Of a stretch of DNA of 64,000 bases, positions 1-64,000 are shown piece by piece. The stretch is from Basidiobolus meristosporus CBS 931.73 (lineage: Eukaryota; Basidiobolomycota; Basidiobolomycetes; Basidiobolales; Basidiobolaceae): positions 93,865 through 157,864 of the forward strand of contig MCFE01000135.1 of NCBI GenBank assembly GCA_002104905.1, written 5' to 3'. Position numbers and translations under genes: made by a program. The number at the start of each line of letters is the position of its first letter. Within the stretch, counting starts at the first letter, position 1. The notes beneath the pieces were generated by a model. That model searched no databases, was not told the origin of the DNA, and was given only the letters and a program-made list of their open reading frames with translations.

Positions 1-3000
1 CTCCGCCCACTCGAGCACCATCTCGAAGTTGAATGAGGTGTGGACATACTTCGAAGGGAGCTTCACCATGCAAACCGTCTTCTTGGAGATCTTTTCTGGC
101 GATGAGACGCAAGCAACCACCAGCCTGTGCCAGTTCTCCATGAACGATATGAACCTCGATGTCAAGTTGACCTCTGATCAATCAACCGAGACCGAGGTTC
201 GGATTCATTCGTTCGTAGTCACCGACTCTCGACCCGATCCAGACAACCAATTCAAAGAAATCCTCCCTGCGGTCACTCAGGGCGAACACCAGTTCGTGCT
301 AGTCTATCGCCAAGCGTCTGATCTCAAAACCGATGCCTCCATCACGGTCGACAGCCCCAAGATGATCCTGGTTCTGGATCAACTTGTTGCTATCAGAGAC
401 TTTTTCCTTAGCCCGTTTTCGACTCGTACGGGACTAGAGCCTGAGGCCACTCCCAAGGAAGGTCAGCCAGCACCCTCCCAGCTTAACAGCCAGGAGATGC
501 TGACCTACAACATAAGCGTTGTCAACGCGGAGATCATCTTGCTTGCCGACTCCAAGGATGTAACCTCGGAGGCCGTGGTCTTCTCCGGCCATCAGATCGC
601 CTTACGACAGAGAAACATCATGGAGCTGTCGGTGAACCATGTCGGAGTATTTTTGTGCCGAATGGATCGTAGAGAGGAGAGCACGTTGCGTGTTGTAGAT
701 AACTTCGACCTCTTTGTGTCTATGGACGATCGGGACACTTCGCCCAACGCTCACCTAACGAGCATTCGGGCCGAGGTTTCTCCTCTCGTAACCCGTATCT
801 CGTACCGGGATATATTACTTTTCATGAACGTTGTCGACAAAGCAACCAAGCTGCTGAATCACAGCGAGCAGCAGCCCAGCTCGCTCTCGAACAGCCGGCC
901 CTCGTCGATAGCCGCATCCACCCCGAGCCAATCCATCATGGACCTGGATTTGCCTGACATTGAGGATTTGAATTTCGGTGCCGTGAGCACAAGCCCCACC
1001 ACCAGCGATCTCCAAGCAAAGACCAACCTAAAGGAGGATCTTCATATCACGTTCAAGAACCTCGGGATTATTCTGGTGAACGATATGAACGACCTTCCAT
1101 TTGTTGATTTCCAGTTGACAAAATGCCTGGTCAAGGCGATGAACTGGTCCACCAATCTCCAATTGAAGGCTCAAGTGGCGCTCCAAACGAACTTCCTAAA
1201 CCTTAAGAACTCTCACTGGGAACCGCTGATTGAACCATGGGAATTCGAGGTTCAGGTAGCTGACTCTAATAAGCTGACCACTATCGAGTCCAGGAAGCAC
1301 CTTGACGTCAGTCTATCCCACGCCTTTCTGGAAGTCGCTCTGGGAGTTGCTTCCCGCATCAGCGAGCAATCTGACCATACCTTCCCGACGGACAGAGGCA
1401 CCGCAGTGCCTTATATCGTTAAGAATCAGACGGGGATCAACATGTTCATATGGTGCGAGAACGACGATGACGACAATACCCAGACGACTCTACAAAAGAT
1501 TCCCACCGGGGAGGAAATCCCTTGGCGATTCGATGACTGGCGAAAGAGCCGAGAGACGACAGCGGTCACCAGGAATCGGTTGAATATCCAGTTCGAGGAT
1601 GTCCCATGGGAGAGCATCAAGAACATCCCGGTGGACATTGAAGGCTCGCGCATGTACACACTGCGGCCCAAACTGGAGTATGTCTCCCATCGGCTCGTTT
1701 GCGATGTGAAATTGCAGGGGAACACCAAGATCGTCACCTTCCGCTCGCCCCTCGTGATTGAGAACCGCACCCCGATTCCCATGGAGCTGATTGTCGTCAA
1801 CTACCAGGGGGATCCGCTCTCCGCTCCTGCCATCATTCCTCCGTCGGAGGACTTCCCCATCAACATCAAGACTGGATACAGCAACGCGGTCAAGATCAGG
1901 CCACTGGCATACGATTACTCCTGGTGCACAAAGCACCTGTACTGGAGAGAGTATCTAATAGAAGACTACCCGCGCACCGTCGTCTGCCAATCCTATGACA
2001 AGTCTACCGTGCCCTTCATATACCAGGTCAACGCGCGCTACGACAAGAATGACCCATTGAACTCGATCTATCCTTGCATGGCCATTCGACTCAGCCCTCC
2101 CTTCGAGATAGAAAATCTCTTGCCCTACGACCTTCGCTATCGACTGGTTGACAAAGCCAAAAGGCAAAGTTGGATCGGCTCCCTGCAACAGGGAAGAATC
2201 ACCCAGGTGCATACGTCAGAGCTCAATCAACTCCTGCTGCTAAGTGTCCAGGTGCAAGATGCCGGCTATGAATTCAGCGAGTATGCGATCATCGGGTCAA
2301 ACAACAGCAGAGATGTGCCACTGGAGGATGTGCTTGTTATGCAGAATGCACAGAATCAACGACTCGACCTTAGGATTAAACGCCTGGAGATCCCGGATTC
2401 GGGCGGCTCCTTCCGGTTTTCCATCTACAGTCCGTACGTGCTTATCAACAAGACTGGCAGAGACATCCTGATCCGAGACAGAAACTCTCAGATGAGAAAG
2501 ATCTCCGGGTTGAAACTGGAGTCGGACACGAAAGCGCTACCATTCATGTTCTCCAACTTGGGGGCCGATTCGGGCCGTGTCTCTATCAAGGTTGGCGATT
2601 CGGAGTGGAGCAAGCCTTTGAGCTTCGAGGCGGTTGGTAGCGACACCTCCATCACGCTCCCGTTCTCATCGGAAATGAAAGAGATCCACCTTGGGATGTC
2701 GATCAAGCAAGGGAACGGGAAATACATGCTGTCCAGGGTGGTCACCCTTACCCCAAGGTTTATCCTGAAGAACAGCATGGATGAGAGCATCAATATCCGG
2801 GAGCTAGGGTCAACCGATATCCAGAAGCTCGATCCCAATCAACGAGCTCCCCTTCACTATGTCAACGAAAATCAGGAGAAGCAGTTGACCATCCGATTCC
2901 CCGGCCTCAACAACAAGTGGTCGGCGCCATTCAATATCGAGGACATTGGTAAAGTATTTGTCAAGGTGTATCGAAGCCACGGGCCGACCACTCGGGTTGA

Positions 3001-5290
3001 GCTCCTAAGAATCGACGTCATGTTGCAGGGAGCCTCCATCTTCATAACGGTCAGCAAAGAGAAGGGCAGATGGCCCTATAGAATCACAAACAAATCGGGG
3101 ACCAGTGTTTCATTGTACCAATCCGACTCCAGCAACCAGGAGCCTTTTGCGGGCGGCGTGCCAGCCATCCCCGTGGAGGTGTACTCATTAGCATCGGGCG
3201 AATCGATGCAATACGCATGGGACTATCCCTCGGTGCCATCAAAACTGCTGGTCCTGAACGTGCAAGGAAACCGATACAATACAAAGCTACAGGAGATTGG
3301 GCCTCAAGAGCCTTGGCAATACTCCACCCCACAAGGGATGGCTTGCATGGCCATCGATGTGTTTGCTGATGGGCCCATCATTGAGCTTAGCCTTACCAAA
3401 TACGGCCATTCAAACAGCATCTACCGTCCCAAGCATCCGCAGGAAGCACTGAATAGACGCGATTCGGCGAGAGAGAGTGGCTTTGAGGTTGTCGAGGTGG
3501 ACTCCGTTGTCACCTTCACTCTCCACTTTAGACTGGAGGGCATTGGCATTTCACTCATCAATCGCCACATACAAGAGCTTGTCTACGCATCGCTGAGAAG
3601 TGTGCAACTCAACTACACGGAATCAACGATCCAGACCTCAGTCAGCGTGGTGGTCAAGTGGATGCAGATCGATAATCAACTCTACGGGGCCGTCACACCC
3701 ACCATCTTCTACCCCACATTCATCTCCAAGAATAGCAAGAACACCGACCTATTACCCGTCCTCCAGGCGGCAATCATCAAATCCAAAGACAAGTCCCACG
3801 GTGTAGAGTATTTCAAGTACTGCACCTTCTTGTTCCAGGAGGTGTCGTTAGAAACCGACGAGGACTTCCTCACCGATCTATTGGACTTTTTCAAATTCGA
3901 CGTCCAGGGTTGGAACTTCGAAGATGACGCCTCCATTGGAGACACAAGTCTGGAGATCCCGGAGCCGAAGCTCCCGGAGGAAGGATCTCAGCTCTTCTTC
4001 GAAGTGATCCACATCCAACCGGTCAAGATCAACTTCTCCTTCTCGCTAAGCGATCAATCTACCCCGCAAGAGGGCGTTCTTCGACCTTACAGCCCCTTCG
4101 ACTACGTGAAGAACGTACTCACCATGACCATCGGCAACATCAACGATGCCCCAATCCAGCTCAACGCTCTGGTAATGGAGAGCCTGATGGTGTCGTATCC
4201 AGATTTGGTTGACAGACTGTACACCTACTATTGGCAAGAGATCTTCTATCAGATCCATAATGTGATCGGATCGGCCGATTTCCTGGGCAATCCTGTCGGG
4301 CTGTTCAACACCGTGAGCTCGGGGGTTGTGGATTTCTTCTATGAGCCATACCAGGGCCTTGTGTTGAGCGACCGCCCCCAGGACCTGGGAATTGGGTTGG
4401 CCAAGGGAACGGCGAGTTTCTTGTCCAAAACAGTGTACGGTCTCTCGGACAGCTTCTCCAAATTCACCGGCAGTTTGGGTAAGGGCCTGAGCGCTGCAAC
4501 GCTGGACAAAGCGTTCCAAGAGAGGCGCCGGATTTCGCGTACTCGAAACAAGCCTAGACATGCCTTGCAAGGAGTGACTCAGGGGGCGAATTCTCTAGCC
4601 TCGGGCTTGGCAAGTGGTATCTCCGGGTTTGTTGTAAGTAGCATGATTTTCATTCTGTGCATCCGCCCCAGCTAACAAGCTCGTGCTTTTAAGACCCAGC
4701 CTATGGCCGGCGCCGAGAAAGAAGGATTCGGAGGATTCATCAAAGGATTCGGCAAAGGGTTGGTGGGGGTTGTCACCAAGCCAGTGGTGGGCATCTTCGA
4801 TGCCGCCTCAAATGTGACCGAAGGGATTCGAAACACCACAGCAATGCTGGGGGACAACAACGCCACCTTGGACCGTGTCCGGCTACCTCGATTTATCGAT
4901 ATTGATGGGATCATCAGAAACTTCAGTGCGTATGAAGCCCGAGGTCAGTACTGGCTGAAAGAGGTGGACGATGGAGCCTTTGCCCGGGAGACCTATGCTG
5001 CGCATCTTGTGCTGCGTGGGGAGGAGACCGTGGCCTTGATCAGTTATTCCAGGGTAATGAGCATCCGAATCCAGGGGGGCCGTCGTCTGTTGACCGAATG
5101 GGAGGTATCCTTCGATAAGCTCCACACACCCATCATCGAGAACACCGGTATCACGCTGGTCTTGGATCAAGGGTATGGTGTGCCTGGCCCCTTCATTCCG
5201 ATTCCCGACAAGGCCTCCCGGGAGTGGTTCTACCAGCGCCTCGAGGCCGCATTGAAATATTTCGAAGCCGAAAAAAGGCAGCTAGAGTAA
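1..5290 (+). CDS. VPS13: VPS13 lipid-transfer protein, C-terminal part (5' end outside window)
   Basis: This is the C-terminal ~1,740 residues of a VPS13-family bridge-like lipid-transfer protein, which moves phospholipids at membrane contact sites. The frame is open from base 2, so the start lies to the left. I place one intron at 4634-4693 (GTAAGT donor, GCTAAC branch, AAG acceptor); it joins GFV to TQPMAGAEKEG in phase 0. The visible part holds the beta-rich SHR-BD/VAB adaptor-binding region, then the ATG2_C/APT1-like segment (around TVYGLSDSFSKFTGSLG), the repeated GxxKGxGKGLxGVVTKP motif typical of VPS13 C-termini, and a final PH-like domain. The stop at 5288 is followed by AATAATAA/AATAAA-like sequence near 5303. 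Family assignment is strong; which VPS13 paralogue it is cannot be told. Confidence 0.93.
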
Positions 5291-5386
5291 CAAGAACTAT
5301 GCAATAATAAGCGAATAAATACAGCAGTTGGAATGGTTTATTGGTTTCTGTACATATGATGCTAGGGATGGCTTGTTACAACAGAA

Positions 5387-7417
5387 TTAATACAGTGCCT
5401 CAATTTTCTCCTTGTAACGATCGACGATCTCTCTCCGCTTCAGCTTCTGTGCGGCAGTGAGGAGACCGTTATCACTGGTCCAATCCTCATCACTGATGAA
5501 TACGTCGTGTAACATCTCCGCGGATACGAATTTGTTCTTCTTCGCAATACTGTTCATATCCTGCAATATCGCCTTCCTAACCTGGTCGGAATCGGCCAGC
5601 TCTTTACGGCCCATCGACCCAGCTTCGGTAACGCCCTGCTGCTGGGCAAGGTCTCTCAGCTTGCTCTCCGAACAGACAATGATGGCGACCGGTCTGTTCT
5701 TGTATGAATCCGCATACACACACACCTGATCGGCATAATAGGAAGTTTTATAAAGGGACTCCAGCTTCTCAAGAGCAATATATTCGCCGTTGGATAGCTT
5801 GACCAGATTCTTCTTACGGTCGATAATGCCCAACGTTCCATCTGGAAGCCATTGACCGATATCTCCAGTCATTAGCCAGCCATCCTCCGTAATCACCTCC
5901 TTGGTAAGCTCTGTGTTCTTGAAGTAGCCTTTCATGATGGCAGGCCCACGGACCCATACCTCGCCCTGTGGTGGGTCGTTAGTGGACCGGTAGTTGGTCT
6001 CCTCCACGTCGACCAGCTTGATCTCGCAGCATGGAACAGGAGGGCCGTTTGACTGGCTGGTTTTGACATCAGGGTTCATGAAGGTGGCCATTGCCGTTGC
6101 TTCGGTCATGCCATAGCCTTGAATGATCGGGCAGATACATGTGGTCAGGAACTCCGAGGTTGCAGGAGCAATGGGCGCGCCTCCGGATAGAGCGAAGCGC
6201 AGACGTCCCCCGGTAGCTTCCTTGATTTTGTTGAAAACGATCGTATCCAGGATGCTGGTTGGGATACCGTAAGAATTCAAGAAGGACTTGTTGCGAAGAG
6301 CAAGATCGAATAAGATTTGAGTGATTCTCCCCGACCCCTCCACCTGAGACATGACCCCCTTGCGGATGGTCTCCCAGACCGCCGGTACTCCGCACATCAC
6401 AGTCGGTCTTAGCTCTCTAAGATCTCCTTTGCACTGGCGTACCGAGGTATCGGTCAGCGTGCGAGGGCTGGCATATCCCATGGGGATGCCGAGGAACATG
6501 GCATAGTTCTCCACAAGAAATTCCAAGATGTGGGCCAATGGCAGATAGGTGATGAGCACATCCGTGTCTGGATCCAAAAAGGGTCGGATGAATTTGTCGA
6601 TCCCAGCAATCCCCGCAACTACGTTGGCATGGCTAAGCATGACGCCCTTGGGGTTCCCGGTGCTACCAGAGGTGTACATGATACAAGCCAAATCCTCTGG
6701 AGAGGGTAGGCTGGCTTCCACCAGATTTTCAGCTCCCAATGCCCTTACTTCCTCGTATGTATGCACACTTAGCTGAGGGTTGGAGCTTAGCGAATCAATT
6801 ACTGCGTTCTTAGCCTTGTCCATGTATATGACATGCTTCAACGATGGGACATCCGCCATGATCTCTACAATTACTTTTAGCAGCTCGGCAGTGGTAAAGA
6901 CAACTGAGATTTCGCCTTCATTCAATGCGTGCTTGAGCCCGTCTGCCCCCAGGGTTTCGTAGGCGGTAACAATGGTCAAACTTTGGGAAAAGCAAGCTTG
7001 GGACATCATAATCCATTCGGGGGATGTCCTGGAGAAGATGGTCAATTTATCGCCATTGTTGAGGCCGAGCTTCAGCAGACCACAGCCGATTTCTCGAGAT
7101 ATACGAGTCACGTCAGCGTAAGTATACCATTGATAGGGCCCCAGTTTGAAATACTTCCAGGTTTTCGTTTCCTTCCTTTCTTGTCCACCGATAACCTTGG
7201 TAATCACCTTTTCTTCCTCAATGATATCTTCGACGGCACGGTAACCCAGAGCATTCCGGTTAGCCCTGTTCTTTACGAGATATGGGAGAAGGTCCCCGAG
7301 GGTTTTGATATCTGGGTGGGGGTGGGTGGTGAATTCATCGGGCGAGAGAATATTACGACGAATACGGGTAGCGTTAGCTGGTTTCTCGGGTCCAACTTCA
7401 ACGGAAAATTGGTTCAT
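5387..7417 (-). CDS. FAA1: Long-chain fatty acid CoA ligase (FAA1/FAA4 type)
   Basis: A complete, intronless 676-residue AMP-forming acyl-CoA synthetase. It activates long-chain fatty acids with ATP and CoA to acyl-CoA for lipid synthesis, beta-oxidation and protein acylation. Diagnostic motifs are the AMP-binding P-loop (YTSGSTGNPKGVMLSH), the GYGMTEATAM motif and the fatty-acyl-CoA signature running from DGWLMTGDIG to IDRKKNLVKLSNGEYIALE near the C-terminus. The length fits fungal Faa1/Faa4 enzymes, and no N-terminal targeting signal is obvious. It is convergent with VPS13, with under 100 bp between the two stop codons. The family is certain; the choice between FAA1, FAA4 or another paralogue is inferred. 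Confidence 0.93.
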   Translation of the reverse strand: MNQFSVEVGPEKPANATRIRRNILSPDEFTTHPHPDIKTLGDLLPYLVKNRANRNALGYRAVEDIIEEEKVITKVIGGQERKETKTWKYFKLGPYQWYTYADVTRISREIGCGLLKLGLNNGDKLTIFSRTSPEWIMMSQACFSQSLTIVTAYETLGADGLKHALNEGEISVVFTTAELLKVIVEIMADVPSLKHVIYMDKAKNAVIDSLSSNPQLSVHTYEEVRALGAENLVEASLPSPEDLACIMYTSGSTGNPKGVMLSHANVVAGIAGIDKFIRPFLDPDTDVLITYLPLAHILEFLVENYAMFLGIPMGYASPRTLTDTSVRQCKGDLRELRPTVMCGVPAVWETIRKGVMSQVEGSGRITQILFDLALRNKSFLNSYGIPTSILDTIVFNKIKEATGGRLRFALSGGAPIAPATSEFLTTCICPIIQGYGMTEATAMATFMNPDVKTSQSNGPPVPCCEIKLVDVEETNYRSTNDPPQGEVWVRGPAIMKGYFKNTELTKEVITEDGWLMTGDIGQWLPDGTLGIIDRKKNLVKLSNGEYIALEKLESLYKTSYYADQVCVYADSYKNRPVAIIVCSESKLRDLAQQQGVTEAGSMGRKELADSDQVRKAILQDMNSIAKKNKFVSAEMLHDVFISDEDWTSDNGLLTAAQKLKRREIVDRYKEKIEALY

Positions 7418-8076
7418 CCTTGCAATATTTAAGGCCAGCGATAATTAGGAGAAATGGAGAAGTGGATAGAGAATACGCTGAAGTCGATGCTCTACCAGGA
7501 TTTATAAAGGAATCATGTTCGGGAGATGTTCGGGACTGGTCTATCGAATACCTAGATTGGAGTGAGAAGTCGGTGACGTAGAGAACACAAGACGGGATAA
7601 CAATTAGTCTAGGTTTGCTTGTAGCCCTAACTCTCGCCGGATTTTTCCCAAATTCAAGCAAAACAGGTTAAATTAATGGAATCAGTTAGATTAAGCTAGT
7701 TATGGGCTAATAAATAGAGGGGTGCCATTTATTGGACAACAACATGATTAGCGAGAGCGTAGGGATCGGATCAGCCACCATTTCTATAATTAGAAGAGCT
7801 GGTTAATGTTGATATTTACCACACTTGGACTGGCAACATGGAGTATCAGTGGAATTGACTGACATTAACTAAACCGAACTTCAAATCGAAACAAGAATGT
7901 CAAACGATAGTTGTATTACACAAGTGATGGTCTAAATCTATGGGAGTCGCCGATCGCGACAGTAAAGTGAGGGTTTTGAAACAGCTGGCAACATTGAAAC
8001 TGCTTCACAATACATCACTTCATATGGTAGCGATGGGTATTTAAGCGAGCCATGTTTATCCTTCGTTAGCCATAAG
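7418..8076. other. Divergent intergenic region
   Basis: This AT-rich spacer separates two divergent genes and so must hold both promoters. A TATA-like TATTTAAG at about 8038 lies some 40 bp before the start of the repeat-protein gene. I see no convincing coding sequence or RNA gene. Confidence 0.6.
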
Positions 8077-10724
8077 ATGATTGTCAGTAAACTTCTTACC
8101 GGGGGCCTGGTTTTGGCCTTGGCTACACACGCTAATGCTGGAATATATCTTAATATTTTGGGTTCAAGCCCGAATTATGCCACACAGCCGGCAAATGCGA
8201 TGAAGCCCCGAAGGAGCTATTTCAACCCTATTTCAGGACTGCTCAAGGGTCTGACAAAAGTAGTGGATCCTAGATCGTATTTCACAAAGTCCCTAAAAAA
8301 GGCAGAAAAGACTGTAGGATCTTATGAGAGAATACTACAAGGTCCCACTTACTCGAATGATGGAAGCTATGGGTCGAAACCAAGCAAAAAAGCACCACGG
8401 CCAAAGGCAAAAGCTCAATTGAGGGGTCGATACGATGGGAGCCCTAAGTCAAAGATGATAAAACCGAAGGCACCCGAACACCCGACCAAGCATGATGGAT
8501 ATTCAAAACCCACCGAGTCATACATGCCCAATATCCAAACTACTCAAAAAAGTAAAGAAACAGTCATACGTGAAGCAAAGTCCCCATACAATGGTTCAAG
8601 CAATACGAATCCCACACCAAAGGCAAAGGGACCGTACGGTGGAAAACCCAAGGCACCCGGACACCCAACCAAGCACGATGGACATTCAAAGCCACTAAGC
8701 CAAAGTCCACTTATAATGGCCCAAGCTATCCTAAACCTACGCCAAAGAAAGAGTCAAAAGGAAAGGGTCCATATGGTGGAAAGCCCAAGCCAAAGAAGCT
8801 GACGAAACCCAAGGCACCCGGACACCCAACCAAGCACGATGGACATTCGAAGTCCACTGAGCCAAAGTCCGCTTATAATGGTCCAAGCTATCCTAAACCC
8901 ACCCCAAAGAAAGAGTCAAAAGGAAAGGGTCCATATGGTGGAAAACCTAAGCCGAAGAAGATGACAAAACCCAAGGCACCCGGACACCCAACCAAATATG
9001 ACGGATATTCGAAGCCCACTGAGCCAAAGGCCCCTAATAATGGTCCAAGCTATCCTAAACCCACCCCAAAGAAAGAGTCAAAAGGAAAGGGTCCATATGG
9101 TGGAAAGCCCAAGCCGAAGAAGCTGACGAAACCCAAGGCACCCGGACATCCAACCAAGCACGATGGATATTCGAAGCCCGCAGAGTCAAAATCCCCTTAC
9201 AATGGTCCAAGTTTCCCGACACCTGCACCAAAGAAGAAGGCACCCTCAAAGAGCCCATATGGTGGGAAACAGAAGGTACCCACACTCCACAAAAAAACAC
9301 CCGGACACCCAACCAAGCACGATGGGCATTCAAAGCCCACTAAGCCAAAGTCCCCCTACAATGGCCCAAGCTACCCTAAACCCACGCCAAAGAAAGAGTC
9401 AAAAGGAAAGGGTCCATATGGTGGAAACCCTAAGCCGAAGAAGATGACAAAACCCAAGGCACCCGGACATCCAATCAAGCACGATGGACATTCGAAGCCC
9501 GCTGAGCCAAAGTCCCCTTATAGCGGTCCAAGCTATCCGAAACCCACACCAAAGAGAGCACCAAAGACAAAAGGACCATATGGCGGAAAGCCCAAGCCCA
9601 AGAAGCTGACAAAACCTAAGGCACCCGGACACCCGACCAAACATGACGGATATTCGAAGCCCACTGAGCCAAAGTCCCCTAATAATGGTCCAAGCTATCC
9701 TAAACCCACCCCAAAGAAAGAGTCAAAAGGAAACCCCAAGCCAAAGAAGACAACGAAACCCAAGACACCCACACACCATAAAGACACCCCCGGACACTCC
9801 ACCAAGCACGATGGATATGCAAAACCTACTGAGTCGAAGGCTCCATACAGTGGCCCAAGTTATCCAAAGCCCACACCAAAGAAAATAACCAAGGTAAAGG
9901 CACCATCAGGAGGTCCATATGGTAGAAAACCTAAGCCGAGGAAGGCGACGGAACACCCAACCAAACACTATGGACACTCGGAACCCGCTAAGCCAAAATC
10001 TCCGTACAATGGCTCAAGCGAACCAAAGCCTACACCGAAGGCTGATGCTCCTTCGAAGAGTTCGTACGGCAGAAAACCTAAACCAAAGAAAGTGACGGAA
10101 CCGAAGGCACCAAAGGTAAAGAACCCACCCAAGAAGATACCAAAGACAAAAGCACCATCGACGCGACCATATGGTGGAAAACCTAAACCAAAGAGCGTAA
10201 TGGGGTATAAGGCACCCACATCGCACAAGCCCACGAATAAGCCCACGAAAACCGCCAAATCACAACCCCCTTACAAGCCTAAACCAAAGAGACCATCAAG
10301 GAAACCATATGGTAAAAAGCCAAGCCCAAAGAAAGCAACACCCAAAAAGCCCAATTCCCACACGGGAACTTCCAAACACGCGAGTAAACATGTCGAGTCA
10401 AAATCACCTTATGAATCCACGCCAACTCGAACCCCCAAACAGCAAGTAGCGCCCAACCCTTCCATGGAAACTTCAAAGGGCGTAAGGAAACCTCTTGCAT
10501 TGGCAGTAGATCAAGTTGCAGATCAGATATCTAACCACAAAGGGTCGCTGACTCCTGAGGAGCAAGATCTGATTGCGAACAAAATACTTGAACTGTCATT
10601 CCAAAATCAGGGAGGCGACTCTGATTTCATCGACTACAAGCATATTTCCAGGAATTTGGAGAGTATCAAGGATGCCAAGATCCGGAGGTTGATCCAGGAA
10701 ATAGTGGACAAGAAGTTGCAATAG
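8077..10724 (+). CDS. Secreted Lys/Pro/Gly-rich tandem-repeat protein (one frameshift)
   Basis: Residues 1-22 form a clear signal peptide (MIVSKLLTGGLVLALATHANA, cleavage after ANA). The mature protein is almost entirely ~55-residue repeats containing PGHPTKHDGYSKP, SPYNGPSYPKPTPKK and KGPYGGKPKPKK. A non-repetitive helical tail of about 80 residues follows. The frame breaks at 8692-8693: one copy has CC where all other copies have CCC (aag ccc act). Before the break the frame is 8077-8693 and after it 8694-10724; together they would encode about 882 residues. No stop other than the one caused by the shift is seen, and repeat periodicity runs straight through, so I treat this as one gene with a lost base. 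The very basic Pro/Gly repeat suggests a cell-wall or extracellular matrix role, but no family is recognised. Confidence 0.75.
8461..10050 (+). repeat. Coding tandem repeat, about 10 units of ~165 bp
   Basis: The sequence encoding HPTKHDG recurs near 8475, 8660, 8825, 8988, 9148, 9307, 9468, 9630, 9795 and 9955, mostly 160-170 bp apart. The internal copies from 8640 to 9740 are nearly identical at DNA level, pointing to recent unequal exchange. The outer copies are degenerate. Confidence 0.85.
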
Positions 10725-10847
10725 ATTTGTTGGCTTCAAAAACCAATTAATAAACTAGACGCCAAGGCTTTTATTAGAACACAGGAGATGTACAAAGCGT
10801 AAACATAATAATACACGGGAATTAATTATTATTAATGCGTAGTGGGA

Positions 10848-11090
10848 TTAAAGGGACTCTTCGGAGTCGATCTCGCTCTCGAGGAAAACTCGAGCATTGT
10901 TCTCTTGCTTTGCGTAGTGATAGACGTATTCGAAAGTGAGGTTCGGCAAATCGATCGCCGGTAATGTGCCCTTAGCTTCGGGGAGTGATCCGGGTTGGTA
11001 GAAGTCGGCTGAATGGGAGGAAAATACTGGAGCGCTCTTCACAAAGCTACCGGCAAGCGCAACTGTTACGAGAAGTGAAAGCACGCGCAT
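10848..11090 (-). CDS. Small secreted protein, 80 residues
   Basis: An 80-residue protein with an N-terminal signal peptide (MRVLSLLVTVALAGSFVKSA) and a short acidic mature part that lacks cysteines and known motifs. I chose the ATG at 11088-11090 rather than one 20 codons upstream. A minus-strand TATATATA at about 11123-11130 would place transcription start between the two, and the internal Met begins exactly at the hydrophobic signal. The gene faces the repeat-protein gene tail to tail. Function is unknown; its size and secretion are compatible with an effector-like or wall-associated peptide, which is only a guess. Confidence 0.55.
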   Translation of the reverse strand: MRVLSLLVTVALAGSFVKSAPVFSSHSADFYQPGSLPEAKGTLPAIDLPNLTFEYVYHYAKQENNARVFLESEIDSEESL

Positions 11091-11121
11091 TTTCTTCGGG
11101 GAAACCAGAGGGTGCACCACG

Positions 11122-11130
11122 GTATATATA
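11122..11130 (-). promoter_or_regulatory. TATA box of the small secreted protein gene
   Basis: TATATATA on the minus strand lies 32-40 bp upstream of the chosen ATG. It helps decide the start codon, because the longer alternative would have its own start upstream of the TATA element. Confidence 0.5.
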
Positions 11131-12386
11131 GCCGTAGCCACCACCATCATTGGCTGCTAAGATGGCCAATAAATCACCACCAATAACGCCCATGATTACT
11201 TGACCCAATATCACCACAACGTCACATATCAAGCCGGAGGTCGCGTTATCATCAAAAATGGAACTGCCGATGCTGAAAATCAGTAATTTTACGCCATGAT
11301 GATTGTGAAAGCAATCTATTTGGCTTAGTTTGGCCATGTAATAATGATACACGCAAACTCCGAGGACCTACGATTTAAGCTTATAATTAAAACGCCAACC
11401 TGATCAGGTTTGAGCCTTCAAAAGTGACAGAGCTGGGTGAATGTATTTTTAGCCAACACATACTCAAGTTACACACTACAGTTGGCCTTTTTTGAGAAAA
11501 TTATCAGGTTTGCTGATTTGGGGACTCTGAAACGGATTTAGCAGATGACGTGGTCTTCATTGAAACGTAGGCAATATATAAGGTGGTCGACTACGAGCAT
11601 GCACTGCTTCATGTCTTCTACACCTCCCAGCCCGCTAGCTCGCTCTGGTAAGAAAAACTAGAAGAGTCTATTGTCGAATCCATGAAACCTTGGGTTGGCC
11701 TGTTTCACACAAAACCACTGCCAAGACTTGGCAGTTAAAGCTAAAACAAAAATAGTCATTATATTAAACAACCTACATTAGTCATGAAATGTGATACTCA
11801 TCGTCATTGATAAACACGTTCCACATGGTAAATATGGTAAAGCAGAATCAGCCCATATCAAGCCGATCATTAGTCGATTACATACCGGAAGAGTCGAATC
11901 CGAATCATTGAGATAATCAGGAATGGTTTGATATCGTTCAGATGGTGATTATCAGATCCAATTTATCTCGAGTCCATTTTAGGAAGTTATCGAGGGGGCT
12001 AGGAAAGCTCTCGACCATAGCGAATCTTTCGACGATTTTCTGGAACATCGAGTGTGACCGAATAACCGAAGATACATGGAGCCACATGGACACTCTGGAT
12101 TACTTGGTTGTGGTGAATGGGGGCGATATTTGGATATCTTTTCCATGTATAGGGAGACCCGGAGTTTTAATCAAGATATATACAGTCACGCTTCAGGCAA
12201 GCGGATAGATATTTAAGGTTAGGATTAATATTTACCCTTCGGAGAACATGGGCGGTTACATGAGTTGTTTCATTATGTAATTTCAATGTCTATTGGTAGA
12301 TTTGATGGGATTGTACAGTAAATAATATGGCATCAGAGCATCGTGTTTGAGTCGACTATACAAAGGAATTCAACAGGTCAAGATAT
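11131..12386. other. Intergenic, no recognised feature
   Basis: About 1.25 kb of AT-rich sequence. A plus-strand open frame of 88 codons at 11942-12208 has no signal, motif or splice context, and I do not believe it is coding. Confidence 0.6.
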
Positions 12387-13740
12387 CTACAGAGGAACAG
12401 CAGTTTTTGATACTTCAACAATATGTGACAAGGGTGTAAACAGGGATAGGGAGTCACGTGCGGCGGGCACAAGAATGGCGTCCCGGGAAAGGAAGCATTC
12501 AGCGTCTTGCCATTTTTTCGTTACTGACTGGAAGTCGTCAGTGAACTTATGGACGGTGTTCAAGTAATTCCCACTGATCTTCAAATTTTGTGACTTCATC
12601 TCGGCAGTTTTTGCCTTGATCAAGTGGCTTTGTAGATTTAATGCTCGGAAAGTGAGAATAGATTCAACCTTCATACTGCAAAATATGGACTCGGTTACTC
12701 AAAATACCCCTCTCCATGAATGTAGGTAGACAGCACTTACAGTAAGCCGGCGATTCCCAAGTTGCCGAACGACACGTGCTTCTCAATTACATCCTCAATA
12801 AACACCCTGATCTTGCTGGCGAAGTCACAAACTACTTCCAGTTCTTCCTTATTGCGCTGATAAAAGATGCAATATCTTAGTAACATGACATGGCTCTCAT
12901 CGACTGCTCGAAAGAGTATCGTACCTCAAGGTCGCAAAAGTGTAATATTTGGTGGAAGAGACTATGAGTAAGCATCGCAATTGCTCGCCCTTGATGATCG
13001 TCTCCTCTGGCAAATAGTTTCTCTGCTTCAAGCTTCATTTGCGCGGCTTGTTGATGATGAGAAAGTGATTTGTTGCTTTGCTGAACCTCAGAAGACGCAG
13101 AAAGTTCATGCTTCATCGCAGTGGCCTCGGGTAGGCACATTTTTCTATGGGACTTGGATGCAGGTTGTCGATCTTCAAAAGGCATAGGGCGTTTCTTCAT
13201 ATTGGTGCCAGTAGGAAGTTGGAGTTTCACAATGAGACTCCTGTGTGGTTTGAGCTGCCTCAACTTTGGGAGTTTCAGCTTTACAACCAAGCTCTTTTTC
13301 AAAGGAGCTGGTGAAGATAGAGCTGATTTACTGACCGAGTTTATCACTCGTTTATCACCCGGATTCTTGTGTTTGACATTTCCCTTCTGGTACATGGGAA
13401 CTGGTATCACGGCGTTATCTGCTATGGGGATATTCGAGGTGAACCCTCCAAAGTGTTGGGATATTCTAGAGGGTACGTTGCCTGCTTTGAATGTTAGCAT
13501 GATGAGCCAGCAAAGGAGATGCCCTATCGCAATACCTTCGGTTTCGATATCCAAGTCGTCTACAACGATAGTATCCTCATCCTCCTCTTGCACCATAGGC
13601 TGCTCAACTGCGCACTTAACACTTTCACTCCTTTGCAATGGGATAGTGCCGATAGATATCTCTTCATCTGAAGAGTCAGTTGATTCTCCACTATCGCTAC
13701 ATGAGCTAACGTCGCTTTCGTCCTCCGAAGATAGACTCAT
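12387..13740 (-). CDS. Possible AF4/FMR2 (AFF)-like C-terminal homology domain protein
   Basis: Three exons read 13740-12925, 12856-12741 and 12675-12387 with good GT/AG sites and consistent phases. The N-terminal part is a Ser/Asp/Glu-rich acidic tract followed by a basic Lys/Pro region. The last ~190 residues are helical. By eye they resemble the AF4/FMR2 C-terminal homology domain: MKLEAEKLFARGDDHQGRAI, then a long helical pair, then NYLNTVHKFTDDF with a KKWQDAE motif. In fission yeast such a domain occurs in Ebp1, partner of the ELL elongation factor. If correct, this is a nuclear transcription-elongation scaffold. The gene probably continues upstream into the exons at 13737-14570, with a frame conflict at the join. 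The family assignment is tentative. Confidence 0.45.
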
Positions 13741-14570
13741 CTTACGGCCATGATAAGGAATTTGTTTCCAGAGGTGACAGGCCTCTGGGTCCCTTTGCCA
13801 CCGTACGTAGGGCGCGACTTGGCAACAGGGACCCCCTTTCCACCCTTCATGGCACGGGGTATAACATCACCCATGGGTGGTCTGACTGTTTTCCCACCAA
13901 CACGTCCAGTCAGAGGACTCTCCAGACCCACGATATCTTTAAAAGCAGTGTTGATGCCCGTCTGGTTGAGCTTGAAGCCATCAACGGGAGGAAGCCTATC
14001 GTCGATAGGAGACGGGATTCGAGAGAGTGCCTTTTGTCGGCGGAGATCTTACATTAATTCGCATTCCTTGTGGGAGATATATCAACTGATCAAGTACCTC
14101 AAGTTGCATCTTTACGACATCCAAATTAGGAGATAATGGAAGCGAATCAGTATCTCGAGGAGTTGGATTGGGGTTTGAATCAGGACTACTGATCGACTCG
14201 GATGTGCTCCGTGGAGAGTCGTTCACATCCTCTGGAGTTGATTCACCACTTGAGTTGAAACAAGTGGAAGGCTTTGGCTTCTACGATATCATTGAGAACA
14301 AGGTTATGACAACGACCCAGGGAGTCATATACCAAATAACCATTTAGATACCTTGTCTCTAGTCGGTTGATACCGACGGTCATAGCCTTTTTCATAAGGC
14401 CTGTATCCAGAGTTTCGAGAAGAATTCATGTACTTGCTTTCTTCGAAATAGTTGCGGAAGGGTTGCTTCTTATGGATAAAAGACCCATACTCCACAATAT
14501 TTCCGGGAGCGAAGTAGCTAATGAAATCTCTGAGCTCGGAGATTCGAGAGTCTATTCCTTGTGAAGCCAT
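13737..14570 (-). CDS. Upstream exons, probably the N-terminal part of the AFF-like gene
   Basis: The exons are 14570-14352, 14280-14053 and about 13970-13746, with introns that keep phase 0. The first ATG (14568-14570) starts MASQGIDSRISELRDF. The third exon encodes a basic stretch with GGKGVPVAKSRPTYGGKG and runs into a TGA at 13737-13739 that overlaps the ATG of the downstream frame as ATGA. Two readings are possible. There may be one gene with a missing base near 13741-13755, since adding one base would join the frames without a gap. Or there may be two separate minus-strand genes. I prefer the first, because eukaryotic genes rarely overlap by ATGA and the acidic tract looks internal. Confidence 0.4.
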
Positions 14571-16925
14571 TCTGTCGGGGCAAGAGAGTTTAGTTGACCA
14601 GGTTTGGAAGGAGCTGGCAGGCAAGTAAGCATACAAACCTAATTGGGGATTAAATGAGGTGAAATGTAAAAGTAATGCTTTTTGTTCAACAAAAAATGAT
14701 ATGGGCAATGAGTAGTGAATGACCTATGGCAACGGTAACGAGCAAATAAGTAAAGGGTGGCCAGGTTGAAACAAAAATGCTATTGGACGAACCGGCTGTC
14801 TTGGATATGTGTAGGTTTTGGCGAAGAGGGACGTTTATTCGATATTGTGTATAGAGAATGGTATGGTAATTTCTTCCAGCACTTCTATTTCGCCAACGTC
14901 GGCAAGCAACAACCGTAAGTGCAGTCCTTGGTTTCTTATTCTTTTTTTTCTGGTATTTTTTTTTATGCCTAGTATTACACTACATTCAATATAATTATAT
15001 CGCCACATAGTCTAGATATGTGGTAATACATCACTGAAAAAAAAAACACCCCCAGCCAATCCAGAGACGCCCTTCTGATCAGAGTATTCCATTATCAAGT
15101 GCTCGCAGAGCGCATTGGACAGTAATATTGAGGAGGATTGGGAAAATGCCGGAACATGGTCACGTTTCTTTTTTTCTCTGCTACACCCTGGAAATTCACC
15201 CATTTGTTCACCGATTCGTGACGGTTTCTGCAGAAAATTTCCTTGTCTCGAAGTAGAAATCTATTGATTTATCCACTCGAAATATGTTCATGCATTGTGC
15301 ACCCCTAGTACTAGACGGCAATCCTTCCTTCCAGAGATCAAATCTGGTACATGATTGTCCTCCAAAAGATCGCTTGGATCACTGATTGATCGCTACCATT
15401 GATTCTTACCATATCTCGGTAAACTGGTCACAGCGTCTCCTTTTATTGAGGGTAATTGAAAGCACCTACGTGGCTACCGCATGATCGGAGTATCGTTCTT
15501 GAGAGCTGTAGGGTTTGGGAGGCCTCAGGTTGTACTAATGGCATCGAGTAATGTAAGAATCCCTGATAAACACTGGTCGAGTCAATCTCATGACCATGCC
15601 CATGCGCTCCTTCAACACCGCCTTACAATACACATCATATATACACCTACACATGGATTATCATATGGTGTTAGAGCTTGTATATATGTTGCATATAATG
15701 GAAAACAATATAAATATAGGACCTGAAGCCAGAGGTGGACCAAAAAGGAAAATCCCATTTCATGGGGGAAAGTCAGATACGGGACTGAGTAGGCCTATAT
15801 ATGTAAATTGGGACGTTTTCTTGGTACTCTATTGATTCAAGCCAATTATAGCATCTCCACTGGACAACAACAAATTGGTATAGCTGAAGTTTAAGGTGAG
15901 CCGTTGAGTAGATCATTCTTAGGTACGATTCGCGATTCCCGATTTCAATGTCCGGGTTTCCGGTGTTTAAAATAGCAAGGAATCATCGACGAGGGGCACG
16001 TAAATGATGCTCTTCTCATCGTTTCTTCCGATTGTAGCGATGATACTAGTTTTATGTAAGTCAGCTGCCCTCGTTTTGATTTACTGCTGCATTAGGCTAT
16101 TGCAGCAAGAGGACAGCAACAGGTGAGAAGGATAAGGATACGTGAGCTTATTAGGGAAAGTGATATCTTGCATCGGTGTTGTTTGTGCATCTGCTGAGAA
16201 GATGGCCGATTTTGTGTCACTTGTGTGGATCCAGTTGACATTGCAAATGTCGACAGGGATTTTGGAAGCAAAGGAGGCAATCGTAAACGCATATGGAGGT
16301 GAGTGAATCTGACGGGGATAACTCAGATATCCTCAGCCAGCCATCTAGTGCGGCTACTCGCACCCACACCCACCCCACACCCACACTCGCGCTCGAACTC
16401 ACACTCACACTCACTCACACTGGCACCCATGTTCTAGTAGATGACTTCATATATTTCAATGAGATCTGATGACAAAATATTTCGAGCCGAAACAATCGTA
16501 TTTGTTCGCTAAAGTGAATCAGTCGGAATGGGGAAATTCATTTTATTTTATGAGATTCATTCGACAGCCACGTAATGATGCCTCAATCTCTAGCTTTTGT
16601 CAAATTTAGCGTTCCCGTGTTCTTGTTTGAAGATTGTATCGTGTTACTTACCTTACCCTCCTTTTTTCTGGTCCAAAATTATATCAACCTGCTTGTTCCT
16701 TTTTTTCTTGGATACTCCGTTTATCTTCGGGTAATGTTAACACCTTGTTTCTTTGAAGACCCATCCCAACCACAGCAATATACGATCCTCCCCCTGCTGG
16801 CATCTTACTAAATCTATATTCTGAAGCTCTAGACCCGATTGACGAAGACGATATTTTCCTGACCCGTATATTTTACCTCCTCCCCTTCTACCAAACTGTC
16901 AACTTCAGGTGCAACTTCAGCCGTC
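14571..16925. other. Long intergenic region upstream of SSN6
   Basis: About 2.35 kb with no supported gene. It contains several A/T homopolymers (for example near 14940-14965 and 15037-15050) and a CA-rich microsatellite (16366-16425, CACCC/CACTC units). Short open frames at 15481-15835 and 16575-16811 lack coding character. A long promoter or 5' UTR for SSN6 is plausible. Confidence 0.55.
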
Positions 16926-19900
16926 ATGGCTACCACCTCAGCTCCCCAGCAAATGACACCTTCCCAAAAGTTGGTGTCTATGAACGAACAGACATGGCTT
17001 CAACTAGGTAAGCATTTTCGCGGTTCGGTGTGGATTCTCCTCATCTCGCTTGAGCTGACTGTAACTGCAATAGGCGCGTTGGCGGAGCTAATGCAGGAAT
17101 TTGATCGCGCCATGAATGCTTATGAGGCTACCCTGAGGCATAATCCTTATTCCATACCTGCCCTCACACAAATCGCTTCCTTATGCAGAGGACGCGAGCA
17201 GTTCCCAAAAGTCAGTGTTCAGTTGAAAAGTTTTCCCCATCTATTTGTTCTAATGTCCAGAGGAAGGCTGTCGAATATTTTCAAAGAATTCTCAATATCG
17301 AGCAAAATAATGGTGAAATCTGGGGTGCTTTGGGTCACTGCTATCTTATGATGGATGACCTGCAAAAAGCCTACACTGCTTATCAGCAAGCACTTTATCA
17401 TCTTCCCAATCCCAAGGTTGTACATCCCACAGTACGGCACATCCTGCTAATCCCCACCAGCTAAATGTCAGTAAACTTCCAGGAACCCAAGCTTTGGTAT
17501 GGCATCGGGATTCTGTATGACCGTTATCAATCACTAGAACACGCGGAAGAGGCGTTTACTGCTGTGCTACGAATGGATCCCAAATTTGAAAAGGCCAATG
17601 AAATCTACTTTAGACTGGGCATTATCTACAAACAACAACAGAAATATGATCTCAGTCTGCAGGTGAATCCTTTGTAAATTGCACTGACCAGCGCTCGGAC
17701 CCTCTAACAGCGTTCCCTAGTGTTTCCAATATATTCTCAGCTCACCTCCCCGCCCTCTTACCGAAGTAGACATCTGGTTCCAAATAGGCCATGTTTATGA
17801 GCAGCAAAAAGAAGTAACTTCCCTGCAAGCCTGACATTCTTTAGCGTCACAATACTGACCATTGGTTCGTAGTACCAACTCGCTAAAGAAGCCTATGAAA
17901 GGGTTCTGACCGAGAATCCCAACCATGCCAAGGTGCTACAGCAACTGGGTTGGCTTTGTCACCAGCCGAATGCACCATTTGCTAATCAAGACACTGCCAT
18001 TGGTTATTTGACAAAGTCATTGGAGGCTGGTATGTTCGACTTGATAATTGGGCTGGCATGCGTGAGGCCAAAACAAGCTAACATTCGAAATCACCCACAG
18101 ACAGTGCTGATGCCCAATCGTGGTACTTGCTGGGTCGATGCTATATGGCTCAGCAGAAATACAGTAAAGCGTACGAGGCTTACCAACAGGCTGTGTAAGT
18201 GGTGTATCTCGACGATGGCACACATATCATAGACTTGACAATTTCAAAATAGGTATCGTGATGGTAAGAATCCCACCTTCTGGTGCTCCATTGGTGTGCT
18301 CTACTATCAGATACAACAGGTTAGTCGGTCATGATTTTGCACGATGCTTGGAATGCGGTCATAACAATCTCATCGCCATAGTACCGGGATGCTTTGGATG
18401 CCTACAGCAGAGCCATTAGGTTGAACCCATATATTAGTGAAGTATGGTACGACTTGGGAACATTATACGAATCTTGCAACAATCAAATCAACGATGCTAT
18501 TGACGCCTATCAACGTGCTGCCGAGCTCGATCCCAACAATCCCCATATCAAGCAAAGACTGGTTCTGTTAAGAAACGCGCAAGCTGGAGGGTAAGCGTCT
18601 TGCTTTAAGGCAAGAGAGGTCCTTTGGAGCCAGACTGATTGACCTCACATGTTTATAGTCCCCCAAGCAGCTCAGCCCCTGTACCGCAAGACGTCAACCT
18701 TACGATGTACCAAAATAGCAACGCTTCAGCTATGGCTGGCATTCCACCTCAGTTTGGCCAGGTACAGATGAATCGAGTGTGTGATTACAAGAGGTCGCTT
18801 ACTGAATATATAATCGCATTGAATACAGAGTTTAGGCCCTACATCCCAAGGACCACCCCAAAGTATGCCAGGCTTCCCTCTGAGACCCCCTGAAAGTAGA
18901 CCCGGTGGCCCAGTTCCACCTCCACTGGTACTTGTGTGTAGCATTGCGCTTGATTTTAGGTGATATTAATTGGTTTTTGTCTAGTCCGGTCCGCCAAACG
19001 AGCCCGCTATGGGTGGTAGAGATATGCCGTCAGGCCCTCCACCAGGACCCCCCGGTTTCATGAGACGCACGCCTCCACCTTTCAGTCACCAGCCTCGTGA
19101 AGAATCTCAAAGAATGCCCGAGATAGGAGGCGGGATGAGAGGACCGTATGGTGCAGACGGAAGAACGCAGCCCTACATGAGTCCACAGCAACCATTGAAA
19201 CCCCCCAATAGCGACGGCTACTCTTCTGGTCCTCCACAAGATTATCGGATGCCGTTGAGACCACCTAGTGCGCCATCTCCAGTAATGCGTCCTCCGGAGA
19301 TGCATCCCCCTCATCCCATGCAAGCCTCCCACCGAGGATCTCCGTTTGGTGAGCGCAGAAACGAAATGGAAATGGACCCGAGCAAAGTTAAACAGGAGCC
19401 TTCCAATAGACCAGGTAATGGAATGAATCCTTATCATAGAAACGAAGCACACTCGCTTCCGGGATCAGTCGAGAGATCGCCCAGAATGCATCAAAACGAG
19501 TCCCCCTACAATGTCGACTTGGCTAGAAGATCCCTCGGGCCCGGCATTCCTACACCTTCGTCAATGTCCATGATGATGGACCACAAAACACACATGATGT
19601 CACCATCGGATGAAAGAAAGTAAGTGACATATGCCTAGCGCAGGTGATTGGTTTAGGCACTTATATCCACATGTGAATTAGAAACAGCCCAGTGGCCGGC
19701 ATAAAAGATTTAAGAACACTTACACCTTCGCCTGCACCCACGCACAACGATGGAAGACACGCTGATGTCAAAAGAGCAAGCATGCCTCCTGAGATCCGAA
19801 ACATGAAGGAAAGCCCCAGCCCACATCCTCAACATGCTCGCCCTGATGGGATGAATACTCTCAACAAGCCCAGCAACTACTCACCCATATCCTCTCGACC

Positions 19901-20199
19901 CGATAAGCCAGGTATGGGCGCACCACCTCGCCAAGTTGACGAGGACTACGACGGGGCGGAAGCGTTGGTCGGCATCAGCGAAAAAGCAGCAAGCATGGGC
20001 CGACATGCTGATCCCAAAGATGTAAGTGATGATATGCATCTGGTTTATCCGAACAAAAGCTGAATTGGCTCCCCCTCATCCCCATCAGAACTACAGCCAG
20101 GAACATCGACCGGGCTCAGCACCACTCACCGGTCCACAGAACTCGAACGGACACCACCAATCACCGCGGCTACCAGGCCCCCAACCCAGTTCTAATTAA
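16926..20199 (+). CDS. SSN6: Ssn6/Cyc8 general transcriptional corepressor, TPR protein
   Basis: Fourteen exons (16926-17007, 17074-17210, 17261-17416, 17483-17662, 17721-17813, 17873-18029, 18101-18194, 18253-18319, 18382-18590, 18659-18761, 18829-18927, 18985-19619, 19682-20021, 20089-20199) keep phase throughout and give about 820 residues. The N-terminal half is a tandem TPR array with signature Ssn6 sequences such as LWYGIGILYDRY, FEKANEIYFRLGIIYKQQ and SWYLLGRCYMAQQKY. The C-terminal half is a disordered Pro/Ser/Met-rich tail. Ssn6 pairs with Tup1 in the nucleus and is recruited by DNA-binding repressors. A late junction of the tail (18762) is less certain than the TPR exons. The length is near that of other filamentous or early-diverging fungal Ssn6 proteins. 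Confidence 0.92.
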
Positions 20200-20792
20200 T
20201 TTGCAAGATCGCTCGGATTCATTAGAAGCCTAACTTTAGATTCTTTGTCATGATCCTTCAAGAAAACGCTCATACAGCTCGGGATATCATTTTTTGGATT
20301 GACCCATCATCAGGGATCCGTTTCATACCGATTCCACTTCCGGATAAACTCCACCACCGCTCTATTCAAACTTGCTTCCTTTGAAATCTTTGTCTGTTAT
20401 ATAAATAATTTTCTTCTCTTAAACCAAGCATCGATCCTGGGGGTTAATGGATTTTTATTACGACGGAATAAAGCTCACATATCAATTTCCACCCCACACT
20501 GGCATAAGAATGCCGCAGTCAGCCGCAAGCCCTCCAGCATAGTCCCCCCCCCCCAGGCCTAAGCTAATGCAGCATGGCTTAGTAAAAAAAAGGAAGGGTG
20601 ACTGCCGAATCCATCGGTGATCCACACACGACTCGAAAAAAAAAAGAAAATCGAGGATTGAAAAAAAAAGGTTGGCCAAGTGGTAGGGCCGGAATTTCCC
20701 ATGTAAATCATACTCCACTTCGTATGGAATAGAATTTTGTTTTCGAAGAGGACCTTGCATATATACATAGATAGTCGAGAACATACACACAC
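20200..20792. other. Intergenic SSN6-ENP2
   Basis: The SSN6 3' end and the ENP2 promoter lie here. Notable are a poly-C run near 20547 and A-rich runs at 20584-20675. No gene is seen. Confidence 0.6.
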
Positions 20793-22886
20793 ATGTCGAT
20801 TCAGGTCTCCAACCCAAACAATGTCAAGATCTATCAGGTATCTGGCACCAACACCTCGAGGGCGATCCCGGACTGGTTGGCCAGAAGAAAGCGGAGGGCC
20901 CTGAAAAACGATCTTGGTAGGTGCCGTTTTGTTGTAGGTTGTGTCGTTCCCCGTTTGGCTAACCCTGGTTTCCACAGAATGGAGACATCGCATCGAGCTC
21001 ATCCAAGATTTCGAGTTCCCAGAGGCCTCCATTAAAGTGAAGCCCACCAGAGATGGCAAATACGTGGTCGCCACCGGCGTTTACAAGCCCCAGATGCGCG
21101 TCTTTGAGTACGCCGAGATGTCCATGAAGTTCGAGCGTCACACCGACGCCGAGAATGTAAATTTCGTCCTCTTATCCGACGATTGGACCAAGTCCGCTTT
21201 GCTTCAAAACGACAGATCGGTGGAGTTGCACGCACAGGGCGGTATTCATTACAGAACCAGAATCCCCAAGTTTGGTAGAGATTTGGACTATCATTTCCCC
21301 TCCTGCGATCTGCTCGTTGGTGGAGCCTCAAACGAAGTCTACCGGTTGAATCTCGACCAAGGCAGGTTCCTGAACCCCCTGGTGACCGACGCCACCGGTG
21401 TGAACGTCGTGGAAATCAACCCTGCCCATCAATTGTTCGGGTTTGGTACCGAGGATGGTACAGTCGAGTTCTGGGACCCTAGATCCAGGTCGAAAATCGG
21501 CAGCTTAGCCCCCACATTGCCAGCCGATATGTTTGTCGATGACCTCTCGAAGCTGGAAATCACCAGCTTGAAGTACCGCAACGATGGTTTGTCCTTGGCT
21601 GTGGGCACCTCTACCGGACACGTCCTCCTCTATGATCTTAGAAACGCACGCCCTTGGATGGTCAAGGATCATCAGTATGGCTTCCCAATTAAATCCCTTC
21701 ACTGGCTAGAGGGCGGAAACAGCGAGAGTGAAGAAGGAAAGGTGCTCAGTGCTGATAGCAAAATCATCAAGATTTGGAACCGCGACTCTGGCAAGCACTT
21801 CACGTCCATCGAGCCCACCCAAGATATCAATGATGTCTGTGTGGTGCCAGATTCAGGCCTCCTCTTTGTGGCCAATGAAGGCATTCAAATTCACAGTTAC
21901 TACATCCCAAGCTTGGGTCCCGCCCCCAGGTGGTCATCCTTCTTGGACAATCTCACCGAAGAACTCGAAGAGAATCCTCAACAGAATGTCTATGAGAATT
22001 ACAAGTTCGTCACTCGTAAGGAACTCCATAGCCTGGGACTCGACCATTTGGTCGGAACCAGTGTGCTCAGAGCATACATGCACGGATTCTTCATGGACCT
22101 TCGCCTGTACGAGAAGGCCAAGCTTATTGCCAATCCATTTGCTTACGAAGAGTACCGCGCTCGCGCCGTCCAAGATAAGATGGACAAGGAACGCGAGAGT
22201 CGTATCCGCGCCAAGAAGAACCTTCCCAAGGTCAACAAAGCGTTGGCTTCACGCTTACTCAAAGAGGACGAGAAGAAGAAGAAGAAGCATGGAGAAGAGG
22301 CCGCCGAGAAACTCAATCCTCTCAAGGATTCCCGTTTCACGGACTTGTTCAGCAATCCAGAGTTCGAGGTGGATGAGGAGAGTAGTGAGTTCCAAATGCT
22401 CCGACCCGTCAAGAGTCAAGATCCTAGTAAGAACTTCGTGGAGGTCGAAGAGGACGAGGATGTTGATGAGGATGAAGAGAGTGAGCCTGAAGGCAAGGGA
22501 AGTGATGAGAGCACTTCTGAGTCTGATTCTGACTTTGATGATCTTCGTCAAATCCGCAAGAGCAACAAATCCAAGGCCAAGAAACCCGCTCAGCGTAAGG
22601 CCACTAGCTCTGGATCGATCAGAGCTGGCGTGTCCGATCGCAAGCATCCACCCAAGTTCTATGAGATGAAGGTTGGTGTCGTTTGATTAGACTAGTTCTC
22701 GACCATTTGCTTACTAATGTTTGATTTCGCTAGGCTGGAGGCCAACGCCGGGTTTCGCAAAAGTCGTTTGGAGACAGAGTTGGCAAAGAACTTTCTGGAA
22801 AGCGCTTCAATCGGGTGTCTCGCACAGCTATGGGTGGTATGGAGATGAGCTTCAAGGTGTCCACCAACAAGAAAACCAGACATTAG
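20793..22886 (+). CDS. ENP2: ENP2/NOL10 small-subunit processome WD40 protein
   Basis: Three exons (20793-20916, 20978-22671, 22734-22886) encode 656 residues. The N-terminus (MSIQVSNPNNVKIYQVSG, then IPDWLARRKRRALK and RIELIQDFEFP) matches the NOL10/Enp2 family closely. A WD40 propeller follows, including GFGTEDGTVEFWDPR and SGKHFTSIEPTQDINDVCV. A basic, acidic and coiled C-terminal region carries the family pattern, with DSRFTDLFSNPEFEVDEES and a terminal basic peptide rich in Arg/Lys. Enp2 belongs to the 90S pre-ribosome and is needed for 18S rRNA maturation in the nucleolus. The short last exon is required to complete the conserved C-terminal peptide. Confidence 0.95.
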
Positions 22887-23378
22887 TTTCGTTGACGGCG
22901 TCCGAAACTTGTGCATCTAACATTTTTTGTATCGAATAGTAATAAATAGTAAAATAGACCAATGCAATTAATAAAATTCACTCTGAATATCGTTGAAATC
23001 CAACCCTCTGCTCTGCTACACTATTCATGTTGCCGACCATGGCCCTAGCCTTCACCAAACCCTGCACCTAGCCAATTGTGCATTGGCAATTTCGATCACC
23101 ACTCCACTCCTCGCTTAGTAATCAGACAAGGCCGCTCAGGAGATCCGAGTTTACTAGAAAAAAACGAAAATTTCCCATTAGAAATCAACCCCGAGGTCAC
23201 ATGACGCGAAATGGATACTTCAAAAGTAACTTCGGATTCCCAGCCATCCTTCCTTCTCCCTTGTTCTCTCGTCTTTGAGGTGAGAAAAAAGTTCATCTTC
23301 TACCGAATGAAGAGTTCATCCATTTTCCCAAGATGCCCAGAAGTAACATAGGATTTTCAATTCGTAGGATTAATCAAA
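22887..23378. promoter_or_regulatory. RPL10 promoter and likely 5' UTR intron
   Basis: A pyrimidine-rich tract (23246-23277) resembles the TCT/TOP-like initiator of ribosomal protein genes. A GTGAGA donor at 23280 and a TTCGTAG acceptor ending at 23367 suggest an 88-nt intron in the 5' UTR, 11 bases before the ATG. The intron is inferred only from splice-site sequence. Confidence 0.4.
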
Positions 23379-24026
23379 ATGGGTCGCCGTCCAGCTCGTT
23401 GTTACCGTTACTGCAAAAACAAGCCTTACCCCAAGTCTCGTTTCTGTCGTGGTGTCCCCGACCCCAAGATCAGAATCTTCGATTTGGGTCGTAAGAAGGC
23501 CAGCGTTGATGAGTTCCCTCTCTGTGTTCACTTGATCTCCAACGAATACGAACAGCTTTCCAGCGAAGCCCTTGAAGCCGCCCGTATTAGTTGCAACAAG
23601 TACATCACCAAGATGGCCGGTAAGGACTCCTTCCACTTGCGTGTTCGTGTCCACCCCTATCACGTCGTCCGTATCAACAAGATGTTGTCTTGCGCTGGTG
23701 CTGATAGACTTCAGACTGGTATGCGTGGTGCTTTCGGTAAGCCCCAAGGTACCGTTGCCCGTGTCAACATTGGTCAAATCATCTTCTCCATCCGTACCAA
23801 GGACTCCAACAAGGCTGTTGTCATTGAGGCCCTTCGTCGTGCCAAGTACAAGTTCCCCGGTCAACAAAAGATCATTCTCTCCAAGAAGTGGGGCTTCACC
23901 AAGCTCACTCGTGAGGAATACGTTGTCGAGCGTCAAGCCGGACGTCTCCAACCCGATGGTTGCTACGTCAAGTACATCACCGAGCGCGGTCCCCTCCAAA
24001 ACCACTTCAACAGAATCTCTGCCTAA
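23379..24026 (+). CDS. RPL10: 60S ribosomal protein L10 (uL16)
   Basis: A complete, uninterrupted 215-residue protein beginning [20 protein letters not shown]. It has the conserved uL16 core, including [20 protein letters not shown] and the internal P-site loop region ([17 protein letters not shown]). uL16 joins the 60S subunit late in the cytoplasm and shapes the peptidyl-transferase surroundings. Codon use is strongly biased (GGT, CGT, AAG, GTC), as expected for a highly expressed gene. A long antisense open frame across the same DNA is a by-product of this bias. Confidence 0.98.
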
Positions 24027-24650
24027 AGATCTTCACCTTATTTTTGATAAAATAAACAAAGAACAATTTAGCTGGACCGTTGACACAACTACATCCTCGA
24101 TTTTCTAAAGAGTATTTCGGCGCTACGGGCGCATCAATATTTATCTTCATCCACACTGGCCAACGGCTGTTGTGGCCACAGCATCTCTGGCCTTGGTTCG
24201 CGGTGCAGCGAGAATCAATTTCTCGTCGTACCTGGAGTTTAGAGGCGGCAACAAGTTCATGCGTTGGATCTCTGCGTATCCGTGGCAGGTGACTGGAAAG
24301 TTTTTTTTTCCACCTCCCAGATCATAATAATATTTAATCCAATAAACGGGGCGTATTTCGGGACAAATATGCCAAAAAAAGGGAGATATTATCGAAGTCT
24401 GAGAGTTGAGGAATACGGGGATCAAACAATAAAAAATTGAGGCCATCGTACGAACCATCTTTCTCTTCCCGTTGTAACTTGGAATTCGCCTCCTTAGTAA
24501 AGGTCAGTTCCCATATCTAGGCATATCCAATGGAATGTTTTCAGCAATCCATCAACCACCAGTTCATTGTGCTCGCCTCTTCCTCAATACTGTTAGCACC
24601 AGCAATGGCTAATTCTTGCGCTGATTGATATTTCTAGTTACCTAGTCAAG
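24027..24650. promoter_or_regulatory. RPS10 upstream region with likely 5' UTR intron
   Basis: A pyrimidine tract at 24455-24470 resembles a ribosomal-protein initiator. GTCAGT at 24503 and CCTAG ending at 24645 could bound a 5' UTR intron that ends five bases before the ATG. No other gene is seen in the spacer. Confidence 0.35.
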
Positions 24651-25094
24651 ATGCTTATTCCCAAGCAAAACAGAAAACTCATCTACGAGAGCCTTTTCAA
24701 GGAAGGCGTTATGGTCGCCAAGAAGGACTTCAATGCTGCCAAGCATGATGAACTCGATGTTCCTAACCTCCAAGTTATTAAGGCTTTGCAATCCCTTAAC
24801 TCCCGCGGTTACGTCAAGACCCAGTTCTCGTGGCAACACTACTACTACTTCTTGACTAACGAGGGTATCGAATACCTCCGTGAGTTCTTGCACTTGCCTG
24901 CCGAGATTGTCCCCGCTACCATGAAGAAGACCGCCAGACCTGTTGGTATCCGCCCTCGTCAAGAAGGTGACCGTCCCTTCAGAGGTCCTCGTGGCGATCG
25001 TGAAGGTTACAGACGTCGTGACGACGGTGCTAAGAAGGAAGGTGCTTCTGGCGACTTCAAGCCCGAATTCCGCGGTCGTCGTGAACAACAATAA
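24651..25094 (+). CDS. RPS10: 40S ribosomal protein S10 (eS10)
   Basis: A complete 147-residue eS10. The winged-helix domain runs from [20 protein letters not shown] through [20 protein letters not shown]. It is followed by the typical Arg/Gly/Asp-rich tail ([16 protein letters not shown]). eS10 sits near the mRNA entry and beak region of the 40S subunit. No intron interrupts the coding part; an intron just upstream of the ATG is possible. Codon bias is as strong as in RPL10. Confidence 0.97.
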
Positions 25095-25283
25095 ACGTCC
25101 AAGTGGATTCACCTGGTTCCTCTCTCTGCTAATAAAAACCTTCGGAGCAAGTAGGAATTTCCGGCACATATGCTTAAGACAACCAATTCTGAACATACAA
25201 TAAAACTTTTGTCTGGTTTTTAACTGAACTGCATTTATTCACTGAATTAATGTTCTAAATCGAGGGTGAATGATGGCTGCTCT

Positions 25284-26857
<1,574 letters not shown>

Positions 26858-27025
26858 ATTTCCAGAAACGTTGGGTCGCAAGGGAAAGTGGATATCGGGC
26901 CACACTATGTCCCGCACTTACATACACAAAAAAATCCACTACAAGAGAAAAAAAAGTTCATCCGTTTTTGACCATCTGATAAGTTAACCATTTTGAGATT
27001 AATTTGGTTGTTTATTTGCAAGTCA

Positions 27026-27112
27026 CATCGACTAAATGTGCCGCTGGGTAGCTGTCACTCGGCCGACTAAATATGCTGTCGAGTGACTGTAACTACGTCG
27101 ACTAAATCCGCT
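27026..27112. repeat. Three imperfect ~35-bp repeats overlapping the SDR stop codon
   Basis: TCGACTAAAT or CCGACTAAAT recurs at about 27028, 27063 and 27098, spaced 35-36 bp. The third copy contains the minus-strand TAG stop of the SDR gene. The units are only partly similar. Confidence 0.45.
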
Positions 27113-27938
27113 CTGGGAATCGTTCTGAAAACGGGGCCAACTGACGACCGTCAACATCAGTGAAATTAAACATGCGCGCGATCTCGCCCACCTCCCACAT
27201 CTTTCCACCCAGGTCGGCGTTAGACTCATTGGAAGCCAACGCCACCACCGCACGCCCAACGTAGTTTACCGTCTCGATGTCCTTGTGTTCTTCTTCGGGA
27301 ACGTTGGCATCCACCATACGCTCCGTCATCATCCAGCCAGGGGACAATGCCAAGGCAGTGATATTGTGTTTGGAGAGATCGGAGTTCATGCCGAACGATA
27401 TCCTGGTGAGGGAAGACTTCACCACGTCGTAGTATAAATTTCCGTTGTACTTTTCCTTCATCGGAGAGCTGATGTTGATGATTAGGCCCTTTTTCCGGGG
27501 TACCATCAGTGCAGCAGCCAAACTGGCCGCCACTATGTTCGACCTTACTCCTACTCTAGACATGGTATCCCAATGCTCGATATGTAACTCCCAGAACGGG
27601 CTGGTTTTCACCTCCGTTTCATAGCCTCCCCAGGCGTTGTTCACCAGTAGATCCAACTTTCCGTAGTCTGCAGCGATCTTGTCAAATACCGCCTTCACCT
27701 GTCCGTCGTCCCCATGGTCACATATCACTGCTATGCCCTTGCCACCCAGAGCAGTCACCCTTTCCGCAGTTTGCTCGACAGTTTCTGCGCGCCCTTGGGT
27801 GGTTGTTCCCGTGCTGCTGCTCCTTCCGGTAACATAAACAGTGCAGCCTGCCTCTCCAAGACATAAAGCAATTCCTTTGCCAGCGCCTCTGGACGCCCCA
27901 GTCACCAGCGCAACCACACCAGCCAAGCTCTTCGACAT
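27102..27938 (-). CDS. Short-chain dehydrogenase/reductase, DHRS1-like
   Basis: A 278-residue classical SDR. It has the Rossmann motif TGASRGAGKGIA, the NNA motif (LLVNNAWGG) and the catalytic Ser-Tyr-Lys arrangement: INISSP, then YYDVVKSS, where YDVVK fits YxxxK. SPGWMMTE follows the active site. The spacing and the WD/FWE region resemble DHRS1, whose substrates include steroids and carbonyls, but the substrate here is unknown. I chose the ATG at 27936-27938; the same frame is open upstream, but a minus-strand TATATATA lies about 25 bp before this ATG. No intron. The gene is divergent from RPL3 across about 210 bp. Confidence 0.85.
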   Translation of the reverse strand: MSKSLAGVVALVTGASRGAGKGIALCLGEAGCTVYVTGRSSSTGTTTQGRAETVEQTAERVTALGGKGIAVICDHGDDGQVKAVFDKIAADYGKLDLLVNNAWGGYETEVKTSPFWELHIEHWDTMSRVGVRSNIVAASLAAALMVPRKKGLIINISSPMKEKYNGNLYYDVVKSSLTRISFGMNSDLSKHNITALALSPGWMMTERMVDANVPEEEHKDIETVNYVGRAVVALASNESNADLGGKMWEVGEIARMFNFTDVDGRQLAPFSERFPERI

Positions 27939-28146
27939 GTCCAGGAGGACAGCATTGCGGGCATATATATATAACGGCTGGTTACGTAATTGGTACAAAT
28001 CCAATAGAAAAAAAAAAGAAATCAACGGACCCGAGTTCCATCTCCACTCCCCGATGGTGGTGGAGGAAATTTTTTTTCTCGCACAGAACAATAAATTAAT
28101 ACGATTGTTCCAGCTGTTATTCTCCCTCTCAACATCCTCGACTACC
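27939..28146. promoter_or_regulatory. Divergent SDR/RPL3 promoter
   Basis: The spacer contains a TATATATATAA element (27963-27973) close to the SDR start. A pyrimidine tract (TTATTCTCCCTCTC, 28117-28130) just before the RPL3 ATG resembles a ribosomal-protein initiator. Confidence 0.5.
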
Positions 28147-29431
28147 ATGGTAAGTAACATTTCCTGTGATGCATCGGAGGGTGCGTCTCTCATCCATCGA
28201 TGGATGAAGGTGCCCCCTCCTTGGAGTAGCGACCATTGTGCTCATCCAATCCTTCTCTTTCCAGTCTCACCGTAAGTACGAGGCTCCCCGCCACGGTTCT
28301 TTGGGTTTCCTTCCCCGTAAGCGTGCCAGAAGACATAGAGGAAGAGTCAAGTCCTTCCCTAAGGATGATGCTTCCAAGCCTGTCCACATGACTGCCTTCT
28401 TGGGTTACAAGGCTGGTATGACCCACATCGTTCGCGACTTGGATCGTCCTGGTTCCAAGAACCACAAGAAGGAGATCGTCGAACCCGTTACCATCATCGA
28501 GGCTCCTGCCATGGTCGTCGTTGGTGTTGTTGGTTACGTCGAGACTCCCCGTGGTCTCCGCTCCTTGACTACCGTCTGGGCTGAACACTTGTCCGACGAA
28601 GTTAAGCGCAGATTCTACAAGAACTGGTACCGCTCCAAGAAGAAGGCTTTCACCAAGTATGCCAAGAAGCACGCTGATGGTGCCAAGCCCATCCTTCGTG
28701 AATTGGAACGTATCAAGAAGTACTGTACCGTTGTCCGTGTCCTTGCCCACACCCAAGTCCGCAAGGTCAAGATTGGACAAAAGAAGGCCCACATTGCCGA
28801 AATCCAACTTAACGGTGGCTCCGTCGCCCAAAAGGTTGAATGGGCTCAAGAGCACTTCGAGAAGACCGTCGATGTCAGCTCTGTCTTCGAACAAGACGAG
28901 ATGATCGATGTCATCGGTGTTACCAAGGGTAAGGGTTTCGAAGGTGTCACCCACCGTTGGGGAACCAAGAAGCTTCCTCGTAAGACTCACAAGGGTCTCC
29001 GCAAGGTTGCTTGTATTGGTGCCTGGCATCCTTCCCGTGTCATGTACTCTGTTCCTCGTGCTGGTCAAAATGGTTTCCACCACCGTACTGAGGTCAACAA
29101 GAAGATCTACCGCATTGCCCGTGGTGAAGACAAGAGCTCCGCCTCTACTGAGTATGATCTTACTGCTAAGAGCATCACTCCTATGGGTGGCTTCCCTCAC
29201 TACGGTAACGTCAATGAGGACTTCATCATGATCAAGGGTTGTTGCATTGGTGTCAAGAAGAGAGTTTTGACTCTTCGCAAGTCTCTTTTGGTCCACACCA
29301 AGAGATCTGCCCTCGAGAAGGTCTCCCTCAAGTTCATCGATACTTCCTCCAAGTTCGGACACGGTCGCTTCCAAACCGCCGACGAGAAGAAGGCTTTCTT
29401 GGGTACCCTCAAGAAGGATCTCTCCGCTTAA
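28147..29431 (+). CDS. RPL3: 60S ribosomal protein L3 (uL3)
   Basis: Exon 1 is only the ATG (28147-28149). A 115-nt intron (28150-28264, GTAAGT...CTTTCCAG) follows, and exon 2 begins [20 protein letters not shown]. The full protein has 389 residues, the usual length for uL3. It includes the [20 protein letters not shown] region with the conserved basic finger and the [13 protein letters not shown] segment. uL3 is an early-assembling 60S protein near the peptidyl-transferase centre. The open frame upstream of exon 2, which would give a non-homologous N-terminus, is intron. Codon bias is very strong and creates a long spurious antisense frame. Confidence 0.97.
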
Positions 29432-29492
29432 ATATTATAGAACCACAACCCTGGTTTTTATTAATAAACTTTGTTACCAAACTCGTGTGTGT

Positions 29493-30775
29493 TCATCGAA
29501 ACTGCCGAAGGTTTTGACCTAGAAACCATTTACGAATGATGGGGCTCCCCCCGATGACCGGGTGTAGGAGGATGTAAGCCATGAAGTATTCCAAGCCTTT
29601 CCTACGGCCTTCAATGAATTCAGGTTTGAATCGGCCAACCGCCTTCTTCTTGGGTAGCATGGGGATCCCTTTCCTGTACGGTCTGAAGTGTTTCGTTATT
29701 AACCGCCGCAGCATTACAAATTCCGAATAGCGCTTTTGGATGGTGATACTGCCCCCACGAGGGGTTTTCGCTATGCATGTGTACACGGTATATGACCCAA
29801 CTCCTTGACCTATTCTTGTTGGATTGGTAACGGATACGTCTTCGGCAAACACCTCAGAATGGTGAGGATTTTCGGTTTCTAGAAAGGGGTCGACCGAGGA
29901 AAGCTCCGGGGCAGAACATTCGCTCTGAAATATTCGTTAATCCAGTATTGTACGAGGCATGTATCCATATATATGTTATATTGCTACTCACTGTATCATC
30001 ATCCATCACGAAGTCCTGGTGCATCGTGTTGCTGGTATCAATGTCGCTCAGCGCACCATCGTTCTCCTCGTCGCTATCTTTGCCCCGAGAGACGGATAGG
30101 AGATCGGCCAACTTCTTGCCTAGTGCGATGTTTATTTTATGGATGACGGAGATGTCTTTGGTAAGCGGGTCTGGGAAATCCTCCTCGTTTTCGCTGCAAG
30201 TGTTCGATGCTGTGTAGAAATCGAAATCGGTCAGGCTATCGGTAACACTGGACGGGAGGTTCGGTAGCTGACTTTTGACAGCTGGTATGTAGTAAGGACC
30301 CATTAGAGCTTGGTGTAATACTACTGGCACGTATGCGTAGTAAACAGTCACCTTCGATCGCTTTATTTAGTGTTTGCTCTAACACCGGTATGGTCGATTC
30401 AGCTTCAGCTGCGTACTTTGCTGTATATTCTGGGCCGTCTAATTTGGAATACATCACCCTCAGAGTCTTTATATCTCCGCATATTTGCTTGCGGATTTCT
30501 AGTACTTAGAGCCAGGTAAATCAGGGGAACAACCTCGAAAAGGTAGCTTCACAAAAGGCCGATGTACCTTGAAGGCAGTAGGATAAATCACTTATATCAG
30601 CGTTTATTAAACAATCCGAATCACAGCCTTCGCCAGTACGCGACTTGGTGAGATGCTCAAGTGAACGTTTGCGTATCAGTTCATCGGAAGCTTTATGAAG
30701 CAACTCTGTGGACGAAGCGTTTATTTCAAGAACGGGCGGTACACTGGGGTCGTGAATAACGCTTACCATTGACAT
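29493..30775 (-). CDS. PX-domain phosphoinositide-binding protein
   Basis: Four exons (30775-30568, 30504-30352, 30281-29992, 29924-29493) in consistent phase give 360 residues. The last ~120 residues form a PX domain: YTVYTCIAKTPRGG, the RRYSEF-like QKRYSEFVMLRRL with the lipid-contacting Arg/Tyr, the Pro-rich PMLPKKKAVGRF, and the ERRKGLEYFM equivalent EGRRKGLEYFM. PX domains usually bind PtdIns3P on endosomes and vacuoles. The N-terminal half is helical, with a probable coiled coil, and the middle is acidic. It resembles small fungal PX proteins such as Ypt35, but I cannot confirm orthology. The 3' end is only about 60 bp from the RPL3 stop (tail to tail). Confidence 0.82.
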
Positions 30776-31379
30776 GACACGAAATATCAATGAACTCTTG
30801 AACGTTCAAGCACAATCTACTGGGCATTAGAACAATGTAGAGACAGTAAGAGTTATGTAAACGTAATAGATAAATAGTATAAGATATTTGACTGTATTAA
30901 CTAACCCGAGTCTATGATTCAATGGACCATTATAGGCTATTACTTATCGCAATTGATTGGATATAAGCTTTGAGTATTCGAATTGTCACATAGCGCGCAC
31001 AAGGGGGTGGGTAACGAGTGTAATAAAGACTAATGAAGCATTGATGTAATTCCCATATGGTAGAATTCCATGATCAACTTCCATATGCCCATTTGATGCA
31101 CAGTGTCACTTTTCCTGGATAACGATATGGAGCCTGGTTTGTCTGGTTTGTAAACTGCAGGTTTGCAATGCTTGGGAATGGATTAATTCGAAGCAGATCA
31201 CAGATCTACAAGTGCCATTACCAGAGATCTGGCCTTGGCCTTGTGTGGCTTCGTTAATGTTGGCTTTTGCGTGACAATTAGCCTGATTCTAGATCAGCTG
31301 CTTTCTAATGACGAACATACCGTGCTATAAAAGCAGTAGAGCTCTCGTCGAAATCATCATATCTATTGCTCAATAAACC
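30776..31379. promoter_or_regulatory. Intergenic with strong TATA box for the STF2-like gene
   Basis: TATAAAA at 31326-31332 sits about 50 bp before the next ATG. AGGGG (stress-response-like) occurs near 31001. The rest of this ~600-bp spacer shows no gene. Confidence 0.5.
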
Positions 31380-31672
31380 ATGTCTCGTACGAAGCTTCAC
31401 AATTCCGCAGCCGCTCTTCATGGAGAACGCCACTTCAACAGGTATGTGCCGGCCGTCTTTCTTCAGTCGAGTAATTGCTCATTCCTATTAGATCAGGATA
31501 CCAGGATCCAAGGGGCCTGCCCAAGAAAGAGGGTGCAGGTGGGTTCAACTGGGGACGTCCAATAGACGAATTGGAGGCCATCAAGGAAGTCTGCATGCCA
31601 CTGGCAACAAGGCGAGACAGCAAAATCAACATTGTCGACCCGTCCTTATTTGAGAGTATCCATGGCCGCTAG
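31380..31672 (+). CDS. STF2/TMA10-like small protein
   Basis: Two exons (31380-31441 and 31492-31672) encode 80 residues. The pattern MSRTK, then HFNRSGYQDPRGLPKKEGAGG and FNWGRPIDELEAI, followed by RRDSK matches the yeast Stf2/Tma10 family. Those proteins share MTRTNKW, a Gly-Gly-Lys-Gly-NWGKPGDEI core and an RRGSN tail. They are ribosome- or ATP-synthase-associated, highly hydrophilic and linked to desiccation and stress tolerance. The clean TATA box fits a stress-inducible gene. Similarity was judged by eye on a short protein, so the assignment is moderate. Confidence 0.6.
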
Positions 31673-31806
31673 ATTCTTGTATATTTCTACTGTTAATACC
31701 CAGCATTTATGTCGTTCATTTTAAACCATCATCAGTTCTGAATAAATCATGACTAATCATCAGCGAGTGGCTATATATTGCAGCTCAATATTCCTTGCTA
31801 CGACCC

Positions 31807-32681
31807 ATGGGCTCTACCACTATGTCAGAGAAGGCTCTAGAGTTTTTTGATGTACACTCCCACATTCATGATGACCCTGAGCTACTGGAGCTGGGAAAGG
31901 TAAAAACCAAGTGGAATTGCCCTATGGGAACGAGTCCCGAGGATTGGGAGACCATTCCATCAGGTGGCCACGGAAAACCCCGACCGGGTCATTCCAGGGT
32001 TCGGAGTTCATCCGTGGTATGCGGAAGGAATGAAGGAGTCTGACCTTTGGGAGGAGAAGTTAAAGCAATACCTTGAAAAACATGAAAACGCCGTACTGGG
32101 AGAGATCGGTAAAGCCAAAGTGAAACCGCGTTTGCCGACACGCTTGTTGCTTAAATATCTCCTATATCCTCATAGGCCTCGACAAAATAGCCACCGATCC
32201 CAAAACGGGGGAGCGTTACCATCTCCCAACTCAACTGGAGATATTCCAAAGACAGTTTGCGTTGGCAGCAAGCTTGAACCGCGTTGTGTCCGTCCACTGT
32301 GTGCAGTCCCACGGCCATTTGCTTGATTGCTTTCGACAACTGAAGCCTGAGGAATTTCCACCCAAGATAATGCTCCATTCCTATTCAGGCTCGCACGAGA
32401 TAGCCAAAGCGTTCCTCAAGCTCCCGAAGAAGGTTGGGGCGCGGTTTTATTTCAGCTTCTCAAAGCTGGTCAATTCGAAAACCAAGAAACTTGTTGATAG
32501 CCTTCAGGTCATCCCGAGAAACAGAGTGCTCCTCGAGTCGGACGCACACGAGTCGCTGAAGGTAGACGGCGTGATGGAAGAAATATGTAACATCATAGGG
32601 GATATCTGGGGCTGTGAAGGTGCGGAGGTGGCAGAAATTACCTATAAAAATTCAAAGGAATTCTTTAGCCTCCCCGAATAG
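31807..32681 (+). CDS. TatD-family metal-dependent hydrolase (one frameshift in the assembly)
   Basis: Two exons (31807-32108 and 32176-32681) form a TatD-type deoxyribonuclease/hydrolase of about 270 residues, related to fungal Scn1-like proteins. Metal-site motifs are visible: FFDVHSHIHDD (HxH), VLGEIGLDK (Glu), VVSVHCVQSHGH (His) and LLESDAHES (Asp). In exon 1 the frame shifts at the CC of 31957-31958. MGTSPEDWETI is read in the first frame and HQVATENPDRVIPGFGVHPW in another; removing one C would join them without loss. TATATATT at 31772-31779 supports the start at 31807, though a second ATG at 31822 is possible. Only 134 bp separate it from the STF2-like gene. Confidence 0.85.
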
Positions 32682-33173
32682 ACTAACCCCTCGAGGCTAA
32701 CCATGCATCGTTGTTCATGTAAATTGCATAGCACGAATGTGTCTTAGGGAACAAAGAGCGGGCTTGGCTATATGCAACAGGTAGCTCTTCAATCAATCGA
32801 GTTTACTTGGATGCATATCGTGATCAGAATGTCAATATTTGGTTTTTTGTGGCACATTTGTCAATAAATCTAAATTAGATCAATGAATATTCCTCACTGA
32901 TAAAATTCCGGCCTACATTGGTGCCTATGCTCGAAATATGCTCGTTCGGCCATCGATTCCAGAAGAAACACGTCAATTTATTTTATTGTAGAGCGAACTC
33001 GGAGGTTCCCTTCACAAATATTTGCCTCAAGGTTCCCGAAAAGCCCAACCCAACTTGTCTTTTCTTACTCCTAAACTCTCGCTCTCTCAACAAACAGGTG
33101 ATTTGCATCCTTTCTTTCCAACCCGAACTGCCTTTTTTTAACCATCTCTCTCGACAGCGCTTGCGTTTGCACC
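32682..33173. other. Intergenic TatD-coronin
   Basis: About 490 bp with no recognised gene. The pyrimidine-rich stretch just before 33174 is probably the coronin promoter/5' UTR. Confidence 0.55.
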
Positions 33174-35061
33174 ATGTCTCGCTTCATCCAGGCTTCAAAA
33201 TTCCGCCACGTCTACGGATCCACCGCGAAGCGCGATGATTGCTACGATAACTTGAGAATCTCCATGAGCGCTTGGGATACCAACCTCGTCAAGGTCAATC
33301 CTGTAAGTATGCTTCATCTGAAGCGCCTGAGCCTTCTTACGAGGATACCGAAAATAACTGGATATTTCTCTTAGCGCTTCCTTTCGGTTAACTGGAATGC
33401 CGGTGGTGGTGGTGCTTTCGCCATCATCCCTCTCGAGGCGATTGGTATTTTGCTTGCAAATGCGTGCGCTGATATAGAACCTTGTGAACTCATCGATGTG
33501 TAATACCAGGTAAAATGAGCCCCAACCCATTCCTCTACTGTGGCCACGCCGCCCCTGTCCTTGACACCGACTTTGCCAACTTCAACGATTATGTTGTGGC
33601 TTCCGCTGGTGAAGATGGCAAGGTGATGGTCTGGAACATTCCTGAGGAGCCTCTGGAAGACAACGTCACCACCCCCGCCCTCACCCTTTCGGGTCATGGA
33701 AGGTAGAACTCAACGTCAAAACTGACATATGCATGACTGGCCTCCTAACGAAATGCCCGAAATTCAACAGGAAGGTCGGACAAGTGCTTTTCCATCCCAC
33801 CGCAGACAATGTGTTGGCAAGTTCCAGTGCCGATTTGACTGTCAGGCTCTGGGATATTGAAAAGGGAGTCGAAAAACAACAGTTGACAGGCCACATGGAA
33901 ATCATCCAATCTATGGACTGGAACTGGAACGGAAGCCTCCTTGTCACCACTTGCAAGGACAAGAAGATCCGAGTCTTCGATGTCAGAGCAAACCAAGTTG
34001 TCCAGGAGGGCAACGGCCACCAAGGAATCAAGGGATCCCGTGTTGTGTGGCTTGGTAACGAAGATAGACTGGCCACCACCGGTTTCTCGAGAACCAGTGA
34101 TCGTCAGGTTTGCATCTGGGATGCCACGAACCTTAGCGCACCACTCAAGCAAGAATCTATTGACTTCTCGTCTGGAGTGCTGATGCCATACTACGACGCC
34201 GATACCCGTATGCTCTATCTCGCGGGCAAGGTAATGGCCCACATTGCAACCGCTTCCATCGATAGCTGGCTAACCATCCCATCATTTAGGGGTAAATAAG
34301 CAATCGATCTCATGGCGGAGTCACCATAGCATCTAACCAATTTTGTCATATCTGCAGTGATGGTAACATTCGTTACTATGAATTCGCCAATGATAGTCTT
34401 AGATACCTGGCTGAATACAAATCCACCGATCCACAACGCGGTATTGCCTACATGCCCAAGCGCTCGCTAAATGTTAGTGATTGCGAGGTGGCACGTGCCT
34501 ACAAGGTTTGCCGGGACTCCATCGAGCCAGTCTCGTTCATCGCTCCGCGTAAGGTAATCAGAGCATCGGTTTTGTTCAGTGAATCACGGACCGTTTACGA
34601 ACCTGAACTAGGCTGAAGGATTCCAAGAGGACATCTTCCCACCAACCCGCAGCGACGAGCCCGCCATGACCGCAGACGAGTTCTTCTCTGGCCAAAACGC
34701 CGACCCCAAGCTCATCAGCCTCGAGAGCGGGTTCGTTGCCAAGACGAAGAAGAACTTCGTGTCCTCTGCCCCACAACAAGAGCCCGAGGAGGTGCTTAAC
34801 CCCACAAATGAGAAAGAGGTACACCAAGCCCAATGATCCAAGTCCCCTCAGTCTCGACTCACTCAGTTTATTTCAATCTAGTACCAAGAGGCCTATCACA
34901 AACTCCGTCAAGAGAACGAGAACTTGAAGAACCAGGTGTCACAGAGGGACATCAAGATCCGCCAATTGGAAACCCAGCTCTCACAATACACCAGCCAGCG
35001 GAATTCAGCCCAGAACTCGGGCACCTCTACTCCACTTGAGGCTGAAATAAACGGCAACTAA
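33174..35061 (+). CDS. CRN1: Coronin, actin-binding WD40 protein
   Basis: Eight exons (33174-33302, 33375-33444, 33510-33702, 33771-34230, 34290-34291, 34358-34553, 34612-34818, 34882-35061) encode 478 residues. The start SRFIQASKFRHVYGSTAKRD is the coronin signature. A seven-blade propeller follows, then the C-terminal extension (EGFQEDIFPPTRSDEPAMTA) and a short coiled coil (KLRQENENLKNQVSQRD). Coronin bundles F-actin and regulates Arp2/3 at cortical patches. Exon 5 is only two bases (GG); without it the frame stops at once, and with it the protein reads LAGKGDGNIRYYEF, which is invariant in the family. Both flanking introns have CTAAC branch sites. Confidence 0.94.
34290..34291 (+). other. 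CRN1: Two-nucleotide microexon of coronin
   Basis: The order is ...ATTTAG|GG|GTAAAT.... The upstream intron is 34231-34289 and the downstream intron 34292-34357, each with a CTAAC branch motif. The GG supplies two bases of the Gly codon in GKGDGN. Confidence 0.8.
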
Positions 35062-35435
35062 GGACCGTTCTCCGCAACCATTCTTCCCGTTCACTTCAAC
35101 CCACCTTGTTCAACCCGCACATCGAACGAATCTCTTAAAAACCAAAAGAATAAACCTATAGCTCATACAGTATGCATACGTTGTGTATGGTCGGTGTTTG
35201 TAGGGGATGCCAAGGCTGGCCGATAAATATCGGAGATAGCTCCACAAACCCGATAATTTGTTTGGATCAGGGGAATATCGGCGGTTTTTTTCCGATTCCC
35301 GATCATTTCGTTAGTCGCCAGTCGATGCCTAAACCGATCTTACGTGAGGTTGGGTTTCCTTTAGAAATCGAATTTTCTCTCCACCACCACCCTTTCATCC
35401 ACCACGCCTATTACCAGGGTGAGCTTCGCGTCAAG
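35062..35435. other. Intergenic CRN1-YRA1
   Basis: About 370 bp holding the coronin 3' end (AATAAAC near 35151) and the YRA1 promoter. No further gene is seen. Confidence 0.55.
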
Positions 35436-36519
35436 ATGGACAGAATCGATATGAGTTTAGATGACATAATCAAACAGGACAAAGTTCCTAAGAAACAGGG
35501 GAATCCCAACAGTAGGGCAGGCAGTCAAAAGAACAGCAGAGGTGGTGGCGCAATCCGAAGCCACCAGGCTGGAAGACAAGCTACCAAAGCGTCCACCAGA
35601 CCTTACACGGTAAAGGGCAAGAGTTTTATTGAAACATGGCCGACGAACCAAAGCAAGTGCTTGAGACTTACCCCACTTCACGTATCTTTCTCTTACAGAA
35701 GAAAACTCGTGGCGACACAAATGTGCCTTGGAAACACGATCTCTTCACCAAAGCCAACCCAGAGACCAAGAGTAAGCCCGTGGTGAGCCGCAATGCGAAT
35801 GTCAGTAGAAGTGTCGCACTAGCAACCAGCGCCGCTGTTCGTTCGGTTCAACTTGGCGGAAAGAGCGGAAAGGGGGACAGCTCGATCAAGATCAAAGGAG
35901 TAACCAGCACACCTCAGCAGATCTCCATCAGAGGTGAGGCGGGGCCTGCCACCATACTCATAAGCAACCTGGACAGAGGAGCTTCAGCACAGGACATTCA
36001 AGTAAAAACCCTCCGCTCGAGTTCCTTCGTCAACGACCGACTCACGCCTCTCGTGTCCATGTAGGCTATCTTCTCGCAGTTTGGAGAGATTCGGAAATGC
36101 ACTTTATTATATGACCAAAACAGCCGGCCAACCGGAAACGCGGAGATTATATACAGCCTTAAAGCATCCGCGCAAAAAGCCATCAACAAGCTCAACAACG
36201 TAATAGCCGATGGTAAGTTTGAACCCACAGCCGCGCCCACTTGGAACTGTACTAAGAGGTTCATCTGCAGGCCGCACTCTCAGCATCATTCTGAAGGACA
36301 CCGGCTCGAAGGGAGCGGCGAGCTACCGTCTTGGGAACCAAAAACAACAATCGGCCGCATCAGGGTAGGTTCATCGCGAACAGGCCAGCTCGATCGCAAC
36401 CTAACAATGTTCGTTGATTGCGTAGGTCAGGCAAATTGTATTCCGATCGCCTGCCAGCCAAATCCAACAACGGCGGCAAGAAGGCCGGCCGTCAGCCATC
36501 CTTCAGCGTTCGAATGTAG
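35436..36519 (+). CDS. YRA1: Yra1/ALYREF-type mRNA export adaptor
   Basis: Five exons (35436-35609, 35699-36001, 36065-36212, 36271-36364, 36426-36519) encode 270 residues. The N-terminal MDRIDMSLDDIIKQ is the UAP56/Sub2-binding motif. Variable Arg/Gly/Lys-rich linkers flank one RRM (ATILISNLDRGASAQDIQ, then IFSQFGEIRKCTLLYDQNSR and ASAQKAINKLNNVIADGR). In the TREX complex this protein hands mRNA to Mex67. The C-terminal helix ending in FSVRM is less clearly the second UAP56-binding motif. Each intron carries standard GT/AG sites. Confidence 0.9.
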
Positions 36520-36961
36520 GCGCGTTGAGAAGAGAATATCTTAGAACTGTTCCATAATAAACCCCCCTGACCATGACAACAGTTTTCGTCTCCGTTGTAT
36601 TGTCCCTCTGATCTCTCCCTAAATCTCCCTTGCTTTCCCTTTGCTCGCCGACCAAGTAAAAAAATTCAGTGTCCAATGAAATCCGCAACTGCTGGAATAG
36701 TGGGACTAAATGCACATTAAGGTCCAATGTAACTTGACTAAGTGCTGGATTGGTTGCGCATAAATCATTGTCAGGATTCGGGCTCCTTTCGAGAGATAGG
36801 TGAGGATATGAGCTCCTATTTTGTTCACCTCGGCAAGGCTAGAATTAAATGATTTCCATAAGATTCAATTACTGGGGATACTTAACCTCCCTCGAGTGGG
36901 CGTTCGCCAGCTTATACCTTTCTTCCACACAGTGACCCTACCTCCCCTCATCCAACAGAAT
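36520..36961. other. Intergenic YRA1-ERG26
   Basis: About 440 bp with an AATAAA-like signal near 36555. An in-frame upstream extension of the next gene (from 36821) has no homology and is not used. Confidence 0.55.
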
Positions 36962-37981
36962 ATGTCCGAAAGCGCTTGCCAAAAGGTTTGCTTGGTTATC
37001 GGGGGTGAAGGCTTCGTCGGCAAGGACCTGGTCAACCAGCTGATGGAACGTCAATGGAAAGTCAAGATTTTCGATATTGTCAAAACCACCGACCACAAAG
37101 AGGCGGAGTACTTTGTTGGCGACCTGTGCAGCGAAGCCGATTTAGCCAAGGCTTGTGAAGGCTGCTCGGTTGTGTTCCACACCGCTACCCCACCTATCGG
37201 TGGCTCGGTTGAGCTCTCGGAAAAAGTGAACGTACACGGTACTGAAAACGTAATTAGAGTGTGCAAGAAAATGAACGTCCAGAAGCTGGTCTTCACCAGC
37301 ACCGCTAGTGTCATCTTTGACGGCAGCAACATTGTGAATGCCGACGAGACCGTTCCCTATGTCCAGTCTGCCTTTGACCCTTACATGGTAACCAAAGCGA
37401 AGGCTGAAAAGATGATTCTGGCCGCCAATGGCCAAGATGGACTATTGACGGTTGCCATCAGACCCTCAGGTGTTTACGGGCCGGGCGACAAACTGATGAT
37501 TCCTTCATATATCGCATACGCCAAGAAGAAGGTCAAGGTCATCATTGGCGATAACTCAAACATCGCCGACTACACATATGTCGGAAATATCTCCCATTCA
37601 CTCATTCTGGCCGCTGAAAAGCTGGAGGAGGGCAGCCCAGTGGCAGGACAAGCATTCAATATCACCGACGGGAATCCCATACCCTTCTGGACCTTCCCCT
37701 TCTACGTTGCCTCTCTGATGGGTGAGCCTACCGATAAGAGAATCATGCTCCCCAAGGGCTTCGGTTGGTCAGTGGGTCTGTTCTGTGAAGCAGTGACACT
37801 GGCCCTGAAGCCATTTGTCAAGGTAAACATGGTCTTGGACCGATTCCGCGTGAACTTCACATGCATTCACCGATTCTACGATATCACAAAAGCAAGAACT
37901 CTGCTCGGTTACGAGCCAATCTTTTCCTTCGAGGAAGGAGTCAAGCTTTCCCTTCAGAGTCACGGAATCAAAATTGACTAG
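36962..37981 (+). CDS. ERG26: Sterol-4-alpha-carboxylate 3-dehydrogenase (ERG26/NSDHL)
   Basis: An intronless 339-residue extended SDR of the 3-beta-HSD family. Cofactor motif VIGGEGFVGKDLV lies at the N-terminus. TATPPIGG, the active-site STASVIF serine, YMVTKAKAEK (YxxxK) and RPSGVYGPGD follow. Together with Erg25 and Erg27 it removes the C-4 methyl groups in ergosterol synthesis at the ER, oxidising and decarboxylating the 4-alpha-carboxysterol. Its length is close to yeast Erg26 (about 350). The ATG at 36962 opens MSESACQKVCLVIGG; codons further upstream are not conserved. The family is clear; ERG26 rather than another 3-beta-HSD is inferred from overall pattern. Confidence 0.87.
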   Translation: MSESACQKVCLVIGGEGFVGKDLVNQLMERQWKVKIFDIVKTTDHKEAEYFVGDLCSEADLAKACEGCSVVFHTATPPIGGSVELSEKVNVHGTENVIRVCKKMNVQKLVFTSTASVIFDGSNIVNADETVPYVQSAFDPYMVTKAKAEKMILAANGQDGLLTVAIRPSGVYGPGDKLMIPSYIAYAKKKVKVIIGDNSNIADYTYVGNISHSLILAAEKLEEGSPVAGQAFNITDGNPIPFWTFPFYVASLMGEPTDKRIMLPKGFGWSVGLFCEAVTLALKPFVKVNMVLDRFRVNFTCIHRFYDITKARTLLGYEPIFSFEEGVKLSLQSHGIKID

Positions 37982-38116
37982 ATTCGACCATAGATATCGT
38001 CAGTTTACGAGCCACCAATAAAACTGGGTCCATAGAAACACATCTGTTGCTCAATGATTAGGGATTTATTTCTACATGTGTGAAGATCTATTGTAACTAG
38101 TGGAGAAGACCAAGGG

Positions 38117-39752
38117 TCAGGCGCGTACACAACGTCTGACATTGTCGATGATCTCATTCTCCTCTTTGGGATTAAACAAAAACGAGGCGTGATCGAAGCC
38201 CGCGAATAGTCTGCAATGTACATTGGTGTCGGCCAGGTATTTCTCAACCGCCCGAGAGGGTATCAAGAGGTCGTTCTCCGAAAGGTAGACCGACATCTTC
38301 TTGGGAAGATTGGCACGATCGGTAAGCAGGACGGAGTTGAACCAAATAAAGTATCTACTAATAAAGTTGCTTATGAACAACTCCTTGGATGCGTAGTAGT
38401 GCAAGAAGTACTCTCTGGCCGTCTTCGGCACGCGGTACACAAAATTGTATGCCACCGAAGGGTTGAAAAGCAAAAAGCAAATGGGATCAATGAAGATGGC
38501 GCTCTTGACGCGCTTGAGGTGGTTATTCACCATCCAAGAGACCACCATGGAGCCGAGAGAATGGCCGATGAAGCATGCGTTCCGGAAGCCGTGGGCCTCC
38601 AGCATGTTTTCCACCTCCCGGCCAAGCTCCTCCATTGACGGCGCTTCTTCGATGAATCTCATGCTGACATATGGAAGCTCCACCAGAAATATGGGTTGAC
38701 CCAGCTTGAGCAATTTCCAAATGAACATGAGATAGCATCCGATTCCCGGGCCGATTCCATGCACAAAAACGATCGGCTTCATTTTTGCGCTCCGTCTTTT
38801 TCCACCCGAGCCAAACCATGATTTGGTAGGATCGTAGTACCAATAGGGTAGGGCGTACTTTTTGGCCCCAATCTCCTCCTTCAAATCGAACTCCATGGAT
38901 TCTGACCAGAAGCTAGCCTTCTTGCTTTGGTCCTTAGTGTAGTTGCGGAAGCCGAGGCATGTAATCAAAAGTTTCGCCGAGAAATCCAGCGCTAGAATGA
39001 CCTGAGGTTTGCCGAGTAAGCAATTGAACGATAGATGGTATAATATATACGGTGTGGCCAAGGTACTTACAGTGTAGAATATCAAGGGGCGGTGAAGGGC
39101 GTTGACTGGGTCTAGATTCAATCGAATGCATTTCGCATCCGGATTAAATCCATCGGGTAGTTTGATTCCTTTTTCCGTCTCAAACAAGTCAACCATTGCG
39201 TTGAGTTCCTCCATCGCCTCTGCATCATCAACCAAGTCCTCATGGGAGGTGGTGAAGAACACCCAGCTTAACCTATGAGAAGATCACGAGGCGGGGTAAG
39301 TATCATCTTCAGGGAAGGGGAGTCGAATGCCTCGAAGCCTACCATGATATTAAGTTTCCCCTGTAAATGTCGGCTACTTTGGTTTTGCGGTGGCCGACGT
39401 CGAACCAACCTTCTAGAAACGCATTGATGTCGTCGACCTGCTTTAAACAGCTTTCCAGCAGCTCCATGCGCTTCCCCTTGGGCAGGCTGGTGGATGGCCT
39501 CAGCTTTTGAAGTCTGTTGCGTGTGGAAAGGAACCAAATGTAAAACAGGATTTCAAAGGCGAACCACCAATGTATCAAGTCCACAACACGGCCTTGGACG
39601 CCTGGCAAGAATGGTAGCTCTAGGGGGGGACTTATGTTGCCAACAACGTGTAAACAGTATCCGAAGTAGATGAAAGAAGCTATGGTAACACTTGATAACG
39701 CTATTACTGAGAGTCGCACTAGCGACCGCATAAGGAAGGAGTCGGGTAACAT
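38117..39752 (-). CDS. Membrane-anchored alpha/beta hydrolase
   Basis: Three exons (39752-39343, 39272-39071, 39001-38117) encode 498 residues. One or two hydrophobic helices near the N-terminus (IALSSVTIASFIYFGYCL and the IHWWFAFEILFYIWFL region) anchor the protein. The C-terminal 250 residues are an alpha/beta-hydrolase domain: oxyanion region VFVHGIGPGIG, nucleophile elbow GHSLGSMVVSW, acid ENDLL and catalytic GFDHASF histidine. Similar proteins are widespread in fungi as uncharacterised lipase- or esterase-like enzymes of the ER or lipid droplets. The substrate is unknown. It is convergent with ERG26. Confidence 0.82.
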
Positions 39753-40432
39753 GATTAGGGTTAATAAATTATAGAGAAGAGAAACGGTACAAGAAAGGCT
39801 TATGTAGAGCTAAAGACGATCTAGAAGCCGGGATTATCGATGATTAACAGAGGGAAGGTGCGTATATGCACGTCGCAGTAGGAGAAACAATAATTGAGTA
39901 GAATGCAAAGAACAATGTGAGTTGAAGCTGTCGATGGTGTGCCAGCTAATATAAACTTCCACCGGACTGAATCGTTCTCTATTTATAAGCCAGAAAAATG
40001 GACAAAAATTTCATTTTCCATTTTTGGAATCTTGCAGGGTTTCCCTCATGTTCCATCTATGCCAGTAAACAGCAATCCAGCCAATGTAGAAATAAGTTGG
40101 CTGATTACCAAACATAATTATTTTCGAGGAGAAGTTCCGGTCACAGGAACTAATAATAAACACAACATTAATTTTTCGGTTGAATTAGCCTCCGCATATC
40201 GCTATCACATGTTAATTCGAGGTTTGTCTAACAATGTGGTCCGATATGGGTGTCGGTCCGACCATTTCGGTTTAGTTGAGCTCCATTTGCCGCATAGTTA
40301 CTTAATAATCATTATCACTGATTCCGTCATGATTGAGGGATAACGATTTATCACGTAGATCAGGATGGTTGATTAATGTGCAGTTAAAATACTCCCGAAT
40401 TCTAATGGGAATTGCTTTCTCTTAATGAAGCG
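39753..40432. other. Intergenic, no supported gene
   Basis: AT-rich. A 134-codon open frame (39939-40343, plus) shows no motif, signal or splice context, and I leave it out. Confidence 0.55.
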
Positions 40433-41943
40433 ATGTCAGACTCCTTCTTGAGTATCTTCGAAAACCTGTCTCAAAGAGACCGAACTGCCTTGTAATGGTA
40501 CCTTTCGTTCCTATACATGCTTTCCCGTTTCCTAAATTTCTTGCTTTAGCTTGGAAAAGCTGGTCAAGCGCTGTTCTCCTTACGAGCTTCATTATTTGAA
40601 TGATCGCTTATTAGGCTTGAGCAAGTGGAAATTTGATATCGTGTCTTCATTGCCCCAAGAATTGGGCGTGAAGATTTTGAGTACACTTGATAGTAAAGAT
40701 CTGTGCTCCTGTCGCGAGGTAATCTTTCAAAGGAGTCCGAAGGAGAGCATCGCCGACTAATACTATCCATGTCAGGTGAATACAAGTTGGTACAAGCTTG
40801 TGAAGAATCAGGAGCTATGGAAAAGCCTATGTGCTGAGCTGGATGACTCTGAGGAGCAATCAAACGGAAGGGTTGGCTGGGAAAAATTGTATCAACATCT
40901 ATATTGCAGAGAACGCAATTGGGCAAAGGGCAAACCGGTGTATACCAGTCGATTGAAAGGTCATCGCGATAGAGTGTATGCAATGAAAATGAAAGGGGAG
41001 ATTTTAGTCAGTGGGAGCTACGATCGTACAGTGCGTGTCTGGAATATCACCTATGGGCAGTGTTTGAATGTGTTTGAAGCAAACACTGTAAGCTGCTTAG
41101 ATTTCCTCCCAAAACTGGGCATCTTGGCTGCGGGGTCTTATACAAGGTACAGCCTATGTGTTCGTACTGACCATCATTTCGTCCACTTACTTTTTCGGTC
41201 CTTTCAGAGACTGCAAGGTGTGGAATATGAATTCGGGAGAGTTGTTGCATACTCTGAGCGGTCATACAGCGGCAATATCCTCTCTCTCCATAGGAGACGA
41301 ATACTTGGTGACGGGTGGACATGACCGATTTCTGATAGTGTGGAGGTGGTCAACCGGAGAGAAAGTGCAAACTTATTGTGACCATGAGCATGCAGTAAGT
41401 AGTGCTGTCTTTTGTAGACGTACATTCTCCAGTTCACTCAATACTCTTTAGATCGTCGGGGTTCATCTTCGGGGAAACAAGATCATATCGTTGTCCAAGA
41501 AAGGACATTTCAAGATCCATGATATTGACAAGGGAACAAGTATATGCAATCTTCATATACATCAGCCTTGTGGAGTGTTCAGTGCATTGGACGTCTTTGA
41601 AAAGTATGTAGTCTGTGCTACTTCAGCCACCGTCTATATGTTCACTTGGGAAAGTCGAGAAAGAGAGTACCTGGATTATGTAAGCTGTAGCGTCTCCCAT
41701 GGTTATATTTCTTGTGTTGGAGTGCATGCCAAAAGAGTCATAGTCGGGTGCCAGTATAGCAGATCCGGTGACTCGATCACCATCTGGGATTCTAACAAGC
41801 TCAAGCTGACCAATGTTGACGTTCGGTTAGCCTTACCTATCTGCTCAACGCAGGTGAATAAGGATGTGATCATGGCGGGCTGTACTGACGGTCGAATATA
41901 CTTGTTCAAATTCTCAACACCCTTGGCAAATGTCACGGGGTAA
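40433..41943 (+). CDS. F-box/WD40-repeat protein
   Basis: Five exons (40433-40491, 40550-40718, 40776-41146, 41208-41394, 41452-41943) give 425 residues. The F-box reads SSLPQELGVKILSTLDSKDL and continues across the intron into VNTSWYKLVKNQELWKSL. Six or seven WD40 blades follow (LKGHRDRVYAMKMKGEILVS, SGSYDRTVRVWNI, LSGHTAAISSLSIGDEYLVT). The architecture is that of an SCF ubiquitin-ligase substrate receptor, with Skp1 binding the F-box and the propeller binding phosphodegrons. I cannot tell which named receptor it matches. The first exon ends with a GTAATG donor that removes an early in-frame TAA. Confidence 0.85.
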
Positions 41944-42215
41944 ACTTGGCTTTGTGCTCCACTCTTTGTAATATACTGCTTATCGAAACACTTGGCGTGT
42001 ATCCGTTCGTCACGAACCAAAGTACCTGCGCGAGAAGCCTCGCTTGGCAACAGTGCTGTGAGATGTATGCAAATCGTGATTAAATCGCAAAGCAGCCCAT
42101 TTTCCAAGTTTATTTAGTGATTTGGTGCGGGTGGCTTTTATTACAGATTAAGAGTTCTCAATTAGATAGGGTACAGGTGAATGCGTAAGCGTGTAAAGCG
42201 GTTCGGAGGACGTCT

Positions 42216-44441
42216 CTAATTGTTCTTGGCACGTTTCACGAATTCCCGGATCTTCTGCAGGTCTTTTACTCCATCGGTTTCCACGCCGCTGGACACATCT
42301 ACTCCCCAGGGACGGACTTGGTTTACAGCCTGTTGTACGTTCTCCGGTGTCAATCCACCGGCCAAAAGGATGGGAAATTGATCTCCTTCACGGTTTACAG
42401 AATTCTCCAAGAATTTCTGGGCTATTCTCCAATCGAATGTCACGCCACTTCCACCTTGCAGCTGCTTCGTATCTACTTTAGCGTCGAGTAGGGTAAAGGC
42501 GTTATGTCCTGGTCTACGCAGCTCGTTGAAGTTGCTAAAGGTATTATCGATGTGGAAGGCTTTAATCACCCGTACGGGTAAAAATCTCGCCGTTTCTGCT
42601 GGCTCGTCCCCATGCAATTGTACCAGATCCAGCTTGACTTGTTGCACCACTGATGTGATATAGTCGACGCTTTGATTTTGGAATACACCAACCACCAGTG
42701 GTTTTTTCCCGTTGGTAACATTATCCGCATGAAAACGGAACCATTCCTTGCCCTCTACCGATGGGACTGGGACCTTGGAGCTGGGCAACTCGGATGAAAC
42801 TGTACGAAGCGCATCAACAATCTTTGTTGCATCGTCGATACTAACTTGACGTTTTGACGGCGCAAAGATCAATCCAATGAAGTCAGCTCCAGCTTTAGCT
42901 GCTTCTACGGCAGCCTCAACCGTGCGTACGCCGCATATTTTGACTAGCGGAGGGGATTGTTGTGAGATTGGGACGCTTGCCTCTGCTTGTGTGAGGTCGT
43001 GGATGAATTTCTTTTTATCCTGGGATCTCATTAGCGCCTCACCAATTAAGACGGCGCCCACCCCTTGTTCAATGTATTTGGCGACATCTTGTGGCCCGGT
43101 AATCCCGCTAAGTGCAGCAAGAATAACATCTTCCGGAACCATCTCTGCCAATCTGCTAGTATTCTCCATATCAACATCGAAGGTATGAAGGTTCCGATTA
43201 TTAACACCAATCACTTTGGCGCCGAATTCAAGAGCTTTCTTCATCTCAGCTGCATTGTTAACTTCGACCAATGGCTCCATACCCAAGGATCTGGAGAATC
43301 TCATGAGTTCTTGTAATTTCTCGTCCTCTAGCATCGCCACAATCAGCAACACCGTATCGGCTCCCTCTAACCGGGCTTCCATGATTTGATATGTATCAAT
43401 GATGAAGTCCTTCCGGAGAATGGCTGGTCTATTTGGCAATCTTGAGATGCTCTCTCTGGCTTGGCGTAGGTCCTGAAGTGAGCCTTTGAACCATTTTGGC
43501 TCAGTCAAGACTGAAATTACCGCGGCGCCTGCTTCAGCATAAAGTAATGCTTGTTCGGCAGCAATAGCGTCGACATTAATATCACCTTTGCTAGGTGAGG
43601 CACGTTTGATTTCGGCCATGACCGCAGGCTTTCTAGGTCCCTGGCGTAGCCTGGACACAAGATCAATCAAAGGTGGGGCAATACCAATATCAAGGAGTTT
43701 TTTGAGCTGAGCCTCTGAACGGCCAGGTGTGGCTTTGGCTTCGGCTATATCTGCTAAGCGCTGTACATGAATCTTCTCTAAAATGGTTTGGGACTTTCCA
43801 CTGTTGCCTTCCTCAGTTTTAGTAAGGGTTGAGGTAGCCTCTAGTTCGGGGTTCTCTGCCCAGGTTCCGCCACGGCAGTTCAAAAAGTTCTCGATTAATG
43901 TCATGCCGTGCTCGCTGAGGATGCTCTCCGGATGGTACTGGACACCTTCGATACAATATTCCTTATGCCTGACTCCCATGATAATCCCAGAGTCGGTGCG
44001 GCTTGTTACAACGAGGTCGTCCGGTATGAAAGAAGGGTTTCCGGCCAGCGAGTGATAACGAGTAACTGCTATTCCTTGAGGGACCCCATGATACAAACCT
44101 TTACCGTCGTGACTGATTTTGGATATTTTGCCGTGGACGATTTCTCCGGCGAAAGTCACTTCTCCCCCGAATATTTCAAACATACACTGCTCCCCGAGAC
44201 ACACACCCAGGATGGGTATCTTTCCAGCAAAATGACGAATAACGTCCTTGGAGATACCAACGTCGTCGGAAGGGTGGCCAGGTCCCGGCGAGATAACGAT
44301 ATTTTTAGGGTTTAACGAGGCAACGTGTTCCACGGTGGTTTTGTCGTTTCGAAACACAACGACGTTTGCTCCAGCCGAGCACAGGTACTGGTATACATTC
44401 CAAGTGAAACTATCGTAGTTATCAATTAACACGGTTGTCAT
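42216..44441 (-). CDS. TRPC: Trifunctional tryptophan enzyme: GATase, IGPS, PRAI
   Basis: An intronless 741-residue fusion in the order G-C-F. Residues 1-195 are the anthranilate synthase glutaminase (GVCLGEQCMFE with Cys81; the His170/Glu172 pair lies in VQYHPES). About 225-480 is indole-glycerol-phosphate synthase (EIKRASPSKG, ILRKDFIIDTYQI, GVNNRNLHTF). About 495-741 is phosphoribosylanthranilate isomerase (VKICGVRTVEAA, LVQLHGDEP, GVDVSSGVETDGVKD). It supplies ammonia for anthranilate synthase and catalyses two later steps of tryptophan synthesis in the cytosol. The fusion is characteristic of fungi. A Gcn4-type TGAGTCA lies about 195 bp upstream of the start. Confidence 0.96.
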   Translation of the reverse strand: MTTVLIDNYDSFTWNVYQYLCSAGANVVVFRNDKTTVEHVASLNPKNIVISPGPGHPSDDVGISKDVIRHFAGKIPILGVCLGEQCMFEIFGGEVTFAGEIVHGKISKISHDGKGLYHGVPQGIAVTRYHSLAGNPSFIPDDLVVTSRTDSGIIMGVRHKEYCIEGVQYHPESILSEHGMTLIENFLNCRGGTWAENPELEATSTLTKTEEGNSGKSQTILEKIHVQRLADIAEAKATPGRSEAQLKKLLDIGIAPPLIDLVSRLRQGPRKPAVMAEIKRASPSKGDINVDAIAAEQALLYAEAGAAVISVLTEPKWFKGSLQDLRQARESISRLPNRPAILRKDFIIDTYQIMEARLEGADTVLLIVAMLEDEKLQELMRFSRSLGMEPLVEVNNAAEMKKALEFGAKVIGVNNRNLHTFDVDMENTSRLAEMVPEDVILAALSGITGPQDVAKYIEQGVGAVLIGEALMRSQDKKKFIHDLTQAEASVPISQQSPPLVKICGVRTVEAAVEAAKAGADFIGLIFAPSKRQVSIDDATKIVDALRTVSSELPSSKVPVPSVEGKEWFRFHADNVTNGKKPLVVGVFQNQSVDYITSVVQQVKLDLVQLHGDEPAETARFLPVRVIKAFHIDNTFSNFNELRRPGHNAFTLLDAKVDTKQLQGGSGVTFDWRIAQKFLENSVNREGDQFPILLAGGLTPENVQQAVNQVRPWGVDVSSGVETDGVKDLQKIREFVKRAKNN

Positions 44442-44635
44442 ATCTATTGTACTGCCTTGGTTAAGTATACGGGAAAGTTAACTGAGTGTATATCAAACAC
44501 CAAAGCAATCGCAGAGTGGTAGAAGGTGTGTCTTTCATGGAACCTAAAGAATGAGCCACCTATTTAAGAAAACCGAGAATCCCCAGTGGATAACACCAAT
44601 CAAAGCTAACTAGGCTGAAATGAAATGATGAATTA

Positions 44636-44646
44636 TGAGTCACGTG
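44636..44646. promoter_or_regulatory. Gcn4/CPC1 site fused to an E-box
   Basis: TGAGTCA (44636-44642) is the Gcn4/Cpc1 general amino-acid control site. It overlaps CACGTG (44641-44646), a bHLH E-box. It sits between TRPC and GCV1. Confidence 0.6.
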
Positions 44647-44754
44647 GGGTCAGCATTAGTGCAACAGTGGGCTGGCTCTATATGGCAAATGGCCAAGTTA
44701 TCAATGGCACAAATCACGTTTAATGTTAGTTACACTATCAGTGGATGATTTCTG

Positions 44755-44790
44755 CCTAGCGTCTACCCTAGCGTCTACCCTAGCGCCTAC
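44755..44790 (+). repeat. Three tandem 12-bp units
   Basis: CCTAGCGTCTAC occurs twice in tandem, followed by CCTAGCGCCTAC with one change. Confidence 0.8.
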
Positions 44791-45112
44791 TCAGCTCCTA
44801 CTCTCCCCCGTTTTGTGTTGAAGTTAGGTTAATCCTGTTCAAACGAAGGAATATCCGGATTATCCTGGATAAGACATATTAGTTTCCCACCCGAAAGAAG
44901 CCTCCCATTAGGATCTCCGTTTATGGAATGTTAGGATACATCAAATTCTGACGGATTGGCAGCGAAGTGACGGGTGACTACTAAAACATTGCGAAGATGA
45001 TAGGTGTGTGTATTCCACCGAGTAAAGCCCGACTTTTTTTACGTTAAAATAGCCGGTTCAGCGTAGCCGCTCTCTTCCTCTCATCCCTCTAGTTGCCCTT
45101 CTCATCTGACCA

Positions 45113-46412
45113 ATGCTTAGAAACGTTGCCAAACGCTCATTTGGAAAGCTCCCCATTCGCGGCTACTCCACCGCTTCTCAAGGTTAGTTGCTCAGGACAC
45201 TAATCTCCTTACTTCTTGCTCATCCTGGGAAACATCTAGATCTCAAGAAGACCGCCCTTTATGACTTCCACTTGAGTCAAGGTGCGCAAATGGTTCCATA
45301 CGCCGGCTGGTCTATGCCGGTGAAGTACGCTTCGCTTGGTGTCCTGCAATCTCACCTTCACACCCGCGAAAACGCTTCGATTTTCGATGTCTCACATATG
45401 TTGCAAACTAGGTACGAGTGTCTTCGTTTCTCTATATTCATTTAATTTCTTCTTAATACGGGCCTTTAGATTGACCGGCAAAGACCGCGTTCAATTTATC
45501 GAGAATCTGGTCGTTGGGGATATCCAAAGCCTTCCTCTGGGCCACTCCACCCTATCTGTTTTCACCAATGAAAGGGGTGGTATCATTGATGATACGATCA
45601 TCTGCCAACAGGACGATTCGTTGTATATTGTATCGAACGCTGGTTGCGCAGACAAGGACCTGAAGCACATCCGCCAACACCTGGAGGCATTCCAAAATCA
45701 AGGGGGTGAGGCTGAGCTCAAGATCATTGATGACCATTCATTGCTGGCTATCCAAGGCCCTAAGGCTGCAGCTGCCTTACAAGAACTCGTGGATGCTGAT
45801 CTAAGCAAGATGAACTTCATGACCGGAAAGATGATCAGCATCAAAGGCATAGATTGTCACGTTGCTCGTTCGGGATACACAGGCGAAGATGGGTTTGAAA
45901 TTTCCATTCCTACTCCAGAAGTCACTCGTATTGCTGAGTTGCTCTTGAGCAACCCCAACGTTGAGATGGCTGGTCTGGGAGCAAGAGATTCACTCCGTCT
46001 GGAGGCTGGTCTGTGCCTCTATGGCAACGATCTGAACGAGGACATTACCCCTATTGAAGCTGGGCTTACTTGGACCATTGGGAAGCGTAGAAGAGCCGAG
46101 GGTGGCTTCCTCGGTGCCGAGTACATTCTACCACAAATCAAGAATGGTGTGGAGAAGAGACGAGTTGGTCTAATTGTTGAAGGGGCTCCAGCAAGAGAGA
46201 ATTGTGAAGTATACAACGCTGACGGAGAGAAAATAGGCACCACTACCAGCGGAGTTCCCTCTCCATCTCTTAAGAAGAACGTGGCCATGGCCTATGTTAA
46301 GTCTGGCTTCCACAAGTCCAACACCGAATTGTTGGTCAAGGTTCGGAACAGAATGCAAAAGGCTCTTGTGACCAAGATGCCATTTGTTCCTTCCAACTAT
46401 TACAAAGTTTAA
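45113..46412 (+). CDS. GCV1: Glycine cleavage system T protein (aminomethyltransferase), mitochondrial
   Basis: Three exons (45113-45182, 45240-45411, 45470-46412) encode 394 residues. The N-terminus [20 protein letters not shown] is a typical mitochondrial presequence. Family motifs are [19 protein letters not shown], the tetrahydrofolate region [23 protein letters not shown] and [20 protein letters not shown]. The T protein transfers the methylene group from the lipoyl H protein to THF and releases ammonia. Intron phases are consistent (1 and 2). The Gcn4-type site in the shared upstream region is about 470 bp away. Confidence 0.95.
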
Positions 46413-46848
46413 TTAGTGGTTTTCCGATCACAGTCACACACATTCATAAACGCACTCACCACACTTTACCCTCCGTTCAATCCTGCTTTGTTAATATTAT
46501 CCTGTTGATATCCTACCAGATAATCCTATAAACCATTTGGATGAATGAACAAACTAACCGATAATTAACGCCTCTGTTGCGAAACACAGATAATTAATAC
46601 CTCTACACAGTTCATTGATCGGAATTGGCAACGATTAACGCATGAGTGAGGTGACGTGTGGTTGGATGGAATTGAAGATGAGTAGGTGGCGTATCAATTA
46701 TGCATATTAGCCAAGCCATGATTTCGAGCCAGATGTCACGCTTCGAAATATCGAGGTCCATGCACCCAACCCCTTGGACCTGAAGTACTCCAGAACCATT
46801 CTTTACAGTGGCCAGTTCTTACTTGTTTATTCCAAACATCCGTCGTAA
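46413..46848. other. Intergenic GCV1-HEH1
   Basis: No gene. GATAATTAA followed by CGCCTCT or TACCTCT occurs twice (about 46559 and 46589), a weak direct repeat. Confidence 0.5.
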
Positions 46849-49350
46849 ATGTCGTTGATTTCCTACAAAGAGGATCTTGAATATTTGAACCCGGATTTTG
46901 AACCGAACAGTTTACGAGTAATTGACCTGAGGCGTATCCTCTCACGACATAATGTTCCTTATAGTACCACGGTAAGAAAAGCAGTACTTGTGGAGCTATT
47001 TCGCACCCACATCGCAAACAACGCGGAAAATATTCGGAAGGACAGTCGAACGCAACGTAAACGAGACTATACTATTCATACTGGAGTATCCTCATTCTAA
47101 CAAAGGTTTGGCTGTTTTCGTGCGTAGGGTTTCCCACCAATGACGCCAAATAAGCAAAGCTCCTCGACGAGCCCCCCGAAGAGCCGAGTGGTACATATCT
47201 TAACCCTATGTGTCGGTCAGGACACCGTTCAACGTAGCCTCGCATTTCTAACTCCTTGTAGAAACAAACGATAGAGATGTTCGAACTTTTAAGTTCCGAT
47301 GGGGAAACCTCGCCACCACCAAAGCGAAAACCACACGTTAGACGCAAAATCACCAAGGTCAGTTATGCCAAGTTGGCATGTTTTTGGTTCAATACACCAG
47401 TTCACACGACTCTATTTGTTCGAAGCCAATCATCCAGCAAAACACAGACTCTATCAGCTCTGAAGGAGAGTCATCTCCACCGCCAGTCCCACGTGTGCAA
47501 ACTCGCATCAACCAAGTAAAGGTTGGCATCGATGTGATACAGCTGGTAAACTCTAGGCTTTATTAATCTTTGAGTGTAGAGCCACTCCATTATCGACGTG
47601 AGCCCGTCCAACGCTCCAACTGCCTACAGTCTAACGAGTCAAGTAAGTGCGACATTCTCACCATTCATCTGGCTTAGATGTTGATCTTTCTATAAAGTTT
47701 TGCAAACTAGGGCCCCAAAGAAATTGCTTCCACTTTGTCCTTACAAAATGAGCTGGGTGGCAACCTACCGGAGAAGGAGCCAGCCCATACCGACCTCAAT
47801 GTACTGCTTGTGATAAGATATGTACATGTAGGTGGTGGTCTAATGGCAAATTTGATATATCCAGGCATCTGCAGAGGATACAATATTCTCTGATGAAAAT
47901 GTTTTTCAAAGCGGAGGCGAGACTCCAAAGAGAATTGTCAAAGTAAAGACCCTAAGGCAGTCTTGCTAAAAGAAAAGAGATTAAGCAATTTACGTGTACT
48001 AGAAATACAGACGGAAACCAAAGATTCCTACGCATACCTACTCCAAGGAGGTTCTCACTGCGGTTAGTCCGCCCGAAGTGTCTATCGAAACCCAGCATCA
48101 GGTAGTACCTAGCCAATATACGGACTCCTTTGTTGATAACAACTCGATTCTCGACGAAGCAGAGATGTACCTAGCTTCCAAATATCGACATCGGCGCCGT
48201 AAGCACCATCGCCAAGTTTACATTGAATATCAGTGGGGCTCATTTTGGGTCTTCTTAAGTATATGCTTTATGGCGTTTCTCCTTTATCTTCGCATCCAGC
48301 ACCAAAGGTTGGGATACTGCCTGCCCTCGGATGTGGATTCCGGTAGAGTGAGCTCAGCATTTACGTCCAAACCACCTACTGAGCCCTTGCTCTTGTCTAT
48401 CCAGCCACTCCGATGAGTCTGTTATTTCCGAGGTGTACTCCGTGCCCGATTCATGGAGAATGCCAGCACAAGGAGTTTCTAGGATGTGAGCCCAGTTACT
48501 TACCAAAATACACGCCACTGATTTCCTTCGTGAATCCGCTACGAGTCAAATGTGTTCCAGACTCGACAAGAATGGCCAAAGTCGAAGCTATTGTGGAAAT
48601 GGCCCAGGAAATACTGAAATCCCGCGCAGGAATGATCCAATGCCAAAATCAACCATCAACCCACACCGGATTAGCTGAAAGTGAACTTCAACAAGCTCTG
48701 ATGGCAAAGGTATTTGCGTTTTAGTCGTAGTTGGCTGTAGCACTGACCAATTGCATTCTAGCCAATGCTACAACACCTAAACTTGGTGGATCTGTGGCCG
48801 TCAGTCGTTCAAGGGTTAACCAACCGGAATGATGTATCCTCCGATTCCAGGTAATGCTTGGCCTTCGTATGATATCAACCCACAGTCAACTCATTATCGT
48901 TTAGTGGGGAGTTGGTGTTTTCCTCAAATGAACCAGAATACTCTTTAGGATGCCAAGGAATACACGCGTATATCCAACCGGTATTGATCAGTGCGGGCCT
49001 GATGGTGCTTGGAATCTATTGCACATTGCAGTACAATGGTAATATATACAATGGCCATGAATGAGTCCACAGCTAACCCAAATATAGCTTACCTTGCTGA
49101 GAAACAGATGGTTCATCAACTGGTGAGGCAAGTCTATAGAATGCTACGGGTCTCAGCAAACGAAGTCTCCGTAGTTCAGCTTCGAGACTACCTAGTTTTT
49201 GATATCCCACCTAAAAAGCGGCTTTTGCTATGGACAAAGGCAAGCCAGATCGTGGCCCAGAATCCCAACGTACGAACCACGCGCAGAAAGGTGAATGGCG
49301 ATGTATCAACATTCTGGAAGTGGGTTGGCAAGCACAATTTTGTAAACTAG
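46849..49350 (+). CDS. HEH1: Heh1/Src1 (MAN1-type) inner nuclear membrane protein
   Basis: Twelve exons (46849-47085, 47128-47190, 47262-47357, 47426-47515, 47580-47642, 47711-47800, 47865-47942, 48003-48342, 48405-48709, 48762-48850, 48905-49038, 49088-49350) give about 615 residues in unbroken phase. The N-terminal HeH domain reads YLNPDFEPNSLRVIDLRRIL. NVFQSGGETPKRIVK and a basic stretch follow, then a first membrane helix (FWVFLSICFMAFLLYL). The lumenal CTPCPIHGEC cysteine module precedes a second helix (VLISAGLMVLGIYC) and a C-terminal Man1-Src1 winged helix (FWKWVGKHNFVN at the end). These proteins tether chromatin and recruit ESCRT-III for nuclear pore surveillance. Several exons are only 63-96 nt and the first intron is 42 nt. 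Confidence 0.9.
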
Positions 49351-49536
49351 ATCATTTTTCGCCTGATTTCGGGAAATATATTTGGAAATATTTGAAAAAT
49401 AAAGTTAAATTGGTGGCGAATTGGACTTATATTGGACATGAGGGCATGGGGACATGGGGGGTATGACCAAGATGTATTCCTTTTATTCGTTTCCAGATAT
49501 TTACATGTGTTGGAGCCCAAAATTGTGGTGACTTGA

Positions 49537-50675
49537 TTAGAACGAGAGCGCCAAAAAACCGCCCAGCAATGGCAGGAGCGGCAGGAGGTAGAGGGATTTG
49601 GAAGCCATGGATTTTATTTCCGGCTCAATACGCCCGCTCAAGACATCTGGCAAAACGGGATGTTAGATGTGGATCCAGGCAGCGATTTGGAGCACGTAAC
49701 TTACCGGAAACGCTACAGGCCTGCTTCAAATTTTGACATGGCAGGGCGTTATTTCCAGACGTGTTGAAGAAAAAGGAATGTGACCGGATCGATAGGGTCG
49801 CAGTCTCTGTTGGAGGCCCCTTGGAGAAGTTCGGATTACCATCGGACCAGTGGTTGAAGATCATCTTGCCAGGAACACTGGGGATGTTTGTATTATAGGT
49901 GTTGTAGAACTGTCCGTCAAAGTAGAAATCTGCTTTGCCAGGAGACCAGTCAAACCGATACTCGTGATAATCCTGGTTAAATGAGTGAATATTCTGGCTC
50001 AAAAATCCTTCACTTCATGTGCACCTACCGCTGCTGTATCTACATCCAGATTGACTGTGCCGTGGGTGAGAGGATCAGCCGAGCCATCTGGTCGTTTGAT
50101 GCTAGGATGGATAGCCCAGTATACTTGAGAAGGATTACGAATGTAGCTCAATAACTCTATATCTAGCTCAGCCTCATCACTCTCGTAGAAGTAAAATGCC
50201 GACACAGTTCCTGCTTGCATTGGGATCTTCATGACCGCTCTGAAGGAGCCATAAAGAATATCTTTTCTATCGATTGCAAAGTCTCGGTTATGATACTGAG
50301 AAATATGTTTGGTTTCGGAAAACAGTACCTTGAAGTGGAGACACTACCACCTCTGAGAGGAGTATCTCCATTCTGAGGGGTAACTACTAGCTCAAGGCCA
50401 TTCGCGTCAGTCTTGACATTATCGGTTGAATAGACACGGTCCACAGTGTTTTCAAACTTGCTTGGCACCTTGTAGCTTGCAACGAGGTAGGTTTTGTCTT
50501 TGTTTATATTCCCAGTGTAGTTGCTCCAAGTGACGTGCTGAGCATTGGCCCAGACGTTCTTTGTATCTTCTTGGTAAAAGCCACAATCGCAGTTTACCTT
50601 CTCTGCAGAGACGTTTGGTAAAAGGGAAAACGTGGCTAAACTGGAAAGAATCAACAGTGAGGAATACATAGACAC
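49537..50675 (-). CDS. GPI-anchored GH16 family glucanase/transglycosylase
   Basis: Four exons (50675-50329, 50266-50029, 49993-49705, 49646-49537) encode about 327 residues. The signal peptide is MSMYSSLLILSSLATFSLLP with cleavage near SA. The GH16 catalytic motif ELDIE is present (SDEAELDIELL), followed by YEYRFDWSPGKADFYFDGQ-type strands (here HEYRFDWSPGKADFYFDGQ). The short last exon adds a hydrophobic tail (SLYLLPLLPLLGGFLALSF) typical of GPI attachment. GH16 members of this kind remodel beta-glucan or cross-link chitin and glucan in the fungal wall. The second intron is only 35 nt as drawn (49994-50028). A donor 15 bases further upstream in the gene (GTAGAT, after GTNLD-like VNLD) would make it 50 nt and also keep frame. 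Confidence 0.85.
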
Positions 50676-50718
50676 TATTGCTGAGTGAAATTATTATTCC
50701 ACTATCATATTATGTCAG

Positions 50719-50726
50719 TATATATA
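50719..50726 (-). promoter_or_regulatory. TATA box of the GH16 gene
   Basis: TATATATA lies about 45 bp upstream of the GH16 ATG on the minus strand. Confidence 0.5.
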
Positions 50727-51780
50727 GTCTCCGCGCAATTCTACCCCAGAAATCCTGTAGGAAAATCAATTTCGGAGGCACCGATCCAGTGACACAATTT
50801 TCACCAAATATATTAACCACCTTGGCTGGCAATTGGTATTCTATTATTATACTTCGTGCTCCATCCCCCATTCTGAATGATGATCTTCAACGAACTAACC
50901 CTCTCAAACTCTAATTTAACCGACTTTGTATTTTTCGCCAACCTAAAGTGGGCAGTGGTTCGAGCAAAAGGCCCATCATACACTAGGAATGGGTCTCTTA
51001 CGACGGAGAATTTCTGGTCGCAGTCTCTTCTATTTCTCGAACATTCCCTGATACTCCCTTTAGTACCTTTCGAATATTCAATCACATCATGTGAGTGGTA
51101 CCAAGTCCAAGAAACATTTATTACTATACATCACCACATTATTTCGGCCAATCCGAATGATGTAATCGATTCTTAGTCGAGGTTGTGTAGCTGCTAGAAA
51201 GAAGAACTTGGGTAAACAGGCAGGTGATGACATCTATCAAACCTAAACTTAACAGATGGAAGGTTTACAATGCACTTGCTTATATATTATAGGTTAGGGT
51301 TAAGGCAAGGGTAAGGTTACAGATAAGCGTTGCACACTGGGCTTATTTATTAATTACTTGTTTGATTATTCACTCTTCAGCATCTCCTGTTGTTATGCAA
51401 TATGGCTATATACGAGTACTTTCGGACTTGGCATTCCACATTTTCAGGTTCCTTAATCTAGTTTAAAGCTTCAAATACTCGGATATATACTACGAAGTCC
51501 TTCCTTCGAAGCTTCAAGAGAAAATTCCACGAGTGATGCCCAATATCAACTCATGACTTTGTTTTGAAAGTGGTACTCCGAAATCGACACCTAAACTCAT
51601 GCGGACTATGTGGCTGGTGCATGGAGGATAAGGACAGCCTCACATTTGCTACTTGATGAGGGCTTGGCATCATTTTTGCTTAATTTTTTGAATAATACTG
51701 TGGCATTATCACCTTACCATATTGGTCACAATGGGAGTAGCTAAGATTACGTAGGGTCAAGGATTGCGGATTTCTAAAAT
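50727..51780. other. Intergenic, no supported gene
   Basis: About 1 kb of AT-rich DNA. Open frames of 78-99 codons on both strands (50678-51176) overlap one another without motif support. Confidence 0.5.
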
Positions 51781-52884
51781 AATATAAAGGTACAGAGCCT
51801 GCGATCAGCTCCGCTATCTTCACAACAGAAACCCATCTTTTGACTGCATGGGCAAGTGCTTGCAGAGTTGCATCAAGTATGGGCTTCGACAATCACGTGA
51901 AATCTGTGACTGGTACTTGGAAAATCGAACCATTGTTTCAGGGATTTCAAGGTATTCACTGATCGAAGGATACCTTGTCAATAATTGCATATCTAAAGCA
52001 GCCGAGTTGTTAAAAGGCACCTCTATCTCTAGGATAGCTCAGAATCTTGAAAATATCGAAGCAGGAAACATATCGATGGCTCATCTCCACCTATTCTGAT
52101 GAGAAGCTGGTAAGATGTATAGCTCGAGCTTGCGCAAAGGCTGGATACGTCGATACCCTAGAGAGTTTACTCCACAAACCATTCAGCCTCTCGGTTGAGT
52201 ACAAGATGTTTGAGGGTTTGTCAAGCTTGTCCGTAGCTAAACTACTACTGAAGCATATTTGCAATAACGGTCGCGTCTATCTGAAGGTTCTTGAAATATT
52301 CACTTTTCATGGCAATGCAGACGCGTACAAACCATCAGAGAAATCAGAGCCTGTATTCCTATATCTGGTCACTCTCGCAATGGAACACTTCGACTCTGTG
52401 CTACTACGAAAGTATATCAGGTATGTGGTTGAATACGGCTATTCAACAGTTTTAAGAATTAACATCAGCTGAGGCAGATGTACAAATTTCCGATATCATT
52501 AATCCAAAGGTTTGCAAGTGGCAGAATGAAGAGATAATCCAGTACTTTCTTCATGCAGGGATCATCCAAACAATACCCCTCAGCTCATTGGTATGTCTAC
52601 GAAACCTTCGAAGTATCCAAAATCTTTTACAACGTCAGCTTGTCCTTGCCTATGACGGCAGTCCAATTCAATGGAGATCACTGCAAAAAGAAATACTTGT
52701 ACAGTATTTAGGATCACCTGGCTCCCGGCAAGTGGTAGGCAAGGAGGCACTCCTGGATACAATCTATTCCTTGGATAAGCAACAATATGGAGAAATCCTG
52801 GACTTAATATCGCCCTGGCTCGGGGTTAGGAGTGAATGGGATATATGGTCTAGCTGTTTAACTCATGATCGAAGAGATTGAGTG
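51781..52884 (+). pseudogene. Unresolved or broken helical-repeat gene
   Basis: Three plus-strand pieces look coding by composition. The first (about 51800-51951) has FDCMGKCLQSCIKYGLRQSR and DWYLENRTIVSG. The second (52043-52420) has KLVRCIARACAKAGYVDTLE and SSLSVAKLLLKHICNNG. The third (about 52470-52881) has LRNLRSIQNLLQRQLVLAYD and ends DIWSSCLTHDRRD. A 91-nt intron (51952-52042) joins the first two in phase. No GT/AG pair joins the second to the third in frame: the obvious donor at 52421 and acceptors at 52468 or 52480 lead to early stops. No family is recognised; the helical pattern vaguely recalls PPR-like or other alpha-solenoid proteins. It may be a decaying gene, a gene with another consensus indel, or an incomplete model. 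Confidence 0.35.
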
Positions 52885-53954
52885 GTACTTGAATCAGGCC
52901 AACAGCCACATGTTGCTCGACGTATTGAACAAACTTTTATCTAACTTGAGCATTAAATATATGTAACTCGCGAGAATGGTATTTCTAAATTTAACTACAC
53001 CGGCAGCGAAGGTTGAATATAATAGTGGGATTGTAACATTGATCCAGTAGTCTTCTCTAAATTAGGAAGCTGAGAGTCTGGATCTAGGTTGAAGTCAGAA
53101 TGCTTGGGAGAAGTGATACATCGATCGGAATTCTAGGGATTTGTGTGGCTGTGTATATATATGTACATATACAATATGGTCAAGTGGTCGATAGGAAAGT
53201 ATGCATGTTAGTGGAACCCAGAATTTACTGGTTCAGCTTTTTGGAAAACAAGACGACTGCATAGGAATATAGAAAAATTGCCAACAGCACTGAAAATGCT
53301 GAGGAAGTGCTGACATAGCGCCATGCCTTGGCAAGCATATATCACGTATGCGATTGACTTTGCTGTTCTTCAGCGAGTATATTTCACATACGCGATTGAC
53401 CTATCTGATCTTCAGCGATCCCCTTTCTGATATGAAAGTCAACACGACCGGGTTCCTTTTTTGGGCTGGTGCCACCCAGACCATTTACTGGCTTGGTGAG
53501 ACAAGTAGTATATTTCATACAACAAACGGTTTAAAGGTGTTGATTGACAGGACATAGCAGAGGACTCAAGTAGAATGCAAATGTTTAAAATCTATCGGGG
53601 TTGTGTTAACATGTTATGCACAATAGCGTTTTCATTATAGGTAGCAAGTCAACCAATACAGCTTGGGGAGCTAACCTGATGCGCTAATCCCGCGACCGTG
53701 TTTGATCATCGGCCCGTAGTTATGGTTGCAAGGGTATTCGGCTGGTTCATTTTCAAAGTGTTATAGCCACCCAGCAACCCATAGTAACCACGCACTAGTT
53801 CCACTGCTATGGGGCGAGGCTAAATAAAGATAAATTACTGAGAATGAAGTTAGCCCGGTAAAGATATATTACGTAAGGATGCTAGGGTACTCACCATGCA
53901 AACAAAGAGCGAAAAAAGGGAATTTTCGCGTTGCGTTGGGTGCAATAAAATTTG

Positions 53955-53975
53955 ATCAGATATTGCTTATCTGAT
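53955..53975. promoter_or_regulatory. Palindromic iron-GATA (Sre/Fep1/Urbs1-type) site
   Basis: ATCAGATA, a five-base spacer TTGCT, then TATCTGAT form a perfect 8-bp inverted repeat. One half (TTATCTGAT, 53967-53975) is an exact match, on the reverse strand, to ATCWGATAA, the site of fungal iron-sensing GATA repressors. It lies 62-82 bp before the FET4 start. Confidence 0.65.
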
Positions 53976-53990
53976 TGCCCAACATTCCCA

Positions 53991-53996
53991 TATAAA
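53991..53996 (+). promoter_or_regulatory. TATA box of FET4
   Basis: TATAAA lies 41-46 bp before the ATG, just downstream of the GATA palindrome. Confidence 0.5.
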
Positions 53997-54036
53997 TCCG
54001 ATTCTTGCGAAAGAAACTCTCCCAAAATCACCACTC

Positions 54037-55557
54037 ATGTCAGCTCCCGATCATAGTGACAAGAGGTTTGGCGAAAGAGTTCTTTCTGCTCTGTGCTCTC
54101 CGGGAAAGCAGTATGCCGTTCAATCAGCTGCGCCCACTCAGTTTATTTCCATCAACAAGGCGGAAACTGTGTACACTGTGGGCGAGGAGATACCAGAGAG
54201 CACACCCTGGATTAAGCAATCTCTTGGGGGGCGTCTCTTTGACTCCGTCACAAAATACGCAGGTTCGCGTGTCATGTTTGTGTTGACTTTGGCCGTCTTA
54301 GCTGGGTGGTCAATAGTAGGCATTGTTCTGCATGCACCAGCAAACTGGCAAATTGCCATCCAGGATGGTGGGTCGATTCAATGCTACATCTCGGATACTC
54401 TCCTGATGCGCCAGCAACAAAATCATTGCCACAGGCTCCTGACCATCATTGCTCAGTTGCGTTCCAGAAACGCAACGTTTAATAGACTAGTATTCAGCAA
54501 TGATCTTTTCAAAGGCAAAAACATTCCCAAGGTGGCCGCTATGGGACTTCCTAAAGATGTTGTTGGTGACGCAGCCAACCTGCCTTTAGAGAACTGGTTC
54601 GATAGGACCTGTAACTGGGTTTCCATTACCGTTGGCTCTATCTATTCGTTATTCTTCTATTGGGTGGGGATCTTTGTATGGATCGGGGCTGGCTCCTTCC
54701 TTCAATGGAGCAATATGTGGCAGCTGTATATCAATACTGCCATTGCCGTTGAGCTAACGTTCACCTCAATGTTTTTGCAAAATACTCGCCGCCGTCACAT
54801 GGAGTATTTCGAAAAGTGTCTCACTTCAGTAATCCAAACTGACCAGGACATCGAGATTCTCTTGCGTCGCATTGATGGAGACAACACTCCGAATCCTTCG
54901 ATTGTGATCGAGCCTTTAAAGGTGAGTCTTGGCGTAAGGTCCATTGACTATTATGCAGATCTTGTTGGCTCTGGAGTCGGTGTCGTTATCTCCATCACCG
55001 TCTTTGTTGTCTGGATAGCCATCGGTAACTGTATGCAGTGGAATTCCAACTGGTGGCTGATCATCGGGACGTATACCGGTCTGGTAGGTTTTGTGGATGG
55101 CTTCATCTTAAGAAACGTGTATTTCCGTCAAGACAAGATAATGAATGAGCAGCTTGATGTGCTGATTGACGCAGACTTGGCTATTTTCCAGTATCTCAAC
55201 CTGGCGCCGCCTACGCAGTCTGAGTCTTGCAAGAGCTCACTCATCACTCGTATGAGTAATTTCATGGGCAATGTTTGCTCAATGCCGGAAGCCGTGCTTG
55301 CCTCTGTCTTAGTAACCGTGGCTTTGCTGTGTATTGCCAGCGGAATGGACTGGAATGAAACGGGGCAATTGCTATGCAATACCCCAACTATGATTATAGA
55401 AGGCTTTCTATTCATTGTGTTGATACAAGCACACAATATGTCAAACACAAAGCGACGGATACAGTTGCATGACATACTGCTAAGACGGCTCAAGCTACAT
55501 CAATTCCTACTGTCAGTCGCCGACCAGAGTAAATACACTGAAAAAGGATCCAACTAA
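54037..55557 (+). CDS. FET4: Low-affinity iron/divalent metal permease (Fet4 family)
   Basis: A complete, intronless 506-residue multi-pass membrane protein. The iron permease repeat occurs twice: FDSVTKYAGSRVMFVLTLAV with QDGGSIQCYISDTLLMRQQQ, and a second set with VTVGSIYSLFFYWVGIFVWI-like helices (here ITVGSIYSLFFYWVGIFVWI) and NTAIAVELTFTSMFLQNTRR. A third related block is RNVYFRQDKIMNEQLDVLID. I count roughly six to eight hydrophobic helices. Fet4 proteins import Fe2+, and also Zn2+ and Cu2+, at the plasma membrane with low affinity. The palindromic iron-GATA site upstream implies repression in iron-replete cells. This is the last host gene before the telomere. Confidence 0.93.
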   Translation: MSAPDHSDKRFGERVLSALCSPGKQYAVQSAAPTQFISINKAETVYTVGEEIPESTPWIKQSLGGRLFDSVTKYAGSRVMFVLTLAVLAGWSIVGIVLHAPANWQIAIQDGGSIQCYISDTLLMRQQQNHCHRLLTIIAQLRSRNATFNRLVFSNDLFKGKNIPKVAAMGLPKDVVGDAANLPLENWFDRTCNWVSITVGSIYSLFFYWVGIFVWIGAGSFLQWSNMWQLYINTAIAVELTFTSMFLQNTRRRHMEYFEKCLTSVIQTDQDIEILLRRIDGDNTPNPSIVIEPLKVSLGVRSIDYYADLVGSGVGVVISITVFVVWIAIGNCMQWNSNWWLIIGTYTGLVGFVDGFILRNVYFRQDKIMNEQLDVLIDADLAIFQYLNLAPPTQSESCKSSLITRMSNFMGNVCSMPEAVLASVLVTVALLCIASGMDWNETGQLLCNTPTMIIEGFLFIVLIQAHNMSNTKRRIQLHDILLRRLKLHQFLLSVADQSKYTEKGSN

Positions 55558-57111
55558 CATAGGTTTCCCTCTTCCATCATCACTAGTTGGAGCTACTATA
55601 GACTAGAAGCACCCTACCTTATTTAACCAACATCCCATTTTGCATCACCGTTACCATTGTAAAGTGAATTTGTTCGAATGAATGATAGCCCACTCTAGAG
55701 TCGGTTTCTATAATAAGCTTAGGTTTTTAAAGTGCTATATTAGGTATATCAGCAACCAGCCTTTTATTTAGACGTCTGGTTGCGTTTGGAATGGAAATGG
55801 AATTCCACTACACGCCTGCCACATTGGGGTCGGGTATCTTGTTTTAGAAATACCTGCAATTTGGTACATTCAAATATGGGTTTGGATAGCCATGCGCGAG
55901 ATTGATCTGAGATTTGATAACGGTGCATAAGTCATGTGATGATGATCGGTGCCATGGTTAGATGTTAGATTGTTGAATCTTACCTCAGCTATGCCAATAT
56001 TCTTCTAATCTACATCCGTACTTAACGCTATATGCTGCAAATTGTTAGCATAAATCAATTTCCGACTTGGGCTTGTTTGCGGGTGATATCTTACTAATTA
56101 TTCCGAAATTTTCGAAGTTATCCAACCCCCCCCCCCAATTTGTACTCATCACATTCTACCACCTTCCCCAACACATCTGGTTCCGGAATCTTTCTCTGTT
56201 GGAACTCAATGATATAGGGTTATGCTAAGGTTCGAGTCACACATAAATTAATCATAGGTCTAGAACACACTACTGGAATCGGTGAATACTGATGGGCCTG
56301 CCAAATAGATAATCATTTCATCTAAAAGCATCATTCAATTGCGCGAATCGTTGCAGATAGACCTGATGACTTTGGTCAGAAGTGGTATACAGGGCACGGA
56401 TATGGTTTCTGCGCGGTGATTCAACCGGTTCATATAGTGACCGTATAATCTTGTGCGAACTTCGCTATAGCAATATAACGGATTCTTTGAGGAAAGCTCC
56501 AGGAAGTTGTGCGCGCAGATTGGTGCTTACTGGGTGTGCTTGAGTGTTTAAGCTCCAGCATCTCTGAAGCATAGGAGCATCAATAAATTTCACGCAATAC
56601 TAGCCTCAAGATAATATTCCTCATGTTCAGGTGGATATTTGTATTGTACTTGCATATATGTACTGCTTTGGTTCTTTCCAATAACACGGATACAAGCTCA
56701 AGTGGAAAGATAAATATGTGGTTTCTGCCTAACAACATGACTTAACAGAAAAACACTTCATATGGTTGTAAGAGTCTTGGAGATATTGGAAGTGATTTGG
56801 GAGGACAAGTAGATTATGTGGTTCTCACTTAATGATTTATTGAATGTAAAAGTAGTATTTATACTTTTACATGGTCTTGGCATAACAAGCACATAGAATA
56901 TGTTTAAGAAGGTCCCAAGAACATGTGTGTAAAGTTTGGGGCTGTTTGGACAACTTTGATAATTTTCATGTTTTGGGCACCTGGTGTTTTAGTGAAAATA
57001 TTCTAGGTAAATCCCAACAAGGAATTTTGTCAGTATTCTCTAGGATTTGAAGGTAATGATCTAAGTGACTAAGTTAGGTGAATATTTAGGTGGAATTACA
57101 ACTTTTTACAA
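55558..57111. other. Subtelomeric intergenic region
   Basis: About 1.5 kb, AT-rich, with a C homopolymer near 56127. No supported coding or RNA gene. It marks the transition from host genes to telomere-associated elements. Confidence 0.6.
56844..56872. repeat. Perfect 11-bp inverted repeat, 7-base loop
   Basis: ATGTAAAAGTA (56844-56854) and TACTTTTACAT (56862-56872) are exact reverse complements. Confidence 0.75.
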
Positions 57112-57848
57112 CAGTTCCAAGGTAGAGAAGTCTGATCTTATAGGGCATAAACCCAAAAGCACCAAGAATAGCATGTCTGTAGGGGCATTCAGGCAAATGA
57201 GGCACCAAGGAGGTAATGCACCATACTGCAAACTTGTCAAGCTTAGTGCAGTCTCTAGAAGTAAGAGAGAGAAGTGGTAAGCCAAACTCCAGGACAGGGA
57301 AGACAAACTGCTTGAGTAGAAGGAGGTAGCTGAGAGCTGAAGTTGTACAAGGAGTAACAGCCAGTAACTTGTGGAGTGCCTGTTTTGCCAGGATAATTCT
57401 CTTCTTCAGGTGTGCTCCAGAGTCTAGTCCAGTAGGAAGCAAAGGAATGCCAATATATAAAGCAGAAGCCTGAGTAAATAGAGTGCAGTTCTTCAAGTTG
57501 ATAGGACAGCCCAAAGGTACTGTTGTTGCAATGGAAAGCTGTAGATTATTCTTCTGCAGATACTGGTGGATGGTCTGGGAGTCTTGCTGCACATTGGAGG
57601 GGGACATTCTGATGTCATCAGCAAAGAGGGTAGCCAGGCAGTCAGCTGAGAGTCTTGGGAAATCATTTAGCAAGATGGCAAACAGTATAGGACCAAGCAC
57701 AGAGCCTTGAACCACTCCATTAGGAACTGAGAACACAGCTGATTGCTCACTTGGGTGCAGAATTCTTGCTTGTGGATCCTGAAACAGAGACCTGACAAGG
57801 AGGGTGAGAGAGGTACTGGAGAATCATTGCAGCTTGAACCAAAGCAGA
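57112..57848 (-). mobile_element. Internal fragment of a second LINE copy
   Basis: About 735 bp matching 59276-60012 of the full LINE at roughly 90-95 percent by eye. It covers the RT region from about NGVVQGSVLGPILFAI through the FADD motif toward the C-terminus, still as one open frame. The 3' part of the element is missing at 57112. At the other side homology stops at GCAGATTT, where TTAGGG and a SINE 3' end begin (57849). The copy is diverged and lacks both ends, so it is dead. Confidence 0.85.
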
Positions 57849-57854
57849 TTTAGG

Positions 57855-58143
57855 GGGAGGAAAGGCACCAAGTGGTGGAATCTTTATTTACTTATGACAG
57901 GTATCTAAAGAAGCCATCTTAATTTGGAATAATTCCTAGAAAGCTGGGTCTGAGACATATCTTCCTGGTAAGCCAGGTCTGAGAGTTGAGAAGCTGAGTG
58001 GTACTGTATTTCCTAGTTAGCTAGGTCTGAGAGAGATTTCCTGGAAAGCCAGGCCTGAGAATTGAGAATCTGAGTATATCTGAGATGAGTTGTACTGATT
58101 TGCAATAGCTGAATTGTGGCTGGAATTGCCAGTAGAGTGGGGG
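57855..58143 (-). mobile_element. SINE copy 1 (5' truncated)
   Basis: About 285 bp aligning with 62961-63245 of the longest SINE copy. It includes the CACCAAGTGGTG terminal hairpin and the four-hairpin body. It begins right after TTAGGG at 57849-57854. Homology ends at GCCAGTAGAGTGGG, where GGTTAGGGGGG and the next copy begin. Confidence 0.8.
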
Positions 58144-58149
58144 TTAGGG

Positions 58150-58273
58150 GGGAGGAAAGTCACCAAGTGGTGAAATCTTTATTTACTTATGACAAGTATC
58201 TAAAGAAGCCAAGTTAATCTGAAGTTATTCCTAGAAAGCTAGGTCTGAGAGATATCTTCCTGGTAAGCCAGGT
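58150..58273 (-). mobile_element. SINE copy 2 (short, 5' truncated)
   Basis: Homologous to the first ~125 bp of the SINE 3' end. It starts directly after TTAGGG (58144-58149) and stops at GTAAGCCAGGT, inside the second hairpin. Confidence 0.75.
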
Positions 58274-58631
58274 GTTGTATCCAAGAGAAAGTGTAATAAA
58301 ACTCTTGAATGGTTTAACTGAACCAAAGGGACAATTAAGTGCAGAATCTTAGAATTGTCAGAGAGTGGCGGAAATATTAGCAGAAAGATTCTGATCTAAT
58401 ATTGGTCTTGGATATAGCTGGGTTGGCTATAAAGGCAATGATATTTGTTTGCTAGGCAGGCTAGGCTTGGTGCTCTTTGGAGTGCTAGATATACTAGGCT
58501 TAGATAGAAACTAGAACGGAATTGTTGGATTCTTATTTTTGCTGAGACAGAAGCTTAATTTTGTTGAGACACACACTAAACCAAAAGGTTCAGTACACTT
58601 TATTTATACTTTTCTGATCAAGTTGAATTAG
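58274..58631. other. Unidentified segment between telomeric elements
   Basis: About 358 bp not matching the LINE or SINE, bounded by a SINE truncation point and an internal TTAGGG tract. Its start (TGTTGTATCC) and AT-rich body might be part of another transposon or an older chromosome end. No open frame is supported. Confidence 0.4.
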
Positions 58632-58660
58632 TAGGGTTAGGGTTAGGGTTAGGGTTAGGG
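58632..58660 (+). repeat. Interstitial telomere tract
   Basis: TAGGG followed by four TTAGGG units in the same orientation as the chromosome end, directly abutting a SINE 3' end. Confidence 0.95.
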
Positions 58661-58799
58661 GAGGAATGTCACCAAGTGGTGAAATCTTTATTTACTTATG
58701 ACAAGTATCTAAAGAAGCCAAGTTAATCTGAAGTTATTCCTAGAAAGCTAGGTCTGAGAGATATCTTCCTGGTAAGCCAGGTCTGAGAGTTGAGAAGCT
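58661..58799 (-). mobile_element. SINE copy 3 (5' truncated)
   Basis: About 140 bp matching the SINE 3' end. It starts GAGGAATGTCACC after the telomere tract and ends at TTGAGAAGCTG, where GGGTTAGGG and the LINE 3' end follow. Confidence 0.78.
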
Positions 58800-58865
58800 G
58801 GGTTAGGGGGGAGACAGTCACCAACAGGTGAAATCTTTATTTCAGTTGAAACAAAGAAGCCAGCG

Positions 58866-61634
58866 CTACTGTTGTAGCTTTGATACAAGAGTGTGTAGCT
58901 GAGGGGAATTTGTAGGTAAGTTAATAAGAAGTGATGATAGTTCTTCAGTGCTAAACACACTGTTCAGTGGGAAGGGGGGTAGCAAGAGAGGTAAGAATGA
59001 CTTGTGAACAACATTAATGAGGGGAATGTGATAAGGATTGATATTCATCATAAAGGGAGTGTGCTGCTGCAGATATTGCTGCCAAAGGTCTGTCAAGTAC
59101 TTTAGGTAGGCCAGCTTGGGCTTTTCTGACTGCAGAATAAATTCAGCAAACTTCTTGACTTCAGGATCTCCAAGTATAGTTCTCCAGCAGGAGTCAGGTG
59201 TAGTGTGGTGTGTTCTCTTCCAGGCCTTAATCAGTGGGTTGTTGCAGTTGTGAAGTCTGAGGTATAATCTGGTTCTAAGGTAGAGAAGTCTGATCTTATA
59301 GGGCATAAACCCAAAAGCACCAAGAATAGCATGTCTGTAGGGGCATTCAGGCAAATGAGGCACCAAGGAGGTAATGCACCATACGGCAAACTTGTCAAGC
59401 TTAGTGCAGTCTCTAGAAGTAAGAGAGAGAAGCGGTAAGCCAAATTCCAGGACAGGGAAGACAAACTGCTTGAGTAGAAGGAGGCAGCTTGGAGCTGAAG
59501 TTGTAGGAGGAGTAACAGCCAGTAGCTTGTGGAGTGCCTGTCTTGCCAGGATAATTCTCTTCTTCAGGTGTGCTCCAGAGTCTAGTCCAGTAGGAAGGAA
59601 AGGAAAGCCAAGATATGTAGCAGAAACCTGAGCAGGTAGAGTGGAGTTCTCCAAGTTGATGGGAGAGCCCAAAGGTACTGTCTTTGCAATGGAAAGCTGG
59701 AGATTATTCTTCTGCAGATACTGGTGGATGGTCTGGGAGTCTTGTTGCACATTGGAGGAGGATATTCTGATGTCATCAGCAAAGAGAGTAACCAGGCAGT
59801 CAGCTGAGAGTCTTGGGAAATCATTCAGGAAGATGGCAAACAGTATAGGACCAAGCACAGAGCCTTGAACCACTCCATTAGGAACTGAGAACACAGCTGA
59901 TTGCTCACTTGGGTGCAGAATTCTTGCTTGTGGATCCAGAAACAGAGACCTGACAAGGAGGGTGAGAGAGGTACTGGAGAAGCATTGCAACTTGGACCAA
60001 AGCAGATTTCTGTCAACTGAATCAAAGGCCTTAGTAATATCAAACAGAACTGAGGGATACTTGCACTGGAGAGAGTGATCTTGGCTAAGTATGACTGCAT
60101 ATTCCAAGGAGAGGCCAGGAACAAAGCCAAACTGTGCAGGATGAAACTTGAGGGAGTCAGAGTAGAGCTCCTGAGCAAGCAAAAGCTCAAACACCTTTCT
60201 GCAGGTGGGCAGCAGAGATATTGGCCTGTAGGAGCTAGGATCCAGGTGCTTTCCTTTACCCTTGTACAGTGGCAGAACATTTGCAAAGGACCATTCCTCA
60301 GGAGTAGAAAGCTGGGCTGAGCATTGCTGAAACAGTGGAAGCAGAAGTGCAGACATGGCCTTGGTACTAGTCTTCAGAAGCTCATAGGAGATTGTGTCCA
60401 CACCTGGAGCAGTAGAGTTGGGAAGCCTCTTGAGCACATTATGGATTCTCCTTTGATCAAGTGCAAGTGGGATGGGCAGAGTCTTGAAGTCAGGATGAAA
60501 GCCAGGAGTTGAGTACTGCTTTGTAGAGAAGAAGATGTTAGCCAGCTGTTCTGTTGAAGGTAACTTCCTGGAAGAGGGCCTCATTGCCCTGTAGAGTCTT
60601 GATACTGTTCTTGTTATAGAGTTGGAAGATTGCAGAGGCAAAGAACTCATAATATGATCCCAGAGCTGAGTATGCAGAGTGTGGTGAATTGCCTTGGAGT
60701 GGTGTATTGCTGTCAGGAGGAGTTTCTCTGTTTTTGGGTTAGGGAAACTCAGGTAGCTTTGTTGCAGGGCTGAAACAATGGATTCCCATTTTCTTGAGGT
60801 AACAGCAGTAGTCTTGCATGGCAGTGAGAGGGAGGCAGACACCAGAATCAGATGCTTCACAAAGAGCCAGGCATAGTTGATATCATCTGGCAGAGAAAGT
60901 AGCAAACTGGCAAGCTTCAAGTAGTTCCCAAAGTCTTTCTTCTGATTCTTGGTAGCTTTGTGGGTGAGCACAGTAAGTTTTGGCAGCTTCTTCTTCACAA
61001 CTGGTTGCATAGAAAGGGACCAGGCTGGGTGGTCAGAGGCTCTCAAGGATCCTAACTCAGCTCCAGAGAATTGCTTAACTTCATTCACAAAGTAGAGGGC
61101 AGCAGCAGAAGGGCAGATCCAGTCAACACATCTTTTCTCAGATTGAGCACCTAGTGCTAGCAGGTGGCTTTCTCTCAGGAAGTTCAGTAGGAATGTAGAC
61201 CTTGGCTTCATTCTTGCAGTCAGAGTAGTCTTGTTCTCAGGATGGGGAATGTTGAGATCTCCAAGCAAGATAACAGGTGTTGATATAGATTGCTGGTATT
61301 GCTGAACCTTCTGGCATATAACTTGCACTTCCTGAAGGGCAAGACTTGGAGGCAGATAGCAGAGCACCAGACTGATAGTTGGCAACTGGAGAGCAGCACA
61401 GTAAGGGGAGTAAAGAGGAACACAGAGCTGAGGAGTATTGATGGTAGAAGAGATGAAGCAGATAGAGGAGGTATTCTTTGTTCTAGGAGTAGAAAAGCAA
61501 TATAGATTAGTCAAAAGTATAGAAGGTAGCTGAACATCAATCAAACACAGGAGGGAAAATCTTGAAAGAAGTCTCTCTAGAGTTGGTCTTGATGGCTGTA
61601 TGCTGTTGCAGTTAAGCAACAGAACTTCAGGTAG
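58866..61634 (-). CDS. LINE ORF2: APE endonuclease and reverse transcriptase
   Basis: About 922 codons directly after the ORF1 stop and in the same frame. The endonuclease begins at once (LLLNCNSIQ) and has VILLGDLNIPHPEN and RASDHPAW, the GDxN and SDH motifs of APE-type nucleases. The reverse transcriptase has KGKGKHLDPSSYRPISLL, a SVLFDITKAFDSVDR block, NGVVQGSVLGPILFAI and the catalytic FADD. A C-terminal region with scattered Cys and His follows. The first ATG is at about residue 137 of the TTG-initiated frame, after the GDLN motif, so independent initiation would destroy the nuclease. The reading frame is intact, so the element may be active. Confidence 0.88.
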   Translation of the reverse strand, partial: LPEVLLLNCNSIQPSRPTLERLLSRFSLLCLIDVQLPSILLTNLYCFSTPRTKNTSSICFISSTINTPQLCVPLYSPYCAALQLPTISLVLCYLPPSLALQEVQVICQKVQQYQQSISTPVILLGDLNIPHPENKTTLTARMKPRSTFLLNFLRESHLLALGAQSEKRCVDWICPSAAALYFVNEVKQFSGAELGSLRASDHPAWSLSMQPVVKKKLPKLTVLTHKATKNQKKDFGNYLKLASLLLSLPDDINYAWLFVKHLILVSASLSLPCKTTAVTSRKWESIVSALQQSYLSFPNPKTEKLLLTAIHHSKAIHHTLHTQLWDHIMSSLPLQSSNSITRTVSRLYRAMRPSSRKLPSTEQLANIFFSTKQYSTPGFHPDFKTLPIPLALDQRRIHNVLKRLPNSTAPGVDTISYELLKTSTKAMSALLLPLFQQCSAQLSTPEEWSFANVLPLYKGKGKHLDPSSYRPISLLPTCRKVFELLLAQELYSDSLKFHPAQFGFVPGLSLEYAVILSQDHSLQCKYPSVLFDITKAFDSVDRNLLWSKLQCFSSTSLTLLVRSLFLDPQARILHPSEQSAVFSVPNGVVQGSVLGPILFAIFLNDFPRLSADCLVTLFADDIRISSSNVQQDSQTIHQYLQKNNLQLSIAKTVPLGSPINLENSTLPAQVSATYLGFPFLPTGLDSGAHLKKRIILARQALHKLLAVTPPTTSAPSCLLLLKQFVFPVLEFGLPLLSLTSRDCTKLDKFAVWCITSLVPHLPECPYRHAILGAFGFMPYKIRLLYLRTRLYLRLHNCNNPLIKAWKRTHHTTPDSCWRTILGDPEVKKFAEFILQSEKPKLAYLKYLTDLWQQYLQQHTPFMMNINPYHIPLINVVHKSFLPLLLPPFPLNSVFSTEELSSLLINLPTNSPQLHTLVSKLQQ

Positions 61635-62852
61635 TCAGGCAGAGGTTGTAGCTTCTTCAGAGGCAGCATTGATAATGTGACCTGCAGAGTCCCAGAGCTC
61701 TTCAAATGGTGCATCACTTAAGTCAGCAAGGAGGGAAATGGCATGATTCTTGAGGAAGTATGCCACATCATAGGAGGGGGCTTGTCTCTTGATGGCAGCA
61801 AAGAAAGACAGAATGGCAACATGGGCTGGAGGCTTGTTGAACAGTAGAGAGTCAGAGGATTCAGATTCTTCAGGCACCATCTTGAAGTCAGTTTTCAGCC
61901 AGTTAAGGTTCTTCTCCACAAAGGCAACAAATGGGTCAGCAATGTTTTGGTCTAGGATAACCTCCAGAATCTTCCCTTTTCTCCAGGCCAGGTTGACAAT
62001 TCTTGAGAGCTGAATATTGCATGCCTTGAGTGCTTTCCTGATGTTGGAAATGGGAGTCCAGGGAACTTGCTTCAAGTACACTATCCAGTTGTTCTGTAAA
62101 ACACTGGAGTAGCTTTTCTGTGGAACAGGATCTTGCTCTTGAACAGGAACAGAAGCAGGAGGCTGGGGCTGAGCAGTAGTGGTAAGGCAGTGGCACTCCA
62201 AGGAAGCTTTTTGCAAGGCATCTCTGGCAGTTTTCAGGGCAGTATTGGCTTCATTCTTGAGCTTCTTGCATTGGGCATCCAGTCTCTTGTTTTCAATAGC
62301 CAGGGCAGTATTGGCAGCCTCTAAATCAGCAATTCTCTTCTCAACTGCAAGGAATCTCTGAAGAAATGCATCAGTAGAAGTGCTGGCATCTGGAAGAGCA
62401 GTGGCAGGAATAGAGTCCATTGACAGTGGGCTTCTTGGAGGCAAGGAAAGTGGACTGGCAGATTCAGGCACAAAAGGAGATATCCTGGCAGGAGGAGAAG
62501 GAGTATCCAAGGCAGTAACAGAGGCAATTCTTGTTGGTGAAGCAGCAGCAGGGGAGGCAAGCCTGTTCAGAAACTGGGCAGGAGAGAGTGCTTGAGGAGA
62601 GGGAGTCTTCAGCTTGCCAAGCATGTCTTCCATCAGAGTGATACCAATATTCCTGGTGCATTTGCAGAGAAAAGTAAGCTTCCTGAGTCTGCCAGCTCTT
62701 CCATTCCTTCTGATAGTTCCTTTGTTTCCACAGTTGGGGCAAGAAATCTTCTTGACAGACTTGTCAAAGCAATCAAGAACCTTTCTTTCAGGTGCAGTGG
62801 GCTCCTGTTGAGGTTTTGGTGGCATATCCAGAGTTTCAGCTTCAAATTTCAA
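61635..62852 (-). CDS. LINE ORF1: zinc-binding, coiled-coil nucleic-acid protein
   Basis: About 405 residues (or about 396 from the internal MPPKPQ start). Near the N-terminus is a Cys motif, CPNCGNKG, followed about 20 residues later by CKC. The middle is Ser/Pro-rich, then comes a coiled coil (FLAVEKRIADLEAANTALAI and onward) and a C-terminal domain with VYLKQVPWTPISNIRKALK. ORF1 proteins bind element RNA and act as chaperones. The frame ends in TGA followed by CTA (61637-61632 on the minus strand), with ORF2 continuing in frame. Confidence 0.75.
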   Translation of the reverse strand: MKFEAETLDMPPKPQQEPTAPERKVLDCFDKSVKKISCPNCGNKGTIRRNGRAGRLRKLTFLCKCTRNIGITLMEDMLGKLKTPSPQALSPAQFLNRLASPAAASPTRIASVTALDTPSPPARISPFVPESASPLSLPPRSPLSMDSIPATALPDASTSTDAFLQRFLAVEKRIADLEAANTALAIENKRLDAQCKKLKNEANTALKTARDALQKASLECHCLTTTAQPQPPASVPVQEQDPVPQKSYSSVLQNNWIVYLKQVPWTPISNIRKALKACNIQLSRIVNLAWRKGKILEVILDQNIADPFVAFVEKNLNWLKTDFKMVPEESESSDSLLFNKPPAHVAILSFFAAIKRQAPSYDVAYFLKNHAISLLADLSDAPFEELWDSAGHIINAASEEATTSA

Positions 62853-62894
62853 TTTTTGAGATTTTTGGGTGATTTTTGATGGGCGGGATCAAAA

Positions 62895-62908
62895 TTAGGG
62901 TTAGGGTT
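62895..62908 (+). repeat. Interstitial telomere repeats at the LINE 5' end
   Basis: TTAGGGTTAGGGTT adjoins the 5' end of the LINE. A 42-bp unique stretch (62909-62950) and then the next SINE follow. Confidence 0.9.
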
Positions 62909-62960
62909 GCGCGCTGTGACTGCTTTTTACGATCGCAAGGTCAGAACCTAGGGGAGGGGG

Positions 62961-63482
62961 GAGGAAAGTCACCAAGTGGTGAAATCTTTATTTACTTATG
63001 ACAAGTATCTAAAGAAGCCAAGTTAATCTGAAGTAATTCCTAGAAAGCTAGGTCTGAGAGATATCTTCCTGGTAAGCCAGGTCTGAGAGTTGAGAAGCTG
63101 AGTGGTACTATATTTCCTAGTTAGCTAGGTCTGAGAGAGGTTTCCTGGAAAGCCAGGCCTGAGAAGTGAGAATCTGAATATATCTGAGCTAAGTTATACT
63201 GGTTTGCGGTAGCTGAATTGTGGCCGGAATGGCCAGTAGACTGGGGGAACTGAGATGAATTTCTGGGCAATCACTGGCCAAATTTACTAGGCAAATCTGG
63301 CCAATTAGCATTTCAAGGATTTCAGCCAATCAGAGCCTTTACTTTGCCCGATGGTTGATCAAGCCATCTCCCAATGAGCACACATCAATTTATTAATCAA
63401 ATTTTGCTGGATCCAGGATTTGAACCCACAACCATGGGTATGGAAGGGTTAGGGATAACCACAAGGCTAAGTGTTCTTGGTT
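62961..63482 (-). mobile_element. Longest SINE copy with tRNA-like head
   Basis: About 520 bp on the minus strand. The 5' head (near 63416-63475) has RNA polymerase III A and B boxes. The body (63039-63157) has four tandem 5-bp hairpins. The 3' end has CACCAAGTGGTG and CTTTCCTCC, like the LINE tail. There is no coding capacity. On the plus strand its start follows a degenerate TAGGGGAGGGG. Its far end is followed by TTTGGTTAGGG and the next LINE 3' end. A tRNA-derived SINE mobilised by the neighbouring LINE is the best reading. Confidence 0.7.
63416..63469 (-). other. tRNA-like Pol III promoter of the SINE
   Basis: The A box TAGCCTTGTGG (63469-63459) and B box GGTTCAAATCC (63426-63416) are 32 nt apart, the normal spacing in tRNAs. 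The acceptor and T stems do not pair well, so it is not a working tRNA gene. Confidence 0.7.
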
Positions 63483-63491
63483 TGGTTAGGG

Positions 63492-63762
63492 GGGAGACAG
63501 TCACCAACAGGTGAAATCTTTATTTCAGTTGAAACAAAGAAGCCAGCGCTACTGTTGTAGCTTTGATACATGAGTGTGTAGCTGAGGGGAATTTGTAGGT
63601 AAGTTAATAAGAAGTGATGATAGCTCTTCAGTGCTCAAGACACTGTTCAGTGGGAAGGAGGGTAGCAAGAGAGGTAAGAATGACTTGTGAACAACATTAA
63701 TGAGGGGAATGTGATAAGGATTGATATTCATCATAAAGGGAGTGTGCTGCTGCAGATATTGC
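63492..63762 (-). mobile_element. 5'-truncated LINE capped by the telomere
   Basis: 271 bp nearly identical to 58809-59079, including the ORF2 C-terminus and 3' UTR. It starts after GGTTAGGG (63484-63491). It breaks at CAGATATTGCT, where the terminal TTAGGG array begins. Confidence 0.9.
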
Positions 63763-64000
63763 TTAGGGTTAGGGTTAGGGTTAGGGTTAGGGTTAGGGTT
63801 AGGGTTAGGGTTAGGGTTAGGGTTAGGGTTAGGGTTAGGGTTAGGGTTAGGGTTAGGGTTAGGGTTAGGGTTAGGGTTAGGGTTAGGGTTAGGGTTAGGG
63901 TTAGGGTTAGGGTTAGGGTTAGGGTTAGGGTTAGGGTTAGGGTTAGGGTTAGGGTTAGGGTTAGGGTTAGGGTTAGGGTTAGGGTTAGGGTTAGGGTTAG
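63763..64000 (+). repeat. Chromosome-terminal telomere (TTAGGG)n
   Basis: About 39-40 uninterrupted TTAGGG units run to the window edge with the G-rich strand 5' to 3' outward. They mark the right end of the chromosome. Confidence 0.98.

What the first reader, a model, noticed from the sequence alone, without database searches (positions are those of the whole stretch)
57112..63762. Telomere-embedded LINE/SINE array oriented as expected for telomere-primed insertion
Seven element copies (one full LINE, two partial LINEs, four SINEs) are stacked just inside the telomere. All lie on the minus strand, with the 3' end toward the centromere and the 5' end toward the telomere. If a chromosome's TTAGGG 3'-OH primes first-strand synthesis, the antisense cDNA extends the G-strand and gives exactly this order. 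Telomere-targeted non-LTR elements are known (TRAS/SART in insects, MoTeR in Magnaporthe, Zepp in Chlorella), but an APE-type LINE with its own SINE at a fungal telomere would be unusual. These elements may help maintain or buffer chromosome ends.
Basis: partly seen in the sequence, partly recalled or inferred. Interest (0 to 1): 0.9.

Follow-up and report, generated by a model that had tools for sequence, protein, structure and literature searches.

The report
LINE, SINE and Gag-only chromosome-end caps
A fungus whose chromosomes end in ordinary TTAGGG telomeres also stacks partner jumping genes, one after another and nearly all in the same direction, directly behind those telomeres, in a way that suggests the elements are copied onto worn-out chromosome ends.

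Summary
Window 57114-63763 carries seven minus-strand copies (three LINE, four SINE), 5' ends facing a 238-nt TTAGGG array. The host is a Basidiobolus-like fungus (89 Mb, 1311 contigs). Of 145 listed LINE 3' ends on contigs over 45 kb, 140 lie within 20 kb of the contig end they face. The LINE, a SINE with a tRNA-type B box and two ORF1-only ("Gag-only") families, found here, share one 3' hairpin tail ending in a C-run. Most 3' ends join their inner neighbour through a very short telomeric stub: median 8 nt, longest 32 nt in 104 junctions. Terminal arrays are mostly 142-263 nt. Such short stubs argue against insertion into intact telomeres. Truncated ends show extra microhomology to the stub. 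One copy sits on a chance GGGTTAGGG inside another LINE whose outer part is gone. Best reading: the G-strand 3' end of an eroded or broken chromosome primes reverse transcription; telomerase (TERT pieces present) caps the product. This works like rotifer Athena and Drosophila HeT-A/TART, but with an APE-type LINE, a SINE and Gag-only elements in a telomerase-encoding fungus. Endonuclease use, the source of the stub and any benefit to the host are not shown.

The parts
57114..57851 (-). partial LINE-A (element positions 464-1201 from the 3' end), 94.9% identical; lacks its 3' end
   Evidence: C353:150978-151715
57857..58143 (-). 5'-truncated SINE (positions 1-287), 92% identical
58152..58273 (-). 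5'-truncated SINE (positions 1-122), 99.2% identical; 3' junction GGGTTAGGGGGG
58274..58631 (.). LTR-like repeat of about 357 nt, also seen in another subtelomere (C2:257640 onward)
   Evidence: identity as LTR inferred
58632..58660 (+). interior telomeric stub of 29 nt, second longest of the 104 read
58661..58803 (-). 5'-truncated SINE (positions 1-143)
58809..62953 (-). LINE-A copy, nearly full (lacks 318 nt of ORF1 and the 5' monomer)
58809..58842 (-). shared 3' tail: RNA AAAUAAAG-AUUUCACC-loop-GGUGACU, then a C-run joined to the telomeric stub; predicted 5-bp hairpin
58866..61634 (-). ORF2, 922 aa: APE-type endonuclease (residues 1-213) and reverse transcriptase; same frame as ORF1, separated by one UGA followed by CUA
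61635..62852 (-). ORF1, 405 aa in this copy (511 aa in C1224); Cys-rich N-terminus and coiled coil suggested only by matches below Pfam cut-offs
62890..62953 (-). LINE 5' region with an internal CCCTAACCCTAA motif
62961..63484 (-). full-length SINE (522 nt): B box GGTTCAAATCC, internal CCCTAACC, no TTTT, 5' end AACC
63492..63763 (-). outermost partial LINE-A (positions 1-272), directly abutting the telomere
63763..64000 (+). terminal (TTAGGG)n array, 238 nt, at the contig end

Best explanation
A set of telomere-end retroelements: an autonomous APE-type LINE (LINE-A, about 4.56 kb), a SINE with a tRNA-type B box and two ORF1-only families (B1, B2). All end in the same 3' hairpin plus C-run, so the LINE reverse transcriptase can probably use all of them. 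The element RNA pairs its C-run (perhaps C-run plus UAACC) with the 3' end of the G strand of a chromosome whose telomere is gone or nearly gone (about one TTAGGG). That 3'-OH primes cDNA synthesis, so the copy is added with its 3' end inward and its 5' end outward. The new, often 5'-truncated end is then extended by telomerase into an array of roughly 20-44 repeats, or receives another element at once. Shown by sequence: shared tail, orientation, terminal location, very short stubs, excess microhomology at truncated ends, and no LINE or SINE copy seen to be split by another LINE or SINE in the stretches read. Inferred: priming by the G-strand end, RT supplied in trans, telomerase capping, and that the endonuclease is dispensable at these sites.
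For: Orientation and location. Stub lengths, LINE-A genome-wide: 653 3' ends; 495 with at least TTAGGG, 348 with GGTTAGGG, 118 with two repeats, 5 with four; the tail part of the pattern differs slightly between these counts. 104 junctions read: median 8, maximum 32 nt; 89 of 104 have a full TTAGGG. Terminal arrays 142-263 nt in 13 of 16 ends; three were cut by my fetch, and one of these (C915) can be at most about 117 nt. A random site in the 13 arrays gives a stub of 32 nt or less with probability 0.16 per junction. Microhomology 1.7 nt mean in 25 truncated flanks against 0.39 expected; one search lists 27, and two that were compared with themselves were dropped. C162: new LINE seated on the internal GGGTTAGGG of ORF2, original 5' part lost, telomere outside. 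Of 32 full-length SINE 5' ends (GGTT on the G strand), 17 run through A plus a G-run straight into the next tail. Shared tail and hairpin. TERT RNA-binding-domain pieces. 15 of 16 array-bearing ends read have an element within 52 nt of the array, 10 directly, but those ends were chosen because they carry elements; of the first five array-bearing contigs listed, five carry the tail.
Against: The endonuclease is a complete predicted fold with the catalytic positions kept except Glu to Asp, so nicking at telomeric DNA is possible. Of 653 LINE-A 3' ends, 158 lack a full TTAGGG next to the tail, and one of ten B1-type tails read has none (C302). Interior copies exist: C402:165 kb (90% identical relic) and a three-tail reverse cluster at C558:97-99 kb; C355 holds a 48-nt inverted fragment; C473 and C646 lie about 21 and 24 kb from the end. 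Short stubs could also arise if insertion always hits the innermost repeat, or if longer stubs shrank later. No transcript, RNA 3' end or protein was measured.
Confidence: 0.62

Rival explanations
1. Endonuclease-cut insertion targeted to the boundary between subtelomere and telomere: ORF2 nicks the first one or two repeats, whichever element lies inside, so each new copy appears outermost with a short stub.
For: Complete APE fold with conserved active-site positions; produces the same order and orientation; most stubs run TTAGGG into extra G.
Against: All repeats have the same sequence, so an unknown chromatin mark would have to single out the first one; does not explain excess microhomology of truncated ends or C162, where the outer part of the host LINE is missing.
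Confidence: 0.2
2. SART/TRAS-like insertion by nicking anywhere inside intact TTAGGG arrays.
Against: Only 5 of 653 LINE 3' ends have four or more repeats inside, against about 24-44 repeats in 13 terminal arrays. No poly(A) seen at the junctions listed; SART1Bm needs a poly(A) tail for accurate insertion and at least three repeats (PMC7265360, abstract).
Confidence: 0.05
3. The arrays grow mainly by exchange or break-induced copying between chromosome ends, with few new insertions.
For: C324 has three LINE 3' ends at equal 283-bp spacing; the window's outermost LINE and C269 are truncated at the same base.
Against: Many different partner combinations, truncation points and G-run lengths (mostly 3 to 10) among 104 junctions.
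Confidence: 0.15
4. Successive elements are laid down in one reaction by template jumping of the RT from one RNA's 5' end to the next RNA's tail; TTAGGG is copied from the RNA (C-run plus UAACC), not made by telomerase.
For: Exact GGTT-AGGG-tail junctions after full-length SINEs: 17 of the 32 SINE 5' ends found are A plus a G-run, then the next tail.
Against: Stub length falls off by about 4-5 fold per repeat with no sharp limit; many junctions follow truncated copies.
Confidence: 0.3

Closest known systems
Athena elements of bdelloid rotifers (endonuclease-deficient Penelope-like)
   Same: Added at chromosome ends; short stretches of telomeric repeats at the 3' end and 5' truncation, read as addition to uncapped ends (passage in PMC5537684, section 15).
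   Different: Penelope-like RT without endonuclease; here a LINE-type RT with an APE endonuclease and with SINE and ORF1-only partners.
Drosophila HeT-A / TART / TAHRE
   Same: Head-to-tail arrays in one orientation at ends; HeT-A lacks the enzymes needed to transpose and borrows RT (PMC5537684, passages), like B1 and B2 here; APE-type Pol.
   Different: Drosophila has no telomerase and uses poly(A) tails; here TTAGGG arrays cap the ends read, the tail is a hairpin plus C-run, and there is a SINE.
SART1 / TRAS1 of Bombyx
   Same: APE endonuclease, telomere location; SART is inserted in the TTAGG strand.
   Different: They sit inside repeat arrays, and SART1 needs at least three repeats and a poly(A) tail (PMC7265360, abstract and introduction); here stubs are mostly under two repeats and no poly(A) was seen.
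MoTeR1, Cnl1 and FoTeR of other fungi
   Same: Fungal telomeric non-LTR elements; MoTeR2 as a non-autonomous partner (recalled).
   Different: They form one RT clade with SLACS and CRE, also seen with their restriction-like endonuclease domains (PMC12857005, section 18); this one has an APE endonuclease. FoTeR 3' ends carry 3 to 8 repeats (section 19, Table 3).
Zepp1 (Chlorella), Tx1-1_ACar (anole), Hebe (rotifer)
   Same: LINEs at or near telomeres; Hebe has an APE domain (PMC2861651, passages; the other two as named in PMC10088271, passages).
   Different: No shared-tail SINE or Gag-only partner is mentioned in the passages I saw; not compared by sequence.
Stringent-type LINE/SINE pairs (UnaL2, ZfL2)
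   Same: SINE shares the LINE's 3' stem-loop (recalled).
   Different: Known pairs are not telomere-directed (recalled; PMC4176376 seen only in a search listing with the start of its abstract).

Membership tests
SART/TRAS (R1-clade telomere LINEs) | APE-type endonuclease | tested here: met
SART/TRAS (R1-clade telomere LINEs) | sits inside multi-repeat arrays, poly(A) 3' end | tested here: not met
   118 of 653 3' ends have two or more repeats, 5 have four or more; no poly(A) seen in the 104 junctions
SART/TRAS (R1-clade telomere LINEs) | RT in the R1 clade | not tested
   no named R1 reference sequences at hand; the family is an isolated clade among 42 rows
MoTeR/FoTeR/Cnl1 (CRE-like) | restriction-like endonuclease instead of APE | tested here: not met
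   N-terminal APE fold and weak APE Pfam matches below cut-off; the C-terminus was not searched on its own
MoTeR/FoTeR/Cnl1 (CRE-like) | location at telomeres | tested here: met
Athena / endonuclease-deficient PLE | Penelope-type RT, no endonuclease | tested here: not met
Athena / endonuclease-deficient PLE | short telomeric stretch at the 3' junction, 5' truncations, terminal location | tested here: met
Drosophila HTT system | uniform head-to-tail orientation at chromosome ends | tested here: met
   five exceptions of 145
Drosophila HTT system | Gag-only partner element | tested here: met
   B1 242-aa and B2 266-aa ORFs, 35% and 29% identical to the LINE ORF1 C-terminus; at least 40 B1 matches
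Drosophila HTT system | no telomerase, no simple repeats | tested here: not met
   (TTAGGG)n arrays and Telomerase_RBD pieces
Stringent LINE/SINE pair | common 3' stem-loop tail | tested here: met
   sequence shared; hairpin predicted in all three tails, clearly better than shuffles only for the LINE
Stringent LINE/SINE pair | SINE mobilised by the LINE's protein | not testable with these tools
   needs a retrotransposition assay
tRNA-derived SINE | Pol III A and B boxes near the 5' end | tested here: inconclusive
   B box exact at position 57, only a loose A box at 14; ARAGORN and Rfam found no tRNA

The most novel reading that the evidence does not exclude
A telomerase-encoding fungus runs a second, retrotransposon-based end-capping system: when an end has lost its TTAGGG array, a consortium of LINE, Gag-only elements and SINE, all with the same tail, is copied onto the bare 3' end, and telomerase then builds a new array on it. 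The Gag-only families are maintained for telomere targeting, as proposed for HeT-A, making this an independent, telomerase-compatible counterpart of the Drosophila system.
Probability: 0.4. Interest if true: 0.88.

Novelty: new variant of a known kind. Interest (0 to 1): 0.72.

Why it matters
How retrotransposons could stand in for telomerase, as in flies, is an old question. The best-known cases either lost telomerase or insert into existing arrays (recalled, and in the papers cited). Here telomerase-type repeats and end-primed elements appear to work on the same ends, with hundreds of junctions to read. If right, it is a natural experiment on competition between telomerase and LINEs for bare ends, and it shows an APE-type LINE, a SINE and Gag-only elements sharing one tail. 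The fungal telomeric elements named in the paper I read (MoTeR1, Cnl1, FoTeR; PMC12857005) are of the restriction-like-endonuclease kind. I found no report of this system, judging by titles and starts of abstracts, in: 'Basidiobolus + telomer' (4 papers; passages of one read), 'Basidiobolus meristosporus + retrotransposon' (6 papers, 4 listed), telomeric-SINE terms (1 paper, 1 frog paper with 'subtelomeric SINE', not read), and telomere/LINE/SINE/fungus (21 papers, 15 listed). The library is open-access only and lacks most subscription papers.

Tried and rejected
Insertion into intact arrays (SART-like): rejected on stub length. ORF1 function by Pfam and PDB: only sub-threshold, mostly coiled-coil-like matches. 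B1 protein homologues: 178 candidates, none at E of 0.001 or better. Naming the RT clade: the 42-row tree shows an isolated, fully supported clade of six (window ORF2 plus P0001-P0005) on a long branch, but no named TRAS, SART, Zepp or Tad references were available (41 of the 88 proteins were used). Those five nearest relatives are unnamed, with no DNA to read. Covariation of the hairpin was not attempted because its stem does not vary in the three tails; of these, only the LINE one folds clearly better than shuffles (z -2.4, -1.4, -1.9). Foldseek 'pdb' could not be run; the VIA-align list does not speak for or against an RLE domain. Interrupted copies: of 22 matches that do not begin at the 3' end, six had a possible earlier partner in the same stretch. 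Four are the 318-nt ORF1 segment missing from my reference. One is a SINE on C32 split by about 350 nt with a 4-nt overlap, which I read as an ordinary insertion of the LTR-like repeat (inserted sequence not compared directly). One is a pair of short tail-like matches on C23, which I read as two tails. In one search an inner step of my script failed, so only LINE and SINE were used as queries there. The 104-junction pattern misses tails with a 4-letter loop; the ten of these read later show nine with a TTAGG-type stub and one (C302) without.
Full report
What is there. The window ends in a 238-nt TTAGGG array. The window is part of an 89.0-Mb genome in 1311 contigs. A tryptophan-synthesis protein encoded in the window is 85% identical to one of Basidiobolus ranarum, the next named fungus outside that species being at 61%.

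The partners. The SINE (522 nt) has an exact B box, no internal TTTT and a loose A box. It shares with the LINE the tail AAAUAAAGAUUUCACC-loop-GGUGACU and C-run. Reading the neighbours turned up a third kind: elements with the same tail that code only an ORF1-like protein. B1 (242 aa) matches the LINE ORF1 C-terminus at 35% identity over 162 aa (E 3e-21); B2 (266 aa) at 29% over 155 aa; B1 and B2 are 43-44% identical. B1 has at least 40 long matches (40 of 459 candidates scored; some candidates may share only the tail), and 5' monomer arrays. dN/dS of six non-independent B1 pairs runs from 0.26 to 0.59, and is 0.26-0.33 in the three most diverged pairs, which suggests that the protein is kept. 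C27 and C1 also hold pieces of a second LINE related to P0005.

Where they are. The shared tail occurs 1031 times forward and 76 times reverse. (TTAGGG)8 gives 5821 and 62 overlapping matches, so the contigs are mostly stored with the telomere on the right. Of 215 LINE-A 3' ends taken from the listings (653 in all; searches list only ends with a stub), 145 lie on contigs over 45 kb; 140 of these are within 20 kb of the end that their 5' end faces, against about 16% expected for random places. In the listing alone, not selected for a stub, it is 40 of 40. The five exceptions are C402 (an older, 90% identical relic), C558 (an interior reverse cluster), C355 (a 48-nt inverted fragment), C473 and C646 (about 21 and 24 kb from the end). 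C424 carries arrays at both contig ends, each with mirror-oriented elements.

The junctions. In 104 3' junctions read from held loci, the telomeric stub (counting three of the G run) has median 8 and maximum 32 nt; 98 are 12 nt or less and 89 hold a full TTAGGG. Genome-wide for LINE-A: 495 of 653 have at least TTAGGG, 348 GGTTAGGG, 118 two repeats, 5 four repeats, a fall of about four to five fold per repeat. Terminal arrays are 142-263 nt in the 13 ends not cut by my fetch; of the three cut, C915 can be at most about 117 nt. These are lower bounds, as contigs end inside the arrays. Insertion at random sites in the 13 arrays would leave stubs of 32 nt or less in only 16% of cases. Stubs are no longer where the inner neighbour matches no element of my reference set (29 of 104; median 6, maximum 12 nt).

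Signs of end priming. Where the inner neighbour is a 5'-truncated copy, the stub overlaps the lost sequence by 1.7 nt on average, against 0.39 expected (25 flanks). In C162 a new LINE starts exactly at GGGTTAGGG within ORF2 of an older copy, the older copy's outer part is missing, and a telomere follows. After full-length SINEs, whose sense 5' end AACC reads GGTT on the G strand, the next tail follows after A and a G-run alone in 17 of 32 cases; five more are terminal arrays. In the stretches read, no LINE or SINE copy resumes beyond an inserted LINE or SINE, with two ambiguous cases explained in Tried and rejected. One constant stop rate per nucleotide, fitted to SINEs (35 of 51 full length), predicts 3.7% full-length LINEs; at least 40 of 653 (6%) are seen. 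That fits either RT fall-off or erosion from outside, and does not tell them apart.

Mechanism. I think that the G-strand 3' end of a nearly telomere-less chromosome pairs with the C-run of the element RNA and primes reverse transcription, and that telomerase then caps the product. TERT RNA-binding-domain pieces are present (over the Pfam cut-off; one piece holds a stop, perhaps an intron edge). The single repeat before most copies may be telomerase's first addition, or may be copied from the RNA; the steady fall-off favours the former slightly. Boundary-directed nicking by the intact endonuclease remains the main rival.

Compared with the known. Athena elements were explained in the same way, from short telomeric stretches at 3' ends and 5' truncations (PMC5537684, passages read). 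HeT-A is the Gag-only precedent (same source). SART1 needs at least three repeats and a poly(A) tail (PMC7265360, abstract and introduction read). MoTeR1, Cnl1 and FoTeR are RLE-type (PMC12857005, abstract and sections 3, 18 and 19 read). A 2023 paper on telomeric retrotransposons does not use the term SINE (PMC10088271, passages; 0 occurrences). The mechanism is thus of a known kind; the cast, the shared tail and the co-existence with telomerase in a zygomycete fungus are the new part.

Limits. Only one genome was at hand; regions were chosen for carrying elements, so the share of ends without elements is not known (5 of the first 5 array-bearing contigs listed have the tail). No RNA or protein data were available. 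No benefit to the host is shown.

Noticed in passing
L107:1495-2927 (B1) and L107:495-1420 (B2): ORF1-only elements with the shared 3' tail; B1 has 5' tandem monomers of about 101 nt, and its protein found no homologues in the protein database.
   Followed up: yes
61630-61640: ORF1 and ORF2 lie in one frame separated by UGA CUA, a context recalled as favouring stop read-through; the same letters stand in L066 and L067.
   Followed up: partly
58274-58631; C2:257640 onward: LTR-like repeat of about 357 nt among the elements; a SINE on C32 is split by an insert of similar size with a 4-nt overlap.
   Followed up: partly
62890-62915 and 63440-63455: Both LINE and SINE carry an internal CCCTAACC motif; the LINE's lies in its 5' region (CCCTAACCCTAA), as if the 5' region had been acquired across a telomeric stub.
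   Followed up: no
L100 (C558:96800-99900), L101 (C402:164800-166600): Interior clusters or relics of the same elements with telomeric stubs far from contig ends: possible old fusions, internalised ends or assembly joins.
   Followed up: partly
L061 and L062 (C424, 312558 nt): Contig with telomere arrays and mirror-oriented elements at both ends, possibly a complete small chromosome.
   Followed up: no
8077-10724: Secreted-looking Lys/Pro-rich repeat protein ORFs with a 162-bp tandem repeat (APGHPTKHDGYSKP type).
   Followed up: no
whole genome G000: TTAGGG arrays are 99% on the forward strand of contigs (5821 against 62 overlapping matches), an odd orientation bias of the assembly.
   Followed up: no
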